A stretch of DNA of 60,112 bases, from the NCBI GenBank assembly GCA_029210875.1, contig JARGFJ010000009.1, forward strand, positions 1-60,112, read 5' to 3'. The DNA is from Gammaproteobacteria bacterium (lineage in GTDB: Bacteria > Pseudomonadota > Gammaproteobacteria > Nitrosococcales > Methylophagaceae). Below the pieces are notes generated by a model. That model saw only the letters and a program-made list of their open reading frames with translations. It was not told the origin of the DNA and searched no databases. Both the position numbers and the translations under genes were made by a program. This document shows, piece after piece, positions 1-60,112 of the stretch; position 1 is the stretch's first letter; each line of letters starts with the position of its first letter.

Positions 1-77
1 GATCCTGCTCAAGGGGGTCAAATTTAAACCGGTGTTTTAAAGCCAAAAGGGGTCAATTTTAAAGTGTTGTTGACAAC
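1..77. repeat. Left copy of 77-bp window-terminal inverted repeat (IS-end-like)
   Basis: Bases 1-77 are the exact reverse complement of 60036-60112; identity stops at base 78 (t here, a in the other copy). Inside lie two near-identical 15-mers in direct orientation, at 14-28 (GGGGTCAAATTTAAA) and 49-63 (GGGGTCAATTTTAAA), 35 bp apart with one mismatch. Repeated short motifs at a terminus are typical of IS21-family ends, but no transposase is in view. The repeat replaces the 5' part of fic. The likely reading is the outer part of a longer repeated element, such as an insertion sequence, that continues beyond the window. Confidence 0.85.
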
Positions 78-957
78 TACCGATAAGCTTTTTCAGTATG
101 CACTAGAAGATAAAGGCGCCGATCATGCAACAAAGGAAGCTCTACGTTACAGAACGGCGTTATACCAAGGCTATATGCAGCTTGAAAAAAAACCGCTTTG
201 CACCGCGACTGCCATTGAGATATGCAGTACGTTAAAGCACGCTGAAATGGATATTCGTAACGTACCGGGTACTTTTATAGGCAACCAAACAACAGGTGAA
301 ATTATCTATACCCCGCCAGCTGGAGAAAACGTTATCCGCGACTTGTTAACCAACTGGGAGCAATTTCTTCATGATGACGATGACCTAGATCCACTGATAA
401 AGATGGCGGTTAGTCATTATCAATTTGAAGCCATACACCCTTTTTATGACGGAAATGGCCGAACAGGTCGTATTTTAAACGTTTTGTACCTTATTGAATG
501 TGGTCTTTTAACGCTACCTATTTTGTACTTAAGTCGTTTCATCGTTCATAACAAACAAGACTATTATCGACTGTTGAACCAAGTAACCAAAGATCAGAAT
601 TGGGAAGAGTGGCTGTTATTTATGCTAAAAGGTGTCGAAGAAACTGCAATATGGACCTGTGAAAAAATTACAGCGATTAGAGCACTTATGGAAAGAACAA
701 CCGATTACATAAAAGCACAGCTACCCAAAATATATAGCTATGAGCTTGTTCAGCTTATTTTTGAACAACCCTATTGCCGTATCAGTAACTTAGTTGAACG
801 TGATATTGCAAAACGCCAAACTGCTTCAATCTATTTAAGGCAGTTAACTAATATTGGTGTGCTGCAAGAAATCGATTCAGGAAAGGAAAAATTATTTGTA
901 CATCCACGGTTGATGGCGCTAATGGCAAAAGACAGTAATGGTATTAATGCTTTTTGA
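64..957 (+). CDS. Fic family protein AMPylator, 5'-truncated by the terminal repeat
   Basis: Fic-domain protein, expected to transfer AMP from ATP to hydroxyl side chains of target proteins. The catalytic motif HPFYDGNGRTGR is intact at residues 125-136 of the open frame, and the C-terminal third looks like a winged helix (around residues 225-285). Family members of this architecture are about 360-380 aa, so roughly the first 75-80 residues are missing. The lost part is where class II Fic proteins carry the (S/T)xxxE(G/N) autoinhibitory helix. The open frame begins at a GTG (64) inside the 77-bp repeat and joins recognisable Fic sequence at about TTTDKLFQ. A short GGGGAGT/ACTCCCC hairpin (958-974) directly follows the stop. 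It is either a broken gene or a repeat-driven truncated Fic. The family call is secure; expression is unknown. Confidence 0.8.
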   Translation: MLLTTTDKLFQYALEDKGADHATKEALRYRTALYQGYMQLEKKPLCTATAIEICSTLKHAEMDIRNVPGTFIGNQTTGEIIYTPPAGENVIRDLLTNWEQFLHDDDDLDPLIKMAVSHYQFEAIHPFYDGNGRTGRILNVLYLIECGLLTLPILYLSRFIVHNKQDYYRLLNQVTKDQNWEEWLLFMLKGVEETAIWTCEKITAIRALMERTTDYIKAQLPKIYSYELVQLIFEQPYCRISNLVERDIAKRQTASIYLRQLTNIGVLQEIDSGKEKLFVHPRLMALMAKDSNGINAF

Positions 958-1110
958 GGGGAGTAATACTCCCCCCAGTCATCCGCGGAGTGGAACAAAT
1001 GACAAGAGGAACAGAGCTGAAAAGTGAAATTATAACTTCTTTATTCTTAGGAAAATGAAAAGATAGTTTCACTATGGATGCTGCTGAACCAAAGACAAAG
1101 CAAATGGCAG

Positions 1111-1138
1111 ATACACTTTTATGCGCATAAAAATGTAT
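1111..1138. promoter_or_regulatory. Palindrome 1 upstream of the AAA/DUF4143 gene (candidate operator)
   Basis: A long palindrome with perfect 16-bp core TTTTATGCGCATAAAA at 1117-1132. After one mismatched pair it extends by five more base pairs on each side (1111-1115 with 1134-1138). It shares ACTTTTATGCG with the second palindrome 1146-1167. A paired, related palindrome set just upstream of a start suggests a repressor or autoregulator site. The binding protein is not identified. Confidence 0.5.
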
Positions 1139-1145
1139 AGTTTCT

Positions 1146-1167
1146 CACTTTTATGCGAGTAAAAGTG
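1146..1167. promoter_or_regulatory. Palindrome 2 upstream of the AAA/DUF4143 gene (candidate operator)
   Basis: CACTTTTA and TAAAAGTG form perfect 8-bp arms around TGCGAG. The left half matches palindrome 1 at 1114-1125. A plausible -10 hexamer TATAGT lies at 1178-1183, so the palindrome would cover the -35 region of a promoter for the ATPase gene, whose ATG is at 1221. The arrangement is seen directly; the operator role is inferred. Confidence 0.45.
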
Positions 1168-1220
1168 TGGGGTGAGTTATAGTATAGGTCGTTAACAATC
1201 TTAATTGGCGGGAAATAACA

Positions 1221-2534
1221 ATGCAGCGCAACTTACTCAACGCCCTAATTGCATGGAAAAACCAAGCTGTGCGTAAGCCCTTATTGATCGATGGCACGAG
1301 GCAAACGGGTAAAACGTATCTGCTGCAAGCGTTGTTTGGCAGCACCTTTGCCAACATCCTTCGTATCGACTTTCTTGAAAATCCCGCCTACAAAGAAGCG
1401 TTCGATGGCTCACTGTCACCTGACGAGCTGCTAATGAACATTGAGCTTTTGACCAATCAGACATTCAACCCAAAAACGGATCTGCTGATCTTAGATGAAA
1501 TTGGCGAATGTGAACGCGCCGTTACTTCTTTAAAGTATTTTGCTGAAAAAGCACCGTCCTATTTTGTGGCAGCGAGTGGCTCGAACATGGGTTTGCTCAA
1601 GACCTTTCCTGTTGGCAAGGTGGAGCAATACAATTTGCGACCACTGACCTTCCAAGAATTTATTTACGCATCAAACGAACAGGCGTTGATCAAAGCGTTT
1701 GAAGCCCAGGCAATCACGCCGGCAGTGCACACTAAGTTAATGGATAAACTGACGGACTATTTTTTTACGGGTGGTATGCCTGAAGCGGTATCTGCTTGGT
1801 ATCAATATAAAGAATCAAGCATTTTAGAACGCGTTGAAAAGGTCTCTAAAATTCATGCCGATTTAGTTGAAGGTTATCGCCGCGATTTTGGTAAATATGC
1901 CGGAAAGATCAATGCAACGCTGATTGAAGCTGTATTCAATAGCATTCCGTCACAACTATCACTTGTTAGCGATGAGTCCGTTAAACGCTTTAAATTTAAA
2001 AACGTCTTTGACCGTAAATCGCGTTATAGCGATTTTGAAACCGCAATCCATTGGCTTAACTGTTGCCGCTTAGCCTTGCCAAACTACCCCATTGAAGGGC
2101 AGCCGAAATCACCTCTGGCGGCCTATAAAAAAGACAATAGGGTCAAGCTGTTTCTGTTTGATGTGGGCCTGCTCAATCATATGCTGGGCAGTAGTTATAA
2201 AGAGATTAAGCAACAAAACTATGAATATAATGGCTATGTGGCAGAAAACTTTGTGCAGCAAGAACTCACCGCGATTGGCGTTGACCCAAGTTATTCATGG
2301 AATGACGCCCGCGCTGAAATCGAATTTATTTTGGCAACAGATGAGGGGCAAATTGTTCCAGTTGAAGTAAAAAGTGGCAAGCGCACACGGGCTAAATCGC
2401 TGACGTCCTACATAGAAAAATGCGCACCAAGCAAAACATTTAAGTTAACCGGCACGCAAGGTTCATCTGCACTAGAGCAAACCAACCTCGTGATGCCTTT
2501 GTATTTCACTCAGTATTTGCCGTTGAGGTGGTAG
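1221..2534 (+). CDS. ATP-binding protein, AAA (AAA_14) + DUF4143
   Basis: A 437-aa protein of the widespread AAA/DUF4143 family. Walker A is GTRQTGKT at residues 25-32 and Walker B is DLLILDEIGE around residues 87-96. The C-terminal DUF4143 part has a PD-(D/E)XK-like core (EIEFIL, then VPVEVKSGK, around residues 367-387), suggesting nucleic-acid binding or cleavage that is not experimentally established for the family. These genes are scattered accessory genes with no agreed function; a role as toxin, defence or DNA-transaction ATPase is possible. It sits alone between a broken fic and the housekeeping gmk operon, behind two palindromes. The start ATG is the first in the frame after them. Length is normal for the family and no frameshift is seen. 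Confidence 0.85.
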   Translation: MQRNLLNALIAWKNQAVRKPLLIDGTRQTGKTYLLQALFGSTFANILRIDFLENPAYKEAFDGSLSPDELLMNIELLTNQTFNPKTDLLILDEIGECERAVTSLKYFAEKAPSYFVAASGSNMGLLKTFPVGKVEQYNLRPLTFQEFIYASNEQALIKAFEAQAITPAVHTKLMDKLTDYFFTGGMPEAVSAWYQYKESSILERVEKVSKIHADLVEGYRRDFGKYAGKINATLIEAVFNSIPSQLSLVSDESVKRFKFKNVFDRKSRYSDFETAIHWLNCCRLALPNYPIEGQPKSPLAAYKKDNRVKLFLFDVGLLNHMLGSSYKEIKQQNYEYNGYVAENFVQQELTAIGVDPSYSWNDARAEIEFILATDEGQIVPVEVKSGKRTRAKSLTSYIEKCAPSKTFKLTGTQGSSALEQTNLVMPLYFTQYLPLRW

Positions 2535-2859
2535 TAGCGCTTTCAGAAAAAAGGTTCAAGGTGATGTTTTTATTACTAACACGCTACGCTATTTTATTAT
2601 TTGCTGTTGCGTCATTATATCTGCTCGATAAACACGTCCAAAACTGCTATTTTTACCCGTATCAGCAGCACAGTTTTGGCACTGGTTTTCCAATGCTAGC
2701 CAATCAGCTTTAAGTAAAATCCAAGTAACAGTGGTGGGCAGTTTTTTGGTGAGGTAAGCTGTATTTTGTCGGGTATAAAATCGTTAACTTGTTGAATTGA
2801 TTAGGGCTAGACGCTTGGTTTAATAAGAAAATCCAGAATAAATGAATTGGGAGAGCAAC

Positions 2860-3471
2860 ATGAGTGGTAGCCTTTTTATCGTGGCAGCGCCCTCCGGAGC
2901 AGGAAAAACAAGTCTTGTTAAGGCTTTGGTCAAACAGGATAGCAATATTAAGTTATCGGTGTCGCACACCACAAGGGCGGCACGTCCGGGTGAAGTTAAT
3001 GGCCAGGATTATTGGTTTGTCAGTCAGGATGAATTTGCGCAAATGCGAGATAAAGGTGCTTTTCTTGAATCTGCAATGGTGTTTGATAATTCATATGGCA
3101 CGTCAGCTGAAACAATTGAAGCTCAGATCAAGCAAGGTTTTGATGTCATCTTGGAAATAGATTGGCAAGGCGCGCAGCAAATCCGTAGAAATCATGCTAA
3201 TTGCGACAGTATTTTTATTTTGCCACCGTCAAAAGCGACCCTGGAGCAACGTTTACGTGGTCGTGGGCAAGATGATGATGACACTATCGCTCGCCGAATG
3301 CGTGATGCAGAAAATGAAATGTCGCATTACATTGAGTTTGATTATTTGATTGTGAACGATGATTTTGATACGGCGTTAGCTGAATTATCAGCCGTTATCT
3401 GTGCACGTCGACATTGTTTAGATGTTCAAAAACATGCTTTGGCGAACTTATTAGTAGAACTTCTAGCCTAA
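2860..3471 (+). CDS. gmk: Guanylate kinase
   Basis: Converts GMP plus ATP to GDP plus ADP in the cytoplasm, feeding GTP and (p)ppGpp synthesis. The P-loop is APSGAGKTS near the N-terminus, followed by the GMP-binding region (SHTTRAARPGEVNG) and the lid. The chosen ATG at 2860 has GGGAGAG about 5 nt upstream. An earlier in-frame ATG at 2842 would add six residues without a ribosome site. From 2860 the product is 203 aa, close to the 207 aa of E. coli Gmk. It starts the conserved gmk-rpoZ-spoT run, with rpoZ 48 bp downstream. Confidence 0.95.
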   Translation: MSGSLFIVAAPSGAGKTSLVKALVKQDSNIKLSVSHTTRAARPGEVNGQDYWFVSQDEFAQMRDKGAFLESAMVFDNSYGTSAETIEAQIKQGFDVILEIDWQGAQQIRRNHANCDSIFILPPSKATLEQRLRGRGQDDDDTIARRMRDAENEMSHYIEFDYLIVNDDFDTALAELSAVICARRHCLDVQKHALANLLVELLA

Positions 3472-3519
3472 GTGTAGGATATTTCGTAAAATAACAGGCT
3501 TTCATTTTGGGGTAGGATT

Positions 3520-3780
3520 ATGGCTCGTACAACTGTAGAAGATTGCTTGGATAACGTAGAAAATCGTTTTCAATTGGTGTTGATTGCCGCAAAACGTGCT
3601 CGCCAAATTCAAATGGGTGCAGATCCTTTAGTACCTGTTGATAACGACAAACCAACAGTTATTGCGTTGCGTGAAATCGCTGAAGGCTTGATCGATGCAA
3701 GTATTCTTGAAGTGAGCTCTGCACGTGAACATGCTGAAGAAAGTATCGTTAAAGAAGAAGAGCTACAACAAGAAGTATAA
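3520..3780 (+). CDS. rpoZ: RNA polymerase omega subunit
   Basis: The 86-aa omega subunit, which helps assemble RNA polymerase by binding the beta' C-terminus and forms part of one ppGpp site. It begins with the recognisable segment [19 protein letters not shown] and has the conserved RARQIQMG and [13 protein letters not shown] segments. E. coli RpoZ is 91 aa; the shorter acidic tail is unremarkable. TAGGA lies just before the ATG. spoT starts 5 bp after its stop, so the two are almost certainly cotranscribed. Confidence 0.96.
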
Positions 3781-3785
3781 CGTTT

Positions 3786-5948
3786 GTGAACAAGCCTACC
3801 GTTCATTCTGAGCTTGCGTTAATTCACGAAGCTGAACCAAAGCTTGAGATTGAAGATCTTTGTTTTGCTGCGGCTAATTATCTTGAATCCAAACAAGTAG
3901 ATGATATTCGTCGCGCCTATTTTTTTTCCAAGGATGCGCACCAAGGACAAACACGCCGCTCAGGCGAACCTTACATCACGCACCCATTAGCGGTTGCACA
4001 TGTTTTAGCGATGATGCACATGGATCATGAATGCATTATTGCTGGGCTGTTACATGACGTTATTGAAGATACACCGATCAGTCTAGAGCAAGTAGCCGCT
4101 GAATTTAGTGAAGAAGTCGCCTTGCTGGTAGATGGTGTGAGTAAGTTGGCACTAGCTGCATTTGAAACCCAAAAGCAGGCACAAGCAGAAAACTTACGAA
4201 AAATGATGTTGGCGATGTCGCAAGACATACGCGTTATTATCGTTAAGTTAGCTGACAGATTGCATAATATGCGCACTCTGGGACATTTACCTTCTCAAAA
4301 GCGACGCCGAATTGCTCATGAAACCATAGATATCTACGCGCCTATAGCGCAACGCCTTGGTATGAACTTAATGCGGGTTGAACTTGAAGATCTTGGCTTC
4401 CATGTTTTATATCCGCTACGTTATCGTGTATTGGCTGATGTTGTGCGCAAAGCGCGTGGTAATCGTCGCGAAATCATTGGCCAAATTACAGGTTCTATTC
4501 AAAACAGAATAGAACAAGAACACATAGTCGCAGACATACAAGGACGTGAAAAAAACCTATTTAGCCTATATCAAAAAATGGTTAAAAAACAGTTGTCATT
4601 TGCTGATATTACCGATGTGTATGCTTTTCGAATCATTGTCGATGATGTCGATGCCTGTTATCGCATGTTGGGTGTGGTTCATAACCTTTACAAGCCGCTT
4701 CAAGATAAATTTAAAGACTACATCGCGATTCCTAAAGCAAATGGTTATCAGTCATTACATACGGTACTGTTTGGACCTTTTGGTTTCCCAATAGAAGTTC
4801 AAATTCGAACCCGTGATATGGATCAAATGGCGGAAGCAGGTGTTGCCGCCCATTGGCTCTATAAAACGGGTGAAAATGAAGGCAGTAATCAATCTCATCG
4901 TCGCGCACGCCAATGGTTGCAAGGCTTATTGGAAATGCAAAAAGGCTCGGGTGATTCGGTCGATTTTCTTGAAAATCTACGCATTGATTTGTTCCCCGAA
5001 CAGATTTATGTGTTTACACCAAGAGGTAAAATCATGGCCTTGCCGCGTGGTGCGACCACGGTTGATTTTGCTTATGCCGTGCATTCAGATATCGGTAACT
5101 CCTGTGTTGCCGCCCGTGTCGATAGACAGTTGGTACCGTTAAGTACGAAACTTGAAAACGGTCAATCAGTTGAAATTATTACCACCAAATCATCGCATCC
5201 AAATCCCGCCTGGTTGAATTTTGTATTTACGGTCAAAGCCCGTACTAATATTCGTCATTATTTGAAACAGTTACGTAATGATGAGGCAATTGTTTTAGGT
5301 AAGCGTCTGTTAAATAAACATTTAATGGCTTTTTCATCTGGTTTGGATCAGATCCCACAAGATAAAATAGATAGCTTGGTTGCTGATCTGGAATTAGAGA
5401 ATTTTGATCAGGTATTGCAAGGTATTGGCTTGGGTAATAAACAGGTTATGCTCATTGGCCAAAAATTATTGCAAGATGATATTTTTGAAAAAGATGCTGT
5501 TACACAGCCATTAGTGATTGCTGGTACAGAAGGCATGGTTGTGAGTTTTGCGCGTTGTTGTCATCCTATTCCTGGTGATCCAATTCATGGCTTCATCAGT
5601 GCCGGACGTGGGATAGTGGTACACCAACTTGATTGCAAGACCACACATAGCTTACGTGGACAAAATGAGAAATGGTTAGATGTATTATGGGCAGATGATA
5701 TCGAGCGTGAATTTAGTGTTGATATCCTAGTACACGTCAAAAACCAACGAGGTGTACTGGCTACCATTGCTGCTGCTGTCTCCGAAAGTGATTCAAATAT
5801 TGATAACGTTGTAGTTGATGAGCGTGATGGCGGCTATTCAGATTTACGATTAACAATTGAAGTCCGCAACCGACAACACTTGGCAAGGGTGATACGTCGT
5901 TTACGTCGTATTGAAATGGTCGAACGCATAGCACGACTCAAACAATAA
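3786..5948 (+). CDS. spoT: Bifunctional (p)ppGpp synthetase/hydrolase SpoT
   Basis: Makes and degrades (p)ppGpp, the stringent-response alarmone. Domains in order: HD hydrolase with the HD pair at residues 90-91 and ED at 94-95; synthetase domain with KANGYQSLHT at about residue 317; TGS domain (about 400-460); C-terminal ACT domain (about 645-720). The retained HD motif separates it from a RelA-type hydrolase-dead paralogue. The start is GTG at 3786, only 5 bp after rpoZ; no ATG nearby gives the right N-terminus. The 720-aa length is slightly above the 702 aa of E. coli SpoT. ridA and recG follow in the usual order. Confidence 0.95.
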   Translation: MNKPTVHSELALIHEAEPKLEIEDLCFAAANYLESKQVDDIRRAYFFSKDAHQGQTRRSGEPYITHPLAVAHVLAMMHMDHECIIAGLLHDVIEDTPISLEQVAAEFSEEVALLVDGVSKLALAAFETQKQAQAENLRKMMLAMSQDIRVIIVKLADRLHNMRTLGHLPSQKRRRIAHETIDIYAPIAQRLGMNLMRVELEDLGFHVLYPLRYRVLADVVRKARGNRREIIGQITGSIQNRIEQEHIVADIQGREKNLFSLYQKMVKKQLSFADITDVYAFRIIVDDVDACYRMLGVVHNLYKPLQDKFKDYIAIPKANGYQSLHTVLFGPFGFPIEVQIRTRDMDQMAEAGVAAHWLYKTGENEGSNQSHRRARQWLQGLLEMQKGSGDSVDFLENLRIDLFPEQIYVFTPRGKIMALPRGATTVDFAYAVHSDIGNSCVAARVDRQLVPLSTKLENGQSVEIITTKSSHPNPAWLNFVFTVKARTNIRHYLKQLRNDEAIVLGKRLLNKHLMAFSSGLDQIPQDKIDSLVADLELENFDQVLQGIGLGNKQVMLIGQKLLQDDIFEKDAVTQPLVIAGTEGMVVSFARCCHPIPGDPIHGFISAGRGIVVHQLDCKTTHSLRGQNEKWLDVLWADDIEREFSVDILVHVKNQRGVLATIAAAVSESDSNIDNVVVDERDGGYSDLRLTIEVRNRQHLARVIRRLRRIEMVERIARLKQ

Positions 5949-5994
5949 AATTAGATTAACAGCCCAAATAAATAGGCAATAAATGGAGAACAAG

Positions 5995-6381
5995 ATGCAA
6001 CGCGAAATTATTCACACTACAAAAGCACCTGAAGCAATTGGTACGTATTCACAAGCGGTGAAAGTAGGTGATGTTGTCTATTTATCAGGCCAAATTCCTT
6101 TGGTTCCTGAAACAATGACGGTCATTGAAGGCGATTTTTCAATTCAGGTACGTCGCGTGTTTGATAATTTATCTGCCGTAGCAGAAGCGGCTGGTGGCAG
6201 TTTGCAGGATGTCGTTAAATTAAATATTTTCTTAACAGATTTAAGCTATTTCGGCACTGTAAATGAAATTATGGCTGAATACTTTCAACAACCTTACCCT
6301 GCTCGTGCAGCAATTGGTGTTGCATCTTTGCCGAAAGATGTACCTGTTGAAATGGATGCCATAATGCAACTAGGCGCATAA
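5995..6381 (+). CDS. ridA: RidA family reactive enamine/imine deaminase
   Basis: Hydrolyses reactive 2-aminoacrylate-type enamines and imines released by PLP enzymes such as threonine dehydratase. Family features are [20 protein letters not shown] near the N-terminus and the conserved arginine in YPARAAIGV near the C-terminus. ATG at 5995 has GGAG 6-7 nt upstream and gives 128 aa, exactly the E. coli length. The upstream in-frame ATG at 5983 overlaps that ribosome site and is rejected. It lies between spoT and recG, as in many gammaproteobacteria. Confidence 0.93.
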
Positions 6382-6410
6382 GTTAAATCGTAGCGTTTAA
6401 GTAGCAGGCT

Positions 6411-8501
6411 ATGGTGAGTGAGGATAGACTATCTCAGCCTGTTACGTCTCTGACCGGCGTGGGCGCTAAAGTTGCCGAGCGCTTGCAAAAATTGGGTATT
6501 ACTCAAATTCAGGATTTACTGTTTCATCTACCACTTAGATATCAGGATAGAACACGACTTATCCCTTTAGGTGCGGTTCGAGCACAGCAAGAAGGTTTAA
6601 TCGAAGGCACAATTAAACTCAGTCAAGTTACATTTGGACGACGTCGTTCTCTGTTATGTCATATTGAAGATGGAACAGGATCATTAGTATTACGGTTTTT
6701 CCATTTTTCCAAAACGCAACAGCAACAATTACAAAAAGGTAGTCGTATACGTTGTTTTGGTGAGATACGAACCGGGCCATCGTCACTGGAGATGGTGCAT
6801 CCTGAATATCAGTTGATTACTGATGACGCCATTGTTCCTGTGGATGCCGAACTAACCCCGATTTATCCGACAACAGAGGGCTTACATCAAATTAGCTTTC
6901 GCAAATTGATTAACCAAGCCTTAGCCTGTTTATCAGATAATGCGACATTACCTGAGCTATTAACACAGGAAGCGCGTTTGCATCCAGTCGCTAATGCCTC
7001 ATTAGTTGAAGCACTTTATTTTGTGCATCGTCCACCACCGGATGTTGATCTGCTTTTATTATCTGAACGTCGTCATCCAGCCCAAAGACGCTTGGCCTAT
7101 GAAGAGCTGTTAGCCCAAAATGTCACTATGCGCCAGGTTCGACTTCAAACCCAACAGCATGCTGCACCAATATGCCTAACCGATGGTCAACACCGAGCGC
7201 AGCTATTGGCGCAATTACCTTATCCTTTAACAGCAGCACAAAATCGTGTGATTGACGATATTGTTGCCGATATGCGTCAGGCAATACCGATGCAACGTTT
7301 AGTTCAAGGCGATGTTGGTTCGGGTAAAACCGTTGTCAGTGCTATGGCTGTGGTTGAAGCTGTGTCTGCGGGTTATCAAGCCGTGATGATGGCACCAACA
7401 GAATTATTAGCTGAACAGCATTTTCAAACCTTTAAGACATGGTTAACACCTCTCGAAATTGAGGTTGCATGGTGTGCAGGTAAACAAACTAGCACTGAAC
7501 GTAAGCAGGTATTAGCAGCATTAAGTGAAGGCCGGGTGCGCGTAGCCGTTGGTACCCATGCTTTATTTCAAGATGAGGTAGTCTTTAATGATCTTGGCCT
7601 GGTTGTGATCGATGAGCAACATCGCTTTGGTGTACATCAACGTTTAGCATTACGAGATAAAGGCCGTCAACTTGACAGTTTTCCTCATCAATTGGTGATG
7701 ACTGCAACACCTATTCCTCGTACCTTGGCAATGACCGCTTATGCTGATTTAAATGTGTCTATTATTGATGAATTACCGCCGGGGCGTAGTCCAGTAACAA
7801 CCGTGGTTTTGCCTGATACACGTCGTGAAGAAGTAATAGAACGCGTGCATGTCGCCTGTCAGCAAAAACGCCAGATTTATTGGGTGTGTACTTTGATTGA
7901 GGAATCAGAGCACTTACAATGTCAGGCAGCAGAAGATGCAGCAACTGAGTTGCAACAGACATTACCTGATTTACGTGTGGCGTTAGTGCATGGTCGGATG
8001 AAATCAGCACAAAAAGAAGTGGTCATGCAGGCTTTTAAAGCGGGTGATATTGATTTATTAGTTGCGACTACGGTCATCGAAGTGGGCGTTGATGTACCTA
8101 ATGCCAGCTTGATGATAATAGAAAACGCCGAAAGATTAGGTTTGGCACAACTACATCAACTTCGTGGTCGAGTCGGTAGAGGCACGGTACAAAGTCATTG
8201 TGTATTAATGTATCACGCCCCTTTATCTGATAATGGACATGCACGACTTCGTTGTTTACGCGATTCGAATGATGGTTTTGTAATCGCGCAACGTGATTTA
8301 GAATTGCGTGGACCTGGTGAAGTATTGGGAACACGTCAAACCGGTTTACCACAGTTTCGTGTGGCAGATTTAATGAATGATCAAGACTTGATTGAGCTAA
8401 TGCCAACAGCATGTGATGCGTTTTTAAAGACATCGCCACAACATAGTAAAACGTTGGTAAATCGTTGGTTTGGCCACAAAATCGATTTTGGTCATGTGTA
8501 A
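6411..8501 (+). CDS. recG: ATP-dependent DNA helicase RecG
   Basis: Branch-migrating helicase that processes stalled forks and Holliday junctions. It has an N-terminal wedge/OB domain (about residues 1-260), helicase motif I GDVGSGKT near residue 300, a DEQHR box (VVIDEQHRFG) near residue 400, and C-terminal motifs including the QLRGRVGRG segment. At 696 aa it matches E. coli RecG (693 aa). It starts 29 bp after ridA. No obvious Shine-Dalgarno precedes the ATG, but the N-terminus aligns with the family. Confidence 0.95.
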   Translation: MVSEDRLSQPVTSLTGVGAKVAERLQKLGITQIQDLLFHLPLRYQDRTRLIPLGAVRAQQEGLIEGTIKLSQVTFGRRRSLLCHIEDGTGSLVLRFFHFSKTQQQQLQKGSRIRCFGEIRTGPSSLEMVHPEYQLITDDAIVPVDAELTPIYPTTEGLHQISFRKLINQALACLSDNATLPELLTQEARLHPVANASLVEALYFVHRPPPDVDLLLLSERRHPAQRRLAYEELLAQNVTMRQVRLQTQQHAAPICLTDGQHRAQLLAQLPYPLTAAQNRVIDDIVADMRQAIPMQRLVQGDVGSGKTVVSAMAVVEAVSAGYQAVMMAPTELLAEQHFQTFKTWLTPLEIEVAWCAGKQTSTERKQVLAALSEGRVRVAVGTHALFQDEVVFNDLGLVVIDEQHRFGVHQRLALRDKGRQLDSFPHQLVMTATPIPRTLAMTAYADLNVSIIDELPPGRSPVTTVVLPDTRREEVIERVHVACQQKRQIYWVCTLIEESEHLQCQAAEDAATELQQTLPDLRVALVHGRMKSAQKEVVMQAFKAGDIDLLVATTVIEVGVDVPNASLMIIENAERLGLAQLHQLRGRVGRGTVQSHCVLMYHAPLSDNGHARLRCLRDSNDGFVIAQRDLELRGPGEVLGTRQTGLPQFRVADLMNDQDLIELMPTACDAFLKTSPQHSKTLVNRWFGHKIDFGHV

Positions 8502-8521
8502 ATGAATAGTAAAATTCTGAT

Positions 8522-9058
8522 ATGAAAAGTGCGACTCACTGGCAACCATTACAGCGTAGATTAGTACCTGCAGAATTAATCCCCTGGATAACAGAACGGG
8601 GTTCGCTAACACGACGTTTAGAACATTCCAACCAATATCCATTTTCTGTGCAATTATTAAGTAATAGTTGGGCGCGACCTTTAGCAGATGAAAGCCACGC
8701 TTTAGATATAGAGCCAACAGAATTAGTTTATCAACGCGAAGTAAGACTGATGGATGGGGATCAGGCAAATGTTTATGCTAGAACCATCGTACCCAGAGCA
8801 ACCTTTATGGCGATGCAATCGCGCTTTAATAATCTTGGCAATACCTCACTTGGTGAACTATTGTTTACTGATGCCACTGTTGAACGAGGTGACATTGAAG
8901 TAGCCTGTTTAAAACCGGGACAGTGTTTGTATGAAATGGCTATGAGCGAACAACAACAGCGCCCGGAACAGGTGTGGGCAAGACGATCACTTTTTTATTT
9001 AAGCGGCAAAAAATTACTGGTTAATGAGATTTTTTTGCCGACTTTGATTTGGAGTTAA
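8522..9058 (+). CDS. ubiC: Chorismate--pyruvate lyase
   Basis: First committed step of ubiquinone synthesis: chorismate to 4-hydroxybenzoate plus pyruvate. Recognisable segments are RGSLTRRL, the YQREVRLM strand, the YARTIVPR segment and [20 protein letters not shown] near the C-terminus, which contains the catalytic glutamate. At 178 aa it is slightly longer than E. coli UbiC (165 aa). ubiA begins 2 nt after the stop, forming the canonical ubiC-ubiA pair. Confidence 0.93.
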
Positions 9059-9059
9059 T

Positions 9060-9935
9060 GTGTTAGATCTAGAATTACTACACGACAAATTTAGTGTTTA
9101 TTGCCAACTGATGCGATTGGATCGGCCTATTGGCATTTTATTGTTGCTGTGGCCGACAGTAATGGCATTGTGGATTGCCGCAGAAGGTGTGCCTGATTTA
9201 GTTGTGTTAACTGTTTTTATAGTGGGTGTTGTTATCATGCGTTCAGCGGGCTGTGTGATCAATGATTATGCTGATCGTGATGTTGATGGCTTAGTGTTAA
9301 GAACAATGAATCGTCCTTTAGCGATAGGGTCGGTTAAAGCTAAAGAAGCTTTAATGTTGTTTGCAGGTCTGGGATTGATCGCATTTTTATTAGTGTTATT
9401 ACTCAATACATTGACGATTTATTTGTCAGTTGTTGGCTTGCTATTGGCTGTAATTTATCCCTTTATGAAACGTTATACCTACTTACCACAGATTTTTCTG
9501 GGTATGGCTTTTGGCTGGGCTATTCCAATGGCATTTGCTGCCCAATCAGGCACGGTGCCTGGGGTAGCTTGGTTATTATTCTTGGCTAACATTATTTGGG
9601 CAACAATATACGATACCTTTTATGCGATGGTTGATCGTGACGATGATTTGCTTGCAGGAATCAAGTCAACGGCAATCCTGTTCGGTGATGACGATAAAGT
9701 GATCATCGGCATTTTACAGTCACTGTTTATTGCTATCATGGTGTTGATTGCTGGGCAATTAGAACTCGGGTTTAGCTTTTATTTAGCGATTGCGATTGCG
9801 TCTGCTTTATTTGTGTATCAGCAAAAACTAGTCGTAAACCGAGATAGGGCACAGTGCTTGCATGCTTTCCTCAATAATAACTGGGTGGGGGCTACATTAT
9901 TTTTAGGAGTAGTCTTTCATTACAGCCTGGTTTGA
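9060..9935 (+). CDS. ubiA: 4-hydroxybenzoate octaprenyltransferase
   Basis: Integral membrane prenyltransferase joining a polyprenyl diphosphate to 4-hydroxybenzoate in ubiquinone synthesis. The two Mg-diphosphate aspartate motifs are visible: [10 protein letters not shown] (about residues 63-72) and [12 protein letters not shown] (about 185-196). About eight to nine hydrophobic segments are seen. The start is GTG at 9060; the overlapping ATG at 9058 runs straight into a stop. Length 291 aa, against 290 in E. coli. Coupled to ubiC. Confidence 0.95.
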
Positions 9936-9962
9936 GTCGAATATAACCTATGAGTTCAAATA

Positions 9963-10655
9963 GTGAATGACGATCTATACATACGAAAAATGCACGAACA
10001 ATACGATTCTATTTTTCAGCAATGTATTAGTTTAAATACCGAATTACATGCGCTAGTGCCACTGGCCAAGAAAATGCATCTGTTGTCATCAAATGCAGTT
10101 AGTTCTGCTGCAAGAGCGGGTAGTAAGGGCGATGCATTTAGAGTCTTAACACATGACATTCAACTTTTGGGCGTCGATGTGTCTCAATGCATAGAGGCGA
10201 CGCAAAAAGTGATTGTCGAGATTGTGATGTTAGCGTCTACGCTTGCCCGCTTATTTGCAAGTTATAGGATCTATAGAGCAGTTTTGATACAAACAGAACA
10301 ATTCAAACAATCCTCTACGTCGCATGATTTCTTTTATCAAGGCCAACAGAAAATTGCTCGAGAAATTGGTGATATCAACCTAAAACTAGAGCGATCACTT
10401 AATTTACTGGCAGATATCTTGTCCCCAATTTCAATGTTGATAAAAAAAGGTGACTATTTGGCTGTTTTTTCAGCGGTTGAAGCTGCAAGCGCAGGTGAGT
10501 ATGAGGCGAGCTTTGATGCGGTATCATCGATGTTACGAGAGTTAGTTACCTTGTTAGGGAAGCAATCTCAACGCCAACGTTTTTTATTACGCGATTTGTC
10601 AGAAACAATGGCGTTACAACAAAATAATATAAGGAGTTTGCTCAATGCGCGTTGA
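9963..10655 (+). CDS. Soluble helical protein with a methyl-accepting-chemotaxis-like hairpin tip
   Basis: A 230-aa predicted all-helical cytoplasmic protein with no signal peptide or membrane segment. Residues 38-90 resemble the kinase-contacting tip of methyl-accepting chemotaxis proteins: LLSSNAVSSAARAGSKGDAF parallels LALNAAVEAARAG-x-x-G-x-x-F in known receptors, followed by a VLTHDIQLLG segment in place of V-A-x-E-V-R-x-L-A. There is no HAMP domain and no obvious methylation helices. The following ODP-like gene starts inside its last 11 bp, so the two are translationally coupled. ODP proteins are described as oxygen-binding diiron partners of chemoreceptors in Treponema and Vibrio. I infer this is the signalling partner of an oxygen/redox sensor; the exact output is unknown. 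Confidence 0.6.
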   Translation: MNDDLYIRKMHEQYDSIFQQCISLNTELHALVPLAKKMHLLSSNAVSSAARAGSKGDAFRVLTHDIQLLGVDVSQCIEATQKVIVEIVMLASTLARLFASYRIYRAVLIQTEQFKQSSTSHDFFYQGQQKIAREIGDINLKLERSLNLLADILSPISMLIKKGDYLAVFSAVEAASAGEYEASFDAVSSMLRELVTLLGKQSQRQRFLLRDLSETMALQQNNIRSLLNAR

Positions 10656-11391
10656 AACGCTCTATAAGAAAAATAGCCATAACTGGATGGTAATGGGGCG
10701 CGATCCTGCTCGACGAGACGAGGTGATTGATACTAATCACTATCTTGTCCAACATAACGGATGCGGCATGTTGTTAGATCCCGGTGGCATAGAGAATTTC
10801 CCGGTCGTTGCAGCAGAGTTTTCGCGCTATTTTGATTTGTCGCAGCTTGAAGCTGTGTTTGCTTCACACCAAGATCCCGACGTTATTTCATCGTTATCTT
10901 TGTGGATACAAGCCAATCCCAATCTAGTGGTTTATGTACCTAAAATCTGGGTGAATTTTATTACTCATTTTGGTGTAAAAATAGAGAATATACGACCCAT
11001 CCCAGATGAAGGCGCAACGATCACGCTAGGCGGTCATGATTTAGAACTTATACCTGCACATTACTTACATTCATCGGGCAATCTGTCACTTTATGATCCG
11101 GATGCAAAAATTTTGTTTTCAGGTGATCTTGGCGCTGCATTTATGGCTAAGGATGATACTGATTTATTTGTAACTGATTTTGCCGCACACACTGCTCGGA
11201 TGGACTATTTTCACCGTCGCTGGCTGCCATCAAATGAGGCAAAAGCACGCTGGATTGCCGAGGTGCGTAAACGCGATGTAGACATGTTATGTCCACAGCA
11301 TGGTGCCATATTCAAAGGTGACGATGTGCCACGGTTTTTATCATGGCTGGAAAACCTTGATGTTGGTTCCGGCTGGAGTAATATTCGCTAA
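10645..11391 (+). CDS. ODP-type metallo-beta-lactamase-fold diiron protein (probable O2 sensor)
   Basis: A 248-aa protein with the beta-lactamase fold of flavodiiron proteins but no flavodoxin domain. Probable metal ligands are H75, D77 and D79 in SHQDPDV, H142 in AHYLHSSGN, D161 in FSGDLG and H219 in CPQHGA. The HxDxD arrangement, in place of the hydrolase HxHxDH, is typical of the oxygen-binding diiron protein (ODP) group, which binds O2 stably and signals rather than hydrolyses. The start has AAGGAG about 9 nt upstream and overlaps the upstream chemoreceptor-tip-like gene by 11 bp. Diiron fold: confident. Sensor role: inferred from family and context. Confidence 0.8.
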   Translation: MRVETLYKKNSHNWMVMGRDPARRDEVIDTNHYLVQHNGCGMLLDPGGIENFPVVAAEFSRYFDLSQLEAVFASHQDPDVISSLSLWIQANPNLVVYVPKIWVNFITHFGVKIENIRPIPDEGATITLGGHDLELIPAHYLHSSGNLSLYDPDAKILFSGDLGAAFMAKDDTDLFVTDFAAHTARMDYFHRRWLPSNEAKARWIAEVRKRDVDMLCPQHGAIFKGDDVPRFLSWLENLDVGSGWSNIR

Positions 11392-11417
11392 ACCTAGTGA
11401 ATTGAGAGATGTCATTG

Positions 11418-12263
11418 ATGACGAGATATAGATATGGATTATTGATGATTAGCCTGCTGTTGCAGGCTAATCTGTTATTTGCGACAGAGATTTATCGTGA
11501 TCAGGATAAGGCCGGTAATATTAGTTTTTCTGATATTCCCTCAGAAAATGCTACAAAAATACGAGTCCAATCCCAGCCATACCGCTATAAACATCATGTT
11601 GCTAAAGTGTATGATGGTGACACGATCATATTAAAAAACGGTCAGCATGTGCGTCTACTAGGCATCAATACACCAGAAATTGACAGTCATTTTCATCAAG
11701 GTGAACAAGGCGGTGAGCAAGCCAAAAAATGGCTACAACAAAAAATCGAATCTCGCGATGTTTATCTTGAATTTGATCAACAGCAACGTGATAAATATGA
11801 TCGTACACTGGCACATGTGTTTCTGGAAAATGGCGAACATATTAACCAATCTTTGCTCGAATCTGGTTTAGCAATTTTATCGATTATTCCACCTAATCTT
11901 CGTTATAGTGATGCCTTACAACAAGCACAACTAAAGGCAGAGCACAACAATCTAGGTAATTGGGCGTTGCCTGCCTATCAGACTAAAACTGTCGAACCGA
12001 ATCACTCTGTTTCTATAGAGACAGGTTGGCATCGTTTTAAGGTGAAACCACAACAGATAAAACAAACACGTAAGTATGTTCGATTAGTCTTAACTAAAAA
12101 TCTCGATATCCGAATCGCTAAGACAGACTCAGTTTTATTTCCTGATTTAAGCAATTATCTCAATCAATTAATTGAAGTCAGAGGCTGGGTATCACGCCAA
12201 AATGATCACTATTCAATCTTGATTCGACACCCAAGTGCATTACTATCGAAAAAATCAGAGTAA
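11418..12263 (+). CDS. Secreted thermonuclease-family nuclease with N-terminal DUF4124
   Basis: Staphylococcal-nuclease-like endonuclease with an N-terminal signal peptide (hydrophobic run ending LLFATE) and then a DUF4124-like stretch (EIYRDQDKAGNISFSDIP). The nuclease core has VYDGDTI followed by the conserved Arg-Glu pair in VRLLGINTPE and the second catalytic Arg in DKYDRTL, matching the R/E/R triad of SNase. I chose ATG 11418, 9 nt after GAGAG. The ATG at 11409 is nearly on top of that ribosome site and would add three residues. The C-terminal about 80 residues resemble a small beta domain I do not recognise. Probably acts in the periplasm or outside the cell. Confidence 0.85.
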   Translation: MTRYRYGLLMISLLLQANLLFATEIYRDQDKAGNISFSDIPSENATKIRVQSQPYRYKHHVAKVYDGDTIILKNGQHVRLLGINTPEIDSHFHQGEQGGEQAKKWLQQKIESRDVYLEFDQQQRDKYDRTLAHVFLENGEHINQSLLESGLAILSIIPPNLRYSDALQQAQLKAEHNNLGNWALPAYQTKTVEPNHSVSIETGWHRFKVKPQQIKQTRKYVRLVLTKNLDIRIAKTDSVLFPDLSNYLNQLIEVRGWVSRQNDHYSILIRHPSALLSKKSE

Positions 12264-12283
12264 CAAAAAATTGCTCCTATTCT

Positions 12284-12709
12284 TTAACGTTTCGGCCAAT
12301 ATTTCTGCATTTCTATAAATAAAAAGGACGCGGACCAGGTGATTAAGACCAGTCCTGTCAAGGCTTCTAATCCAGATAAGAAACGGATATGGCCAGAGGG
12401 TGCAATATCACCAAAACCTACTGTTGTATATGAGGTGAAAGAGAAGTAGGCGCAATCTATAAGTGACTGATTAAAGTTGCCAGACAAGGTACCAAAGTCA
12501 TCAAGATTGATCATTAAGTAATAACCGATAGCAAACAGCCAAATTTCAATGACATGGGCAATTAAAATAACAAAAACACCAAATAAAACGCGGTATTTAG
12601 GAATGATTGCGATGTAAGGTAATTTTTTTGCCAGTTGATATAACACTTCGTAATGAATCAAGACTGAAAATGAGACTAAAATAGAATTAATTAGAAATGT
12701 ATAAAACAT
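12284..12709 (-). CDS. Small two-TM potassium channel (Ion_trans_2)
   Basis: A 141-aa membrane protein with two to three hydrophobic segments and a K+ selectivity filter TVGFGD at residues 96-101, preceded by a pore helix (CAYFSFTSYT). No RCK or ligand-binding domain, so it is a minimal KcsA-like subunit expected to tetramerise. The ATG at 12709 gives a normal N-terminus. The open frame extends to 12775 but would overlap the end of the upstream diguanylate cyclase. It is the third gene of a minus-strand comF-cyclase-channel run. Confidence 0.8.
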   Translation of the reverse strand: MFYTFLINSILVSFSVLIHYEVLYQLAKKLPYIAIIPKYRVLFGVFVILIAHVIEIWLFAIGYYLMINLDDFGTLSGNFNQSLIDCAYFSFTSYTTVGFGDIAPSGHIRFLSGLEALTGLVLITWSASFLFIEMQKYWPKR

Positions 12710-12728
12710 GAGGTTCTTTGTTAAATAG

Positions 12729-13829
12729 CTAAATAGCGTGATGAATTTTATTACGGCCAGATATCTTAGCAGCATAAACGGCTTGATCGGCAGTGTGTAT
12801 CAGTTGTTGTGTGGTTGTTATTTGTTTATGTTCGCCCAAAGTAGCAAGACCGATAGAAACCGTTAGATTCAATATGTCGCCATTATTAATCTTAAAGGCT
12901 GTATCAGCAATCGTTTTTCGAATTCTTTCAGCAATCTCAAAAGCGATATTACTCGGTGTATCGGCTAGTAAAATAACAAATTCTTCGCCGCCATAACGCG
13001 CTAAAACATCGGTGGTGCGCATAATGTCTGAGAAGATGGATGCTGCTTGTTTTAATACAGCATCGCCAGCTTGATGACCGTGATTGTCATTGATACGTTT
13101 AAAGTGATCTAAATCCAGGAATAAACACGATAATGGTGTTTGATTACGTTGAGCCAGTGATACTTCTTCAACAACGCGTTGATCAAAAAAGCGGCGGTTA
13201 TTTACGCTGGTTAATGGATCTACTAAACCCAATTGTTTGATGTTTTCTTGCAAGCGCGCATTTTCGATACAGGCCGAGATGACAGCGGCTAAATGTTGCA
13301 GAAACTGGGTACCGATATTGGCTTGAAAACGTTCAGGGCTACGACTACCTAAATTTAAACTGCCAATCAGTTTGTTTTGACGAATGAGAGGCAAAATGGC
13401 AACGGATTGTAATGAATTGGCATTGGGAAATAAACGCGCATGTAATTGTTCTGAATAAGGAGATAAGCGTGGTTTGCGCAACACGCTGAAATAGTGGTTC
13501 ACAGATTGTTCATTATCAGTAAATAACAAACGGTCTTGCCAGGTGGCAGGCATCGATATTGAACCAAGTAGTCGTTGAAAATCATATTCAGGATCAATCA
13601 GTAACAGGGTCACATTAGATAATTGGAAGCGATCACGATGCTGTTCCAATATAACAGTAAACAGTTCGTATAAGCTCGAACTGTTTAATAATTGGAGTTC
13701 ATACTCCTGAAAATTGGCTTGCTTTTGATCATTGCTTTTAGCGATACGTAATAATGCATCAAGTTTCGCTTGCAACATTTCTACATCATGTGGCATTTGA
13801 GCGCCTTTTATGTATGAAATACTGTCCAT
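12729..13829 (-). CDS. Diguanylate cyclase, GAF + GGDEF
   Basis: A soluble 366-aa protein with a GAF sensor region (about residues 50-200) and a GGDEF domain whose active site is RYGGEEF near residue 280. It should make cyclic di-GMP from two GTP. An RxxD inhibitory I-site (RTTD) lies five residues before GGEEF, predicting product feedback. There is no membrane segment, so the input is cytoplasmic; the ligand is unknown. An internal ATG at 13796 has a better ribosome site (AAGG, 7 nt) and may be the true start. The outer ATG sits 5 nt from the end of comF, suggesting coupling. Confidence 0.88.
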   Translation of the reverse strand: MDSISYIKGAQMPHDVEMLQAKLDALLRIAKSNDQKQANFQEYELQLLNSSSLYELFTVILEQHRDRFQLSNVTLLLIDPEYDFQRLLGSISMPATWQDRLLFTDNEQSVNHYFSVLRKPRLSPYSEQLHARLFPNANSLQSVAILPLIRQNKLIGSLNLGSRSPERFQANIGTQFLQHLAAVISACIENARLQENIKQLGLVDPLTSVNNRRFFDQRVVEEVSLAQRNQTPLSCLFLDLDHFKRINDNHGHQAGDAVLKQAASIFSDIMRTTDVLARYGGEEFVILLADTPSNIAFEIAERIRKTIADTAFKINNGDILNLTVSIGLATLGEHKQITTTQQLIHTADQAVYAAKISGRNKIHHAI

Positions 13830-13834
13830 AGGGG

Positions 13835-14563
13835 CTAATCATGTCTTATTGTGCGGGCAATTGTCCAGAGCTCAATGTGATCCACGCCCGCTTTTTGTAA
13901 AACCTTGCCAGCAACATTAGCTGTATGACCTGTGGTTACGACATCATCAATCAATGCGACATGATTTGGAACAGTGACATTTCCAAGCGCAAATGCTTGA
14001 CTAAGATTCTGTTTTCGCTTTGAAAATGGCAAAGATGCTTGTGGCAACGTGTTGCGAACACGTTTTAAAGCATCGTGGCGAACGGGTATCGACAGCTTAT
14101 GAGCTAATAAACGAGCAATTTCCCAGGATTGATTGTAACCGCGCTGTTGTAATCGACTTGGATGTAATGGGATTGGTATCAACATGTTAGGTAAGGGCCG
14201 ATCACTTATCTTGTCACAGAGTTGTTGAGCAAAAAAATTAGTTAGATATAAGGTGTTATGGTATTTCATATCACTAATTAAACGGTCTATTGGTGGCAAG
14301 TAAGGATAAAGACTAATTGTGACAGTTTGTACAGGGGGATGGGTCAGACAGTTACCGCATAACGATGACACTTGTAGCGGCGAGGCACAGCGTGGGCAAA
14401 CGTTGCCAAGACTGGGAAGTTCGGTGCGACATTGTGTGCATATTATCTGTTCAGCATGGTCACCGCCACAGAGGATGCACTGTATTGGCATCAGTTTGCT
14501 GTATAATCGACCTATTTGATGCGGTATTTTTTGTCGAATTGAAGATAAAAAGTCCGTTAACAT
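13835..14563 (-). CDS. comF: ComF family protein (phosphoribosyltransferase-like)
   Basis: Competence/gluconate-utilisation family protein (ComF, GntX) implicated in DNA uptake and single-strand handling. It has an N-terminal four-cysteine zinc-finger region (CILCGG, CTQC, then CPRC and CGNC) and a C-terminal type I phosphoribosyltransferase fold with VALIDDVVTTGHT as the PRPP loop. The start at 14563 has AAGGA about 7 nt upstream; the open frame reaches 14581 without a ribosome site. It is divergent from bioB with 32 bp between start codons, an arrangement common in gammaproteobacteria. Confidence 0.88.
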   Translation of the reverse strand: MLTDFLSSIRQKIPHQIGRLYSKLMPIQCILCGGDHAEQIICTQCRTELPSLGNVCPRCASPLQVSSLCGNCLTHPPVQTVTISLYPYLPPIDRLISDMKYHNTLYLTNFFAQQLCDKISDRPLPNMLIPIPLHPSRLQQRGYNQSWEIARLLAHKLSIPVRHDALKRVRNTLPQASLPFSKRKQNLSQAFALGNVTVPNHVALIDDVVTTGHTANVAGKVLQKAGVDHIELWTIARTIRHD

Positions 14564-14595
14564 TCGATCATCCTTAATCATTGTGTAGAACTATC

Positions 14596-15606
14596 ATGCC
14601 AGAAAATGTAGCTAATACCGATCAATTAATTCGTCATAACTGGACACAACAACAAGTTGAAGCCTTATATGACTTACCATTTGCCGATCTTATGTATCGT
14701 GCCCAAACTGCTCACCGTGAAAATTTTAACCCAAATGAAGTACAAATAAGCACATTATTAAGCATTAAAACAGGTGGTTGCGCTGAAGATTGTGGTTATT
14801 GTCCACAAAGTGCACATCATGAATCAGCCGTTAAAGCTGAACCGTTAATGCCTTTAGATAAAGTGTTAGAAAGTGCAGCCCAAGCTAAAGCAACGGGTGC
14901 TAGTCGTTTCTGCATGGGCGCTGCATGGCGTAACCTGAAAGATCGTGACCTAGAACGTGTTGCCGATATGGTCTCTGGCGTTAAAGATATGGGCTTAGAA
15001 ACCTGCGTAACATTAGGCATGCTAGAACAGCACCAAGCTAAACGTTTAAAAGAAGCAGGTTTGGATTATTACAATCACAATCTAGATACATCACCAGAAT
15101 TTTATGGTGACATTATCAGCACTCGTACCTATCAAGATCGTTTAGATACATTAGCTCATGTACGTGAGAATAATATTCATGTCTGTAGTGGTGGCATTGT
15201 TGGGATGGGCGAAAGTCGCCAAGACCGTGCTGGCTTATTAATTAGCCTTGCTAACCTTCCAAGTCATCCACAAAGTGTACCAATTAACCTATTAGTTAAA
15301 GTTGAAGGTACGCCATTAGCAAATCACGACGATATCGATCAATTAGAATTCGTTCGTACCATTGCAGTTGCACGTTTAATGATGCCTAAATCGTATGTAC
15401 GTTTATCTGCCGGCCGTGAAAGCATGAGTGATGAACTGCAAGCGATGTGTTTCTTGGCTGGTGCCAATTCGATTTTCTATGGTGAAAAATTATTAACAAC
15501 GGATAATCCTGATACGGATCACGATCAACAATTGTTCAATCGTTTAGGTATCACAACCTTGGCAGGACAACATACTGCTGACGTTAAGGAAGCGTGCCAT
15601 CACTAA
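14596..15606 (+). CDS. bioB: Biotin synthase
   Basis: Radical-SAM enzyme inserting sulfur into dethiobiotin. The SAM [4Fe-4S] cluster motif CxxxCxxC is C62, C66 and C69 ([12 protein letters not shown]). The family segments [12 protein letters not shown] and [13 protein letters not shown] are present. The ATG at 14596 is preferred over TTG 14581. Length 336 aa, against 346 aa in E. coli. First gene of bioB-F-H-C-D; bioF starts at the base after the stop. I looked for a BirA-type operator in the divergent gap and did not see a convincing one. Confidence 0.96.
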
Positions 15607-16782
15607 ATGGCAACATTACCGTGGTCAGAGCAACTAGCTAGCGAATTATCTGAACGAAAAACACGAGGACGCTATCGTCAACAGCGTGTTCGTTCAGGTC
15701 AACAAGGCGTTGACATCACACTTGATGGTCAACGCTTTTTGTCGTTTTGTAGTAATGATTATTTAGGTCTGGCTAATCACCCTGCTTTGAAGAAGGCATT
15801 TATTGACAGTGTTGAGCACGATGGCGTTGGCAGTGGTGCCGCACATCTGCTAACGGGTCACAGTTGTTTTCATGATGAATTGGAACAGGCTTTGGCCGAC
15901 TTCACTGGTCATCAACGCGCCTTATTATTTTCATCAGGTTATCAGGCTAATTTAGGGGTGATTGACGGCTTAATGGCGCGTGATGATGTCATTATTCAAG
16001 ATAAGCTTAATCATGCTTCGTTATTAGATGGTGGGCGTTTAGCACTGGCCAAACAATTACGTTATCAACATAACGATATGACTGCTTTGGCACGACGCTT
16101 GATATCTACACAGTCAGTTGAACGTAAGCTCATTGTCAGTGATGGTGTGTTCAGCATGGATGGTGATATTGCGCCTTTAGCAGACATTATGGATTTGGCG
16201 AATACCTATCAAGCAGGTGTTGTAATTGATGATGCCCACGGTTTTGGTGTATTAGGTCAAACGGGGCGAGGCAGTATCGAACATTGGCAATTATCAGCTG
16301 ATAACTTACCGATTGTAGTTGGTACATTTGGTAAAGCCTTTGGTACGGCTGGTGCTTTTGTTGCAGCTGATAACGATGTGATTGAAACCTTAATTCAGCA
16401 AGCGCGTAGTTATGTTTATACAACAGCGCAACCAGCCGCGATTGCAGCTGCAACCTTAGCCAGTTTGAAATTGGGTCAAACTGAAACATGGCGTCGTGAA
16501 AAATTGCAGGCGTTGATTGCACAATTTAGAAACGGTGCGGAGCAACTTGGTTTAGAGTTGATGCAATCGTTTACAGCAATTCAACCCGTCGTGATTGGTG
16601 ATGATCAAAAAGCGATTCAAACCGGTAAAGCATTAGAGCAAAAAGGGCTGTTAGTTGGTGTGATTCGTCCACCAACCGTGCCCGAAGCTTCAGCACGGTT
16701 GCGTATTACTTTATCGGTAAATCATACAGAGCAGCATGTTGTTCAATTACTGACGGCATTGGAGCAAATTCTTGCACATTAA
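15607..16782 (+). CDS. bioF: 8-amino-7-oxononanoate synthase
   Basis: PLP-dependent alpha-oxoamine synthase condensing pimeloyl-ACP with L-alanine in biotin synthesis. The Schiff-base lysine lies in GTFGKAFGTAGAF (about residue 243). SNDYLGLANHP near the N-terminus and the VIDDAHGFGVLG PLP-aspartate segment are clear. Its ATG abuts the bioB stop, and bioH overlaps its end by 11 bp, so translation should be coupled through the operon. Length 391 aa, normal for the family. Confidence 0.95.
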   Translation: MATLPWSEQLASELSERKTRGRYRQQRVRSGQQGVDITLDGQRFLSFCSNDYLGLANHPALKKAFIDSVEHDGVGSGAAHLLTGHSCFHDELEQALADFTGHQRALLFSSGYQANLGVIDGLMARDDVIIQDKLNHASLLDGGRLALAKQLRYQHNDMTALARRLISTQSVERKLIVSDGVFSMDGDIAPLADIMDLANTYQAGVVIDDAHGFGVLGQTGRGSIEHWQLSADNLPIVVGTFGKAFGTAGAFVAADNDVIETLIQQARSYVYTTAQPAAIAAATLASLKLGQTETWRREKLQALIAQFRNGAEQLGLELMQSFTAIQPVVIGDDQKAIQTGKALEQKGLLVGVIRPPTVPEASARLRITLSVNHTEQHVVQLLTALEQILAH

Positions 16783-17536
16783 GGTAATCGGACAAGGCCC
16801 GGATTTAGTCATGTTGCATGGTTGGAGTATGCATATTGCGGTGTGGCACCATTTGTCAGAAAATTTGGCACAACACTTTACCTTGCATTTAGTTGATTTG
16901 CCGGGGCATGGTTATAGTGAGTGGCAAGACAATGGGTTTGAGCTTGATACCTTGATTGATAATCTAGCCGAGCAACTACCCCAATCAGCTCATTGGCTAG
17001 GGTGGTCACTGGGTGGTTTGATTAGTATTGCTTTTGCTACAAAATTTGCGAAACGCGTTCAAAAATTAATTTTACTGGCAGCGACACCCTGTTTTGTTAA
17101 AACCCAAAACTGGGACTATGCGATGGAGCCGTCAATTTTCAACGCATTTGCCGAAAACTTAGATGTAAATCAGCAAGACACCTTGCAACGGTTTTTAATG
17201 TTACAGGCGCGTGGTTCAGCTCATAGCAAAGATACGATTCGCCAATTAGCCGAGCAATTAGCGTTAGAAACACCAGCAACATCACAGGCATTAAAAGCTG
17301 GATTATCAGTATTGATTGAGAGTGATTTACGAGATGAATTTGCAGGATTACGTTGTCCAACCAAAGTGATCTTGGGCGAACGTGATACCTTAATTCCTGT
17401 TGCAGTATCAGCAGACTTACATAACTTAAACTCAAAAAGTGACGTAACAGTGATTGCAAAAGCAGGCCATGCTCCTTTTATTTCGCATTATTTAGAATGC
17501 CAAAAACAGATAGAACAGTTTTTAAATGACAAATGA
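16772..17536 (+). CDS. bioH: Pimeloyl-[acyl-carrier protein] methyl ester esterase
   Basis: Alpha/beta hydrolase removing the methyl group from pimeloyl-ACP methyl ester, which ends the BioC-dependent elongation. Features: oxyanion segment HGWSM, nucleophile elbow GWSLGG, acid in GERDTLIP and histidine in AGHAPFIS. The start is TTG at 16772 inside bioF; the next ATG would delete the first strand and HGWS motif. 254 aa, against 256 aa in E. coli. Lying inside the operon beside bioC, unlike in E. coli, supports the BioC-BioH route. Confidence 0.93.
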   Translation: MHIKVIGQGPDLVMLHGWSMHIAVWHHLSENLAQHFTLHLVDLPGHGYSEWQDNGFELDTLIDNLAEQLPQSAHWLGWSLGGLISIAFATKFAKRVQKLILLAATPCFVKTQNWDYAMEPSIFNAFAENLDVNQQDTLQRFLMLQARGSAHSKDTIRQLAEQLALETPATSQALKAGLSVLIESDLRDEFAGLRCPTKVILGERDTLIPVAVSADLHNLNSKSDVTVIAKAGHAPFISHYLECQKQIEQFLNDK

Positions 17537-18428
17537 ACTCCCACAAAAACAATTAGTTGCTGATTCATTTGGTCGGGCAGCGGCACATTATGATGATGTT
17601 GCGATCTTGCAGCGCCAGACCGGGGATGAATTACTCGATCGTTTGGACTTGGTCAAAATTCAACCGCAACGTATTGTTGATTTGGGTGTGGGCACGGGGC
17701 GTAATTTAGGTTTATTGGCACAGCGTTACCCCAATGCACAACTGATTGCCGTTGATATCGCAACTGAGATGCTACAACACGCTCGCCAAGCTCATCGACA
17801 ACAACAGGGTTTAAAACGTTGGTTGCCAAGCACTAAAAAACCACTCTATTTAGCGGGCGATGCCGAGTTATTACCTCTTGCTGATAATAGTGTTGATTTA
17901 ATTTTTGCTAATTTGGCATTGCAATGGTGTGATCCGCGAATTAGCTTTGCCGAAATACAGCGCGTTTTAACACTCGATGGTCTGGTTATGTTCACCACAC
18001 TTGGCCCCGACACCTTGCACGAATTACGAAAATCATGGGCGGAGGTCGATGATTATCCTCATGTCAATATGTTTTACGACATGCATGATGTCGGTGAAGC
18101 AATGACAGAGGCGAGTTTAACTGGCATGGTATTAGATACGGATCGTTTTATTCTGACCTATAACGATGCCATGAGCCTGATGAAAGATCTGAAACTATTA
18201 GGCGCACATAATATCAATCGTGATCGTCGCCGTGGTTTAACGGGCAAACAGACTTTAGCAAAAGTCATCTCCGCTTATGAAGGTTTTCGTCAAAATGATC
18301 TATTACCGGCAACCTATGAAGTGGTATTTGGTCATGCCTGGGGTGGCATTCAGGCACAACATACTTCAAAAGATGGTAGCGTTCATATTCCTATCAGTCA
18401 GATAAAACGAAAAGTCATACAGCCATGA
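17526..18428 (+). CDS. bioC: Malonyl-ACP O-methyltransferase
   Basis: SAM methyltransferase that caps malonyl-ACP so that fatty-acid synthesis can build the pimeloyl chain. Motif I is VDLGVGTGRN, and the post-motif segments DLIFANLALQWCDP and LGPDTLHELRKSW are typical of BioC. It overlaps bioH by 11 bp. At 300 aa it is longer than E. coli BioC (251 aa), as in several gammaproteobacteria with extended C-termini. Its TGA stop is also the first codon of a dispersed repeat (18426-18462), so the 3' end appears to have been built or trimmed by that repeat. Confidence 0.93.
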   Translation: MTNELPQKQLVADSFGRAAAHYDDVAILQRQTGDELLDRLDLVKIQPQRIVDLGVGTGRNLGLLAQRYPNAQLIAVDIATEMLQHARQAHRQQQGLKRWLPSTKKPLYLAGDAELLPLADNSVDLIFANLALQWCDPRISFAEIQRVLTLDGLVMFTTLGPDTLHELRKSWAEVDDYPHVNMFYDMHDVGEAMTEASLTGMVLDTDRFILTYNDAMSLMKDLKLLGAHNINRDRRRGLTGKQTLAKVISAYEGFRQNDLLPATYEVVFGHAWGGIQAQHTSKDGSVHIPISQIKRKVIQP

Positions 18429-18734
18429 CACTTCAATCGGCAGAAAATCATCTTTTGTCATCGTGGATGCAGGGTTCTATCGGCAGTGAAACCAGTCGCT
18501 ATCGTTGGAACCCCGCTTTTGCGGGAATGTCGGCATCTAGTAATTTAACAGCAAATTCAATGACCACGGGTATATACCCAAGTGACTTGAAGATGCGTGC
18601 AGCTTTTGCCGTTCGTGGTGAGCTTGTCGAACCATGAACCTAAGCAACCTAACACTTCGGCTCTTCAACGAGCTCAGAGCTCAGGGCGAACGACAATTTT
18701 TAGCAATATCTGCAAATTCATTGATTACGGGTTT
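18426..18734. repeat. Mosaic of dispersed repeats between bioC and bioD
   Basis: About 300 bp without a credible gene. It contains a 37-bp unit at 18426-18462 that recurs at 27194-27230 (34 of 37 identical). A 15-bp unit AATTTAACAGCAAAT at 18542-18556 recurs at 27261-27275 in the same order. A GGAACCCCGCTTTTGCGGGAATG-type hairpin lies between them (about 18509-18531). The palindrome-like block GTTCGTGGTGAGCTTGTCGAAC is at 18611-18632, with a partly inverted counterpart near 18667-18692. The segment around 18551-18573 is imperfectly repeated directly at 18713-18735. This looks like nested short interspersed elements. Confidence 0.75.
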
Positions 18735-19412
18735 ATGACCAGTTTATTTGTAACAGGAACCGATACCGACGCTGGCAAAACAGTGGTTAGCGTCGCCCTT
18801 ATTGATTTACTTAAACAACAAGGGCTTAGGGTTGCCGGTATGAAACCCATTGCCAGTGGTTGCGAGTTAACCGAAGTCGGTTTGCGTAATGATGATGCAA
18901 TGCAACTGGCACAACATGCCAATGTGCATTTACCGTACGATATGATCAATCCTTATGCTTTTCAGCCAGCGATTGCCCCACATATTGCAGCAGAACAAGT
19001 TAATGTTGCTATTGACCTGGATGTTATTAAACACAATTTTGAACAAATACAACAACAAGCAGACGTCGTTGTGGTTGAAGGTGCTGGTGGCTGGTTAGTG
19101 CCAATCAATCAGCAACACACTATCGCTGATATTGCATCAATACTTAATCTGCCGGTGATACTTGTTGTAGCTATACGTTTGGGTTGTATTAACCATGCCT
19201 TGCTTAGCGTCAATGCAATCGCTCAATCAGGGTTAAGGCTTGTAGGTTGGGTTGCTAATAGCGTTACAAGCAATAATGAACAAGATGAAATAATTGCGAC
19301 CTTAAAACAGCGAATTAATGCACCCTGTCTAGGCATCGTGCCAACACTGACAGCACAACAAGATGCTAAAGATTACATTGAGCTTGGAGACCTATCATCA
19401 AAAAACTGCTGA
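18735..19412 (+). CDS. bioD: Dethiobiotin synthetase
   Basis: ATP-dependent carboxylation and ring closure of 7,8-diaminononanoate to dethiobiotin. The P-loop is GTDTDAGKTVVS at the N-terminus, the Lys in MKPIASG is conserved, and VEGAGGWLVPI is the second substrate segment. ATG 18735 gives 225 aa, the family length. The open frame extends upstream to 18597, but that extension is repeat-derived and not family sequence. Because about 300 bp of repeat DNA separates it from bioC, it may need its own promoter. Confidence 0.93.
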   Translation: MTSLFVTGTDTDAGKTVVSVALIDLLKQQGLRVAGMKPIASGCELTEVGLRNDDAMQLAQHANVHLPYDMINPYAFQPAIAPHIAAEQVNVAIDLDVIKHNFEQIQQQADVVVVEGAGGWLVPINQQHTIADIASILNLPVILVVAIRLGCINHALLSVNAIAQSGLRLVGWVANSVTSNNEQDEIIATLKQRINAPCLGIVPTLTAQQDAKDYIELGDLSSKNC

Positions 19413-20080
19413 TAAGTTTTATATTGTTGTTATTAGTGGGCTGCTCATCAACACCACAAAAAGAGGATGGTATCGACGCACTGACGCAACAGCGTATTGA
19501 ACAATGGAAAAACTTGATTGATTCAGGCTCTCAATGGTCTGATCTTAAAAAACTGACCAGCGTTAATGATTTTGTTAATCAGTTTAATTTTGTTGATGAT
19601 ATTGATCATTGGCGCAAACAAGATTATTGGGCAACACCATTGGAAACCTTGGTAACAAAAGGCGGTGATTGTGAAGATTTTGCCATTGCTAAATATTTCA
19701 CCTTAACCGCAATGGGCATGCCAAAAGAAAAAATGCGCTTAACCTATGTTAAAGCATTAAGCATTAACAAAGCCCATATGGTGGTTAGTTATTATGAGCA
19801 ACGCAATGCCGAACCGTTATTGCTTGATAACCTTAATCGCAAGATTTTGCCAGCATCACAACGACAAGACTTAGTACCTGCTTATAGTTTTAACGGCACC
19901 GGTTTGTGGTTATCAAAAAAAGCAAAAACCGACGAATATGTTGATGATTCAAGCCGAATTAGCCTATGGCAACAACTGATATATCGGATGGATGTCGAAG
20001 CCGCAGATGAAAAAGCGATGATCTGTTTGTATCAATATTATGATTTACCGGTTTCAGTTGCTAAAACCAAGTGTTCTTAG
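19397..20080 (+). CDS. lapG: LapG-like periplasmic cysteine protease (transglutaminase-like), probable ATC start
   Basis: Bacterial transglutaminase-like cysteine peptidase family, to which LapG belongs. LapG cleaves large surface adhesins when c-di-GMP is low. The catalytic triad is apparent: Cys in GGDCEDFA, His in KAHMVVSYY and Asp in LLDNLN. The family normally has an exported N-terminus. No ATG, GTG or TTG gives one, but reading from ATC at 19397 yields a textbook lipoprotein signal starting KKLLISFILLLLVGC. GGAG lies 7 nt before that ATC. The only standard start downstream is TTG 19424, which would leave a stub signal. No LapD or LapA is in the window; two GGDEF proteins and a PilZ protein are. 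Family: confident. Start and symbol: less so. Confidence 0.75.
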   Translation: MKKLLISFILLLLVGCSSTPQKEDGIDALTQQRIEQWKNLIDSGSQWSDLKKLTSVNDFVNQFNFVDDIDHWRKQDYWATPLETLVTKGGDCEDFAIAKYFTLTAMGMPKEKMRLTYVKALSINKAHMVVSYYEQRNAEPLLLDNLNRKILPASQRQDLVPAYSFNGTGLWLSKKAKTDEYVDDSSRISLWQQLIYRMDVEAADEKAMICLYQYYDLPVSVAKTKCS

Positions 20081-20381
20081 TTTGGTAGTCTAATCTGACT
20101 TGATAGCTCACCGCTGGGCGTTCATTTCTTTTGCATGTGCCCAAAAGAAACGAACCAAAGAAAAGGGCACTCGGAATTGCCTTAACTCCAAAAACTAAAC
20201 TGATTTTATGGCGTGGTCGACAACTCGCTACGCTCAAACACTCGACCACCTTCTCCACAAAATAAGTTTAATTTTTAGCGGAAATTGGCGGGAAAGTGAA
20301 GTTCATGATCACCAGTTAAGCAAAGCCGAATCCGACTGCTGGCAGAGCGAGCGATCCGGTGCAGCCGTTTGTTAAAAGACA
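20081..20381. repeat. Non-coding repeat-like region downstream of lapG-like gene
   Basis: No credible gene. It contains TTTCTTTTG (20125-20133) with its perfect inverse CAAAAGAAA (20142-20150), followed by ACGAACCAAAGAAAAGGGCA, a sequence style seen as dispersed noncoding repeats in many proteobacteria. A second inverted pair is GTGGTCGA (20213-20220) and TCGACCAC (20242-20249). The style resembles interspersed repeat DNA; only one copy is present in this window. Confidence 0.5.
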
Positions 20382-21332
20382 TTAGCCGCCAACCTTGTTG
20401 TAGGCCAAAGCAATAAAGTCTTTGACTGACTCAAACTCTGATTCCGTCGAAACGGTAAATTCAATATCACCAGTACCGTAATGACCTATTGACGTGACAT
20501 CTCGATAGTTTTTGGTTCCATCAGGAATGTCAGAGGGTTTGAGTTTTAAGAACAACTTGACGTTTCTACCTTTGACTTCCATACAAGCGATGTTCTGCGA
20601 GATTTTGTACGCGACATAGTATTTTTTTGGTACTTCTTCTATTGACTCATCCAAACCAAGAATAAATTCGCGGATTGTTGCTGTTAGCTCATGGATTTCT
20701 TCGCTTTTTCCTTCAAGTCTTTCATCGAATGTATAGGCTGTCGTAGCACGGGTTAGAGCAGCTTTTTTACCCGCCTCAACCATGACAGGATTTTTATATC
20801 CGTTCTCAGTTGCAAGGGCAGATGTAGTGGATGCTGTTGATTTGGAAGTATGAAAAACCTCTTCAAGGTAAAGTGAGTTATTAGAAAATAACCGATATTT
20901 CCATAGCTCGATATTTGCTCCCATAACTTGCACCGCATGCAAGTCATACTTTTTATAGTTAGGCGCAATACAAATAACCCTAACGTCAGACCAATCTATC
21001 TTGACTTTACTTCCCAATTTTTTTTGTACAGCAATTTCAAAATCACCCTTGTGATCTTGTATCCAGTGCAAATAGAAAAGACTTTGATTGATCAATTCTG
21101 ATGATTCGACTTTTTTGTATTCGATAATGACGGGATTATCTTCTTCTGATAAGGCAAGACTATCGATTCGTCCAGCATGTTGAGCGCCAGTTGAAAACTC
21201 ACTCGCAATAAACCGGCAATTAAATACTGTTTCGAGGTTTTTCTCAATCAGGGACTGCAAGTCCTTTTCCAGTGCAAAGTTCTTCTGCTCTACGGCAGAT
21301 AACTTGTCACCTGAAATGTCAAAAATTGGCAC
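20382..21332 (-). CDS. PD-(D/E)XK nuclease-like protein with DUF5655
   Basis: A 316-aa cytosolic protein. The N-terminal half has a restriction-endonuclease-like core: a conserved Glu-rich helix, then GRIDSLAL followed by VIIEYKK, which fits the D-x(n)-ExK pattern. The C-terminal about 100 residues (GRNVKLFLKLKPSDIPDGTK, then HYGTGDIEFTV) match the DUF5655 type. Family members are scattered and lack an established role; DNA repair or defence nuclease is possible. It lies alone on the minus strand next to repeat-like DNA, which suggests an accessory insertion. Confidence 0.75.
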   Translation of the reverse strand: MPIFDISGDKLSAVEQKNFALEKDLQSLIEKNLETVFNCRFIASEFSTGAQHAGRIDSLALSEEDNPVIIEYKKVESSELINQSLFYLHWIQDHKGDFEIAVQKKLGSKVKIDWSDVRVICIAPNYKKYDLHAVQVMGANIELWKYRLFSNNSLYLEEVFHTSKSTASTTSALATENGYKNPVMVEAGKKAALTRATTAYTFDERLEGKSEEIHELTATIREFILGLDESIEEVPKKYYVAYKISQNIACMEVKGRNVKLFLKLKPSDIPDGTKNYRDVTSIGHYGTGDIEFTVSTESEFESVKDFIALAYNKVGG

Positions 21333-21404
21333 GTGATGATTACTCCATTGTTTCTTTGGTTTTTAACATGTCATTAAGGACAATAATTCTTAGTAATTTA
21401 ATAA

Positions 21405-22061
21405 TCAAGCTAAAACAGGGAATTGGGTAATGTCATCACCCAACTGCCAAGCAGGGTATTTAGTCATAATGCTATTAAATAACTCAGATTCAATAAAGTC
21501 ATTTAACCATGCTTGAAGTAGCGGGTAGGGACTTTGGTCAAACCAAGTTTTGTCAGCAAAGGCGAATTGGCGGATAAAAGGCAGGATAGCCATATCAACA
21601 TAAGTGATGCGATCACAGATCAAATAGCCATTCTTTTCTAATTGCTGTTCTAAATTAGATAAGGTTTTTTCAGCCTGTCGGCAATAATAGTCTTGCGTGT
21701 GTTCAGGATAGCGATCGGCATATTTATAACGATCGAGATAATATTTAAATTCACCATCATTTTGGGCAATGAGTTGTTGGCTGTGTTGCTGTTGTGATTC
21801 TGTCAGATCGTGATACCAATGGTCAGGGTCACGTTGATTAAGCGTCCATTTCATAATATCTAAACTTTGATCAATTACAGTATTATCTGTAGTGAGTAAT
21901 ACTGGCACGGTGGCTTTGGGTGATAGTTCAATTAGTTGTTGTGGTTTATTTTTTAATTCGATTTCACGTAATTCAAGCTGAATGCCGCTATTAGCAATGG
22001 CTAAACGTGCTCGCATGGCATAAGGGCAGCGACGGAAACTATATAAAATGGCATTATTCAT
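21405..22061 (-). CDS. Glutathione S-transferase family protein
   Basis: A 218-aa protein with an N-terminal thioredoxin-fold domain (FRRCPYAMRARLAI, with a CPYAMR active-site segment), the KATVPVL cis-proline and a DQSLDIMKW glutathione-binding segment. A helical C-terminal GST domain follows. The CPYA motif suggests an Omega/Grx2-like thiol transferase rather than a conjugating enzyme. Monocistronic on the minus strand, divergent from the efflux operon. Substrate unknown. Confidence 0.85.
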   Translation of the reverse strand: MNNAILYSFRRCPYAMRARLAIANSGIQLELREIELKNKPQQLIELSPKATVPVLLTTDNTVIDQSLDIMKWTLNQRDPDHWYHDLTESQQQHSQQLIAQNDGEFKYYLDRYKYADRYPEHTQDYYCRQAEKTLSNLEQQLEKNGYLICDRITYVDMAILPFIRQFAFADKTWFDQSPYPLLQAWLNDFIESELFNSIMTKYPAWQLGDDITQFPVLA

Positions 22062-22197
22062 GGTTATGTATTGTACGTAGAGTTAAGACGCTGAGCTAGT
22101 TATCTGGTATTGATTATTAGTGTTTGCTAATATATGGCTTTGCATCATTTTAAATCTGGGTGCAAGCTATCACTGTCTATCTTAAAAGGCTATTGCT

Positions 22198-23304
22198 ATG
22201 AAAGTGCACACTAAAGGAATGAGAACGGGACTTTTAACCACTGTCTGGTTAATAACTGTGTTGGCATGTACTAGTGCACATGCTGTAGATGAGTTAGCCG
22301 TTGTAGCTGTTGAGGATAAAACGTTTCCACACTATGAGGTGTTTGATGCAGTGGTCGAGGCAGTACATCAATCAACGGTGTCATCACGCATCGCTGGTGA
22401 AGTGATTGAACTCAATTTTGATGTGGGGGATGTCGTACCCAAAGATGCCATTATTCTGAAATTTAGGGATGAAGAATTTCAAGCGCGTGTTGCACAAATT
22501 GAGGCTAATTTAGTCGCTGATAACGCATCAAATCGTGAGGCAATTGCTCGTTATAAAGAGGCTTCAGCCGAATCTGAACGGGTGTCTAATTTATTCAAAC
22601 GTAAACTGGTATCTCAAGCTGCATTAGATAAAGCTGAGGCTGATTTAAGTGCTGCCCGTGCACGGATGCAGGCGCTTACTGCTCAAATAAAATCACGTCA
22701 GGCTCAGTTAGATGAAGCTAAAGTCAATTTATCGTATACCCAAATAAAAGCGCCTTATAGTGGTGTTGTCACCGAACGTTTGATTGAATTGGGTGAAATG
22801 GCGAGCCCCGGCCAGCATTTAATGACAGGGATCTCATTGGATGATACCCGCGCTGTTGTCTATGTACCTCAGTATCTGCTTAATCAGGTGTTACAGGCTA
22901 AAAATCCCGTTTTACAGTTAGTTGATGGCAGACAAATACAAGGCCAAGACATCACCTTGGTTCCTCATGCCGATCAGACCAATCATAGTTTTAAGATACG
23001 GGTTGCTTTGCCAGTATTGCAACAGCCGATTTATCCCGGTCTATTTGGCAAACTTCGATTTGAAACTGGTGATGAACGTATTCGAGTTGTGCCTAAAACA
23101 GCGATTGTGCAGCGTGGTGAAGTCAGTGCTGTCTATGTAGTAACAGGCGATCAGATACGATTACGTCAAATCCGTTTAGGCCGAGTTGTTTCATCAACCC
23201 AACAACAAGTGCTTGCCGGTTTAGCCGTTGGTGAAGCTGTTGCAATTGAACCAGATAACGCTATGCAGAAACTTGGGTCTAATGGTGTTGGAGCGATGCA
23301 GTGA
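22198..23304 (+). CDS. RND efflux periplasmic adaptor (membrane fusion protein)
   Basis: Periplasmic adaptor linking an RND pump to an outer-membrane channel. It has a signal peptide (hydrophobic run ending ACTSAHA), a split lipoyl domain (SSRIAGEVIELNFDVGD and the later IKAPYSGVVTERL), an alpha-hairpin with coiled coil (about residues 85-165) and a beta-barrel. AGG lies about 8 nt before the ATG. It overlaps the pump gene by 4 bp. No TolC-like gene is adjacent, so a shared outer-membrane factor is likely. Confidence 0.9.
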   Translation: MKVHTKGMRTGLLTTVWLITVLACTSAHAVDELAVVAVEDKTFPHYEVFDAVVEAVHQSTVSSRIAGEVIELNFDVGDVVPKDAIILKFRDEEFQARVAQIEANLVADNASNREAIARYKEASAESERVSNLFKRKLVSQAALDKAEADLSAARARMQALTAQIKSRQAQLDEAKVNLSYTQIKAPYSGVVTERLIELGEMASPGQHLMTGISLDDTRAVVYVPQYLLNQVLQAKNPVLQLVDGRQIQGQDITLVPHADQTNHSFKIRVALPVLQQPIYPGLFGKLRFETGDERIRVVPKTAIVQRGEVSAVYVVTGDQIRLRQIRLGRVVSSTQQQVLAGLAVGEAVAIEPDNAMQKLGSNGVGAMQ

Positions 23305-26300
23305 GTCAAGCAAAATTGGGCATTTCAGGACGTATCGCAGCCTTATTTCAAGACTCGGAGATCACACCTTTATTGGCGTTACTAGCTATTTTATTGGGCG
23401 TGTTTGCTTTGATGGTGACACCGAGAGAAGAAGAACCACAAATTGATGTCACCTTTGCCAATATTTTTGTGGCTTATCCCGGTGCTTCCGCCAAAGAAGT
23501 TGAGCAACTTATATCCACACCGGCAGAACAAGTCCTTTCGGAAATTCCGGGTATTGAACATGTTTATTCTGTGTCAAAACCGGGGATGTCAGTCTTAACT
23601 GCTCAGTTTGAAGTGGGAGAACAAGCGACTGAATCCATCGTTAATTTATATAACAAAATTTATTCAAATAGTGATTGGTTGCCAGCACAACTTGGTGTCG
23701 CACAACCAGTGATTAAACCTAAAGGTATTGATGATGTACCTGTGGTGACGATGACGCTTTGGAGTGAAGATAAAACAACACGTTTCGAGTTACAACAAGT
23801 AGCCCATATATTAGAGGCTGAGTTAAAGCGAATTCCCGGAACGCGTGATATTTATACTGTAGGAGGGCCAGATCATGTGGTTCGTATTCAACTCGATCTT
23901 GAACGATTAGCTGGTTATGACATTGACCCACTGGAATTAAAACAGGCGTTAATGGCAGCAAATTCATCTGCTGAAGCTGGCATCTTAATCAACAATGATC
24001 AGACAAGCTCTGTGCAAGCTGGTGAATTTTTAACAACAGTAGATGATCTTTATCAACTGGTTGTAGGTGTTCGTAACAATGCACCGGTGTATTTGATTGA
24101 TGTTGCTTCGGTGATGGAGGGTGCAGATCAAGCTCAACGCTATACATGGTTGGGTACGGGGATGGCAGCGGCGGATAAAGGTGTTACTGCATCGGGCGAG
24201 TTTCCAGCTGTTACTTTAGCCATTGCCAAACAACCGGGACAAAATGCTGCTGATATTGCAGATGCGGTGATTGCACGATTTGGTGAGCTGCATAATGTCG
24301 TCGTGCCGGAAGGGGTTCAGATGACAGTGACCCGAAACTATGGTCAAACTGCCAATGATAAGGCTCAAACTTTAATAAAAAAATTAATCTTCGTCACCCT
24401 TGCCGTGGTGTTGTTAGTGTTAGTTACCTTAGGTTGGCGAGAAGCGCTCATTGTTGGCGTTGCTGTGGTTGTGACCTTAATGTTGATGTTATTTGCATCA
24501 TGGGCATGGGGCTTTACTCTCAATCGAGTGTCATTGTTCGCGCTTATATTTTCGATTGGTATTTTGGTTGATGATGCCATTGTGGTGGTTGAAAACATTC
24601 ATCGACACCATCAGCTTGGTGGAAAGTCGTTACGTGAAGCCATTCCACTTGCAGTTGATGAAGTCGGTGCCCCGACTATTTTGGCCACTTTTGCCGTTAT
24701 TGCTGCGTTATTACCGATGGCGTTTGTGACTGGTTTGATGGGACCTTATATGAGTCCTATTCCGATCAATGCCAGTATTGGCATGATCTTATCGTTGTTT
24801 GTTGCCTACATTTTAACGCCGTGGATGGTGTTTAAAATGATGTCTAAAACCAGACATGATTCAGCTTCGGGTGACTTATCTACATCGACTTCGACGCGAC
24901 TGTACCGTTTCTTTCATCGTATCATTGGTTTATTTGTATTGAGACCTAACAGTAGACTTTGGCGATGGCTGTTATTGATGGCAATGATTGGCTTGATTGC
25001 AGTGTCTGTTGGTTTGGCAGCAGTGAAATTGGTCGTATTAAAAATGTTGCCGTTTGATAATAAATCCGAATTTCAAGTTGTTGTTGATATGCCTAAGGGA
25101 ACCAGTTTGGAACGCACAGCAGGTCTGATGCGAGACTTGGGTGCCTATATTGCAACGGTGCCAGAAGTCACTGATTATCAAGTTTATGTGGGTACTGCTG
25201 CACCAATTAACTTTAATGGTCTGGTCAGACAGTATTATTTAAGGCAGGGGTTTGAGTTTGCCGATATTCAGGTTAATTTGACTGATAAACACTTAAGATC
25301 AAGACAAAGCCATGATATTGCCCGTTCGGTCAGGGAGCCTTTACAACAGATAGGTCAACATTGGGGTGGCAATATAAAGATTGTTGAAGTACCACCGGGA
25401 CCACCAGTACAAGCGCCACTTGTTGCCGAAGTCTATGGCTTGGATTATGACAATCAGTTAGCGTTAACACGTCAAATTCGAACTGTGTTTGAGCAAACAG
25501 AGGATATTGCTGATAGTGATGACAGCATAGAATTTGCTGCTGCACGCAAACGTATCAGTATTGATCAACAAAAAGCGGCACAATTAGGTTTAAGCCAACA
25601 ACAGATAGTGAGTGCCATTTCGTTGGCATTGGCAGGTGATGATGTTGGTTTTCTTCATAATGAAACAGCTAAATATGCAGTGCCATTACGGGTGCAATTA
25701 CCGACTGCTGGGCAAGCTGATATCTCATCCATATTGAAATTACGCTTACGTAATACTCAGGGACAATTGATTGCTATTGGTGATGTGGTCAATGTGTTTG
25801 ATAGCGTGCGCGAGCAAACTATTTATCATAAAGATTTATTGCCAGTGAGTTATGTGACTGCCGATATGGCAGGAGAATTGGATAGCCCACTTTATGGCAT
25901 GTATGCACTTTATCAACAATTTGACCAATCAGGCATTGAGCAGTTTTTAATTAAAGCACCATTGTTGCCGATTAACGGCAGTATTAAATGGGATGGTGAA
26001 TGGCAAGTCACTTACGAGACTTTTCGTGATATGGGCGCGGCCTATGCGGTGGGCATTATTTTGATTTATCTCTTGGTTGTTGCTCAATTTAAATCGTATT
26101 TAGTACCGTTAGTGATTATGGCGCCGATACCATTAACTATTATTGGTGTAATGCCGGGTCATGCTTTATTGGGTGCACAATTTACTGCAACCTCAATGAT
26201 AGGCATGATCGCGATTGCGGGGATTATTGTGCGAAACTCAATCTTGCTGGTGGATTTTGTTAATCAAGCAGTTAAGCAAGACACTAGCTTGGAACAGGCT

Positions 26301-26504
26301 GTCATTCAGGCGGCTGCAATACGGGCAAAACCGATCATGCTGACTGCTGTTGCAGCGATGTTAGGCGCTTTATTTATTTTAGATGATCCAATATTTAATG
26401 GCTTAGCCGTTGCATTATTATTCGGAATTTTAGTTTCAACCTTGCTGACGCTATTAGTTATTCCTGTTATGTACTATGCATTGATGACAACGCGCTTAAC
26501 ATGA
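23301..26504 (+). CDS. RND family efflux transporter permease
   Basis: A 1067-aa inner-membrane proton-driven efflux pump of the HAE/AcrB type. TM4 carries the proton-relay aspartates in ILVDDAIVVVEN (about residue 420). Two large periplasmic loops flank the two six-helix halves, and ATSMIGMIAIAGIIVRNSILLV marks the second half. It starts in a GTGA overlap with the adaptor gene, so the two form an operon. Substrate cannot be told from sequence. Confidence 0.92.
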   Translation: MSQAKLGISGRIAALFQDSEITPLLALLAILLGVFALMVTPREEEPQIDVTFANIFVAYPGASAKEVEQLISTPAEQVLSEIPGIEHVYSVSKPGMSVLTAQFEVGEQATESIVNLYNKIYSNSDWLPAQLGVAQPVIKPKGIDDVPVVTMTLWSEDKTTRFELQQVAHILEAELKRIPGTRDIYTVGGPDHVVRIQLDLERLAGYDIDPLELKQALMAANSSAEAGILINNDQTSSVQAGEFLTTVDDLYQLVVGVRNNAPVYLIDVASVMEGADQAQRYTWLGTGMAAADKGVTASGEFPAVTLAIAKQPGQNAADIADAVIARFGELHNVVVPEGVQMTVTRNYGQTANDKAQTLIKKLIFVTLAVVLLVLVTLGWREALIVGVAVVVTLMLMLFASWAWGFTLNRVSLFALIFSIGILVDDAIVVVENIHRHHQLGGKSLREAIPLAVDEVGAPTILATFAVIAALLPMAFVTGLMGPYMSPIPINASIGMILSLFVAYILTPWMVFKMMSKTRHDSASGDLSTSTSTRLYRFFHRIIGLFVLRPNSRLWRWLLLMAMIGLIAVSVGLAAVKLVVLKMLPFDNKSEFQVVVDMPKGTSLERTAGLMRDLGAYIATVPEVTDYQVYVGTAAPINFNGLVRQYYLRQGFEFADIQVNLTDKHLRSRQSHDIARSVREPLQQIGQHWGGNIKIVEVPPGPPVQAPLVAEVYGLDYDNQLALTRQIRTVFEQTEDIADSDDSIEFAAARKRISIDQQKAAQLGLSQQQIVSAISLALAGDDVGFLHNETAKYAVPLRVQLPTAGQADISSILKLRLRNTQGQLIAIGDVVNVFDSVREQTIYHKDLLPVSYVTADMAGELDSPLYGMYALYQQFDQSGIEQFLIKAPLLPINGSIKWDGEWQVTYETFRDMGAAYAVGIILIYLLVVAQFKSYLVPLVIMAPIPLTIIGVMPGHALLGAQFTATSMIGMIAIAGIIVRNSILLVDFVNQAVKQDTSLEQAVIQAAAIRAKPIMLTAVAAMLGALFILDDPIFNGLAVALLFGILVSTLLTLLVIPVMYYALMTTRLT

Positions 26505-26523
26505 TTTAAGCCTGAACTTAATT

Positions 26524-27132
26524 CTACTCTTTTGATGCCCGTAGAATTTCCGCTTGTCTTGTTAAGGTATGTTTAACAAGTAGATTGCGATCATGTTCTG
26601 TCATATGACTAAACACGAGACGTAATAAATAAGGTGTATCTTTGCGCGCATCATAGGGTTGACTACAACCGATGACACTGGCAATACCTTGAATGGTCGA
26701 ACCCGAAGGGCGTAATTCAATTTTGAATTCAAAAGCCTGTTTCTTCTGATATTCATGTTCAGACATTAGTGCAAGACCGCCACCACTTAAATTAACATCG
26801 ATTGAAACACAGTCAGAAGGGCGTGTTTTTTGACGATTGACTATTTGTGATATCAAATTGATTTTGTCGTTAAGTAAACGCAGGGCGCGTGCGACTTCAC
26901 GATCAGTCTGGTTGACCTGATCAACAACGTGACTGAACGCATTTTGTAAGGTTGTTAATTGTTGCTGTTCGGAATTTGTATCGTGAGTATTTTTATTGCG
27001 TAGCACTGTAATAAAATTGGCAACATCAGTTGAATCGATAGGGTTTAGTGTTAGATAAATAGAGTCATTTATACGAAAAAACTCACGGCGATCATCATTA
27101 AATTCAGGTAAATTTTCCAACACATTACTCAT
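26524..27132 (-). CDS. PilZ domain protein (c-di-GMP receptor)
   Basis: A 202-aa cytosolic protein with both c-di-GMP-contacting motifs of PilZ: RxxxR in RREFFR near the N-terminus and the (D/N)xSxxG motif in DVNLSGGGLAL. A helical stretch lies between them. ATG 27132 has GAGGA about 8 nt upstream. The open frame runs up to 27219, but that part derives from a dispersed repeat. Likely an effector for the diguanylate cyclases encoded nearby, controlling motility or adhesion; the partner is not identified. Confidence 0.85.
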   Translation of the reverse strand: MSNVLENLPEFNDDRREFFRINDSIYLTLNPIDSTDVANFITVLRNKNTHDTNSEQQQLTTLQNAFSHVVDQVNQTDREVARALRLLNDKINLISQIVNRQKTRPSDCVSIDVNLSGGGLALMSEHEYQKKQAFEFKIELRPSGSTIQGIASVIGCSQPYDARKDTPYLLRLVFSHMTEHDRNLLVKHTLTRQAEILRASKE

Positions 27133-27193
27133 TCGATAATCCTCAGAGGCGCCATGGCGTTTAACCATGACGCTATAATCAGCTATATACCTA

Positions 27194-27275
27194 TGACACT
27201 TCGATTTGCAGAAAATCATCTTTTGTCATCCCAGTTTTTACCGGGATGACGGGTTCGATAAATTTAACAGCAAAT
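27194..27275. repeat. Second copy of the bioC-bioD dispersed repeat, with GTCATCCC/GGGATGAC hairpin
   Basis: 27194-27230 matches 18426-18462 at 34 of 37 bases, and 27261-27275 (AATTTAACAGCAAAT) matches 18542-18556 exactly. Between them a GTCATCCC...GGGATGAC inverted repeat (27225-27250) forms a hairpin. Flanks are unrelated, so this is an independent insertion of the same short element, between the PilZ and phoH-like genes. Confidence 0.75.
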
Positions 27276-27293
27276 CCGATATAGTATGCCAGA

Positions 27294-28712
27294 TTATAGA
27301 TGCTCTGATGCAAAGTCCGCGAGTCGAGAACGTTCACCTCGTAACAATGTGATATGTCCGCTGTGAGGCCAGTTTTTGAAACGATCAACGACATAGGTTA
27401 AACCAGATGTGGTCTCACTTAAATACGGTGTATCAATCTGAGCAATATTACCTAAACAAACGACTTTGGTGCCTGGGCCTGAGCGCGTGATCAGGGTTTT
27501 CATTTGTTTGGATGTCAGGTTTTGGGCCTCATCAATGATGATGAAACGATTAAGGAATGTACGACCTCGCATAAAGTTGAGTGAACGAATTTTAATTCGG
27601 CTTTGTAATAAATCGTTAGTGGCTTGTTTGCCCCATTCACCAGCGCTAATATCAGTTTTGTTTAGCACTTCTAAGTTATCCATTAATGCACCCATCCACG
27701 GTGTCATTTTTTCTTCTTCTGTACCTGGTAAAAAACCGATATCTTCACCAACAGGCACGGTAACACGTGTCATGATGATTTCGGCATAACGTTTGTGTTC
27801 GATGGTTTGGGTTAGAGCCGCAGCTAAGGTTAATAGCGTTTTACCTGTACCAGCTTGTCCAAGTAAGGATACAAAATCGACATTAGGATCCATTAATAAA
27901 TTGAGTGCAAAATTTTGTTCGCGATTACGAGCCATAATGCCCCAAACAGCATGATTTTCTTTACGATAATCATGGGTTAATTCAATTTTTGCTGAAGAGT
28001 CGGTGGTTTCACGAACAACGGCTTCAATCGTGTTATCTTCACCTGGCGAATAGATTAACTGATTGGGATACCAGTCTTTAACAACATCACCTTCAATGCT
28101 GTAGAAGGTGCGACCATCTTCTGTCCATGATTCCAAACGGTTAAGATCATTCCAGAAATCAGCTTCAAGTTCGACCGAACCACGATAGAGCAGATCGACG
28201 TCATCGAGCACTTTATCGTTGTAATAATCTTCTGAGTGTAAACCTAATACCGAGGCCTTAATACGTAGATTAATGTCTTTTGAAACTAACGTAACTGTGA
28301 CATCCGGATGTGATTTCTGAAGGCTGCTAACGATGCCTAAGATGGCATTATCTGCCTGATGACCAGGTAATTCTTTTGGTAAATCCTGAACCATTTGGGT
28401 TGTTTGGAAAAATAAACGTCCACTTGCTTTTGGATGTTCGCCATTTATTTCAGTTGTTGGTAAAGGTATGCCGTTGGTAATCGCTTCACTATCACTCACT
28501 TCCATCATCAAGTCATCTAAAAAACGACTGACTTGGCGTACATTGCGAGATACTTCGGACAGGCCTTTTTTACCGGCATCAAGCTCTTCTAATACCACCA
28601 TTGGCAGAAAAATATCATGTTCATCAAATCGAAATAACGCTGTTGGATCGTGCATCAAGACATTGGTATCTAAAACCAGAAGACGTTTTCCAGTTATGAT
28701 TTTTTTGATCAT
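27294..28712 (-). CDS. PIN-PhoH fusion ATPase/ribonuclease
   Basis: A 472-aa protein with an N-terminal PIN RNase domain (VLDTNVLMHDP with the metal-binding Asp near residue 16) and a C-terminal PhoH ATPase domain (Walker A GQAGTGKTLL near residue 290, Walker B FIIIDEAQN). PIN-PhoH fusions (PhoH2 type) are RNA helicase/ribonucleases in characterised cases. Monocistronic on the minus strand, divergent from metH. Its 3' end abuts a dispersed repeat. Confidence 0.9.
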   Translation of the reverse strand: MIKKIITGKRLLVLDTNVLMHDPTALFRFDEHDIFLPMVVLEELDAGKKGLSEVSRNVRQVSRFLDDLMMEVSDSEAITNGIPLPTTEINGEHPKASGRLFFQTTQMVQDLPKELPGHQADNAILGIVSSLQKSHPDVTVTLVSKDINLRIKASVLGLHSEDYYNDKVLDDVDLLYRGSVELEADFWNDLNRLESWTEDGRTFYSIEGDVVKDWYPNQLIYSPGEDNTIEAVVRETTDSSAKIELTHDYRKENHAVWGIMARNREQNFALNLLMDPNVDFVSLLGQAGTGKTLLTLAAALTQTIEHKRYAEIIMTRVTVPVGEDIGFLPGTEEEKMTPWMGALMDNLEVLNKTDISAGEWGKQATNDLLQSRIKIRSLNFMRGRTFLNRFIIIDEAQNLTSKQMKTLITRSGPGTKVVCLGNIAQIDTPYLSETTSGLTYVVDRFKNWPHSGHITLLRGERSRLADFASEHL

Positions 28713-28833
28713 GTTGATATTTTCCTTCGGTTATTTAATGGGGAACACTAGCTCGATTATGATCTAAGTTAAGCGACGATGGAAGACCTTAGATAACCTT
28801 GTTTTTTTACAAGGAAAAATAATAACTGTCTTC

Positions 28834-28842
28834 TGATATAAT
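28834..28842 (+). promoter_or_regulatory. Extended -10 promoter for metH
   Basis: TGATATAAT is a perfect extended -10 (TG-N-TATAAT), ending 42 nt before the metH start. No good -35 hexamer is present, which is usual for extended -10 promoters. An 18-bp CCTTGT/ACAAGG inverted repeat at 28797-28814 lies just upstream and could be an operator. Confidence 0.55.
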
Positions 28843-28884
28843 ACGCGGTTACTTTTAGACTTTTCGTCAATAGGAACCACCATT

Positions 28885-31800
28885 TTGACTGCTACGACTC
28901 ATCAAATTCATCAACTTCTACAGCAACGTATTTTGATTCTTGATGGTGCTATGGGCACCATGATTCAAAGTTATAAGTTAGAAGAAGCAGATTATCGTGG
29001 TGAACGTTTTGCAGATCATCCCTGTGATCTTAAAGGTAACAATGACTTATTATCGTTGACTCAACCTAAGATTATCAGTGATATTCACCGCGCTTATTTT
29101 GAAGCAGGTGCCGATATTGTTGAGACTAATACTTTTAATGGCACCTCAATTGCGATGGCAGATTACCAGATGGAAGATCTGGTGTATGAGTTGAACAAAG
29201 CATCAGCACAATTAGCCCGTGTCATTGCTGATGAATTTACTGCCGCAAATCCTGATAAACCACGTTTTGTAGCAGGTGTATTAGGCCCAACAAATCGTAC
29301 TGCCAGTATCTCGCCTGATGTTAATAATCCGGGATTTCGCAATGTCAGTTATGACGAGTTAGTTGAAGCCTACTTAGAAGCAATTGCTGGTTTGGTTGAT
29401 GGTGGTGCTGATTTGTTATTGGTTGAAACTATCTTTGATACCTTAAATGCCAAAGCAGCGTTGTTTGCGATCGAAAGCTATTTTGATCAGCATCATGTAC
29501 ACATGCCTGTGATGATTTCCGGCACCATTACCGATGCCAGTGGCCGAACACTGTCCGGTCAAACGGCTGAAGCATTTTATAACTCATTAAATCATGTACA
29601 GCCGATAAGTATTGGTTTGAACTGTGCATTGGGTGCAGCCCAATTGCGTCAATATATTGAAGAATTATCAACAATTGCTACCTGTCATGTCAGTGCACAT
29701 GCTAATGCTGGTTTGCCGAATGAGTTTGGCGAATATGATGAATCGGCTGACGTTATGGCCGAACAAATGAAAGAATGGGCGCAGTCCGGCTTTTTGAATA
29801 TTGTTGGGGGCTGTTGTGGTACGTCACCGGCACATATCAAAGCGATTGCCAATGCAGTTGCAGGCATCGCTCCGCGTATTCCGGTTGAAAATAAACATCA
29901 TTGCCGATTAAGTGGTTTAGAACCATTTAACATCACGCCAGACAGTTTGTATGTCAATGTCGGTGAACGCACTAATGTAACCGGTTCAGCCCGGTTTGCC
30001 CGATTGATTAAAGAAGGCGATTATGACGCAGCCTTGGATGTGGCGCGTCAACAAGTTGAAAGTGGCGCACCCATTATCGATATCAACATGGATGAAGGCA
30101 TGTTGGACTCGAAACAGGCGATGGTGACCTTCCTCAACTTAATTGCGTCAGAACCTGATATTAGTCGTGTACCGATCATGATCGACTCATCAAAATGGGA
30201 AGTGATTGAAGCGGGTTTAAAATGTATTCAAGGTAAAGGCATCGTCAACTCGATCAGCATGAAAGAGGGCGAACAAAAATTCATCGAACAAGCTAAGTTA
30301 GTTCGTCGTTATGGTGCGGCTGTGATCGTGATGGCGTTTGATGAAATTGGCCAGGCCGATACCCGTGAACGTAAACGTGAAATCTGTACCCGTTCGTATG
30401 AGATTTTGACCAAACAAGTAGGCTTCCCACCTGAAGATATTATTTTTGACCCCAATATCTTTGCGATAGCAACCGGTATTGAAGAGCATAACAACTACGC
30501 TGTTGATTTTATTGAAGCAGTTAAAGACATCAAACAGGCTTTGCCCCATGCCATGATCAGTGGTGGAGTCAGTAACGTCTCGTTCTCATTCCGTGGTAAC
30601 AATCCCATTCGTGAAGCAATTCATGCCGTGTTTTTATACCATGCGATTCGAGCGGGTATGGACATGGGTATTGTTAATGCCGGTCAACTCGCGATCTATG
30701 ATGATTTGCCAGCAGAATTACGTGAATTGGTTGAAGATGTCGTATTAAACCGACGTGATGATGCAACAGAACGATTATTGGACGTTGCCGAACAATACAA
30801 AGGTGATGGCAAAGCGGTTGAGAAAAAAGAAGATCTTGAATGGCGTAGCTGGCCGGTCGAAAAACGCCTGGAACATGCCTTAGTTAAAGGCATCACCGAC
30901 TATATCGACGAAGACACCGAACAAGCACGTCAAAATGCCGAAAAACCATTGCATGTCATTGAAGGGCCGTTGATGGACGGCATGAATGTGGTTGGTGACT
31001 TGTTTGGTGAAGGCAAAATGTTTTTACCTCAAGTCGTAAAATCTGCCCGTGTTATGAAAAAAGCCGTGGCGTATTTAATGCCGTTTATCGAAGCTGGAAA
31101 AGAAGAAGGCGACGAAAGTAAAAACAACGGCAAAATCTTGATGGCAACTGTTAAAGGTGACGTACACGATATTGGTAAAAACATTGTCGGTGTGGTGTTG
31201 CAATGTAATAACTTCGAGATCATCGATCTTGGGGTCATGGTTCCTGCCGCCAAAATTTTAGGCGTCGCTAAAGAAGAGAAGGTCGATATTATCGGTTTAT
31301 CTGGTTTGATTACACCATCATTAGATGAAATGGTGCATGTTGCCAAAGAGATGGAACGTCTAGGCTTTGATATTCCATTGATGATTGGTGGCGCGACCAC
31401 ATCATTGATTCATACTGCCGTTAAAATCGAGCAGAACTATCATGGCTGTAGCGTTTATGTAAAAGATGCCTCTCGTGCGGTGGGTGTTGCTCAAAGTTTG
31501 GTTGGGCCTGATACACGCAATGACTTTATCGCCAAAGTCAAAGCTGATTACGAAGATAAACGGGCTCGCCATAAGGGCAAGAAAAACACACGTCGCCAAC
31601 TGACATTGGCTGATGCTCGTGCCAATAAAACTAAAATCGACTGGCAAAGTTACCAACCCACTGCGCCTAAAAAATTAGGCATTCACACCTTGGATAACTA
31701 CCCACTTGAAGATTTAATTGAGCGTATTGATTGGACACCATTTTTCAAATCATGGGAATTAGCAGGCAAGTTTCCTCGCATTCTTGAAGATGAAATTGTC

Positions 31801-32586
31801 GGTGAACATGCGACTAATCTATTCCGTGATGCACGGGCAATGCTCACTAAAATTGTTGACGAAAAATGGCTGACAGCACGCGCTGTATTTGGCTTGTTCC
31901 CAGCTAATAGTGTGATTGACGATGATATTGAAGTCTATACCGACGAGTCGCGTAATGACGTATTGATGACCTTGCATAGCCTACGCCAACAAACAGAACG
32001 TCCACCAGGTCGTCCAAATGCGGCTTTAGCAGACTTTGTGGCACCAAAAGACAGTGGCATTAACGACTATATTGGTGCGTTTGCGGTGACAGCCGGTATT
32101 GGCATTGATGAGCATGTGGCTCGTTTTGAAAATGATCATGATGACTATCAAAGCATCATGCTCAAAGCCTTGGCCGATCGTTTGGCAGAAGCCTTTGCAG
32201 AACGGTTACATGAACTGGTACGTAAAGATTATTGGGGTTATGTGCCTGATGAGACCTTGGATAATGACGCCTTGATTGATGAAAAATATCAGGGTATTCG
32301 TCCAGCCCCCGGTTATCCTGCTTGTCCAGACCACACTGAAAAAGGGCTATTGTGGCAATTAATTGAACCTGAAAAAAATGCAGGTATGACCATTACCGAA
32401 AGTTATGCCATGTTGCCAACGGCCGCAGTCAGTGGCTTCTATTTTGCCCACCCTGAATCACGTTATTTTGGTTTGGGAAAAATAGATCAGGATCAAGTTG
32501 AAGATTATGCGGCACGTAAAGGCTGGACGATGGATGTCGCTGAACGTTGGTTATCACCAGCTTTATCGTATGATGGTGACGACTAA
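28885..32586 (+). CDS. metH: Cobalamin-dependent methionine synthase
   Basis: Transfers a methyl group from methyltetrahydrofolate to homocysteine via B12. All four modules are present: homocysteine domain (about 1-330) with zinc cysteines in GGCCGT near residue 309; pterin domain (about 350-620); cap plus B12-binding domain with DVHDIGKN near residue 760; and reactivation domain (about 905-1233). 1233 aa, against 1227 in E. coli. The start is TTG at 28885 with AGGA 9 nt upstream. No SAM or B12 riboswitch was recognised in the 170-bp leader. It implies the cell makes or imports cobalamin. Confidence 0.96.
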
Positions 32587-32689
32587 GCGTTCAATTTGTT
32601 CGAATAAATTCGAACCCACAGGCTACGGATTGATCGAGATCGGAATTGATTCCGATACAGGTATCTAAATAACAAAGAAGTGTTGCCGT

Positions 32690-32896
32690 ATGAATAATGA
32701 GATTGTTGATTTACAGATGAAGTTATCTTTTCAGGAAGGGTTGCTCGATGACTTGAATCAAGTGATCATCGATCAACAACAGCAAATCTCACGATTGGAA
32801 TTAGCGATTGAAACGATCAAAGTACAGATGCGAACAATGCAAACCTCAATCCACCAGGAAAACGGTCAACAACATGAAATTCCACCACATTATTGA
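32690..32896 (+). CDS. slyX: SlyX family protein
   Basis: A 68-aa coiled-coil protein with the SlyX pattern: QMKLSFQEGLLDDLN at the start, a heptad-rich middle and the typical PPHY end. Function in the family is unknown. The downstream methyltransferase starts 11 bp after the stop. Confidence 0.9.
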   Translation: MNNEIVDLQMKLSFQEGLLDDLNQVIIDQQQQISRLELAIETIKVQMRTMQTSIHQENGQQHEIPPHY

Positions 32897-32907
32897 GAGG
32901 GGAAATC

Positions 32908-33555
32908 ATGGCTGACTCCTTGATATTGCAAGATTGTCTTTTGTGTGAGTTTCCATCTAATCATTACATGACTATTGGAAATCGCGTCTATTACAAATGC
33001 ACTAATTGTTCTAGCATTTTTCTAACAAAAGAATGTCGATTAGATGAGACTAGTGAGAAAGACAGATATTTAGAACATAACAATGATGTATATGATGAGC
33101 GATATCGCGAGTTTGTCTCTCCTATTACAAACTACATTATGAAAAAATATACAAGAGCATCTAATGGTCTTGATTATGGCTCAGGAACAGGTCCTGTGAT
33201 CTCTACTGTTTTGAGCGAGAATGACTATTCTGTGAGTCAGTATGACCCGTATTTTTCACCTGATAAATTAGTTCTTGAAAATAACTATAATTACATCGTA
33301 TGTTGTGAGGTGATTGAACATTTTTATCAGCCAAAAAATGAATTCACTAATTTGAGAAATATACTCAAAAGTAATGGAGAATTAATTTGCAAAACAGAAA
33401 TATATAATGAGAGCATAGAATTCAGTCAATGGTATTATAAAAACGATCCCACACATGTATTTTTCTATTCGGAAGATACATTTGAATGGATTAAAAACAA
33501 TATTGGATTTAGCCAGCTAACAATCGAAGGGCGAGTTGTTATTTTTAAAAAATAA
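32908..33555 (+). CDS. Class I SAM methyltransferase with N-terminal zinc-ribbon-like cysteines
   Basis: A 215-aa protein with an N-terminal two-pair cysteine region (CLLC then CTNC) and a methyltransferase core (LDYGSGTGPVIS as motif I, then YNYIVCCEVIEHF), resembling the Methyltransf_23 type. ATG 32908 has GAGAGGGG just upstream; the open frame from 32893 overlaps slyX and lacks a ribosome site. The coding sequence is more AT-rich than its neighbours, and codon style looks different (many AAT, TAT and ATA), suggesting later acquisition. Substrate unknown. Confidence 0.75.
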   Translation: MADSLILQDCLLCEFPSNHYMTIGNRVYYKCTNCSSIFLTKECRLDETSEKDRYLEHNNDVYDERYREFVSPITNYIMKKYTRASNGLDYGSGTGPVISTVLSENDYSVSQYDPYFSPDKLVLENNYNYIVCCEVIEHFYQPKNEFTNLRNILKSNGELICKTEIYNESIEFSQWYYKNDPTHVFFYSEDTFEWIKNNIGFSQLTIEGRVVIFKK

Positions 33556-33772
33556 AGCATCGAACAGATGCAGATGGTAGATCTAAATCAAACGAAGCAA
33601 AATCGGTGAACTGTGATTCTCATAATCCACGGTTTTGTAATAGATTCATTGATTCAGTAGAGAAACTGGTTGGTGAGATCATTTATATTCCTTTGTTTTA
33701 AGTGGCCCACCGACCTAAAGCAATATTGATTCCTGCATAATTCATAGACGTAAACGTTGTATTTGTTTTTCC

Positions 33773-33891
33773 TACTTAACCTGAATCCTGGATAAGGGAC
33801 CGTGCAGGACACTATTTCTCTAATGTAATCAAACTGTTAAGCTCGCTAGGGCGGCTGAGTGCTGTTTCTTATCCTGGATTCAGGTTACTTA
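33773..33891. mobile_element. MITE-like element with 18-bp TIRs and 6-bp target duplication
   Basis: A 107-bp element (33779-33885) bounded by ACCTGAATCCTGGATAAG at the left and its inverse at the right (17 of 18 matching). It is flanked by identical TACTTA direct repeats at 33773-33778 and 33886-33891. It has no coding capacity. Terminal inverted repeats plus a target duplication is the hallmark of a transposon-derived MITE mobilised in trans by a full-length element elsewhere. The parent family is not identified. Confidence 0.8.
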
Positions 33892-33910
33892 TGTTTCAAG
33901 TAATAGAAAA

Positions 33911-33946
33911 ATCTTTGCCGCTTATGGCATATAGGGCGGCAAAGAT
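33911..33946. terminator. Orphan hairpin (possible terminator, minus strand)
   Basis: ATCTTTGCCGC at 33911-33921 pairs perfectly with 33936-33946 around a 14-nt loop. On the minus strand the stem is followed by TTTTTC, giving a terminator-like shape, but the nearest minus gene already has a hairpin at 34058-34094. It may be a leftover from a lost gene. Confidence 0.4.
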
Positions 33947-34057
33947 GCGCTATCTATTTTCAATTCATCTAAAGTTGCTGTTAACTCAATAGAGAGATCC
34001 TGGTTGTCCAACAGTTTTTCTTGGTAATCACATCAAAACCAGACATTGATTACGGAT

Positions 34058-34094
34058 AAGACTGATAGCCGCAATGTGTGAAGCTATCAGTCTT
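34058..34094 (-). terminator. Hairpin downstream of the Old Yellow Enzyme gene
   Basis: AAGACTGATAGC (34058-34069) is the perfect inverse of 34083-34094, a 12-bp stem with a 13-nt loop, beginning 7 nt beyond the stop of the minus-strand gene. The T-tract after it is weak, so it may be a 3'-end stabiliser rather than a full intrinsic terminator. Confidence 0.55.
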
Positions 34095-34100
34095 GTCAAT

Positions 34101-35192
34101 TTAAGCTTGCAACGCAGGATAATCAGTATAACCCTTGGCATCACCACCATAGAAGGTATCGAAGTCAGGTGTGTTTAATTCTGCTCCTTTTTGAATGCGC
34201 GCAGGTAGATCAGGGTTGGCGATAAAAGGCACGCCAAACGCTATAAAATCTGACTCATTCGCAGCCAGGCTTTGTTCAGCTGTTTCACCGCTATAACCAC
34301 CATTGGCGATATAAGCGCCATTAAAGAGGTTACGCAAATGTACAAAGTCAAAGTCGTTGTTATCAGCTTCTTTAGAAATGCCAAAGCGTTCAACAAGATG
34401 GATATAAGCTAAATTGAACGGGTTTAACTGTTCAATTAGGTAGCTATATAAGCCAAAAGGATCGGTTTCAGTCATGGCATTAAATGTGCCGGTAGGTGAT
34501 AGACGAATTCCGACACGATCACCACCCCAAACATCAGTCACTGCTTGTGTGACTTCCAAAACAATTCGTACTCGATTTTCAACACTGCCACCGTAACGAT
34601 CTGTACGTTTATTGGTGCCATCTTTTAGAAATTGTTCCAATAAATAACCATTAGCGGCATGAATTTCAACACCATCAAAGCCTGCTTGTTTGGCATTTAA
34701 TGCGGCTTGGCGATATTGGTCCACAATACCTGAAATTTCACCTGTTTCCAAAGCGCGAGGTGTTTCAAAGTCGAGCATACCTGTTTCTGTAAATGCTTGT
34801 CCTTCGGTTACGGGTATAGCGGAGGGTGCAACAGGGAGTTCGCCATTAGCTTGTAAACTTGAATGTGATACGCGACCAACATGCCATAACTGCATAAACA
34901 CATGCCCCCCTTGCCGATGAATGGCATCGGTTATTTTTTTCCAGCCTGCAATTTGTTCTGCTGAGTGAATACCTGGGGTATAAGCATAACCTTTACCTTG
35001 GGGAGAAATTTGCGTTGCTTCAGTAATAATCAACGCTGCTGATGCGCGTTGTTGGTAATACTCAACATTGAGATCATTGGGAATATCGCCAGGCTGCGAT
35101 GAACGTGAGCGGGTGAGGGGTGCCATTACAATACGATGAGGTAAGGTTAAAGCGCCCAAATTTTTTTCACTAAAAAGTAAGTCAAAAGCCAT
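34101..35192 (-). CDS. nemA: Alkene reductase, Old Yellow Enzyme family
   Basis: FMN-dependent NAD(P)H oxidoreductase reducing activated double bonds, quinones and nitro compounds. TIM-barrel landmarks: MAPLTRSRS near the N-terminus, the substrate-binding HAANGYLLEQFL (H-x-x-N), the TDRYGG loop and YIANGGYSGETA at the FMN phosphate site. 363 aa, against 365 in E. coli NemA. Divergent from an HxlR-type regulator 164 bp away, a common pairing for electrophile-inducible reductases. The symbol is assigned by family resemblance. Confidence 0.9.
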   Translation of the reverse strand: MAFDLLFSEKNLGALTLPHRIVMAPLTRSRSSQPGDIPNDLNVEYYQQRASAALIITEATQISPQGKGYAYTPGIHSAEQIAGWKKITDAIHRQGGHVFMQLWHVGRVSHSSLQANGELPVAPSAIPVTEGQAFTETGMLDFETPRALETGEISGIVDQYRQAALNAKQAGFDGVEIHAANGYLLEQFLKDGTNKRTDRYGGSVENRVRIVLEVTQAVTDVWGGDRVGIRLSPTGTFNAMTETDPFGLYSYLIEQLNPFNLAYIHLVERFGISKEADNNDFDFVHLRNLFNGAYIANGGYSGETAEQSLAANESDFIAFGVPFIANPDLPARIQKGAELNTPDFDTFYGGDAKGYTDYPALQA

Positions 35193-35356
35193 TGTTATAT
35201 CCTTGTTTTCTGTATCAATGAAGTAGTAGAAATGTGAGATAAAAATAATCTTAATTGTTTCAATATTATATTTAGTATACTTTTGTAACTATAAGGTCTG
35301 ATTTGATCTAAAACAAGTACGCACGAATTTGTTCTTTAGTTACGTAGGGGTGCCTA

Positions 35357-35737
35357 ATGGCAACAAGCAAAATACAAACAAATGATAATCCTGCACCAAC
35401 GGTCCAGCTAACAGAATGTCATGATATGGCGCAATGTCCGGTTGCAACTGCAATTGATGTTATTGGTGGCAAATGGACAATCATTATTCTGTATCATCTT
35501 CGGGGTAAGACGCTACGGTTTGGTGAATTAAAGCGTGAAATACCTAAAATCACTCAAAAAATGCTGACGCATCAATTGCGGGAACTTGAAGCAAATAAGT
35601 TGATTACACGTAAAGTTTATGCTGAGGTGCCACCACGGGTTGAATACACACCGACTGAATTAGCCGATAAATTAAACCCGGCACTGGATTTATTGTGTGA
35701 ATGGGGCGGTGAATATCAACAGGCTCATCAGGCTTAA
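35357..35737 (+). CDS. HxlR family transcriptional regulator
   Basis: A 126-aa winged-helix regulator. The HxlR signature is clear: CPVATAIDVIGGKWTIIILYHL, RFGELKREIPKITQKMLTHQLRELE and VEYTPTELA. Cysteines C21 and C27 sit at the N-terminal position where redox-sensing HxlR proteins (YodB or HypR type) carry their reactive thiol. It is transcribed divergently from the Old Yellow Enzyme gene and probably controls it in response to electrophiles or quinones. The AT-rich gap holds a TATACTTTTGTAACTATA stretch that could be its site. Confidence 0.88.
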   Translation: MATSKIQTNDNPAPTVQLTECHDMAQCPVATAIDVIGGKWTIIILYHLRGKTLRFGELKREIPKITQKMLTHQLRELEANKLITRKVYAEVPPRVEYTPTELADKLNPALDLLCEWGGEYQQAHQA

Positions 35738-35894
35738 AATCAAACAAGGATGATGAAAGATAAAGCTGGCCTTGATTGACAATAACGCTAAGTTTTAAAA
35801 AACGATTATTTCTGTAAGGATATTTTTACTTTTAGGCTATACTTTCCGGCTTGAGCTTAATAAACCTTCATTAGCTAGGTCAGAGACAGATGTT

Positions 35895-37154
35895 ATGCCT
35901 GTAAATACCATAACATATTGGATGGGTATTGTTTTTGCATTCCTATTTAGTATTTCGTCACATGCATTTGAGCTCGATTCATCTAAATTCAGAATCAATG
36001 GTTTTGGTAGCTTAGGGCTGACTAAAGCAGATAATGAATTAATAGCAAGTCGTAACAATGTTAACCAGAAAGGTATTTTTGATGAATGGTCCTCTCGGCT
36101 AGATTCTAACCTAGGCTTGCAATTAAATTACGACCCCACGGATAAACTACATTTTGCACTTCAGCTGGTAGCAGAGGAGCGCTCTAACAATTCTCTTAAT
36201 CGTTCAGTGCATTGGGCTTATCTTGGCTATGATGTTACACCTTCATTAGAGTTAAGACTGGGGCGGACAGGGCCAAACGCTTTTTTATTATCAGATTATA
36301 GAAAGGTTGGCTACGCACAACTATGGACACATGCGCCATTAGAATTCTATGGGCAATTTTCCTCAGACTATGGCGATGGTATTTCATTAATACATAAGAC
36401 ACCCCTTGCCGGCGGGGTGTTACGCACCCAGACATGGTTTAACCAGTCCAAACTTATCTATAACAGTAATGGCGAAGAAATACCTTTAGAGTTAAAACCG
36501 ACGTATGGCATCACTGCAACATGGGAGAATGATGCCTGGACTTATAATGCTTCTTTTGTGAATGTACGTTTTCTTGATAAGAAGGAGGACTATAAAGCAT
36601 TTCAGCAACTGTTAACTGCATCATTACCCATTTGGCCACAAATCAATCCTTTAATAGATGAGGTTACGCTTGATAATACGCAAGCTCATTACTATGGTTT
36701 TGGTGTTGCCTATAATAAAAATGACTGGACAATTCAAACCGAACTAAGTTTGACAGAAACGGAATCATCAATAATTAACCGTACTCGATCTGCCTATGTT
36801 TTGATAGGACATCGGTTTGGCACGCTAACACCTTATATGGTCGCTGCAATTGCCAAAAATGATGATGTTGATGTACCGGCTTATAACGTCAATCCATTCC
36901 TTCCTGATGCAACCAATGCGGCAGCACTTGCCTTACAACAAGGTACGCAGCAGTTTGCAGATTCATTTCATAAGGATCAAAAAACATTGAGTCTGGGTAT
37001 ACGCTGGGATATCGAACCTAAAGTTGCACTTAAAGCGCAGTGGGAAAGAACGTGGGTAGATCCACATGGTGGAACCTTGTTAATGCAACCTGAGCCACTT
37101 GATAATACGGAAACTATCGATCGTTTTACTCTAAAAGTGGATTTTCTCTACTGA
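35895..37154 (+). CDS. Outer-membrane porin-like beta-barrel
   Basis: A 419-aa protein with a signal peptide (hydrophobic run ending FSISSHAFE), alternating beta-strand pattern throughout and a C-terminal strand ending in LKVDFLY, the aromatic signature for outer-membrane insertion. It resembles the porins often encoded with phosphate-type binding proteins, but no named family was recognised. It is the first gene of a three-gene operon with a PBP-like protein (1-bp overlap) and a diguanylate cyclase. Confidence 0.7.
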   Translation: MPVNTITYWMGIVFAFLFSISSHAFELDSSKFRINGFGSLGLTKADNELIASRNNVNQKGIFDEWSSRLDSNLGLQLNYDPTDKLHFALQLVAEERSNNSLNRSVHWAYLGYDVTPSLELRLGRTGPNAFLLSDYRKVGYAQLWTHAPLEFYGQFSSDYGDGISLIHKTPLAGGVLRTQTWFNQSKLIYNSNGEEIPLELKPTYGITATWENDAWTYNASFVNVRFLDKKEDYKAFQQLLTASLPIWPQINPLIDEVTLDNTQAHYYGFGVAYNKNDWTIQTELSLTETESSIINRTRSAYVLIGHRFGTLTPYMVAAIAKNDDVDVPAYNVNPFLPDATNAAALALQQGTQQFADSFHKDQKTLSLGIRWDIEPKVALKAQWERTWVDPHGGTLLMQPEPLDNTETIDRFTLKVDFLY

Positions 37155-37576
37155 TGAAGATGTTATCTACTCTTCTATTTATTGTTATGATAAGTGTCGC
37201 GGATTCAGTCGATGCTGAATTAGTCGTTATCGGCAATAACGATCTGGAGATTCGGGGACTCACCAAAAAACAAATTATTGATATTTATATGGGCAGATAT
37301 TCAGTATTGCCGAATGGACTCAAAGTCATACCATTGGATCAGGACATCGACTCAAGTGCGAGAAAACACTTTTATGCAAAACTTGTTGATAAAAGTATTA
37401 GTGAAATTAATGCCTATTGGGCCAGACTTTTATTTTCGGGTAGAGCAACACCACCCCGTGTTGTCAAAACAGAAAAAGCTGTGATTGAGATAGTGACGAA
37501 AAATGCTTCTGTAATAGGCTATATTGATTCCAGTATGGTTACGGATAAGGTTAAGGTTATTACTCGTGTGGAATAA
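37154..37576 (+). CDS. PstS/PBP-like periplasmic substrate-binding protein (small)
   Basis: A 140-aa exported protein (signal peptide ending DSVDAE) resembling a single lobe of phosphate-binding PstS-like proteins (PBP_like_2): VVIGNNDLEIRGLTKKQIID, IYMGRY, PLDQDIDSSARKHFY and VIGYID. Such short proteins are often encoded with GGDEF sensors and outer-membrane barrels. It starts in a TGATG overlap with the porin gene, and its end overlaps the cyclase start by 11 bp. A ligand-presentation role for the cyclase is inferred. Confidence 0.75.
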   Translation: MKMLSTLLFIVMISVADSVDAELVVIGNNDLEIRGLTKKQIIDIYMGRYSVLPNGLKVIPLDQDIDSSARKHFYAKLVDKSISEINAYWARLLFSGRATPPRVVKTEKAVIEIVTKNASVIGYIDSSMVTDKVKVITRVE

Positions 37577-39170
37577 AATTAGCCACCATATCTCTAACCG
37601 TTTGGCAGTTTTACTGACACTCCTTACGCTAGTGATCTTGAGCATTAATGCGACTATCGTATTTAATCGTACCTATCAGGATGATTTATTTCAGAGTAGG
37701 CATAATGTAACGCAGTTGGTCGGAGCCGTCGCAAACACGGCAGCTATTTCTGTCTATGTTCGAGATACCGTGCTCGCAAGTGAAGTTGTTGATGGTTTGA
37801 GTGCAAGCGATTTGATTTCTGCAGTAGCATTGAGGGCAAACTCAGAAACTATATCGGAACAAGGTTCATTCATAGATGGTAAGAAAAATGACTGGATTCA
37901 TTTTCCGCTTTATGCCCCCTTTGATAAAGACGAATTAACGGGTGAACTCATTGTCCAAGCAAATGATGAATTAATAGCATCCTATGCTAATAAAGCGGCT
38001 TTGCAATATGTCATGTTTATGGCTATTCATTCTTTGATATTGATTATGGCGGTTGTACTTTTACTAAATTATCAGCTTGTCAGAGTGATTAGAAAAATCG
38101 CCTCAAGTTTACATGACATTACCCCAGGTAGTAATCAACGTATACAAGTTGAAACACGGCATAAAAATGATGAAATTGGCATGTTGGCATCAGATATCAA
38201 TCAACTTCTCACGTCCGTCGAGACCACCTTGACTCGAGAAAGAACATTACGTGAAGAAGTTGAAAATTTGGAACGTCGCTTTCGATCTATATTTGAACAG
38301 GCATCAGGTGGAATTGCATTGCTTGATCAGAATAGCTTTTTGAAAGTGCATAATCCTTCATTTGCAACTATGCTTGGCGATGAGCGTATGCAGCGGCTAA
38401 CGTCAACGGAGAGAGAATCGTTGGCGGCTATCATAGAATCAGAAACAAATGCTATACAAAATGCGATCACTCAGGCACTTAATGAAGATGGTCCGATATC
38501 GTTAGACATCAAGCTAGGTGATGAAACTGAAACATGTTGGGTTCATTGTTTGATTGCTAAAATGCAAGATGATTCAAATAATGCGCCATTACTACAAATC
38601 ATCATGCAAGATGTTTCTGAAAGACGTTTTAGAGAGCAATCCTTTCAAGTCCAGGCGGAACTTGATCCCTTAACCGGGCTGTTTAATCGACGAGCAGGTA
38701 AAGCAAAGATTCAGCAATTACTTGATGATGCTGTAGGAACCTCGGAACACTATGCCTTATTAATGTTAGATTTAGATAACTTTAAACCTGTTAATGATAA
38801 TTTTGGGCATGATGCGGGTGACAGAGTTTTGATGAGGTTAGCGGAGGAGTTGAGAAATACTGTCCGTTCAGGTGATGTGGTTATTCGGTGGGGCGGTGAT
38901 GAGTTTCTTGTCTTTATAAAACAGATTAATTACACATTAGAAGTTGGCCAAATAGCGGAAAAATTGCTCAAGGTAATTCAACGACCCATTCCATTAGATA
39001 ATCAAAACAATGCTCAAATTGGAGTCAGTATTGGTGTTGCTATTTTTCCTGATCATGGTTTTGATCTAGAGCTACTGACCCAGCGCGCTGATCAAGCCAT
39101 GTATCAAGTCAAATTAACAAGCAAAGATGGTTATGCCTTCTATAATGATGTTATTTCCGAAAAGGAATAG
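37566..39170 (+). CDS. Membrane diguanylate cyclase: periplasmic sensor-HAMP-PAS-GGDEF
   Basis: A 534-aa protein. TM1 (about residues 13-33), a periplasmic loop of about 110 residues, TM2 (about 147-170), HAMP (about 170-222), coiled coil, PAS (about 240-355) and GGDEF with active site RWGGDEF near residue 440. The RSGD I-site lies five residues before the active site. The GTG at 37566 has AAGG about 9 nt upstream and overlaps the PBP-like gene; the open frame extends to 37524 without added sense. It probably reads the adjacent PBP-like protein in the periplasm and converts the signal to c-di-GMP. Confidence 0.88.
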   Translation: MWNKISHHISNRLAVLLTLLTLVILSINATIVFNRTYQDDLFQSRHNVTQLVGAVANTAAISVYVRDTVLASEVVDGLSASDLISAVALRANSETISEQGSFIDGKKNDWIHFPLYAPFDKDELTGELIVQANDELIASYANKAALQYVMFMAIHSLILIMAVVLLLNYQLVRVIRKIASSLHDITPGSNQRIQVETRHKNDEIGMLASDINQLLTSVETTLTRERTLREEVENLERRFRSIFEQASGGIALLDQNSFLKVHNPSFATMLGDERMQRLTSTERESLAAIIESETNAIQNAITQALNEDGPISLDIKLGDETETCWVHCLIAKMQDDSNNAPLLQIIMQDVSERRFREQSFQVQAELDPLTGLFNRRAGKAKIQQLLDDAVGTSEHYALLMLDLDNFKPVNDNFGHDAGDRVLMRLAEELRNTVRSGDVVIRWGGDEFLVFIKQINYTLEVGQIAEKLLKVIQRPIPLDNQNNAQIGVSIGVAIFPDHGFDLELLTQRADQAMYQVKLTSKDGYAFYNDVISEKE

Positions 39171-39255
39171 TGATTGATCAGCTTATAACAAGACCTTGAT
39201 TTATCACTGAATTCTGCATTTTGAACTTGGATATATAATAGTTAAAGTCATACAA

Positions 39256-40344
39256 ATGACACGACAACGTAAAATAATCCATATTGATATGGATGCTTTT
39301 TTTGCATCGGTTGAACAACGTGATCAACCAGAATACAAGGGCAAACCACTGATTGTTGGCGGACAACCGAATAGTCGTGGTGTGGTGGCTGCATGTAGTT
39401 ATGAGGCAAGAAAATTCGGTATACATTCAGCTATGTCCTGTTCACGTGCCTATCGATTGTGTCCACAGGCGATATTTGTGCCGCCACGGTTTGAAGCCTA
39501 CCGTGAGGTATCACATAAAATACGAGAAATATTTTGGCGTTATGCCTCTGAAGTGGAGCCATTATCGCTTGATGAGGCTTATTTAGATGTGACTTACACT
39601 GCTGACTTTGATGGTTCTGCAACCTTAATTGCAACAGCAATCAAACGCGACATAGTGGCTGAAACTAATCTGACTGCTTCTGCTGGTGTTTCTTATAATA
39701 AGTTTCTCGCCAAAATTGCCTCTGATATGGATAAACCTAATGGTTTATATGTCATTAAACCTGAACAAGGACAAGCCTTTGTTGCTGAATTAGCTATTGG
39801 TAAATTTCACGGAATTGGCCCTGCCACCGAAGCTAAAATGAAAAAAATCGGTATAGAAAAGGGTCGTGATTTACGTTTAAAATCAGTACAAGAACTAACT
39901 GAAAAATTTGGTAAATCAGGCCACTATTATTACAACATTGCCCGAGCAATTGATCAGCGTCCGGTTCGCAGTCAACGGCAACGTAAATCATTAGGTAAAG
40001 AAACTACGTTTGCTGAAGATATTGTGTCGACAGCTGCTTTGGTTTCAACACTTGAAGCGCTGGCTGAAACAGTCGTCAACATGCTACAGAGCCAGCAGTT
40101 GAAGGGGAGAACATTAACGATAAAAGTGAAATATGCTAATTTTCAGCAAGTCACTCGAGCCCATACAGTTGAACATCAATTAGATTTGCCGACAGTTAAA
40201 CACGTGATCCCGCTATTATTAGCCCGTACAGAAATTGGACATAAACCGGTTAGATTAGTCGGTTTAAGTATAAGTGGATTTGAGCACGTTAATTCTAAGC
40301 AGCAGCAATCACAACTTGATTTACAGTTAAGTGATGTATTTTAA
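39256..40344 (+). CDS. dinB: DNA polymerase IV (Y-family)
   Basis: Error-prone translesion polymerase. IIHIDMDAFFASVEQ holds the first catalytic aspartate pair, SLDEAYLDVT the second, and ASAGVSYNKFLAKIASD is the finger/palm motif. 362 aa, against 351 in E. coli. A TATAAT at 39234-39239 could serve as -10. No LexA box of the CTGT-N8-ACAG type is visible upstream, so SOS control is not evident. It ends 2 bp from the convergent zapG-like gene. Confidence 0.95.
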   Translation: MTRQRKIIHIDMDAFFASVEQRDQPEYKGKPLIVGGQPNSRGVVAACSYEARKFGIHSAMSCSRAYRLCPQAIFVPPRFEAYREVSHKIREIFWRYASEVEPLSLDEAYLDVTYTADFDGSATLIATAIKRDIVAETNLTASAGVSYNKFLAKIASDMDKPNGLYVIKPEQGQAFVAELAIGKFHGIGPATEAKMKKIGIEKGRDLRLKSVQELTEKFGKSGHYYYNIARAIDQRPVRSQRQRKSLGKETTFAEDIVSTAALVSTLEALAETVVNMLQSQQLKGRTLTIKVKYANFQQVTRAHTVEHQLDLPTVKHVIPLLLARTEIGHKPVRLVGLSISGFEHVNSKQQQSQLDLQLSDVF

Positions 40345-40346
40345 TT

Positions 40347-40760
40347 TTAACGGTTTAGCGCGTCCTCATCACCCTTGTAATTTGGGTTGATGAAATTGGT
40401 TTCTTTGGCAATTTCAGTATCAGGGCCATCAAGTAATGCACCTGCACGTTCAGGCAAAATACGTTGATCTGATAAGTCACCAAGTTGTTCAGAGCCAAGC
40501 GATAGATGATCAAATAGTTTTTTGTATGAGCCAGCCATATCTTTAAACAAGACTGCTGTTTGATTATAGTGTTGATGCACATGCTTTTGATAGCGTGCTA
40601 ACTCGGCTTGTTTTTGCTCAAGTAGTTGATCGTATTCATGTTTCATTTTTAGGATTTCATCTTGTCCACCGGGGGCTTTACGGCGTCCAATTGCAAATCC
40701 AGTAATAGCTGCAACAATGACAGCGATGGCTGCAATAATCCAAATTTCTGTTGTTGACAT
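40347..40760 (-). CDS. zapG: YhcB/ZapG family cell-division-associated protein (DUF1043)
   Basis: A 137-aa protein with one N-terminal membrane helix (IWIIAAIAVIVAAITGFAIG), a coiled coil (about residues 35-75) and the DUF1043 pattern YNQTAVLFKDMAGSYKKLFD. E. coli YhcB/ZapG links division and envelope growth. Symbol by family resemblance. Single gene on the minus strand, 38 bp from the membrane protein gene behind it. Confidence 0.9.
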   Translation of the reverse strand: MSTTEIWIIAAIAVIVAAITGFAIGRRKAPGGQDEILKMKHEYDQLLEQKQAELARYQKHVHQHYNQTAVLFKDMAGSYKKLFDHLSLGSEQLGDLSDQRILPERAGALLDGPDTEIAKETNFINPNYKGDEDALNR

Positions 40761-40798
40761 AACTCGCTGGCTCCATTAATTAATTGCAAATTTATTGA

Positions 40799-41806
40799 CT
40801 ACTGGACTAGCTCTTTAATTCTAGGCAGATGTTGTTGTACAGCTTCTGGCAACTTAGCCACTAAATTAGCCCTTACATTATGCCAGTAGGCTGATAAAAT
40901 CAACAAAGCACCACCCATAAAAACACCCGTTAAAGCAAAGCTATAGCCAACGCCACCAAACGTTTCAATGATGCTTGAAAGTGCATAAACCACATAGGCA
41001 AGAGATGACACCATAAAAGCGCGACGATCAACGGCAATTGAAATAGAGGTCATCACTAGATACAACATAATGACGGTTGCCAGACTAGCCAAGCTTTCGT
41101 CTCCGGCTAAAATACCGAGACTAGAAAAAATCGGATGAATAATGAGTGGAGCAGAAAGTAAATGTAACCAAAATGCGACATCAGATTTGTGTGTGACTCT
41201 TTCTGTATCAGACGCGTCCCACACCATTGCCAATGAGAAGGCGGCTACACCGCTGATAAAGAACATTAACTGTAACCAGCCAGTTGCATCAGGAACGATA
41301 GCTGCTACTGTTGATACTAAAATGCCAAGTGCTGCGGCTGTGCCAACGGCAATCGTAATAGGCACTCTGAAACGTTGCCAATGAAAATAGGCGGCTATTG
41401 CTGATAACGTTGCTGCAACGATTAAAGTTATTTCTGACGTAGTAGAAAATAGTGATGTAGAGAATGTAAAAACACCACCAATAAACGACAATAACAACAT
41501 AATAGCTGGCAGTGCCATTTTTCGTTTTAATACAAAAAACTCAGCTAAAACCCATGACAAAGTAGCAAATATTAAAAGCCCCAGACTTTCATTAAAGCTT
41601 TTTAATACCCACAACGATGAAAACAAAAGCAAAGCACAGGCGATAACAATAAAAATATCATTAAAACCACCAATCAATTTGAAGTTCTCTTCATCAACTG
41701 CCGAGGTATTTTTTTGTGATGCCAATAAAAGTCGAAATGCGTTTACAGATGAATCTGTAAAAATTCCTTTTTCGACGGCGAGATTTAAATCTTCATCTGT
41801 GTACAT
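40799..41806 (-). CDS. Multi-pass membrane protein of unknown function
   Basis: A 335-aa protein with about ten hydrophobic helices and an N-terminal cytosolic segment of about 45 residues (MYTDEDLNLAVEKGIF). No catalytic motif or transporter signature recognised. It resembles the DUF2157-like membrane proteins in general shape only. 19 bp separate it from aroE upstream on the same strand, so it may be the tail gene of hemB-aroE. Confidence 0.65.
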   Translation of the reverse strand: MYTDEDLNLAVEKGIFTDSSVNAFRLLLASQKNTSAVDEENFKLIGGFNDIFIVIACALLLFSSLWVLKSFNESLGLLIFATLSWVLAEFFVLKRKMALPAIMLLLSFIGGVFTFSTSLFSTTSEITLIVAATLSAIAAYFHWQRFRVPITIAVGTAAALGILVSTVAAIVPDATGWLQLMFFISGVAAFSLAMVWDASDTERVTHKSDVAFWLHLLSAPLIIHPIFSSLGILAGDESLASLATVIMLYLVMTSISIAVDRRAFMVSSLAYVVYALSSIIETFGGVGYSFALTGVFMGGALLILSAYWHNVRANLVAKLPEAVQQHLPRIKELVQ

Positions 41807-41825
41807 TGTCGTCCTTATGATTTAT

Positions 41826-43666
<1,841 letters not shown>

Positions 43667-43823
43667 TTAACACAGAGATACCAAGTGTTAATAGTAACGC
43701 CATTAACAACGAATGTCTGCCCTGAAGGCAGCTATTAACCATAACGAAAATAAGAATTTTCGATGTGGATAAAACCAGAGTTTGTTATATTTTGAAAATA
43801 GTGGAAAAAAGAGCATACATGTT

Positions 43824-44633
43824 ATGAAAAGTCATATTGGTATCGTACAAATGCGTTCGACTGATCAGCTTGATCAAAACTTGGATTTTTCACATCAGCA
43901 AATTCAACAGGCAGCAGATAAGGGTGTTGACCTATTGGCATTTCCTGAAACCTTTCTTTATATAGGTTCAGACAATCAGGAAAAACACCGGGTTGCGCAA
44001 ACCTTGGATGGTGTTATTGTCGATACCTTTCGCGATTGTGCCGTGCGTTACAATATGTCATTATTGCTGGGCAGTATTTACGAAAAAATTCCCGATGAGA
44101 GTGATCGCTTATTTAACACCTCGATTTTTATAAACCGGCAGGGAGAGCTAAGCGGTATTTATCGAAAAATACATATGTTTGATGCACCCGCACTTGGCTT
44201 TAACGAATCAGATGGCATTAAAGCCGGTGATCAGCCTGTTGTCTTTGATCATGAGATTGGTCGTATTGGTCTGAGTATTTGTTATGACATACGCTTTCCT
44301 GAATTGTATCGACACCTGACTGCAATGGGGGCTGAAATTATCTTTGTACCCGCTGCATTTTTTCTTTATACCGGTAAACATCATTGGTTACAGTTGTTGA
44401 TTGCCCGAGCTATTGAAAACCAGGTTTACATCGTTGCACCTAATCAATGGGGAGAGCATTATGAAGGACGGGTTTCCTACGGTAGTAGTGTGATCATTGA
44501 TCCTTGGGGGAGTATTGTGTGTTGTGCCCCTGAACGAACTGGATTGATCGCAACTACTATCGATTTAGATTATTTAGATGAAGTACGTCGAAATATGCCG
44601 ATTCTGACGCATCGACGCCCAAACCTCTATTAA
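43824..44633 (+). CDS. Carbon-nitrogen hydrolase (Nit1-like nitrilase family)
   Basis: Nitrilase superfamily amidase, most like Nit1 deaminated-glutathione amidase. Glu-Lys-Cys triad: FPETF (about residue 41), YRKIHMFD (about 114) and SICYDIRFPELYR (about 153). The ATG at 43824 gives 269 aa; the open frame to 43782 lacks a better ribosome site. Divergent from hemB. Probably a metabolite-repair enzyme; substrate not proven. Confidence 0.88.
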   Translation: MKSHIGIVQMRSTDQLDQNLDFSHQQIQQAADKGVDLLAFPETFLYIGSDNQEKHRVAQTLDGVIVDTFRDCAVRYNMSLLLGSIYEKIPDESDRLFNTSIFINRQGELSGIYRKIHMFDAPALGFNESDGIKAGDQPVVFDHEIGRIGLSICYDIRFPELYRHLTAMGAEIIFVPAAFFLYTGKHHWLQLLIARAIENQVYIVAPNQWGEHYEGRVSYGSSVIIDPWGSIVCCAPERTGLIATTIDLDYLDEVRRNMPILTHRRPNLY

Positions 44634-44770
44634 TCCAATGATTAAGGTGTTGTTGCTCATAAGGTAAGACTTTTCTGACTATGAACTAATTCAGTTTTAT
44701 AGCTCATCCTAGTTTAATTGCATGGACGAAGGACTCGTTTTTAAGATAAAATTGGCAGGATTTTGTCTGG

Positions 44771-44789
44771 AGATAACACCGCGTTATCT
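44771..44789 (+). promoter_or_regulatory. Hairpin in the carA leader
   Basis: AGATAAC (44771-44777) pairs with GTTATCT (44783-44789) around ACCGC, 30 bp before the carA TTG start. carAB leaders are often controlled by pyrimidines, arginine or purines. This could be an operator-like site or leader structure. I do not recognise the regulator. Confidence 0.35.
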
Positions 44790-44818
44790 TCATTATTTTT
44801 ATCTGCTGGAGGTTTCCC

Positions 44819-45949
44819 TTGCGAACAAGCGCTCTACTTGCTCTTGAAGATGGCTCGGTCTATCACGGCGAATCAATTGGTGCTATTGGGCAATCAGTTG
44901 GTGAGGTCGTGTTCAATACATCAATGACAGGCTATCAGGAAATTCTCACTGACCCATCGTACTGTCGTCAAATTGTCACTTTAACCTATCCGCATATTGG
45001 TAATGTGGGGGTCAATTCAGAAGATGAAGAGTCGTCTGAAATTTATGCCAGCGGTTTAATTATTCGTGACCTTTCACCCGTTGTAAGCAACTGGCGTAGC
45101 AACGAGTCACTTGATAGTTATTTAGAACGTCATAACGTTGTCGGTTTGGCTGGTATTGACACACGTAGTTTGACGCGGCGATTACGTGAAAAAGGTGCGC
45201 TTAAAGGCTGCATCGTTGCAGGCGATAACATTGACGTTGATGCAGCAATTAAAGCGGCACAAGGCTTTGATGGTTTGAAAGGTATGGATCTCGCCAAGGT
45301 TGTCTCGACCAAAGAATCATACAGTTGGGATAAAGCATGTTGGCATTTGTCGGGTGAAAACCACGCAGCTCCTGAGCGTTTTCATGTTGTTGCCTATGAC
45401 TTTGGTGCCAAGAGTAATATCTTACGTATGTTGGTTGAACGTGGCTGTAAATTAACTGTTGTGCCGGCTCAAACATCTGCTGAAGATGTATTGGCGATGA
45501 ATCCAGATGGTGTGTTTTTATCAAATGGCCCTGGCGATCCAGAACCATGTGATTATGCAATTGCAGCAATTCAACAATTATTAGAAACAACTATTCCTAT
45601 CTTTGGCATTTGTTTAGGTCATCAACTATTGGCTTTAGCCTGTGATGCCAAAACCATTAAAATGAAATTTGGACATCATGGTGCTAACCATCCTGTGCAA
45701 GAAATGACAGGCGGATTGGTGATGATTACCAGCCAAAATCATGGTTTTGCAGTTGATCCTGAAACCTTGCCAGCAACAGTACAAGCAACACATTTCTCCT
45801 TGTTTGATGGTTCATTACAAGGAATTCACCATACAAGCAAACCCGCATTTAGTTTCCAAGGGCATCCTGAAGCAAGCCCTGGTCCGCAAGATGCAGCCCC
45901 TTTATTTGATCATTTCATCGATCTACTTGAACAAGCAACAGGTAAATAA
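44819..45949 (+). CDS. carA: Carbamoyl-phosphate synthase small subunit
   Basis: Glutaminase subunit supplying ammonia to CarB for arginine and pyrimidine synthesis. The GATase nucleophile Cys lies in FGICLGHQ (about residue 265), with the HPEASPGP segment near the C-terminus. The start is TTG with GGAGG 6 nt upstream. 376 aa, against 382 in E. coli. carB follows 6 bp after the stop. Confidence 0.96.
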
Positions 45950-45955
45950 CACACG

Positions 45956-48900
45956 ATGGCTAAACGTACTGATATTAAAAGCATCCTTATTCTAGGTGCT
46001 GGCCCGATTGTAATCGGTCAGGCTTGTGAGTTTGATTACTCTGGTGCACAGGCTTGTAAAGCCCTACGAGAAGAAGGTTACCGCGTTATTTTGGTCAACT
46101 CTAATCCAGCGACCATTATGACTGACCCGAACATGGCTCATGCAACCTATATTGAGCCAGTCACTTGGCAGGCAGTAAGTAAAGTGATTGAAGCCGAAAG
46201 ACCAGATGCTATTTTGCCAACCATGGGCGGTCAAACTGCATTGAACTGTGCGCTTGATCTTGAACGTCATGGTGTTCTGGAAAAGTTTGGCGTTGAAATG
46301 ATTGGTGCCGATAGTAACGCTATCAATAAAGCTGAAGATCGTGACTTATTCCGCGCTGCAATGACAAAAATCGGCCTAGATATGCCGAAATCTGCTATTG
46401 CGCACACATTGGAAGAAGCCATAGAAGTTCAGCAAGAATTTGGTTACCCAACTATTATCCGCCCATCATTTACTATGGGGGGGAGCGGAGGCGGTATCGC
46501 CTACAATCGTGAAGACTTCATTGATATCTGCCAACGTGGTTTGTATTTAAGTCCAACCTCTGAATTATTGATTGAAGAATCAATTATTGGTTGGAAAGAA
46601 TATGAAATGGAAGTGGTGCGTGACCGTAAAGACAACTGCATCATCATCTGTTCAATTGAAAACTTTGATCCTATGGGGGTGCATACTGGTGACTCGATTA
46701 CGGTTGCGCCTGCACAAACATTAACCGATAAAGAATATCAAATTATGCGTAATGCCTCTTTGGCAGTATTACGTGAAATTGGTGTTGATACCGGTGGTTC
46801 AAACGTCCAGTTTGCAGTGCAACCTGACACTGGTCGTTTAATCATTATTGAGATGAACCCACGTGTATCACGTTCATCAGCCTTGGCCTCGAAAGCAACG
46901 GGTTTCCCAATTGCCAAAGTTGCAGCTAAATTAGCGGTTGGTTACACCCTTGATGAATTACAAAATGAAATCACCGGTGGGGCAACGCCAGCATCATTTG
47001 AACCAACAATTGATTATGTCGTAACCAAAGTACCGCGTTTTACTTTTGAGAAATTCCCACAAGCAGATAATCGTTTGAGTACTCAAATGAAATCTGTGGG
47101 TGAAGTCATGGCCATTGGTCGTAGTTTCCAGGAATCATTACAAAAAGCATTACGTGGTTTAGAAATTGATCGTGATGGTTTAACTGAAATTGCTGATTTA
47201 ACGGCAGATGATGTCGCTCAAACCTTACGTCGTGAGTTGCGTTTACCAGGTTCAGATCGTTTGTGGTATGTGGCTGATGCCTTCCGTTATGGTTTTAGTT
47301 ATGACGAAATTCAACAGTTAACCCATATTGATCCTTGGTTCTTGGTACAAGTACAAGAAATAGTTGAAATTGAAAATGACTTAAAAGAGAAGTCATTAGC
47401 TGAACTAGATGAAACGGCATTACGCGCGCTTAAACGTAAAGGTTTTTCTGATTCACGATTAGCCAGGTTATTACAAAAAACTGAGAAACAGGTTCGTAAG
47501 CATCGCCATGATGTGAATGTTCGTCCCGTTTATAAACGGGTTGATACCTGTGCCGCTGAATTTTCTAGTGACACTGCCTATATGTATTCTACTTACGATC
47601 AAGAATGTGAAGCCAACCCAACTGATCGCGATAAAATCATGATTTTAGGTGGTGGCCCTAACCGCATTGGTCAAGGTATTGAGTTTGATTATTGCTGTGT
47701 ACACGCTGCATTAGCATTACGTGAAGATGGTTATGAAACTATTATGGTTAACTGTAACCCCGAAACGGTTTCAACCGACTATGACACATCCGATCGTTTG
47801 TATTTCGAACCATTAACATTAGAAGACGTATTGGAAATCGTAGCCTTGGAGCAGCCAAAAGGTGTGATTGTGCAATATGGTGGTCAAACACCGTTGAAAT
47901 TGGCTCGCGCACTTGAAGCCGCTGGTGTGCCAATTATTGGTACATCCCCCGATGCGATTGATCATGCTGAAGATCGTGAGCGTTTCCAACAAATGGTTGA
48001 GAAATTGAACCTTTTACAACCACCAAATCGTCTTGCATTTTCAGCTGAATCAGCTGCATTACAGGCGAGTGAAATTGGTTATCCATTAGTGGTGCGTCCT
48101 TCTTATGTATTAGGTGGACGTGGTATGGAGATTGTTTATAACGAAGAAGAATTAAATCGTTATATGAAAACAGCAATCATGGTGTCGAATGACTCACCCG
48201 TATTACTGGATCGCTTCCTTGATGATGCGATTGAAGTGGATGTTGATGCGATTTGTGACGGTAAAGATGTCTTGATCGGTGGCATCATGGAGCATATTGA
48301 ACAAGCGGGGGTTCACTCGGGTGACTCTGCCTGCGCTTTACCTCCATATAGTTTGAATCAAGACATTCAAGATCGTATGCGTGAACAAGTACGTCAAATG
48401 GCAATGGAATTAGGCGTTGTTGGTTTGATGAATACGCAATTTGCTATTCAAGGCGATAATATCTTTTTGCTTGAGGTGAACCCTCGTGCATCGCGTACTG
48501 TGCCTTATGTATCAAAAGCGATTGGAGTGCCATTAGCGAAAGTAGCCGCGCGTTGTATGGCGGGTCGTAGTTTGGTAGAACAAGGTGTGACTAAAGAAGT
48601 TATCCCTGGTTATTACTCGGTTAAAGAAGCGGTATTCCCATTCATCAAATTCCAAGGTGTCGATCCCATTCTTGGCCCAGAGATGAAATCAACGGGTGAA
48701 GTCATGGGGGTTGGTCGTACCTTTGGTGAAGCCTTTGCCAAGTCACAATTAGCAGCGAGCGTTTCTTTACCAACAGGTGGTAAGGCATTTATTAGTGTTC
48801 GTGAAGTTGATAAAGCCAATATTGTCACTATCGCCAACGATTTAATTGCCTTAGGTTTTGAATTGTTAGCGACACGTGGCACGCAACAAGTCCTGCACGA

Positions 48901-49174
48901 TGCAGGTATTAATTGCGAACGTGTTAATAAGGTGGCTGAAGGACAACCGCATATTGTTGATATGATCAAAAATGATGAAATTAGTTTGATTGTTAACACA
49001 ACAGAAGGCCGTCAAGCAGTGGCGGATTCACGTGAAATTAGACGTGCGGCTTTGCAGCATCAGGTTAATTACACAACAACATTGGCAGCTGCGAGAGCAA
49101 CATGCCAGGCATTAAACAGTAAAGATAGTGGCTCAGTAAATTGCTTACAGTCATTACATGGAGAATTAAACTAA
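45956..49174 (+). CDS. carB: Carbamoyl-phosphate synthase large subunit
   Basis: Synthesises carbamoyl phosphate using two ATP-grasp halves: [13 protein letters not shown] in the first and [13 protein letters not shown] in the second. It ends with the allosteric MGS-like domain. 1072 aa, against 1073 in E. coli. Directly behind carA. Its stop overlaps the greA ATG by 1 bp, an operon join usual for gammaproteobacteria. Confidence 0.97.
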
Positions 49175-49650
49175 TGGCAGTACCAATGACATTACATGGT
49201 TCAGACGCACTAAAAGACGAATTGCAGCATTTAAAAATGGTCGCTCGTCCTGAAGTTGTTGCCGCTATTTCTGAGGCACGTGCCCATGGTGATTTGAAAG
49301 AAAATGCTGAATACCATGCCGCAAAAGAACAACAAAGCTTTATTGAAGGCCGTATTCAAGAGTTAGAAGCTGTATTGTCTAATGCTCAAATTATTGACCC
49401 TACAGAATTACCAAAAGACGGTCGTGTGGTGTTTGGTGTCACGGTTGATTTAATTAATATTGATAATGACGATAAAGTCACCTATCAAATTGTGGGTGAT
49501 TACGAGTCAGATATTAAGAAAAACCGTGTTTCAATTTCATCGCCAATAGCACGTGCACTTATTGGTAAAGAAATTGATGATATCGCGGTTGTTAACGCAC
49601 CAAGTGGCGCGATTGAATATGAAATTGCTGCTATCCGCTATGAAGATTAA
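49174..49650 (+). CDS. greA: Transcription elongation factor GreA
   Basis: Rescues backtracked RNA polymerase by stimulating cleavage of the nascent RNA 3' end. N-terminal coiled coil with the acidic tip region [18 protein letters not shown], then the FKBP-like C-terminal domain. ATG 49174 overlaps the carB stop (TAATG) with GGAG about 10 nt upstream, giving 158 aa, the E. coli length. The frame open to 49141 is inside carB. Confidence 0.96.
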
Positions 49651-49658
49651 GTAGCTAG

Positions 49659-50120
49659 ATGTTTTCTGGTTTATCTGGTGAACGTCTACTACTGACTCTG
49701 TGGGTTGGCAGTTTGTTATCTATCGGTTATCTTGCCGTACCCATTGCCTTTGCTACTTTGGGAGATATCACATTAGCCGGTAATTATGCCGGTAAGTTAT
49801 TCTCTACAGTGAACTTGTTAGGCATGGGTTGCGGCAGTGTGTTACTACTGGGTAAAGTCTTTGCTAAGGGTAAGCAAGCCCTGACGTTATGGCGTTTTTG
49901 GGTTGTAGTGCTGATGTTGGTGTTAACACTGGTGTTTTATTTTTATCTACAACCGCAGATGGCTGATATTAAAAAGCTTGCATGGCAAACTAATGCTGAA
50001 CTAACAGCACAATTTTCTGTTCTGCACAGTATCGGTAGAAATCTGTATTTACTGTTAACGATCTTGGGTTTAGCGTTAGTGGTAACCACAGATAATTTCT
50101 CCTTAAAAACTGGAGCGTAA
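49659..50120 (+). CDS. DUF4149 membrane protein
   Basis: A 153-aa protein with four predicted membrane helices, resembling the DUF4149 family (related to TMEM205). The starting [21 protein letters not shown] segment and the later helix pairs fit. Function unknown. It sits between greA and rlmE, 8 bp after greA. Confidence 0.8.
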
Positions 50121-50125
50121 TTGCT

Positions 50126-50743
50126 ATGGCAAGAAGTAAGTCCAGTAATGATTGGATGAGAGAACATTTTGATGACCCGTATGTCAAAATGGCACAAAAA
50201 GCAGGGTATCGTTCGCGTGCAACCTTTAAATTAGAAGAACTTGATAAAAAAGACAAATTGATTCGACCTGGTATGGCGATTGTTGACTTGGGTTCAGCGC
50301 CTGGTGGCTGGTCAGATTATGCACTAAGAAAAATGGGCGATAAAGGTACGGTCGTCGCCTTGGATATATTGCCCATGACACCATTAACAGGTGTGGACTT
50401 CATTCAGGGCGATTTTCGAGAAGATTCTGTATTGGATGAACTCAACAAGGTTTTAAATGGTCAACAAATAGACCTTGTATTATCAGATATGGCCCCCAAT
50501 ATAACAGGTGTGGATTCTATCGATCAGCCAAGCAGTATGTATTTAGTCGAATTGGCACTTGATTTTGCGGTTAATAATTTAAGCAAACAGGGCTGTTTTT
50601 TGGTAAAAGTGTTTCAAGGCGAAGGGTTTGATGCCTATTTAAAAGCAATGCGAGAAAGTTTTAATAAAGTTGTGACGCGTAAACCAGATGCATCTCGAGC
50701 ACGTAGTCGTGAAGTCTATTTACTAGGCCGTGGCCTAAAATAA
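50126..50743 (+). CDS. rlmE: 23S rRNA (uridine-2'-O)-methyltransferase RlmE
   Basis: FtsJ-type methyltransferase modifying U2552 of 23S rRNA in the peptidyl-transferase centre. SAM motif [14 protein letters not shown] and the catalytic K-D-K-E pattern ([20 protein letters not shown]) are seen. 205 aa, against 209 in E. coli. It precedes ftsH, as in E. coli. Confidence 0.95.
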
Positions 50744-50769
50744 GAAAACGTTACTAGGGGTAACATACA

Positions 50770-52677
50770 TTGAATGACATGATGAAAAACATCGTTTTAT
50801 GGGTAATCATTGCCGTTGTGCTGATGTCGGTGTTTAATAATTTTGGCCCACAAACGGCTAAGCAAGGTGAAATAGACTATTCCACATTTATTTCAAATGT
50901 TAAGAATGGCGCTGTATCTAAAGTTGATATTCAGGGGCGAACCATCACAGGTACGTTAACTGATAACAGTGAGTTTACAACCTATAGCCCTGATTATGAT
51001 CCAGGTTTGATGGGCGATTTACTTGATAATGGTGTCACCATTCAAGCGAAACCAGCCGAACAAACTGGTTTATTAATGCAGATCTTTATTTCATGGTTCC
51101 CCATGTTATTGCTGATTGGTGTTTGGATCTTTTTTATGCGTCAAATGCAAGGTGGTGGCGGTGGCAAGAACCCAATGTCGTTTGGCAAAAGCAAAGCCAA
51201 AATGTTGAATGAAGATCAGGTTAAAGTCACATTCAAAGATGTTGCTGGCGTTGAAGAAGCCAAAGAAGAAGTCAGTGAGTTAGTTGATTTTTTACGCGAA
51301 CCAAGCAAATTTCAAAAATTAGGTGGCAAAATTCCACGTGGTATTTTGATGGTCGGTTCACCGGGTACAGGTAAAACATTATTAGCTAAAGCTATTGCGG
51401 GTGAAGCGAAAGTACCATTTTTCACTATTTCAGGTTCTGACTTTGTTGAAATGTTTGTTGGTGTCGGTGCATCACGTGTGCGTGATATGTTCGAGCAAGC
51501 TAAAAAACATGCACCATGCATTATTTTTATTGATGAGATCGATGCGGTAGGTCGTCACCGTGGTGCCGGCATGGGCGGTGGTAATGATGAACGTGAGCAA
51601 ACATTAAACCAGTTATTGGTTGAAATGGATGGGTTTGAAGGTAATGAAGGTGTCATTGTGATCGCGGCAACAAACCGTCCAGATGTACTTGATCCTGCGC
51701 TACTTCGCCCAGGTCGTTTTGACCGTCAGGTAGTCGTGCCTTTGCCTGATATACGTGGACGTGAACAAATCTTGAATGTTCATCTAAGCAAAGTACCGGC
51801 AGCAGAAGATGTTAAAGCTAAAGTGATTGCACGTGGAACACCGGGTTTTTCTGGTGCTGATTTGGCTAATTTGGTAAATGAAGCAGCATTATTTGCAGCG
51901 CGTACCAATAAACGTCTTGTGTCTATGGATGATATGGAAAAAGCCAAAGATAAAATCATGATGGGTGCAGAAAGAAAATCCATGGTGATGAACGACAAAG
52001 AAAAAGAATTGACGGCTTATCATGAGGCTGGTCATGCCATTGTTGGACGTTTAGTCCCTGGTCACGATCCTGTTTATAAAGTGAGCATCATTCCACGTGG
52101 TCGCGCCTTAGGTGTCACCATGTTTTTACCAACTGAAGATCGTTATAGCTACAGCAAACAAACATTAGAAAGCCAGATTTCAAGTTTGTATGGTGGTCGA
52201 ATTGCTGAAGAAATGATTTTTGGTGCCGAAGCGGTCACCACTGGCGCATCAAATGATATCCAACGTGCAACTGAATTAGCACATAACATGGTCACTAAAT
52301 GGGGTCTTTCAGATAATATGGGACCCATGTCTTATGGTGAAGATGAAGGTGAAGTGTTCCTAGGCCGAAGTGTGACCCAACATAAAGCCGTATCAGATTT
52401 AACTGCCAAGCAAATTGATGAAGATGTACGCACCATGATCAATCGCAATTATCAACGAGCACAACAATTGCTGACGGATAATATCGACAAATTGCATACT
52501 ATGGCTAAATTATTAATCAAGTATGAAACGATTGATAGCGATCAAATTGATGCCATTATGGAAGGGCGTGAGCCTGGTCAACCAAAAGATTGGAAAGATG
52601 AATCTGATGTTCCGCCTGATGTTGCCTCATCTGCTGAATCTGATGTGTCAGGTAAACCAGCTGATCAGCTTCATTAA
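50770..52677 (+). CDS. ftsH: ATP-dependent zinc metalloprotease FtsH
   Basis: Membrane-anchored AAA protease. Two N-terminal TM segments around a periplasmic loop, Walker [14 protein letters not shown] near residue 197, Walker [15 protein letters not shown] region and zinc-binding HEAGH near residue 417. TTG at 50770 has AGGGG about 9 nt upstream. The next ATG is at codon 4 and poorly spaced. 635 aa. folP starts 2 bp after its stop. Confidence 0.97.
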
Positions 52678-52679
52678 TA

Positions 52680-53528
52680 ATGCAGGCAGTGGTGTTAGAT
52701 TGTGCTGGCAAACTATTGGATTTGTCGCACCCTCAGGTGATGGGCATATTAAATGTCACGCCTGATTCTTTCTCAGATGGTGGTCGATTCCTAGCTAAAG
52801 ATAAAGCTGTAGCACAAGCTATGCAGATGGTGGCTGATGGCGCTAGCATTATCGATGTTGGCGGTGAATCAACGCGTCCTGGTGCAGCAATAGTGCCGGT
52901 TGAGCAAGAAATCGAACGTGTTGTGCCTGTGATTGAGGCAATACGCGCTGAACTTGATGTTGTTATTTCAATTGATACCAGTAAACCTGAAGTTATGCGG
53001 GCGGCAGTTAAGGCCGGTGCAAGTCTTATTAATGATGTTCAGGCCTTACGAATAGAAGGTGCTTTACAAGCTGCGGTCGAGTTAGCCGTGCCAGTGTGCC
53101 TTATGCATGCACAAGGCACACCTCAAACTATGCAAAATGATCCGCGTTATGATGATGTGGTGACGGAGGTTATTGATTTTCTATTAGAACGCGTTAATGT
53201 CTGTGAACAGGCTGGCATAGCACGACATCAATTGATTCTTGATCCCGGATTTGGTTTTGGCAAACGTGCTCGTCATAACCTCAGGTTAATGAAACATTTG
53301 GATAAGTTGATTGAAAAAGGCTTCCCAGTTTTAGTGGGTGTGTCACGCAAATCCATAATCGGTGCTTTGCTCAATGTATCAACTGCAGAACGTTTGGCTG
53401 GTAGTCTGTCATTAGCCACAATAGCGGTATGGCAGGGTGCTAAAATCATAAGAACTCATGACGTTCGAGAAACAAAACAAGCGATTGCTTTATGTGATCA
53501 TGTAATGCAGGTAAAAGATTTTGACTAA
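52680..53528 (+). CDS. folP: Dihydropteroate synthase
   Basis: Joins 6-hydroxymethyl-dihydropterin diphosphate with p-aminobenzoate in folate synthesis; target of sulfonamides. Motifs [34 protein letters not shown] and GVSRKS are all present. 282 aa, normal. It overlaps the glmM start by 8 bp, the same ftsH-folP-glmM order as E. coli. Confidence 0.96.
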
Positions 53529-54870
53529 ACAAACAAGACGTTATTTTGGAACGGATGGTATTCGTGGTCGGGTAGGCGATGGACCAATAAATCCTGACTT
53601 TGTATTAAAACTGGGCTGGGCAATTGGCCGTGTCTTTGCTAAAAACGGCCATAGTAAAGTTCTAATTGGTAAAGATACCCGTATTTCCGGTTATATGCTT
53701 GAATCAGCACTTCAAGCTGGTTTATCAGCTGCTGGCGTTGATGTTTATTTGCTTGGCCCAATGCCAACACCTGCTATTGCCTATTTAACACGAACATTCC
53801 ATGCCCAGGCAGGTATCGTGATCAGCGCCTCTCATAATCCATACCATGATAATGGTATTAAATTTTTTTCAGGTGAAGGTAGCAAATTACCTGAAAAGAT
53901 TGAACTTGAAATAGAAGCAATGATGGATCAACCGATATCTACAGTTGAATCGGCAAAATTAGGCAAGGCACATCGTGTTGCAGATGCAGCAGGTCGTTAC
54001 ATTGAATTTTGTAAAAGCACGGTCAATTCAAAAATAGATTTAGCCGGTCTCAAAATTGTAGTCGATTGTGCTAATGGTGCAACCTATCATATTGCCCCGG
54101 ATGTATTTAAAGAATTAGGTGCAGACGTTGTCGTGATGGGGGCCGAACCCGATGGTCTCAATATTAATCAAAACTGTGGTTCGACAGAACCCAGATTATT
54201 ACAAGCTGCGGTTTTGGAACATCAGGCTGATCTGGGTTTAGCTTTAGATGGCGATGGTGATCGCATTATTATGGTCGATCATCGTGGTGAGCTGGTTGAT
54301 GGTGATGAGATTTTATTTATTATTGCACGCGCTCAAAAAAATGCTGGTTATGGGCAGTCTGCTATCGTTGGAACCCAAATGTCTAATCTTGGTCTTGAAC
54401 AAGCACTTGAGAAATTGGGTATGCAACTTCATCGTGCTCAAGTCGGTGATCGCTATGTGATGGAAATGATGAAACAACAAGGTGGTCTTGTCGGTGGTGA
54501 AGCATCTGGTCATATTATCTGTCTTGATAAAACAAGCACGGGTGATGGCATTGTGGCAGCGTTACAAGTCTTAGCTGAAGTTCGAACATCTGGCCACAGT
54601 TTGCATGAACTGCGTTCAGCCGTAACTAAATATCCACAGACCTTGGTTAATGTACGTATTAATAAAATGGTTGAATTTGCATCAAATCCAGCTATAGCGA
54701 ATGCGGTCAAAGCCGTTGAAGCCGAATTGGGTGATGAAGGTCGTGTATTACTTCGACCTTCAGGCACAGAGCCAGTTATACGCGTGATGGTTGAAGGCAA
54801 AGACGCCACCTTAACTAACCAGTTAGCCAATCAACTTGCTGAAGCGATTAAAACCTTGCTTGATGCCTAA
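53521..54870 (+). CDS. glmM: Phosphoglucosamine mutase
   Basis: Interconverts glucosamine-6-P and -1-P for peptidoglycan and lipopolysaccharide precursors. The phosphoserine is in [12 protein letters not shown] (about residue 103), the metal loop is DGDGDR and the phosphate-binding end is [12 protein letters not shown]. The start is TTG 53521 inside folP. 449 aa, against 445 in E. coli. Confidence 0.96.
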
Positions 54871-54905
54871 GTTATTAGAGGCAAACAAGACTAAAACTCT
54901 GATCA

Positions 54906-55301
54906 TTAATTAATAGTGTCCAGTGCGCTCAATTGTTTTTGGATTGCCAGTTTTGATTTTGAATTAATAATGATTGGTGCTTTAACAATAGCTTTCATTG
55001 CTTGAGGTTCGTCATCTTCAATTGGTTTGTAAACAATCAAGGCAATAACAGCATCGTGTGGATCGCTTAACTCAAGCAGTTCTGATTCTTCATCAGTCAG
55101 TGTGATAGAGAATTGGAGTTTTAACGCTTCAGGAGAAACGACTGATAAGGCAAGCGTTTGATCTGTTAACGATTGTAATTCGTAAACAGTAGGGTTATCG
55201 GATTCGGGGCTGAACAGTTGAAATTGATTGTGTTGTTCATAACCAATCAAGCCATGAGGAAAAGATAACGTATTGTCAGATTGGACTGTTGGCATATTCA
55301 T
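54906..55301 (-). CDS. fliW: Flagellar assembly factor FliW
   Basis: A 131-aa FliW: LSFPHGLIGYEQ near the N-terminus, a middle with SVVSPEALKLQF and an end with IVKAPIIINSKSKLAIQ. FliW binds flagellin and relieves CsrA translational repression. ATG 55301 has GGAG about 6 nt upstream; the open frame beyond it (to 55355) is not family-like. It is inserted between glmM and tpiA on the opposite strand, without csrA or flagellin in view. Confidence 0.88.
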   Translation of the reverse strand: MNMPTVQSDNTLSFPHGLIGYEQHNQFQLFSPESDNPTVYELQSLTDQTLALSVVSPEALKLQFSITLTDEESELLELSDPHDAVIALIVYKPIEDDEPQAMKAIVKAPIIINSKSKLAIQKQLSALDTIN

Positions 55302-55425
55302 AAATGTCTCCGTATTGTTGGTTGAGTGAATACGAATAAGCATAATGCATACCAATTTCAGAAAGAGCTTAAATAAGTAGTAATTCTGATTGCTTTATAT
55401 CCGGTGTAAATGTAAGCTAATCGCT

Positions 55426-55434
55426 TGTTATAGT
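55426..55434 (+). promoter_or_regulatory. Possible extended -10 for tpiA
   Basis: TGTTATAGT gives TG-N plus a good -10, ending 16 nt before the tpiA GTG start. No clear -35. It is the only reasonable promoter signal in the fliW/tpiA divergent gap on the plus strand. Confidence 0.4.
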
Positions 55435-55450
55435 TAGAGAGTATCCGTCT

Positions 55451-56224
55451 GTGCGTAAACCATTAGTTGCTGGCAATTGGAAGATGAACGGCACTAGTGC
55501 AACTAATAAAAAATTACTCGACGGTATTTTGACACACGCTGATTCATTCAACTCTGTCGATGTTGCGCTGTTTCCTCCTGCTGTTTATCTACAGCAAGTC
55601 CAAGAAGCCTTAAAAGGTACTAATCTATCTTGGGGAACACAAAATTTATCCCAATTCAGGCAAGGTGCTTATACCGGTGAGATTTCAGCGGTGATGTTGA
55701 AAGACTTCGGTTGTCGCTATGTTTTGATTGGTCATTCAGAACGTCGTTGCTTATACGCTGAACTGGATCTCGATCAGTTGGTTTTGGATCACATTATTGC
55801 TGAAAAGTATGAAATGGCGATCAGTGAAGGAATCACACCTATTGTATGTATAGGTGAAAGTCCAGAAGAACATGCGTGCGGTCAAACAGAAGAGGTTGTT
55901 GGGCGTTTATTAGATATTACAATCGAACGGTTAGGGGTAAAAGCATTGTCGCAAGCAGTGCTGGCGTATGAACCTGTTTGGGCGATTGGTACTGGAAAAT
56001 CTGCAACGCCTGAGTGGGCTCAAGAAGTCCATTCTTTCATGCGTGAGCGTATCGCAAAACACGATCCCACCACTGCAGAAACAGTACAAATACTTTACGG
56101 AGGCAGCGTAAAAGGTAATAATGCTGCCCCATTGTTTTCTATGCCAGATATTGATGGCGGCCTGATTGGCGGTGCATCACTGGATGTTGATGAATTTGTA
56201 AGCATCTGTCAGGCAGTAGTTTAA
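55451..56224 (+). CDS. tpiA: Triosephosphate isomerase
   Basis: Glycolytic/gluconeogenic isomerase. Catalytic residues: Lys in NWKMNG (K11), His in IGHSERR (about 95) and Glu in AYEPVWAIGTGKSA (about 167). Start is GTG 55451. 257 aa, normal. secG follows 17 bp downstream. Confidence 0.96.
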   Translation: MRKPLVAGNWKMNGTSATNKKLLDGILTHADSFNSVDVALFPPAVYLQQVQEALKGTNLSWGTQNLSQFRQGAYTGEISAVMLKDFGCRYVLIGHSERRCLYAELDLDQLVLDHIIAEKYEMAISEGITPIVCIGESPEEHACGQTEEVVGRLLDITIERLGVKALSQAVLAYEPVWAIGTGKSATPEWAQEVHSFMRERIAKHDPTTAETVQILYGGSVKGNNAAPLFSMPDIDGGLIGGASLDVDEFVSICQAVV

Positions 56225-56241
56225 ATTTAAGGTTTTATGTA

Positions 56242-56568
56242 ATGCATTTAGTAATATTGGTTGTTCACATAGTGGTAGCACTAAGCTTGATTGGATTTAT
56301 ATTAATCCAACATGGTAAAGGTGCCGATGCTGGCGCTGCTGCATTAGGCGGTGGTGGCGGTGGCGCGTCATCAAGCCTATTCGGTAGTCAAGGTTCATCA
56401 TCATTTTTATCAAGAAGCAGTGCGATTCTAGCAACTGTGTTCTTTATCACAAGCTTAACCTTGGCTTATTTTTCAGGTACGACTGATCGTGTGGAAAGTG
56501 TTACTCAAATTGATACCGTTACAGAAACGGTTAAGTCAGCTCCAGCAGATCTGCCTGATTTGCCATAA
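56242..56568 (+). CDS. secG: Preprotein translocase subunit SecG
   Basis: A 108-aa SecG with two membrane helices flanking a glycine/serine-rich loop (GGGGGGASSSLFGSQGSSSF), assisting SecYE-driven export. Family-typical order tpiA-secG-tRNA-Leu. Confidence 0.95.
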   Translation: MHLVILVVHIVVALSLIGFILIQHGKGADAGAAALGGGGGGASSSLFGSQGSSSFLSRSSAILATVFFITSLTLAYFSGTTDRVESVTQIDTVTETVKSAPADLPDLP

Positions 56569-56577
56569 AAGATACTT

Positions 56578-56663
56578 GCCGATGTGGTGAAATTGGTAGA
56601 CACGCCATCTTGAGGGGGTGGTGAGCACAGCTCGTGGCGGTTCGACTCCGCCCATCGGCACCA
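56578..56663 (+). tRNA. tRNA-Leu (anticodon GAG)
   Basis: Acceptor GCCGATG pairs with CATCGGC; the D arm has the GGTAGACAC segment; the anticodon stem CCATC/GGTGG (one G-U) encloses TTGAGGG, giving anticodon GAG at 56612-56614. A long variable arm (class II tRNA) and a GGTTCGACTCC T arm follow. The CCA end is encoded. It lies just after secG, a classic gammaproteobacterial position. Confidence 0.95.
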
Positions 56664-56797
56664 TTAATTAGTAATAAAAAAACGATATTAAGATTAATAC
56701 TTTTATGTCGTTTTTATATATCAATGTACCAAATTCAGTAGTGCCATTGTTCAATTGAAAAGAGTGTGTGATTTTCACTTTAACTCAAACATACAAA

Positions 56798-56827
56798 AGC
56801 CGGCACTGCGATAGTGCCGGCTTTTTT
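56798..56827. terminator. Strong bidirectional Rho-independent terminator
   Basis: AGCCGGCACT (56798-56807) is the perfect inverse of 56813-56822, with a five-base loop, flanked by A-rich sequence on the left and TTTTT on the right. It serves the plus-strand secG/tRNA transcript and, read on the minus strand, the hydrogenase operon that ends at 56853. Confidence 0.92.
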
Positions 56828-56852
56828 GTCGAATGAAATAGATTACAAAGTG

Positions 56853-57539
56853 CTATTTCAAAGTACGCCAACCACTAATCATTGAACTGATAATGGACTG
56901 ACGTGACATGATATCTTCCCTTACTGCTACATAAACATGAATCATCACAAACAGGATAATCAACCACATTCCGAAGTGATGCCAAGTATGAACATCCATA
57001 CTTTGACCAAAGAGCGGTATTAGCCAAGAACTAAAGGCTATGTGAGCCCATGAGCCTGCACCTGTACCTTCACCGTATAGAGCAAATCCTGTAAATATCA
57101 TGAAGATGATTCCATAGACAAAAAACCAGTGCATGACAAAAATGGCTAAAGGATTATGCCCTTCATATTGTTCAGGCTCTTTTTCCATGAACAAATACCA
57201 CTTAATTTCATGCCATAAACCACGCCAATATGTCGCACTGAGAACGTTATGAAGGAATATTTCTCTCGCGTGCTTATTACCGACAAAAGCCCAATATAAC
57301 CGAAATATAAAGCCAATAAGAACGATATAGCCGGCTGAAAAATGGCTGAATCTGATATAGCCCATTAAATAATGGTCACTGGCTTCTCCCGACATAGTAG
57401 GTAACGGAGAACCAATGAAATAACCTGTTACAGCAAGTATGATAATTGCCAGAGCATTTATCCAATGCCACAGTCTCAGCGGTGCTTCATAGACATATAC
57501 AGCTGTTTCGCTATGGGTGGATTGTATATTCTCACTCAT
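56853..57539 (-). CDS. hyaC: [NiFe]-hydrogenase b-type cytochrome subunit
   Basis: Membrane cytochrome b anchoring a group 1 uptake hydrogenase and passing electrons to quinone. Four hydrophobic helices with haem-ligand histidines (APLRLWHWINAL and RFSHFSAGY, later HVYVAVREDIMSRQSIISSM). 228 aa, against 235 in E. coli HyaC. Last gene of the hyaABC operon, 16 bp after hyaB; no maturation protease (hyaD) follows. Confidence 0.93.
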   Translation of the reverse strand: MSENIQSTHSETAVYVYEAPLRLWHWINALAIIILAVTGYFIGSPLPTMSGEASDHYLMGYIRFSHFSAGYIVLIGFIFRLYWAFVGNKHAREIFLHNVLSATYWRGLWHEIKWYLFMEKEPEQYEGHNPLAIFVMHWFFVYGIIFMIFTGFALYGEGTGAGSWAHIAFSSWLIPLFGQSMDVHTWHHFGMWLIILFVMIHVYVAVREDIMSRQSIISSMISGWRTLK

Positions 57540-57555
57540 AATAGATCCTCCTCGA

Positions 57556-59370
57556 TTAGCGAACTTTTACATTCGCAAGCTCTTGTCCATCTTCACTCAT
57601 GACATGAGTTGAACAGGCAAGACAGGGGTCAAAACTATGCAAAGTTCGCAAAATTTCAACCGGTTCTTCCGGACGTTCTACAGGTGTATTCATTAGAGAT
57701 GCTTCAAATGCACCGATATTTCCAGCTGGATCTCGAGGTGAACCATTCCAAGTTGTCGGAACGACACATTGATAATTCTCAATTTTGCCATCTTTTATCT
57801 TAATCCAATGTCCTAAAGCACCACGTGGAGCAGCCGTTATACCGACACCTTTTGCTTCTTTTGGCCATGTAGATGGATCCCATTTATCCATGTTTGCCGT
57901 AGAACTATCGCCATTTTTGATATTTTGGATTAAAGAATTCCAGTCATTTACCATCATATCACCACAGAATTCAGATTCTAAGGCACGAGCAAGCGTACGA
58001 CCTATAGTTGAATTAAGAGCAGTTTTGGCATCTAGGTTAGTACCTGCAAGTTGATTGAACGCACCTAAGCTTCGATTAACTTGCTCGGTGACATATTCAC
58101 TACCTTGTGCATAGGCCAATACATAGCGAGATAACGGTCCAACTTCAACAGCATTACCTCTCCAACGAGGTGACTTAATCCATGAATATTTAGCATTTTC
58201 ATCGATTTCTTCAATATTGGTATTAGTACCTTTTGCATTTGCCCCTAACTGATAATTTGGCTCTGTAATACCATCCCAAGGATGAAGGCCTTTAGACTCA
58301 TCAGGGTATGAATACCATGAATGTCCAACAAACTCTTGAACTTGCTCAGGATCCCGTGGATCGACAGGGAATACCTCATCCCAATTACCATTTAGGATTG
58401 CACCACCAGGAAGTTGGTCGGTTGATTTGTCATCTTGAATAGTAGGATAAGCACCATAATCCATAACATTTAATGCACCTATGCCACCACCCCATAGTTG
58501 ACCTTTATAGAAGCTGGCAATAGCGATAACATCCGGCACATAAACATTTTTATTGAACTCAACCATTTCTTGAATACGTGCAAGTACAAAATTCAATCGT
58601 TCCATATTCAATGGAGCACCAGCCGACATATCACCATCCATATTGATGGCACAAGGCACGCCACCAACAAGGTAGTTAGGATGAGGATTTTTACCACCAA
58701 AGACAGTATGGACTTTGACGAATTCTTTTTGTAAATCTAAGGCTTCTAGGTAATGAGCCACAGCCATTAAGTCAGCCTCTGCCGGTAATTTATAGGCCGG
58801 ATTATCCCAATAACCATTTTTGAAAGGACCTAATTGACCAGATTCAATAAATTTCTTAATGCGTGTTTGTACGTCTCTGAAATAGCCCGGACTAGACATT
58901 GGATGGCTAGGAGATACCATTTGTTGTAAGGCAGAAGTTGCTTTAGGATCTGCTTTTAATGCATTAACTGGATTGACCCAATCCAATGCATGTAAGTGAT
59001 AGAAATGAACAACATGATCATGGACTTGTAATGTTTTAGCCATGATTTCACGAATCAAAAATGCGTTATATGGAATTTTAATATTGAGCGCATCTTCAAC
59101 AGCACGAACAGATGTTAAAGCATGACAGCCAGTACATACGCCACAAATACGCTCAACAAAAGCCCAAGCATCACGAGGATCACGATTTTTTAAAATTACT
59201 TCTAGACCACGCCACATTGTGCCTGTGGAAACGGCATTACGAATAATGTTGTTTTCATCAATATTGACTTCACAACGCATATGACCTTCAATTCGTGTAA
59301 CCGGGTCAATAACCACACGTTGACCGGAATTGTCGAGGCTGTAGCCATTTGGAGTTTGAATTATACTCAT
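57556..59370 (-). CDS. hyaB: [NiFe]-hydrogenase large (catalytic) subunit
   Basis: H2-splitting subunit holding the Ni-Fe(CN)2CO centre. The L1 motif [13 protein letters not shown] (cysteines near residues 75-78) and L2 motif [10 protein letters not shown] near the C-terminus supply the four Ni-binding cysteines. The 15 residues after the L2 histidine ([15 protein letters not shown]) are the usual endopeptidase-cleaved tail, so maturation by a HyaD-like protease is expected. 604 aa, resembling E. coli HyaB (597 aa). Its ATG overlaps the hyaA stop by 1 bp. Confidence 0.95.
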
Positions 59371-60050
59371 TACTTATTGTCCCCTTTGTTTTGTGCTCGT
59401 TTAATAGCTGATACCCCTGCATGAGCAGCAATAGCTGTACCTACAACAGCTGCGGCTGTTCCTCCTACTTTGTCGGCATTACCCTCAATACCAAATTGGT
59501 GTATATCCGTAAGACGGGCATACCAAGAACCTTTGTCCCAGAAGCCATCTTCAGAGCAACCAATACAGCCATGACCAGCTTGGATTGGAAAAGATGTGCC
59601 TTCATTCCAACGAATAGTTGAACAAGCGTTATAAGTTGTTGGGCCTTTACAGCCTACTTTATAGAGGCAATAACCTTTGCGAGCGCCTTCGTCATCAAAT
59701 TTCTCAACAAATTGTCCTGCATCAAAATGAGGACGGCGATAACATTTGTCATGAATTCTTTGACTGTAGAACATTTTGGGACGACCTTGACGGTCAAGTT
59801 CAGGAAACTTTTCAAACGTAAGAATATAGGTAATTACTGCAGTCATGACCTCAGCGATTGGCGGACAACCAGGTACTTTAATAATAGGTTTATCATGAAT
59901 AACCTTATGTACGGGAACCGCTTTGGTAGGATTAGGATAGGCGGCTTGAACACAGCCATATGAGGCGCATGATCCCCAAGATATAATGGCTTTACAATGT
60001 TCTGCCACGTGTTTTAATTGCTCTGTAAAAGGTTTGTTGTCAACAACACT
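59370..60050 (-). CDS. hyaA: [NiFe]-hydrogenase small subunit, N-terminus missing (cut by the terminal repeat)
   Basis: Iron-sulfur small subunit, closely resembling E. coli HyaA from about [15 protein letters not shown] onward; the N-terminal 130-odd residues, including the Tat signal, are absent. Recognisable: [44 protein letters not shown] and a C-terminal membrane helix ([20 protein letters not shown]). The second cysteine in GSCASYGC aligns with the supernumerary Cys120 of the oxygen-tolerant proximal cluster. The open frame runs into a stop inside the 77-bp repeat. Broken gene or contig edge; the fragment is the 3' part of a real hyaA. Confidence 0.9.
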
Positions 60051-60112
60051 TTAAAATTGACCCCTTTTGGCTTTAAAACACCGGTTTAAATTTGACCCCC
60101 TTGAGCAGGATC
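60036..60112. repeat. Right copy of 77-bp window-terminal inverted repeat (IS-end-like)
   Basis: Reverse complement of bases 1-77. The repeat boundary falls within codons that, on the hydrogenase side, still read V-D-N-K-P, where the shared GTTGACAAC could be native or repeat sequence. An exact identity of 77 bp that runs to both ends is also what an assembly-graph k-mer overlap would produce. Confidence 0.85.

Follow-up and report, generated by a model that had tools for sequence, protein, structure and literature searches.

A MITE of a Methylophagaceae genome with ends and target duplications of the IS982 type

Short mobile elements without a transposase of their own depend on enzymes supplied in trans. 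Here, we describe a MITE of 107 bp at 33779–33885 of the window (the whole stretch of 60,112 nucleotides analyzed, which is contig 93 of a draft genome of 2.44 Mb) and, comparing sequences, we infer that it was very probably mobilized in trans by an IS982-family transposase, mostly at TANNTA with a 6-bp duplication, and that the shorter forms of its family arose by internal deletion. The element is a MITE in every respect: it has terminal inverted repeats (TIRs) and a target duplication, it is short and lacks a transposase gene, and its copies are dispersed. Repeated 6-bp duplications, one clean empty site at a sister copy and IS982 elements with matching ends and target complete the picture.

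The structure proposed by the first-pass annotation, a 107-bp MITE with 18-bp TIRs (one mismatch) and a 6-bp TACTTA duplication, is borne out. The element, with both TIRs included, is bounded by two copies of TACTTA, the left one at 33773–33778, which fits the TANNTA of the sister copies, and the right one, read from the sequence, at 33886–33891. A TIR search places the 18-bp left TIR, ACCTGAATCCTGGATAAG, at 33779–33796 on the plus strand and the right TIR, ACCTGAATCCAGGATAAG when read on the minus strand and with one mismatch, at 33868–33885. The 71 bp between them (33797–33867) are non-coding and correspond, in the alignment, to the 195-bp form of the family minus 88 bp from the middle of the element. 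With up to three mismatches allowed, the TIR occurs at two sites in the window, both of them the ends of the element, where 0.01 would be expected. Because the element lies between the 3′ ends of two convergent genes, a methyltransferase gene (32893–33555, plus strand) and an OYE-type flavin oxidoreductase gene (34101–35192, minus strand), neither neighbor is broken. Among frames of at least 50 aa, the sole one that touches the element encodes 52 aa (33654–33812, minus strand), and there is no transposase gene.

As the first-pass annotation had anticipated, further copies are present in the host genome: a search with the 119 bp of element and duplications gave 24 match rows, which come down to 19 places once rows of the same element are merged. 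Both ends are kept at 12 of the 19 places, and the remaining seven are partial or have one end eroded. The family consists mainly of 195-, 107- and 89-bp forms. Eleven of the 12 two-ended copies were aligned (195, 195, 194, 182, 107, 107, 107, 103, 100, 89 and 89 bp), C8:2311 being omitted with a right end under the script threshold. The alignment shows that the 107- and 89-bp forms each lack one internal block of the 195-bp form, and the deleted blocks, judged by eye, have TCA or CTG at both edges, consistent with a loss between short repeats; both forms look like internal deletions of the 195-bp form between these repeats. Genome-wide, the TIR pattern with up to three mismatches has 21 forward and 24 reverse matches, 45 in all including the ends of other families, and the reversed-pattern control has 0 forward and 1 reverse. 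At two sites of this genome (L060, 2344–2395, on C7 and L066, 3023–3074, on C55) lie palindromes of about 40 bp made of element ends alone, set tip to tip, which are possibly end-only remnants.

The flanks of the copies carry the signature of insertion. Eleven copies are flanked on either side by sequence of their contig (C8:2311 counted, C52 left out as it runs to the contig end); their flanks agree at 6/6 positions in seven, at 5/6 in two, and at 4/6 and 3/6 in one each. The seven exact duplications are TACTTA, TGATTA, TATTTA, TAACTA, TAGTTA, TAACTA and TAAATA, and TANNTA fits all except TGATTA. Three sister copies, on C22, C36 and C8, were each compared with the same-genus genomes G004, G002 and G024 in search of empty sites. 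For the copy at C22:102 kb, of the 195-bp form, contig C12 of G004 has a clean empty site in which the flanks, 94% and 93% identical on the two sides, are joined through a single TAGTTA; this sets the borders of the element as ACC...GGT and the length of the duplication as 6 bp. The C36 copy is absent from G004, but a 4-base gap at the target disqualifies this locus as a clean empty site, and the C8 copy matched the three genomes in pieces, with no readable empty site. Two arrangements were seen alongside. On C22 of the host genome (L010, 1366–1371), a copy has its target at the stop of an open frame, which reads ...LSLLKE followed by the TAG of TAGTTA, and the stop codon is retained through the 6-bp duplication. 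On contig C92 of G004 (L079, 1501–1754), a MITE of the window's family adjoins one of the ACCTCAGTTC family with a single TATTTA between them, common to both, as if one had inserted into the target duplication of the other.

How old is the copy in the window? The first-pass annotation had read the intact duplication and the non-coding interior as signs of fairly recent movement and had pointed to an empty TACTTA site in relatives as a check. That view is unsupported: set against the majority consensus of the family, the window copy deviates at 11.2% of its positions (12 of 107), more than any other of the 11 aligned copies, with the C52 copy close behind (11/100) and the lowest copy at 1.5%, and a search of 28 same-genus genomes (query 32893–35192, up to 10 first-look candidates scored per genome) revealed no empty site where the window copy is inserted, the clean site being that of the C22 sister copy. 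Six bases can escape mutation, which makes an intact duplication of this length a poor guide to age, and we argue that the window copy is probably a rather old member of its family. Both flanks of its site are present in G004, 95% and 93% identical, on different contigs and with other neighbors; 33591–34055 thus falls on a rearranged junction, which leaves no empty site to read. Apart from G004, no relative gave match rows on both sides of the insertion point. Nearby, 33595–33699 shares 82% identity with part of G026:C179 where, judged by eye, a minus-strand gene seems to begin, and this segment may be a gene remnant at the point of rearrangement.

Which transposase could have moved the family? 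A PF01609 search of 29 same-genus genomes listed 27 matches in nine genomes. Among these, a TIR of the MITE type was found at five loci (L116, L118, L121, L133 and L135), all of them IS982 places, and at none of the remaining 22. One of the five, an element in G008, measures 989 bp, ends in ACCTGAATCCTGTTTAAG and ACCTCAGATCTGTTTAAG, has TAATTA on both sides and matches the window TIR at 16 of 18 positions of its end; its transposase of 294 aa scores 273.5 bits with the NCBIfam IS982 model (cut-off 130) and carries Pfam DDE_Tnp_1_3. Scanning named genomes with this transposase kept 80 loci, from which 23 near-full-length ones were picked for an end search. An end finder without preference for ACC gave ends of the MITE type in register at 13 of the 23, shifted or half-shifted ends at four and no such ends at six. 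The duplications of IS982 elements usually range from about 3 to 9 bp; here an exact 6-bp TANNTA duplication was present at seven of the 23 loci (L172, L178, L179, L180, L181, L186 and L187), and at L184 and L201 the 6-bp duplications, also exact, follow another pattern. The IS982 of Vibrio salinus, for instance, has the left end ACCTCAGCTCTGGATAAG and the duplication TAAATA, and the same scheme recurs in IS982 elements of an Alteromonadaceae bacterium (TAAGTA), Colwellia (TAACTA) and Pseudoalteromonas (TAAATA).

The closest ends belong to L204, an IS982 locus in a Methylococcaceae MAG, which shares CTGGATAAG in the left end with both the Vibrio salinus element and the MITE. At its left end, 21/21 positions are the same as in the right end of one 195-bp copy; for the window copy, 19/21 agree with the right end and 17/18 with the left TIR. 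The locus has its flaws: the flanks agree at 4/6 positions (AAGTTA, TAATTA), the best unbiased register is shifted by two bases, and the transposase reads in two frames, so that L204 is broken or wrongly assembled. Beyond the ends, the interiors of the window copy and of one 195-bp copy showed no similarity to seven IS982 elements and two pieces from the host genome, save for matches of 11 and 16 bases (E 0.38 and 0.73), of which the 11-base one (E 0.38) is that of the window copy.

In the host genome itself, IS982 is represented by remnants and by pieces cut at contig ends. The piece on C33 scores 187.4 bits with the NCBIfam IS982 model and terminates in ACCTGAGATCGGTTTAAG beside TAATTA; the TIRs of these IS982 sequences, such as ACCTCAGCTCGGGATAAG, differ from the MITE TIR at several positions. 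No intact IS982 with the exact MITE TIR was found in this draft genome, and among the TIR-motif matches listed (those of the same-genus genomes other than G013 and G005, and part of those of the host genome) no inverted TIR pair was seen 0.8–2.5 kb apart. As IS982 occurs here as contig-end pieces and remnants, gaps in the assembly may conceal an intact copy. The search for an insertion sequence with the same TIR, suggested in the first-pass annotation, was answered in part: in the genus and elsewhere there are IS982 elements whose ends are of the same kind, whereas no intact one with the exact TIR was recovered from the host genome. The broader claim that the MITE was moved by an element elsewhere in the genome is supported by the further copies, the repeated 6-bp duplications, the empty site of the sister copy and the IS982 elements whose TIRs and targets are of the same type.

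These data also bear on other readings of the element. That the inverted and direct repeats are a chance arrangement is vanishingly improbable: when we required an 18-bp inverted repeat with at most one mismatch, an element length of 60–400 and an exact flanking 6-bp direct repeat, the real window gave this one place and 20 dinucleotide shuffles of the window gave none (0/20), and both the 19 places of the family and the 21 + 24 TIR matches against 0 + 1 in the reversed control speak against it too. The element could instead be a non-mobile intergenic hairpin, a terminator or a REP/ERIC-like RNA element kept for a cellular function, as its position between convergent genes and its strong predicted fold (−41.2 kcal/mol) might suggest. 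Such a fold is, however, expected of any element with these TIRs, insertion is evident from the exact 6-bp duplications of 7/11 copies and from the precise empty site, and Rfam has no family at its cut-off over 33500–34110 (best score 16.6 bits against 100), making this explanation highly unlikely.

A more serious contender is that the same MITE was moved by a transposase of some family other than IS982. It draws on the host genome, from which no intact IS982 bearing the exact 18-bp TIR was recovered, and on the six of 12 genomes with the TIR motif in which no IS982 was detected; these six, together with the two of 11 copies whose duplications match poorly, are among the points that count against IS982 as the mover. 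Yet IS982 elements share the TIR layout and the TANNTA duplication, one of them with 21/21 terminal bases, the IS982 remnants of the host genome end in such TIRs, and all five TIR-bearing loci among the 27 PF01609 loci are IS982 places, and we consider a mover from another family improbable. Under mobilization by IS982, full IS982 elements that the genome has, or once had, would supply a DDE transposase in trans, which would recognize the 18–21-bp ends, excise or copy the element and insert it mostly at TANNTA, duplicating 6 bp; the 195-bp form would have given rise by internal deletion to the 107-bp form seen in the window and to the 89-bp form, which would have spread in turn.

Across the genus, the motif TANNTAACCTNANNHCTGGATAAG (one mismatch) occurs in 12 of 29 genomes and the reversed pattern in none, and IS982 protein matches, remnants included, occur in 7 of 29. 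The motif is present in six of the seven genomes with IS982 and in six of the 22 without (Fisher p = 0.011, ignoring shared descent). Long matches to the window's family, searched in 59 genomes, are confined to the host genome and G004; in G018 and G023, the ends alone match. The genus has further MITE-like elements (for example L092, L089, L075 and L099) with the same TIR scheme and TANNTA target as the window's family, and their interiors have no similarity to it beyond the ends. A second such family of about 120–232 bp (L092, L089, L101, L106 and L114, in G004, G028, G016, G013 and G023, respectively) has an interior common to five species, and L075 and L102 (in G018 and G027) have a third interior between the same ends, L102 being 72.5% identical, from end to end, to its reverse complement. 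It is conceivable, though we regard it as rather doubtful, that IS982 sustains an exceptional variety of MITEs in this genus, with at least three and perhaps four unrelated interiors sharing the same ends and TANNTA, some found across species and persisting where no IS982 was detected. If true, MITE lineages would outlive their movers, and new interiors would repeatedly be captured between IS982 ends.

MITEs derived from IS982 are already in print, and the element is an ordinary new example. MITECca01 of the endosymbiont Cardinium cOegib derives from ISCca4 (IS982 family), is about 240 bp long and has 169 copies (PMC9769881); like the window's family, it is short and non-coding, has IS982-type ends and many copies, and is presumed to be moved by IS982. 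The two differ in size and number, the window's family being mostly 89–195 bp at 19 places, and in the sequence shared with IS982: MITECca01 keeps short stretches of its parent beside the TIR (PMC9769881), whereas the window's family shares only its ends (18–21 bp) with the IS982 elements compared. Compared with IS982 insertion sequences themselves (NCBIfam NF033520), the ends, roughly ACCY.A...TAAG, and the exact 6-bp TANNTA duplication, at 7/23 loci, are alike, whereas those elements are about 920–1046 bp long and encode a transposase of about 290 aa (294 aa in L116) and the MITE has no coding capacity. Among the papers listed in literature searches on MITEs, IS982 and Methylophaga insertion sequences, no description of the window's family was seen.

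In conclusion, the comparison identifies IS982 as the likely mover of this MITE and TANNTA, with a duplication of 6 bp, as the rule for its targets. It leaves the understanding of MITEs unchanged; the IS982-linked MITEs, which have been little described, gain a gammaproteobacterial member, and the genus is one that would allow several families of this kind to be compared.
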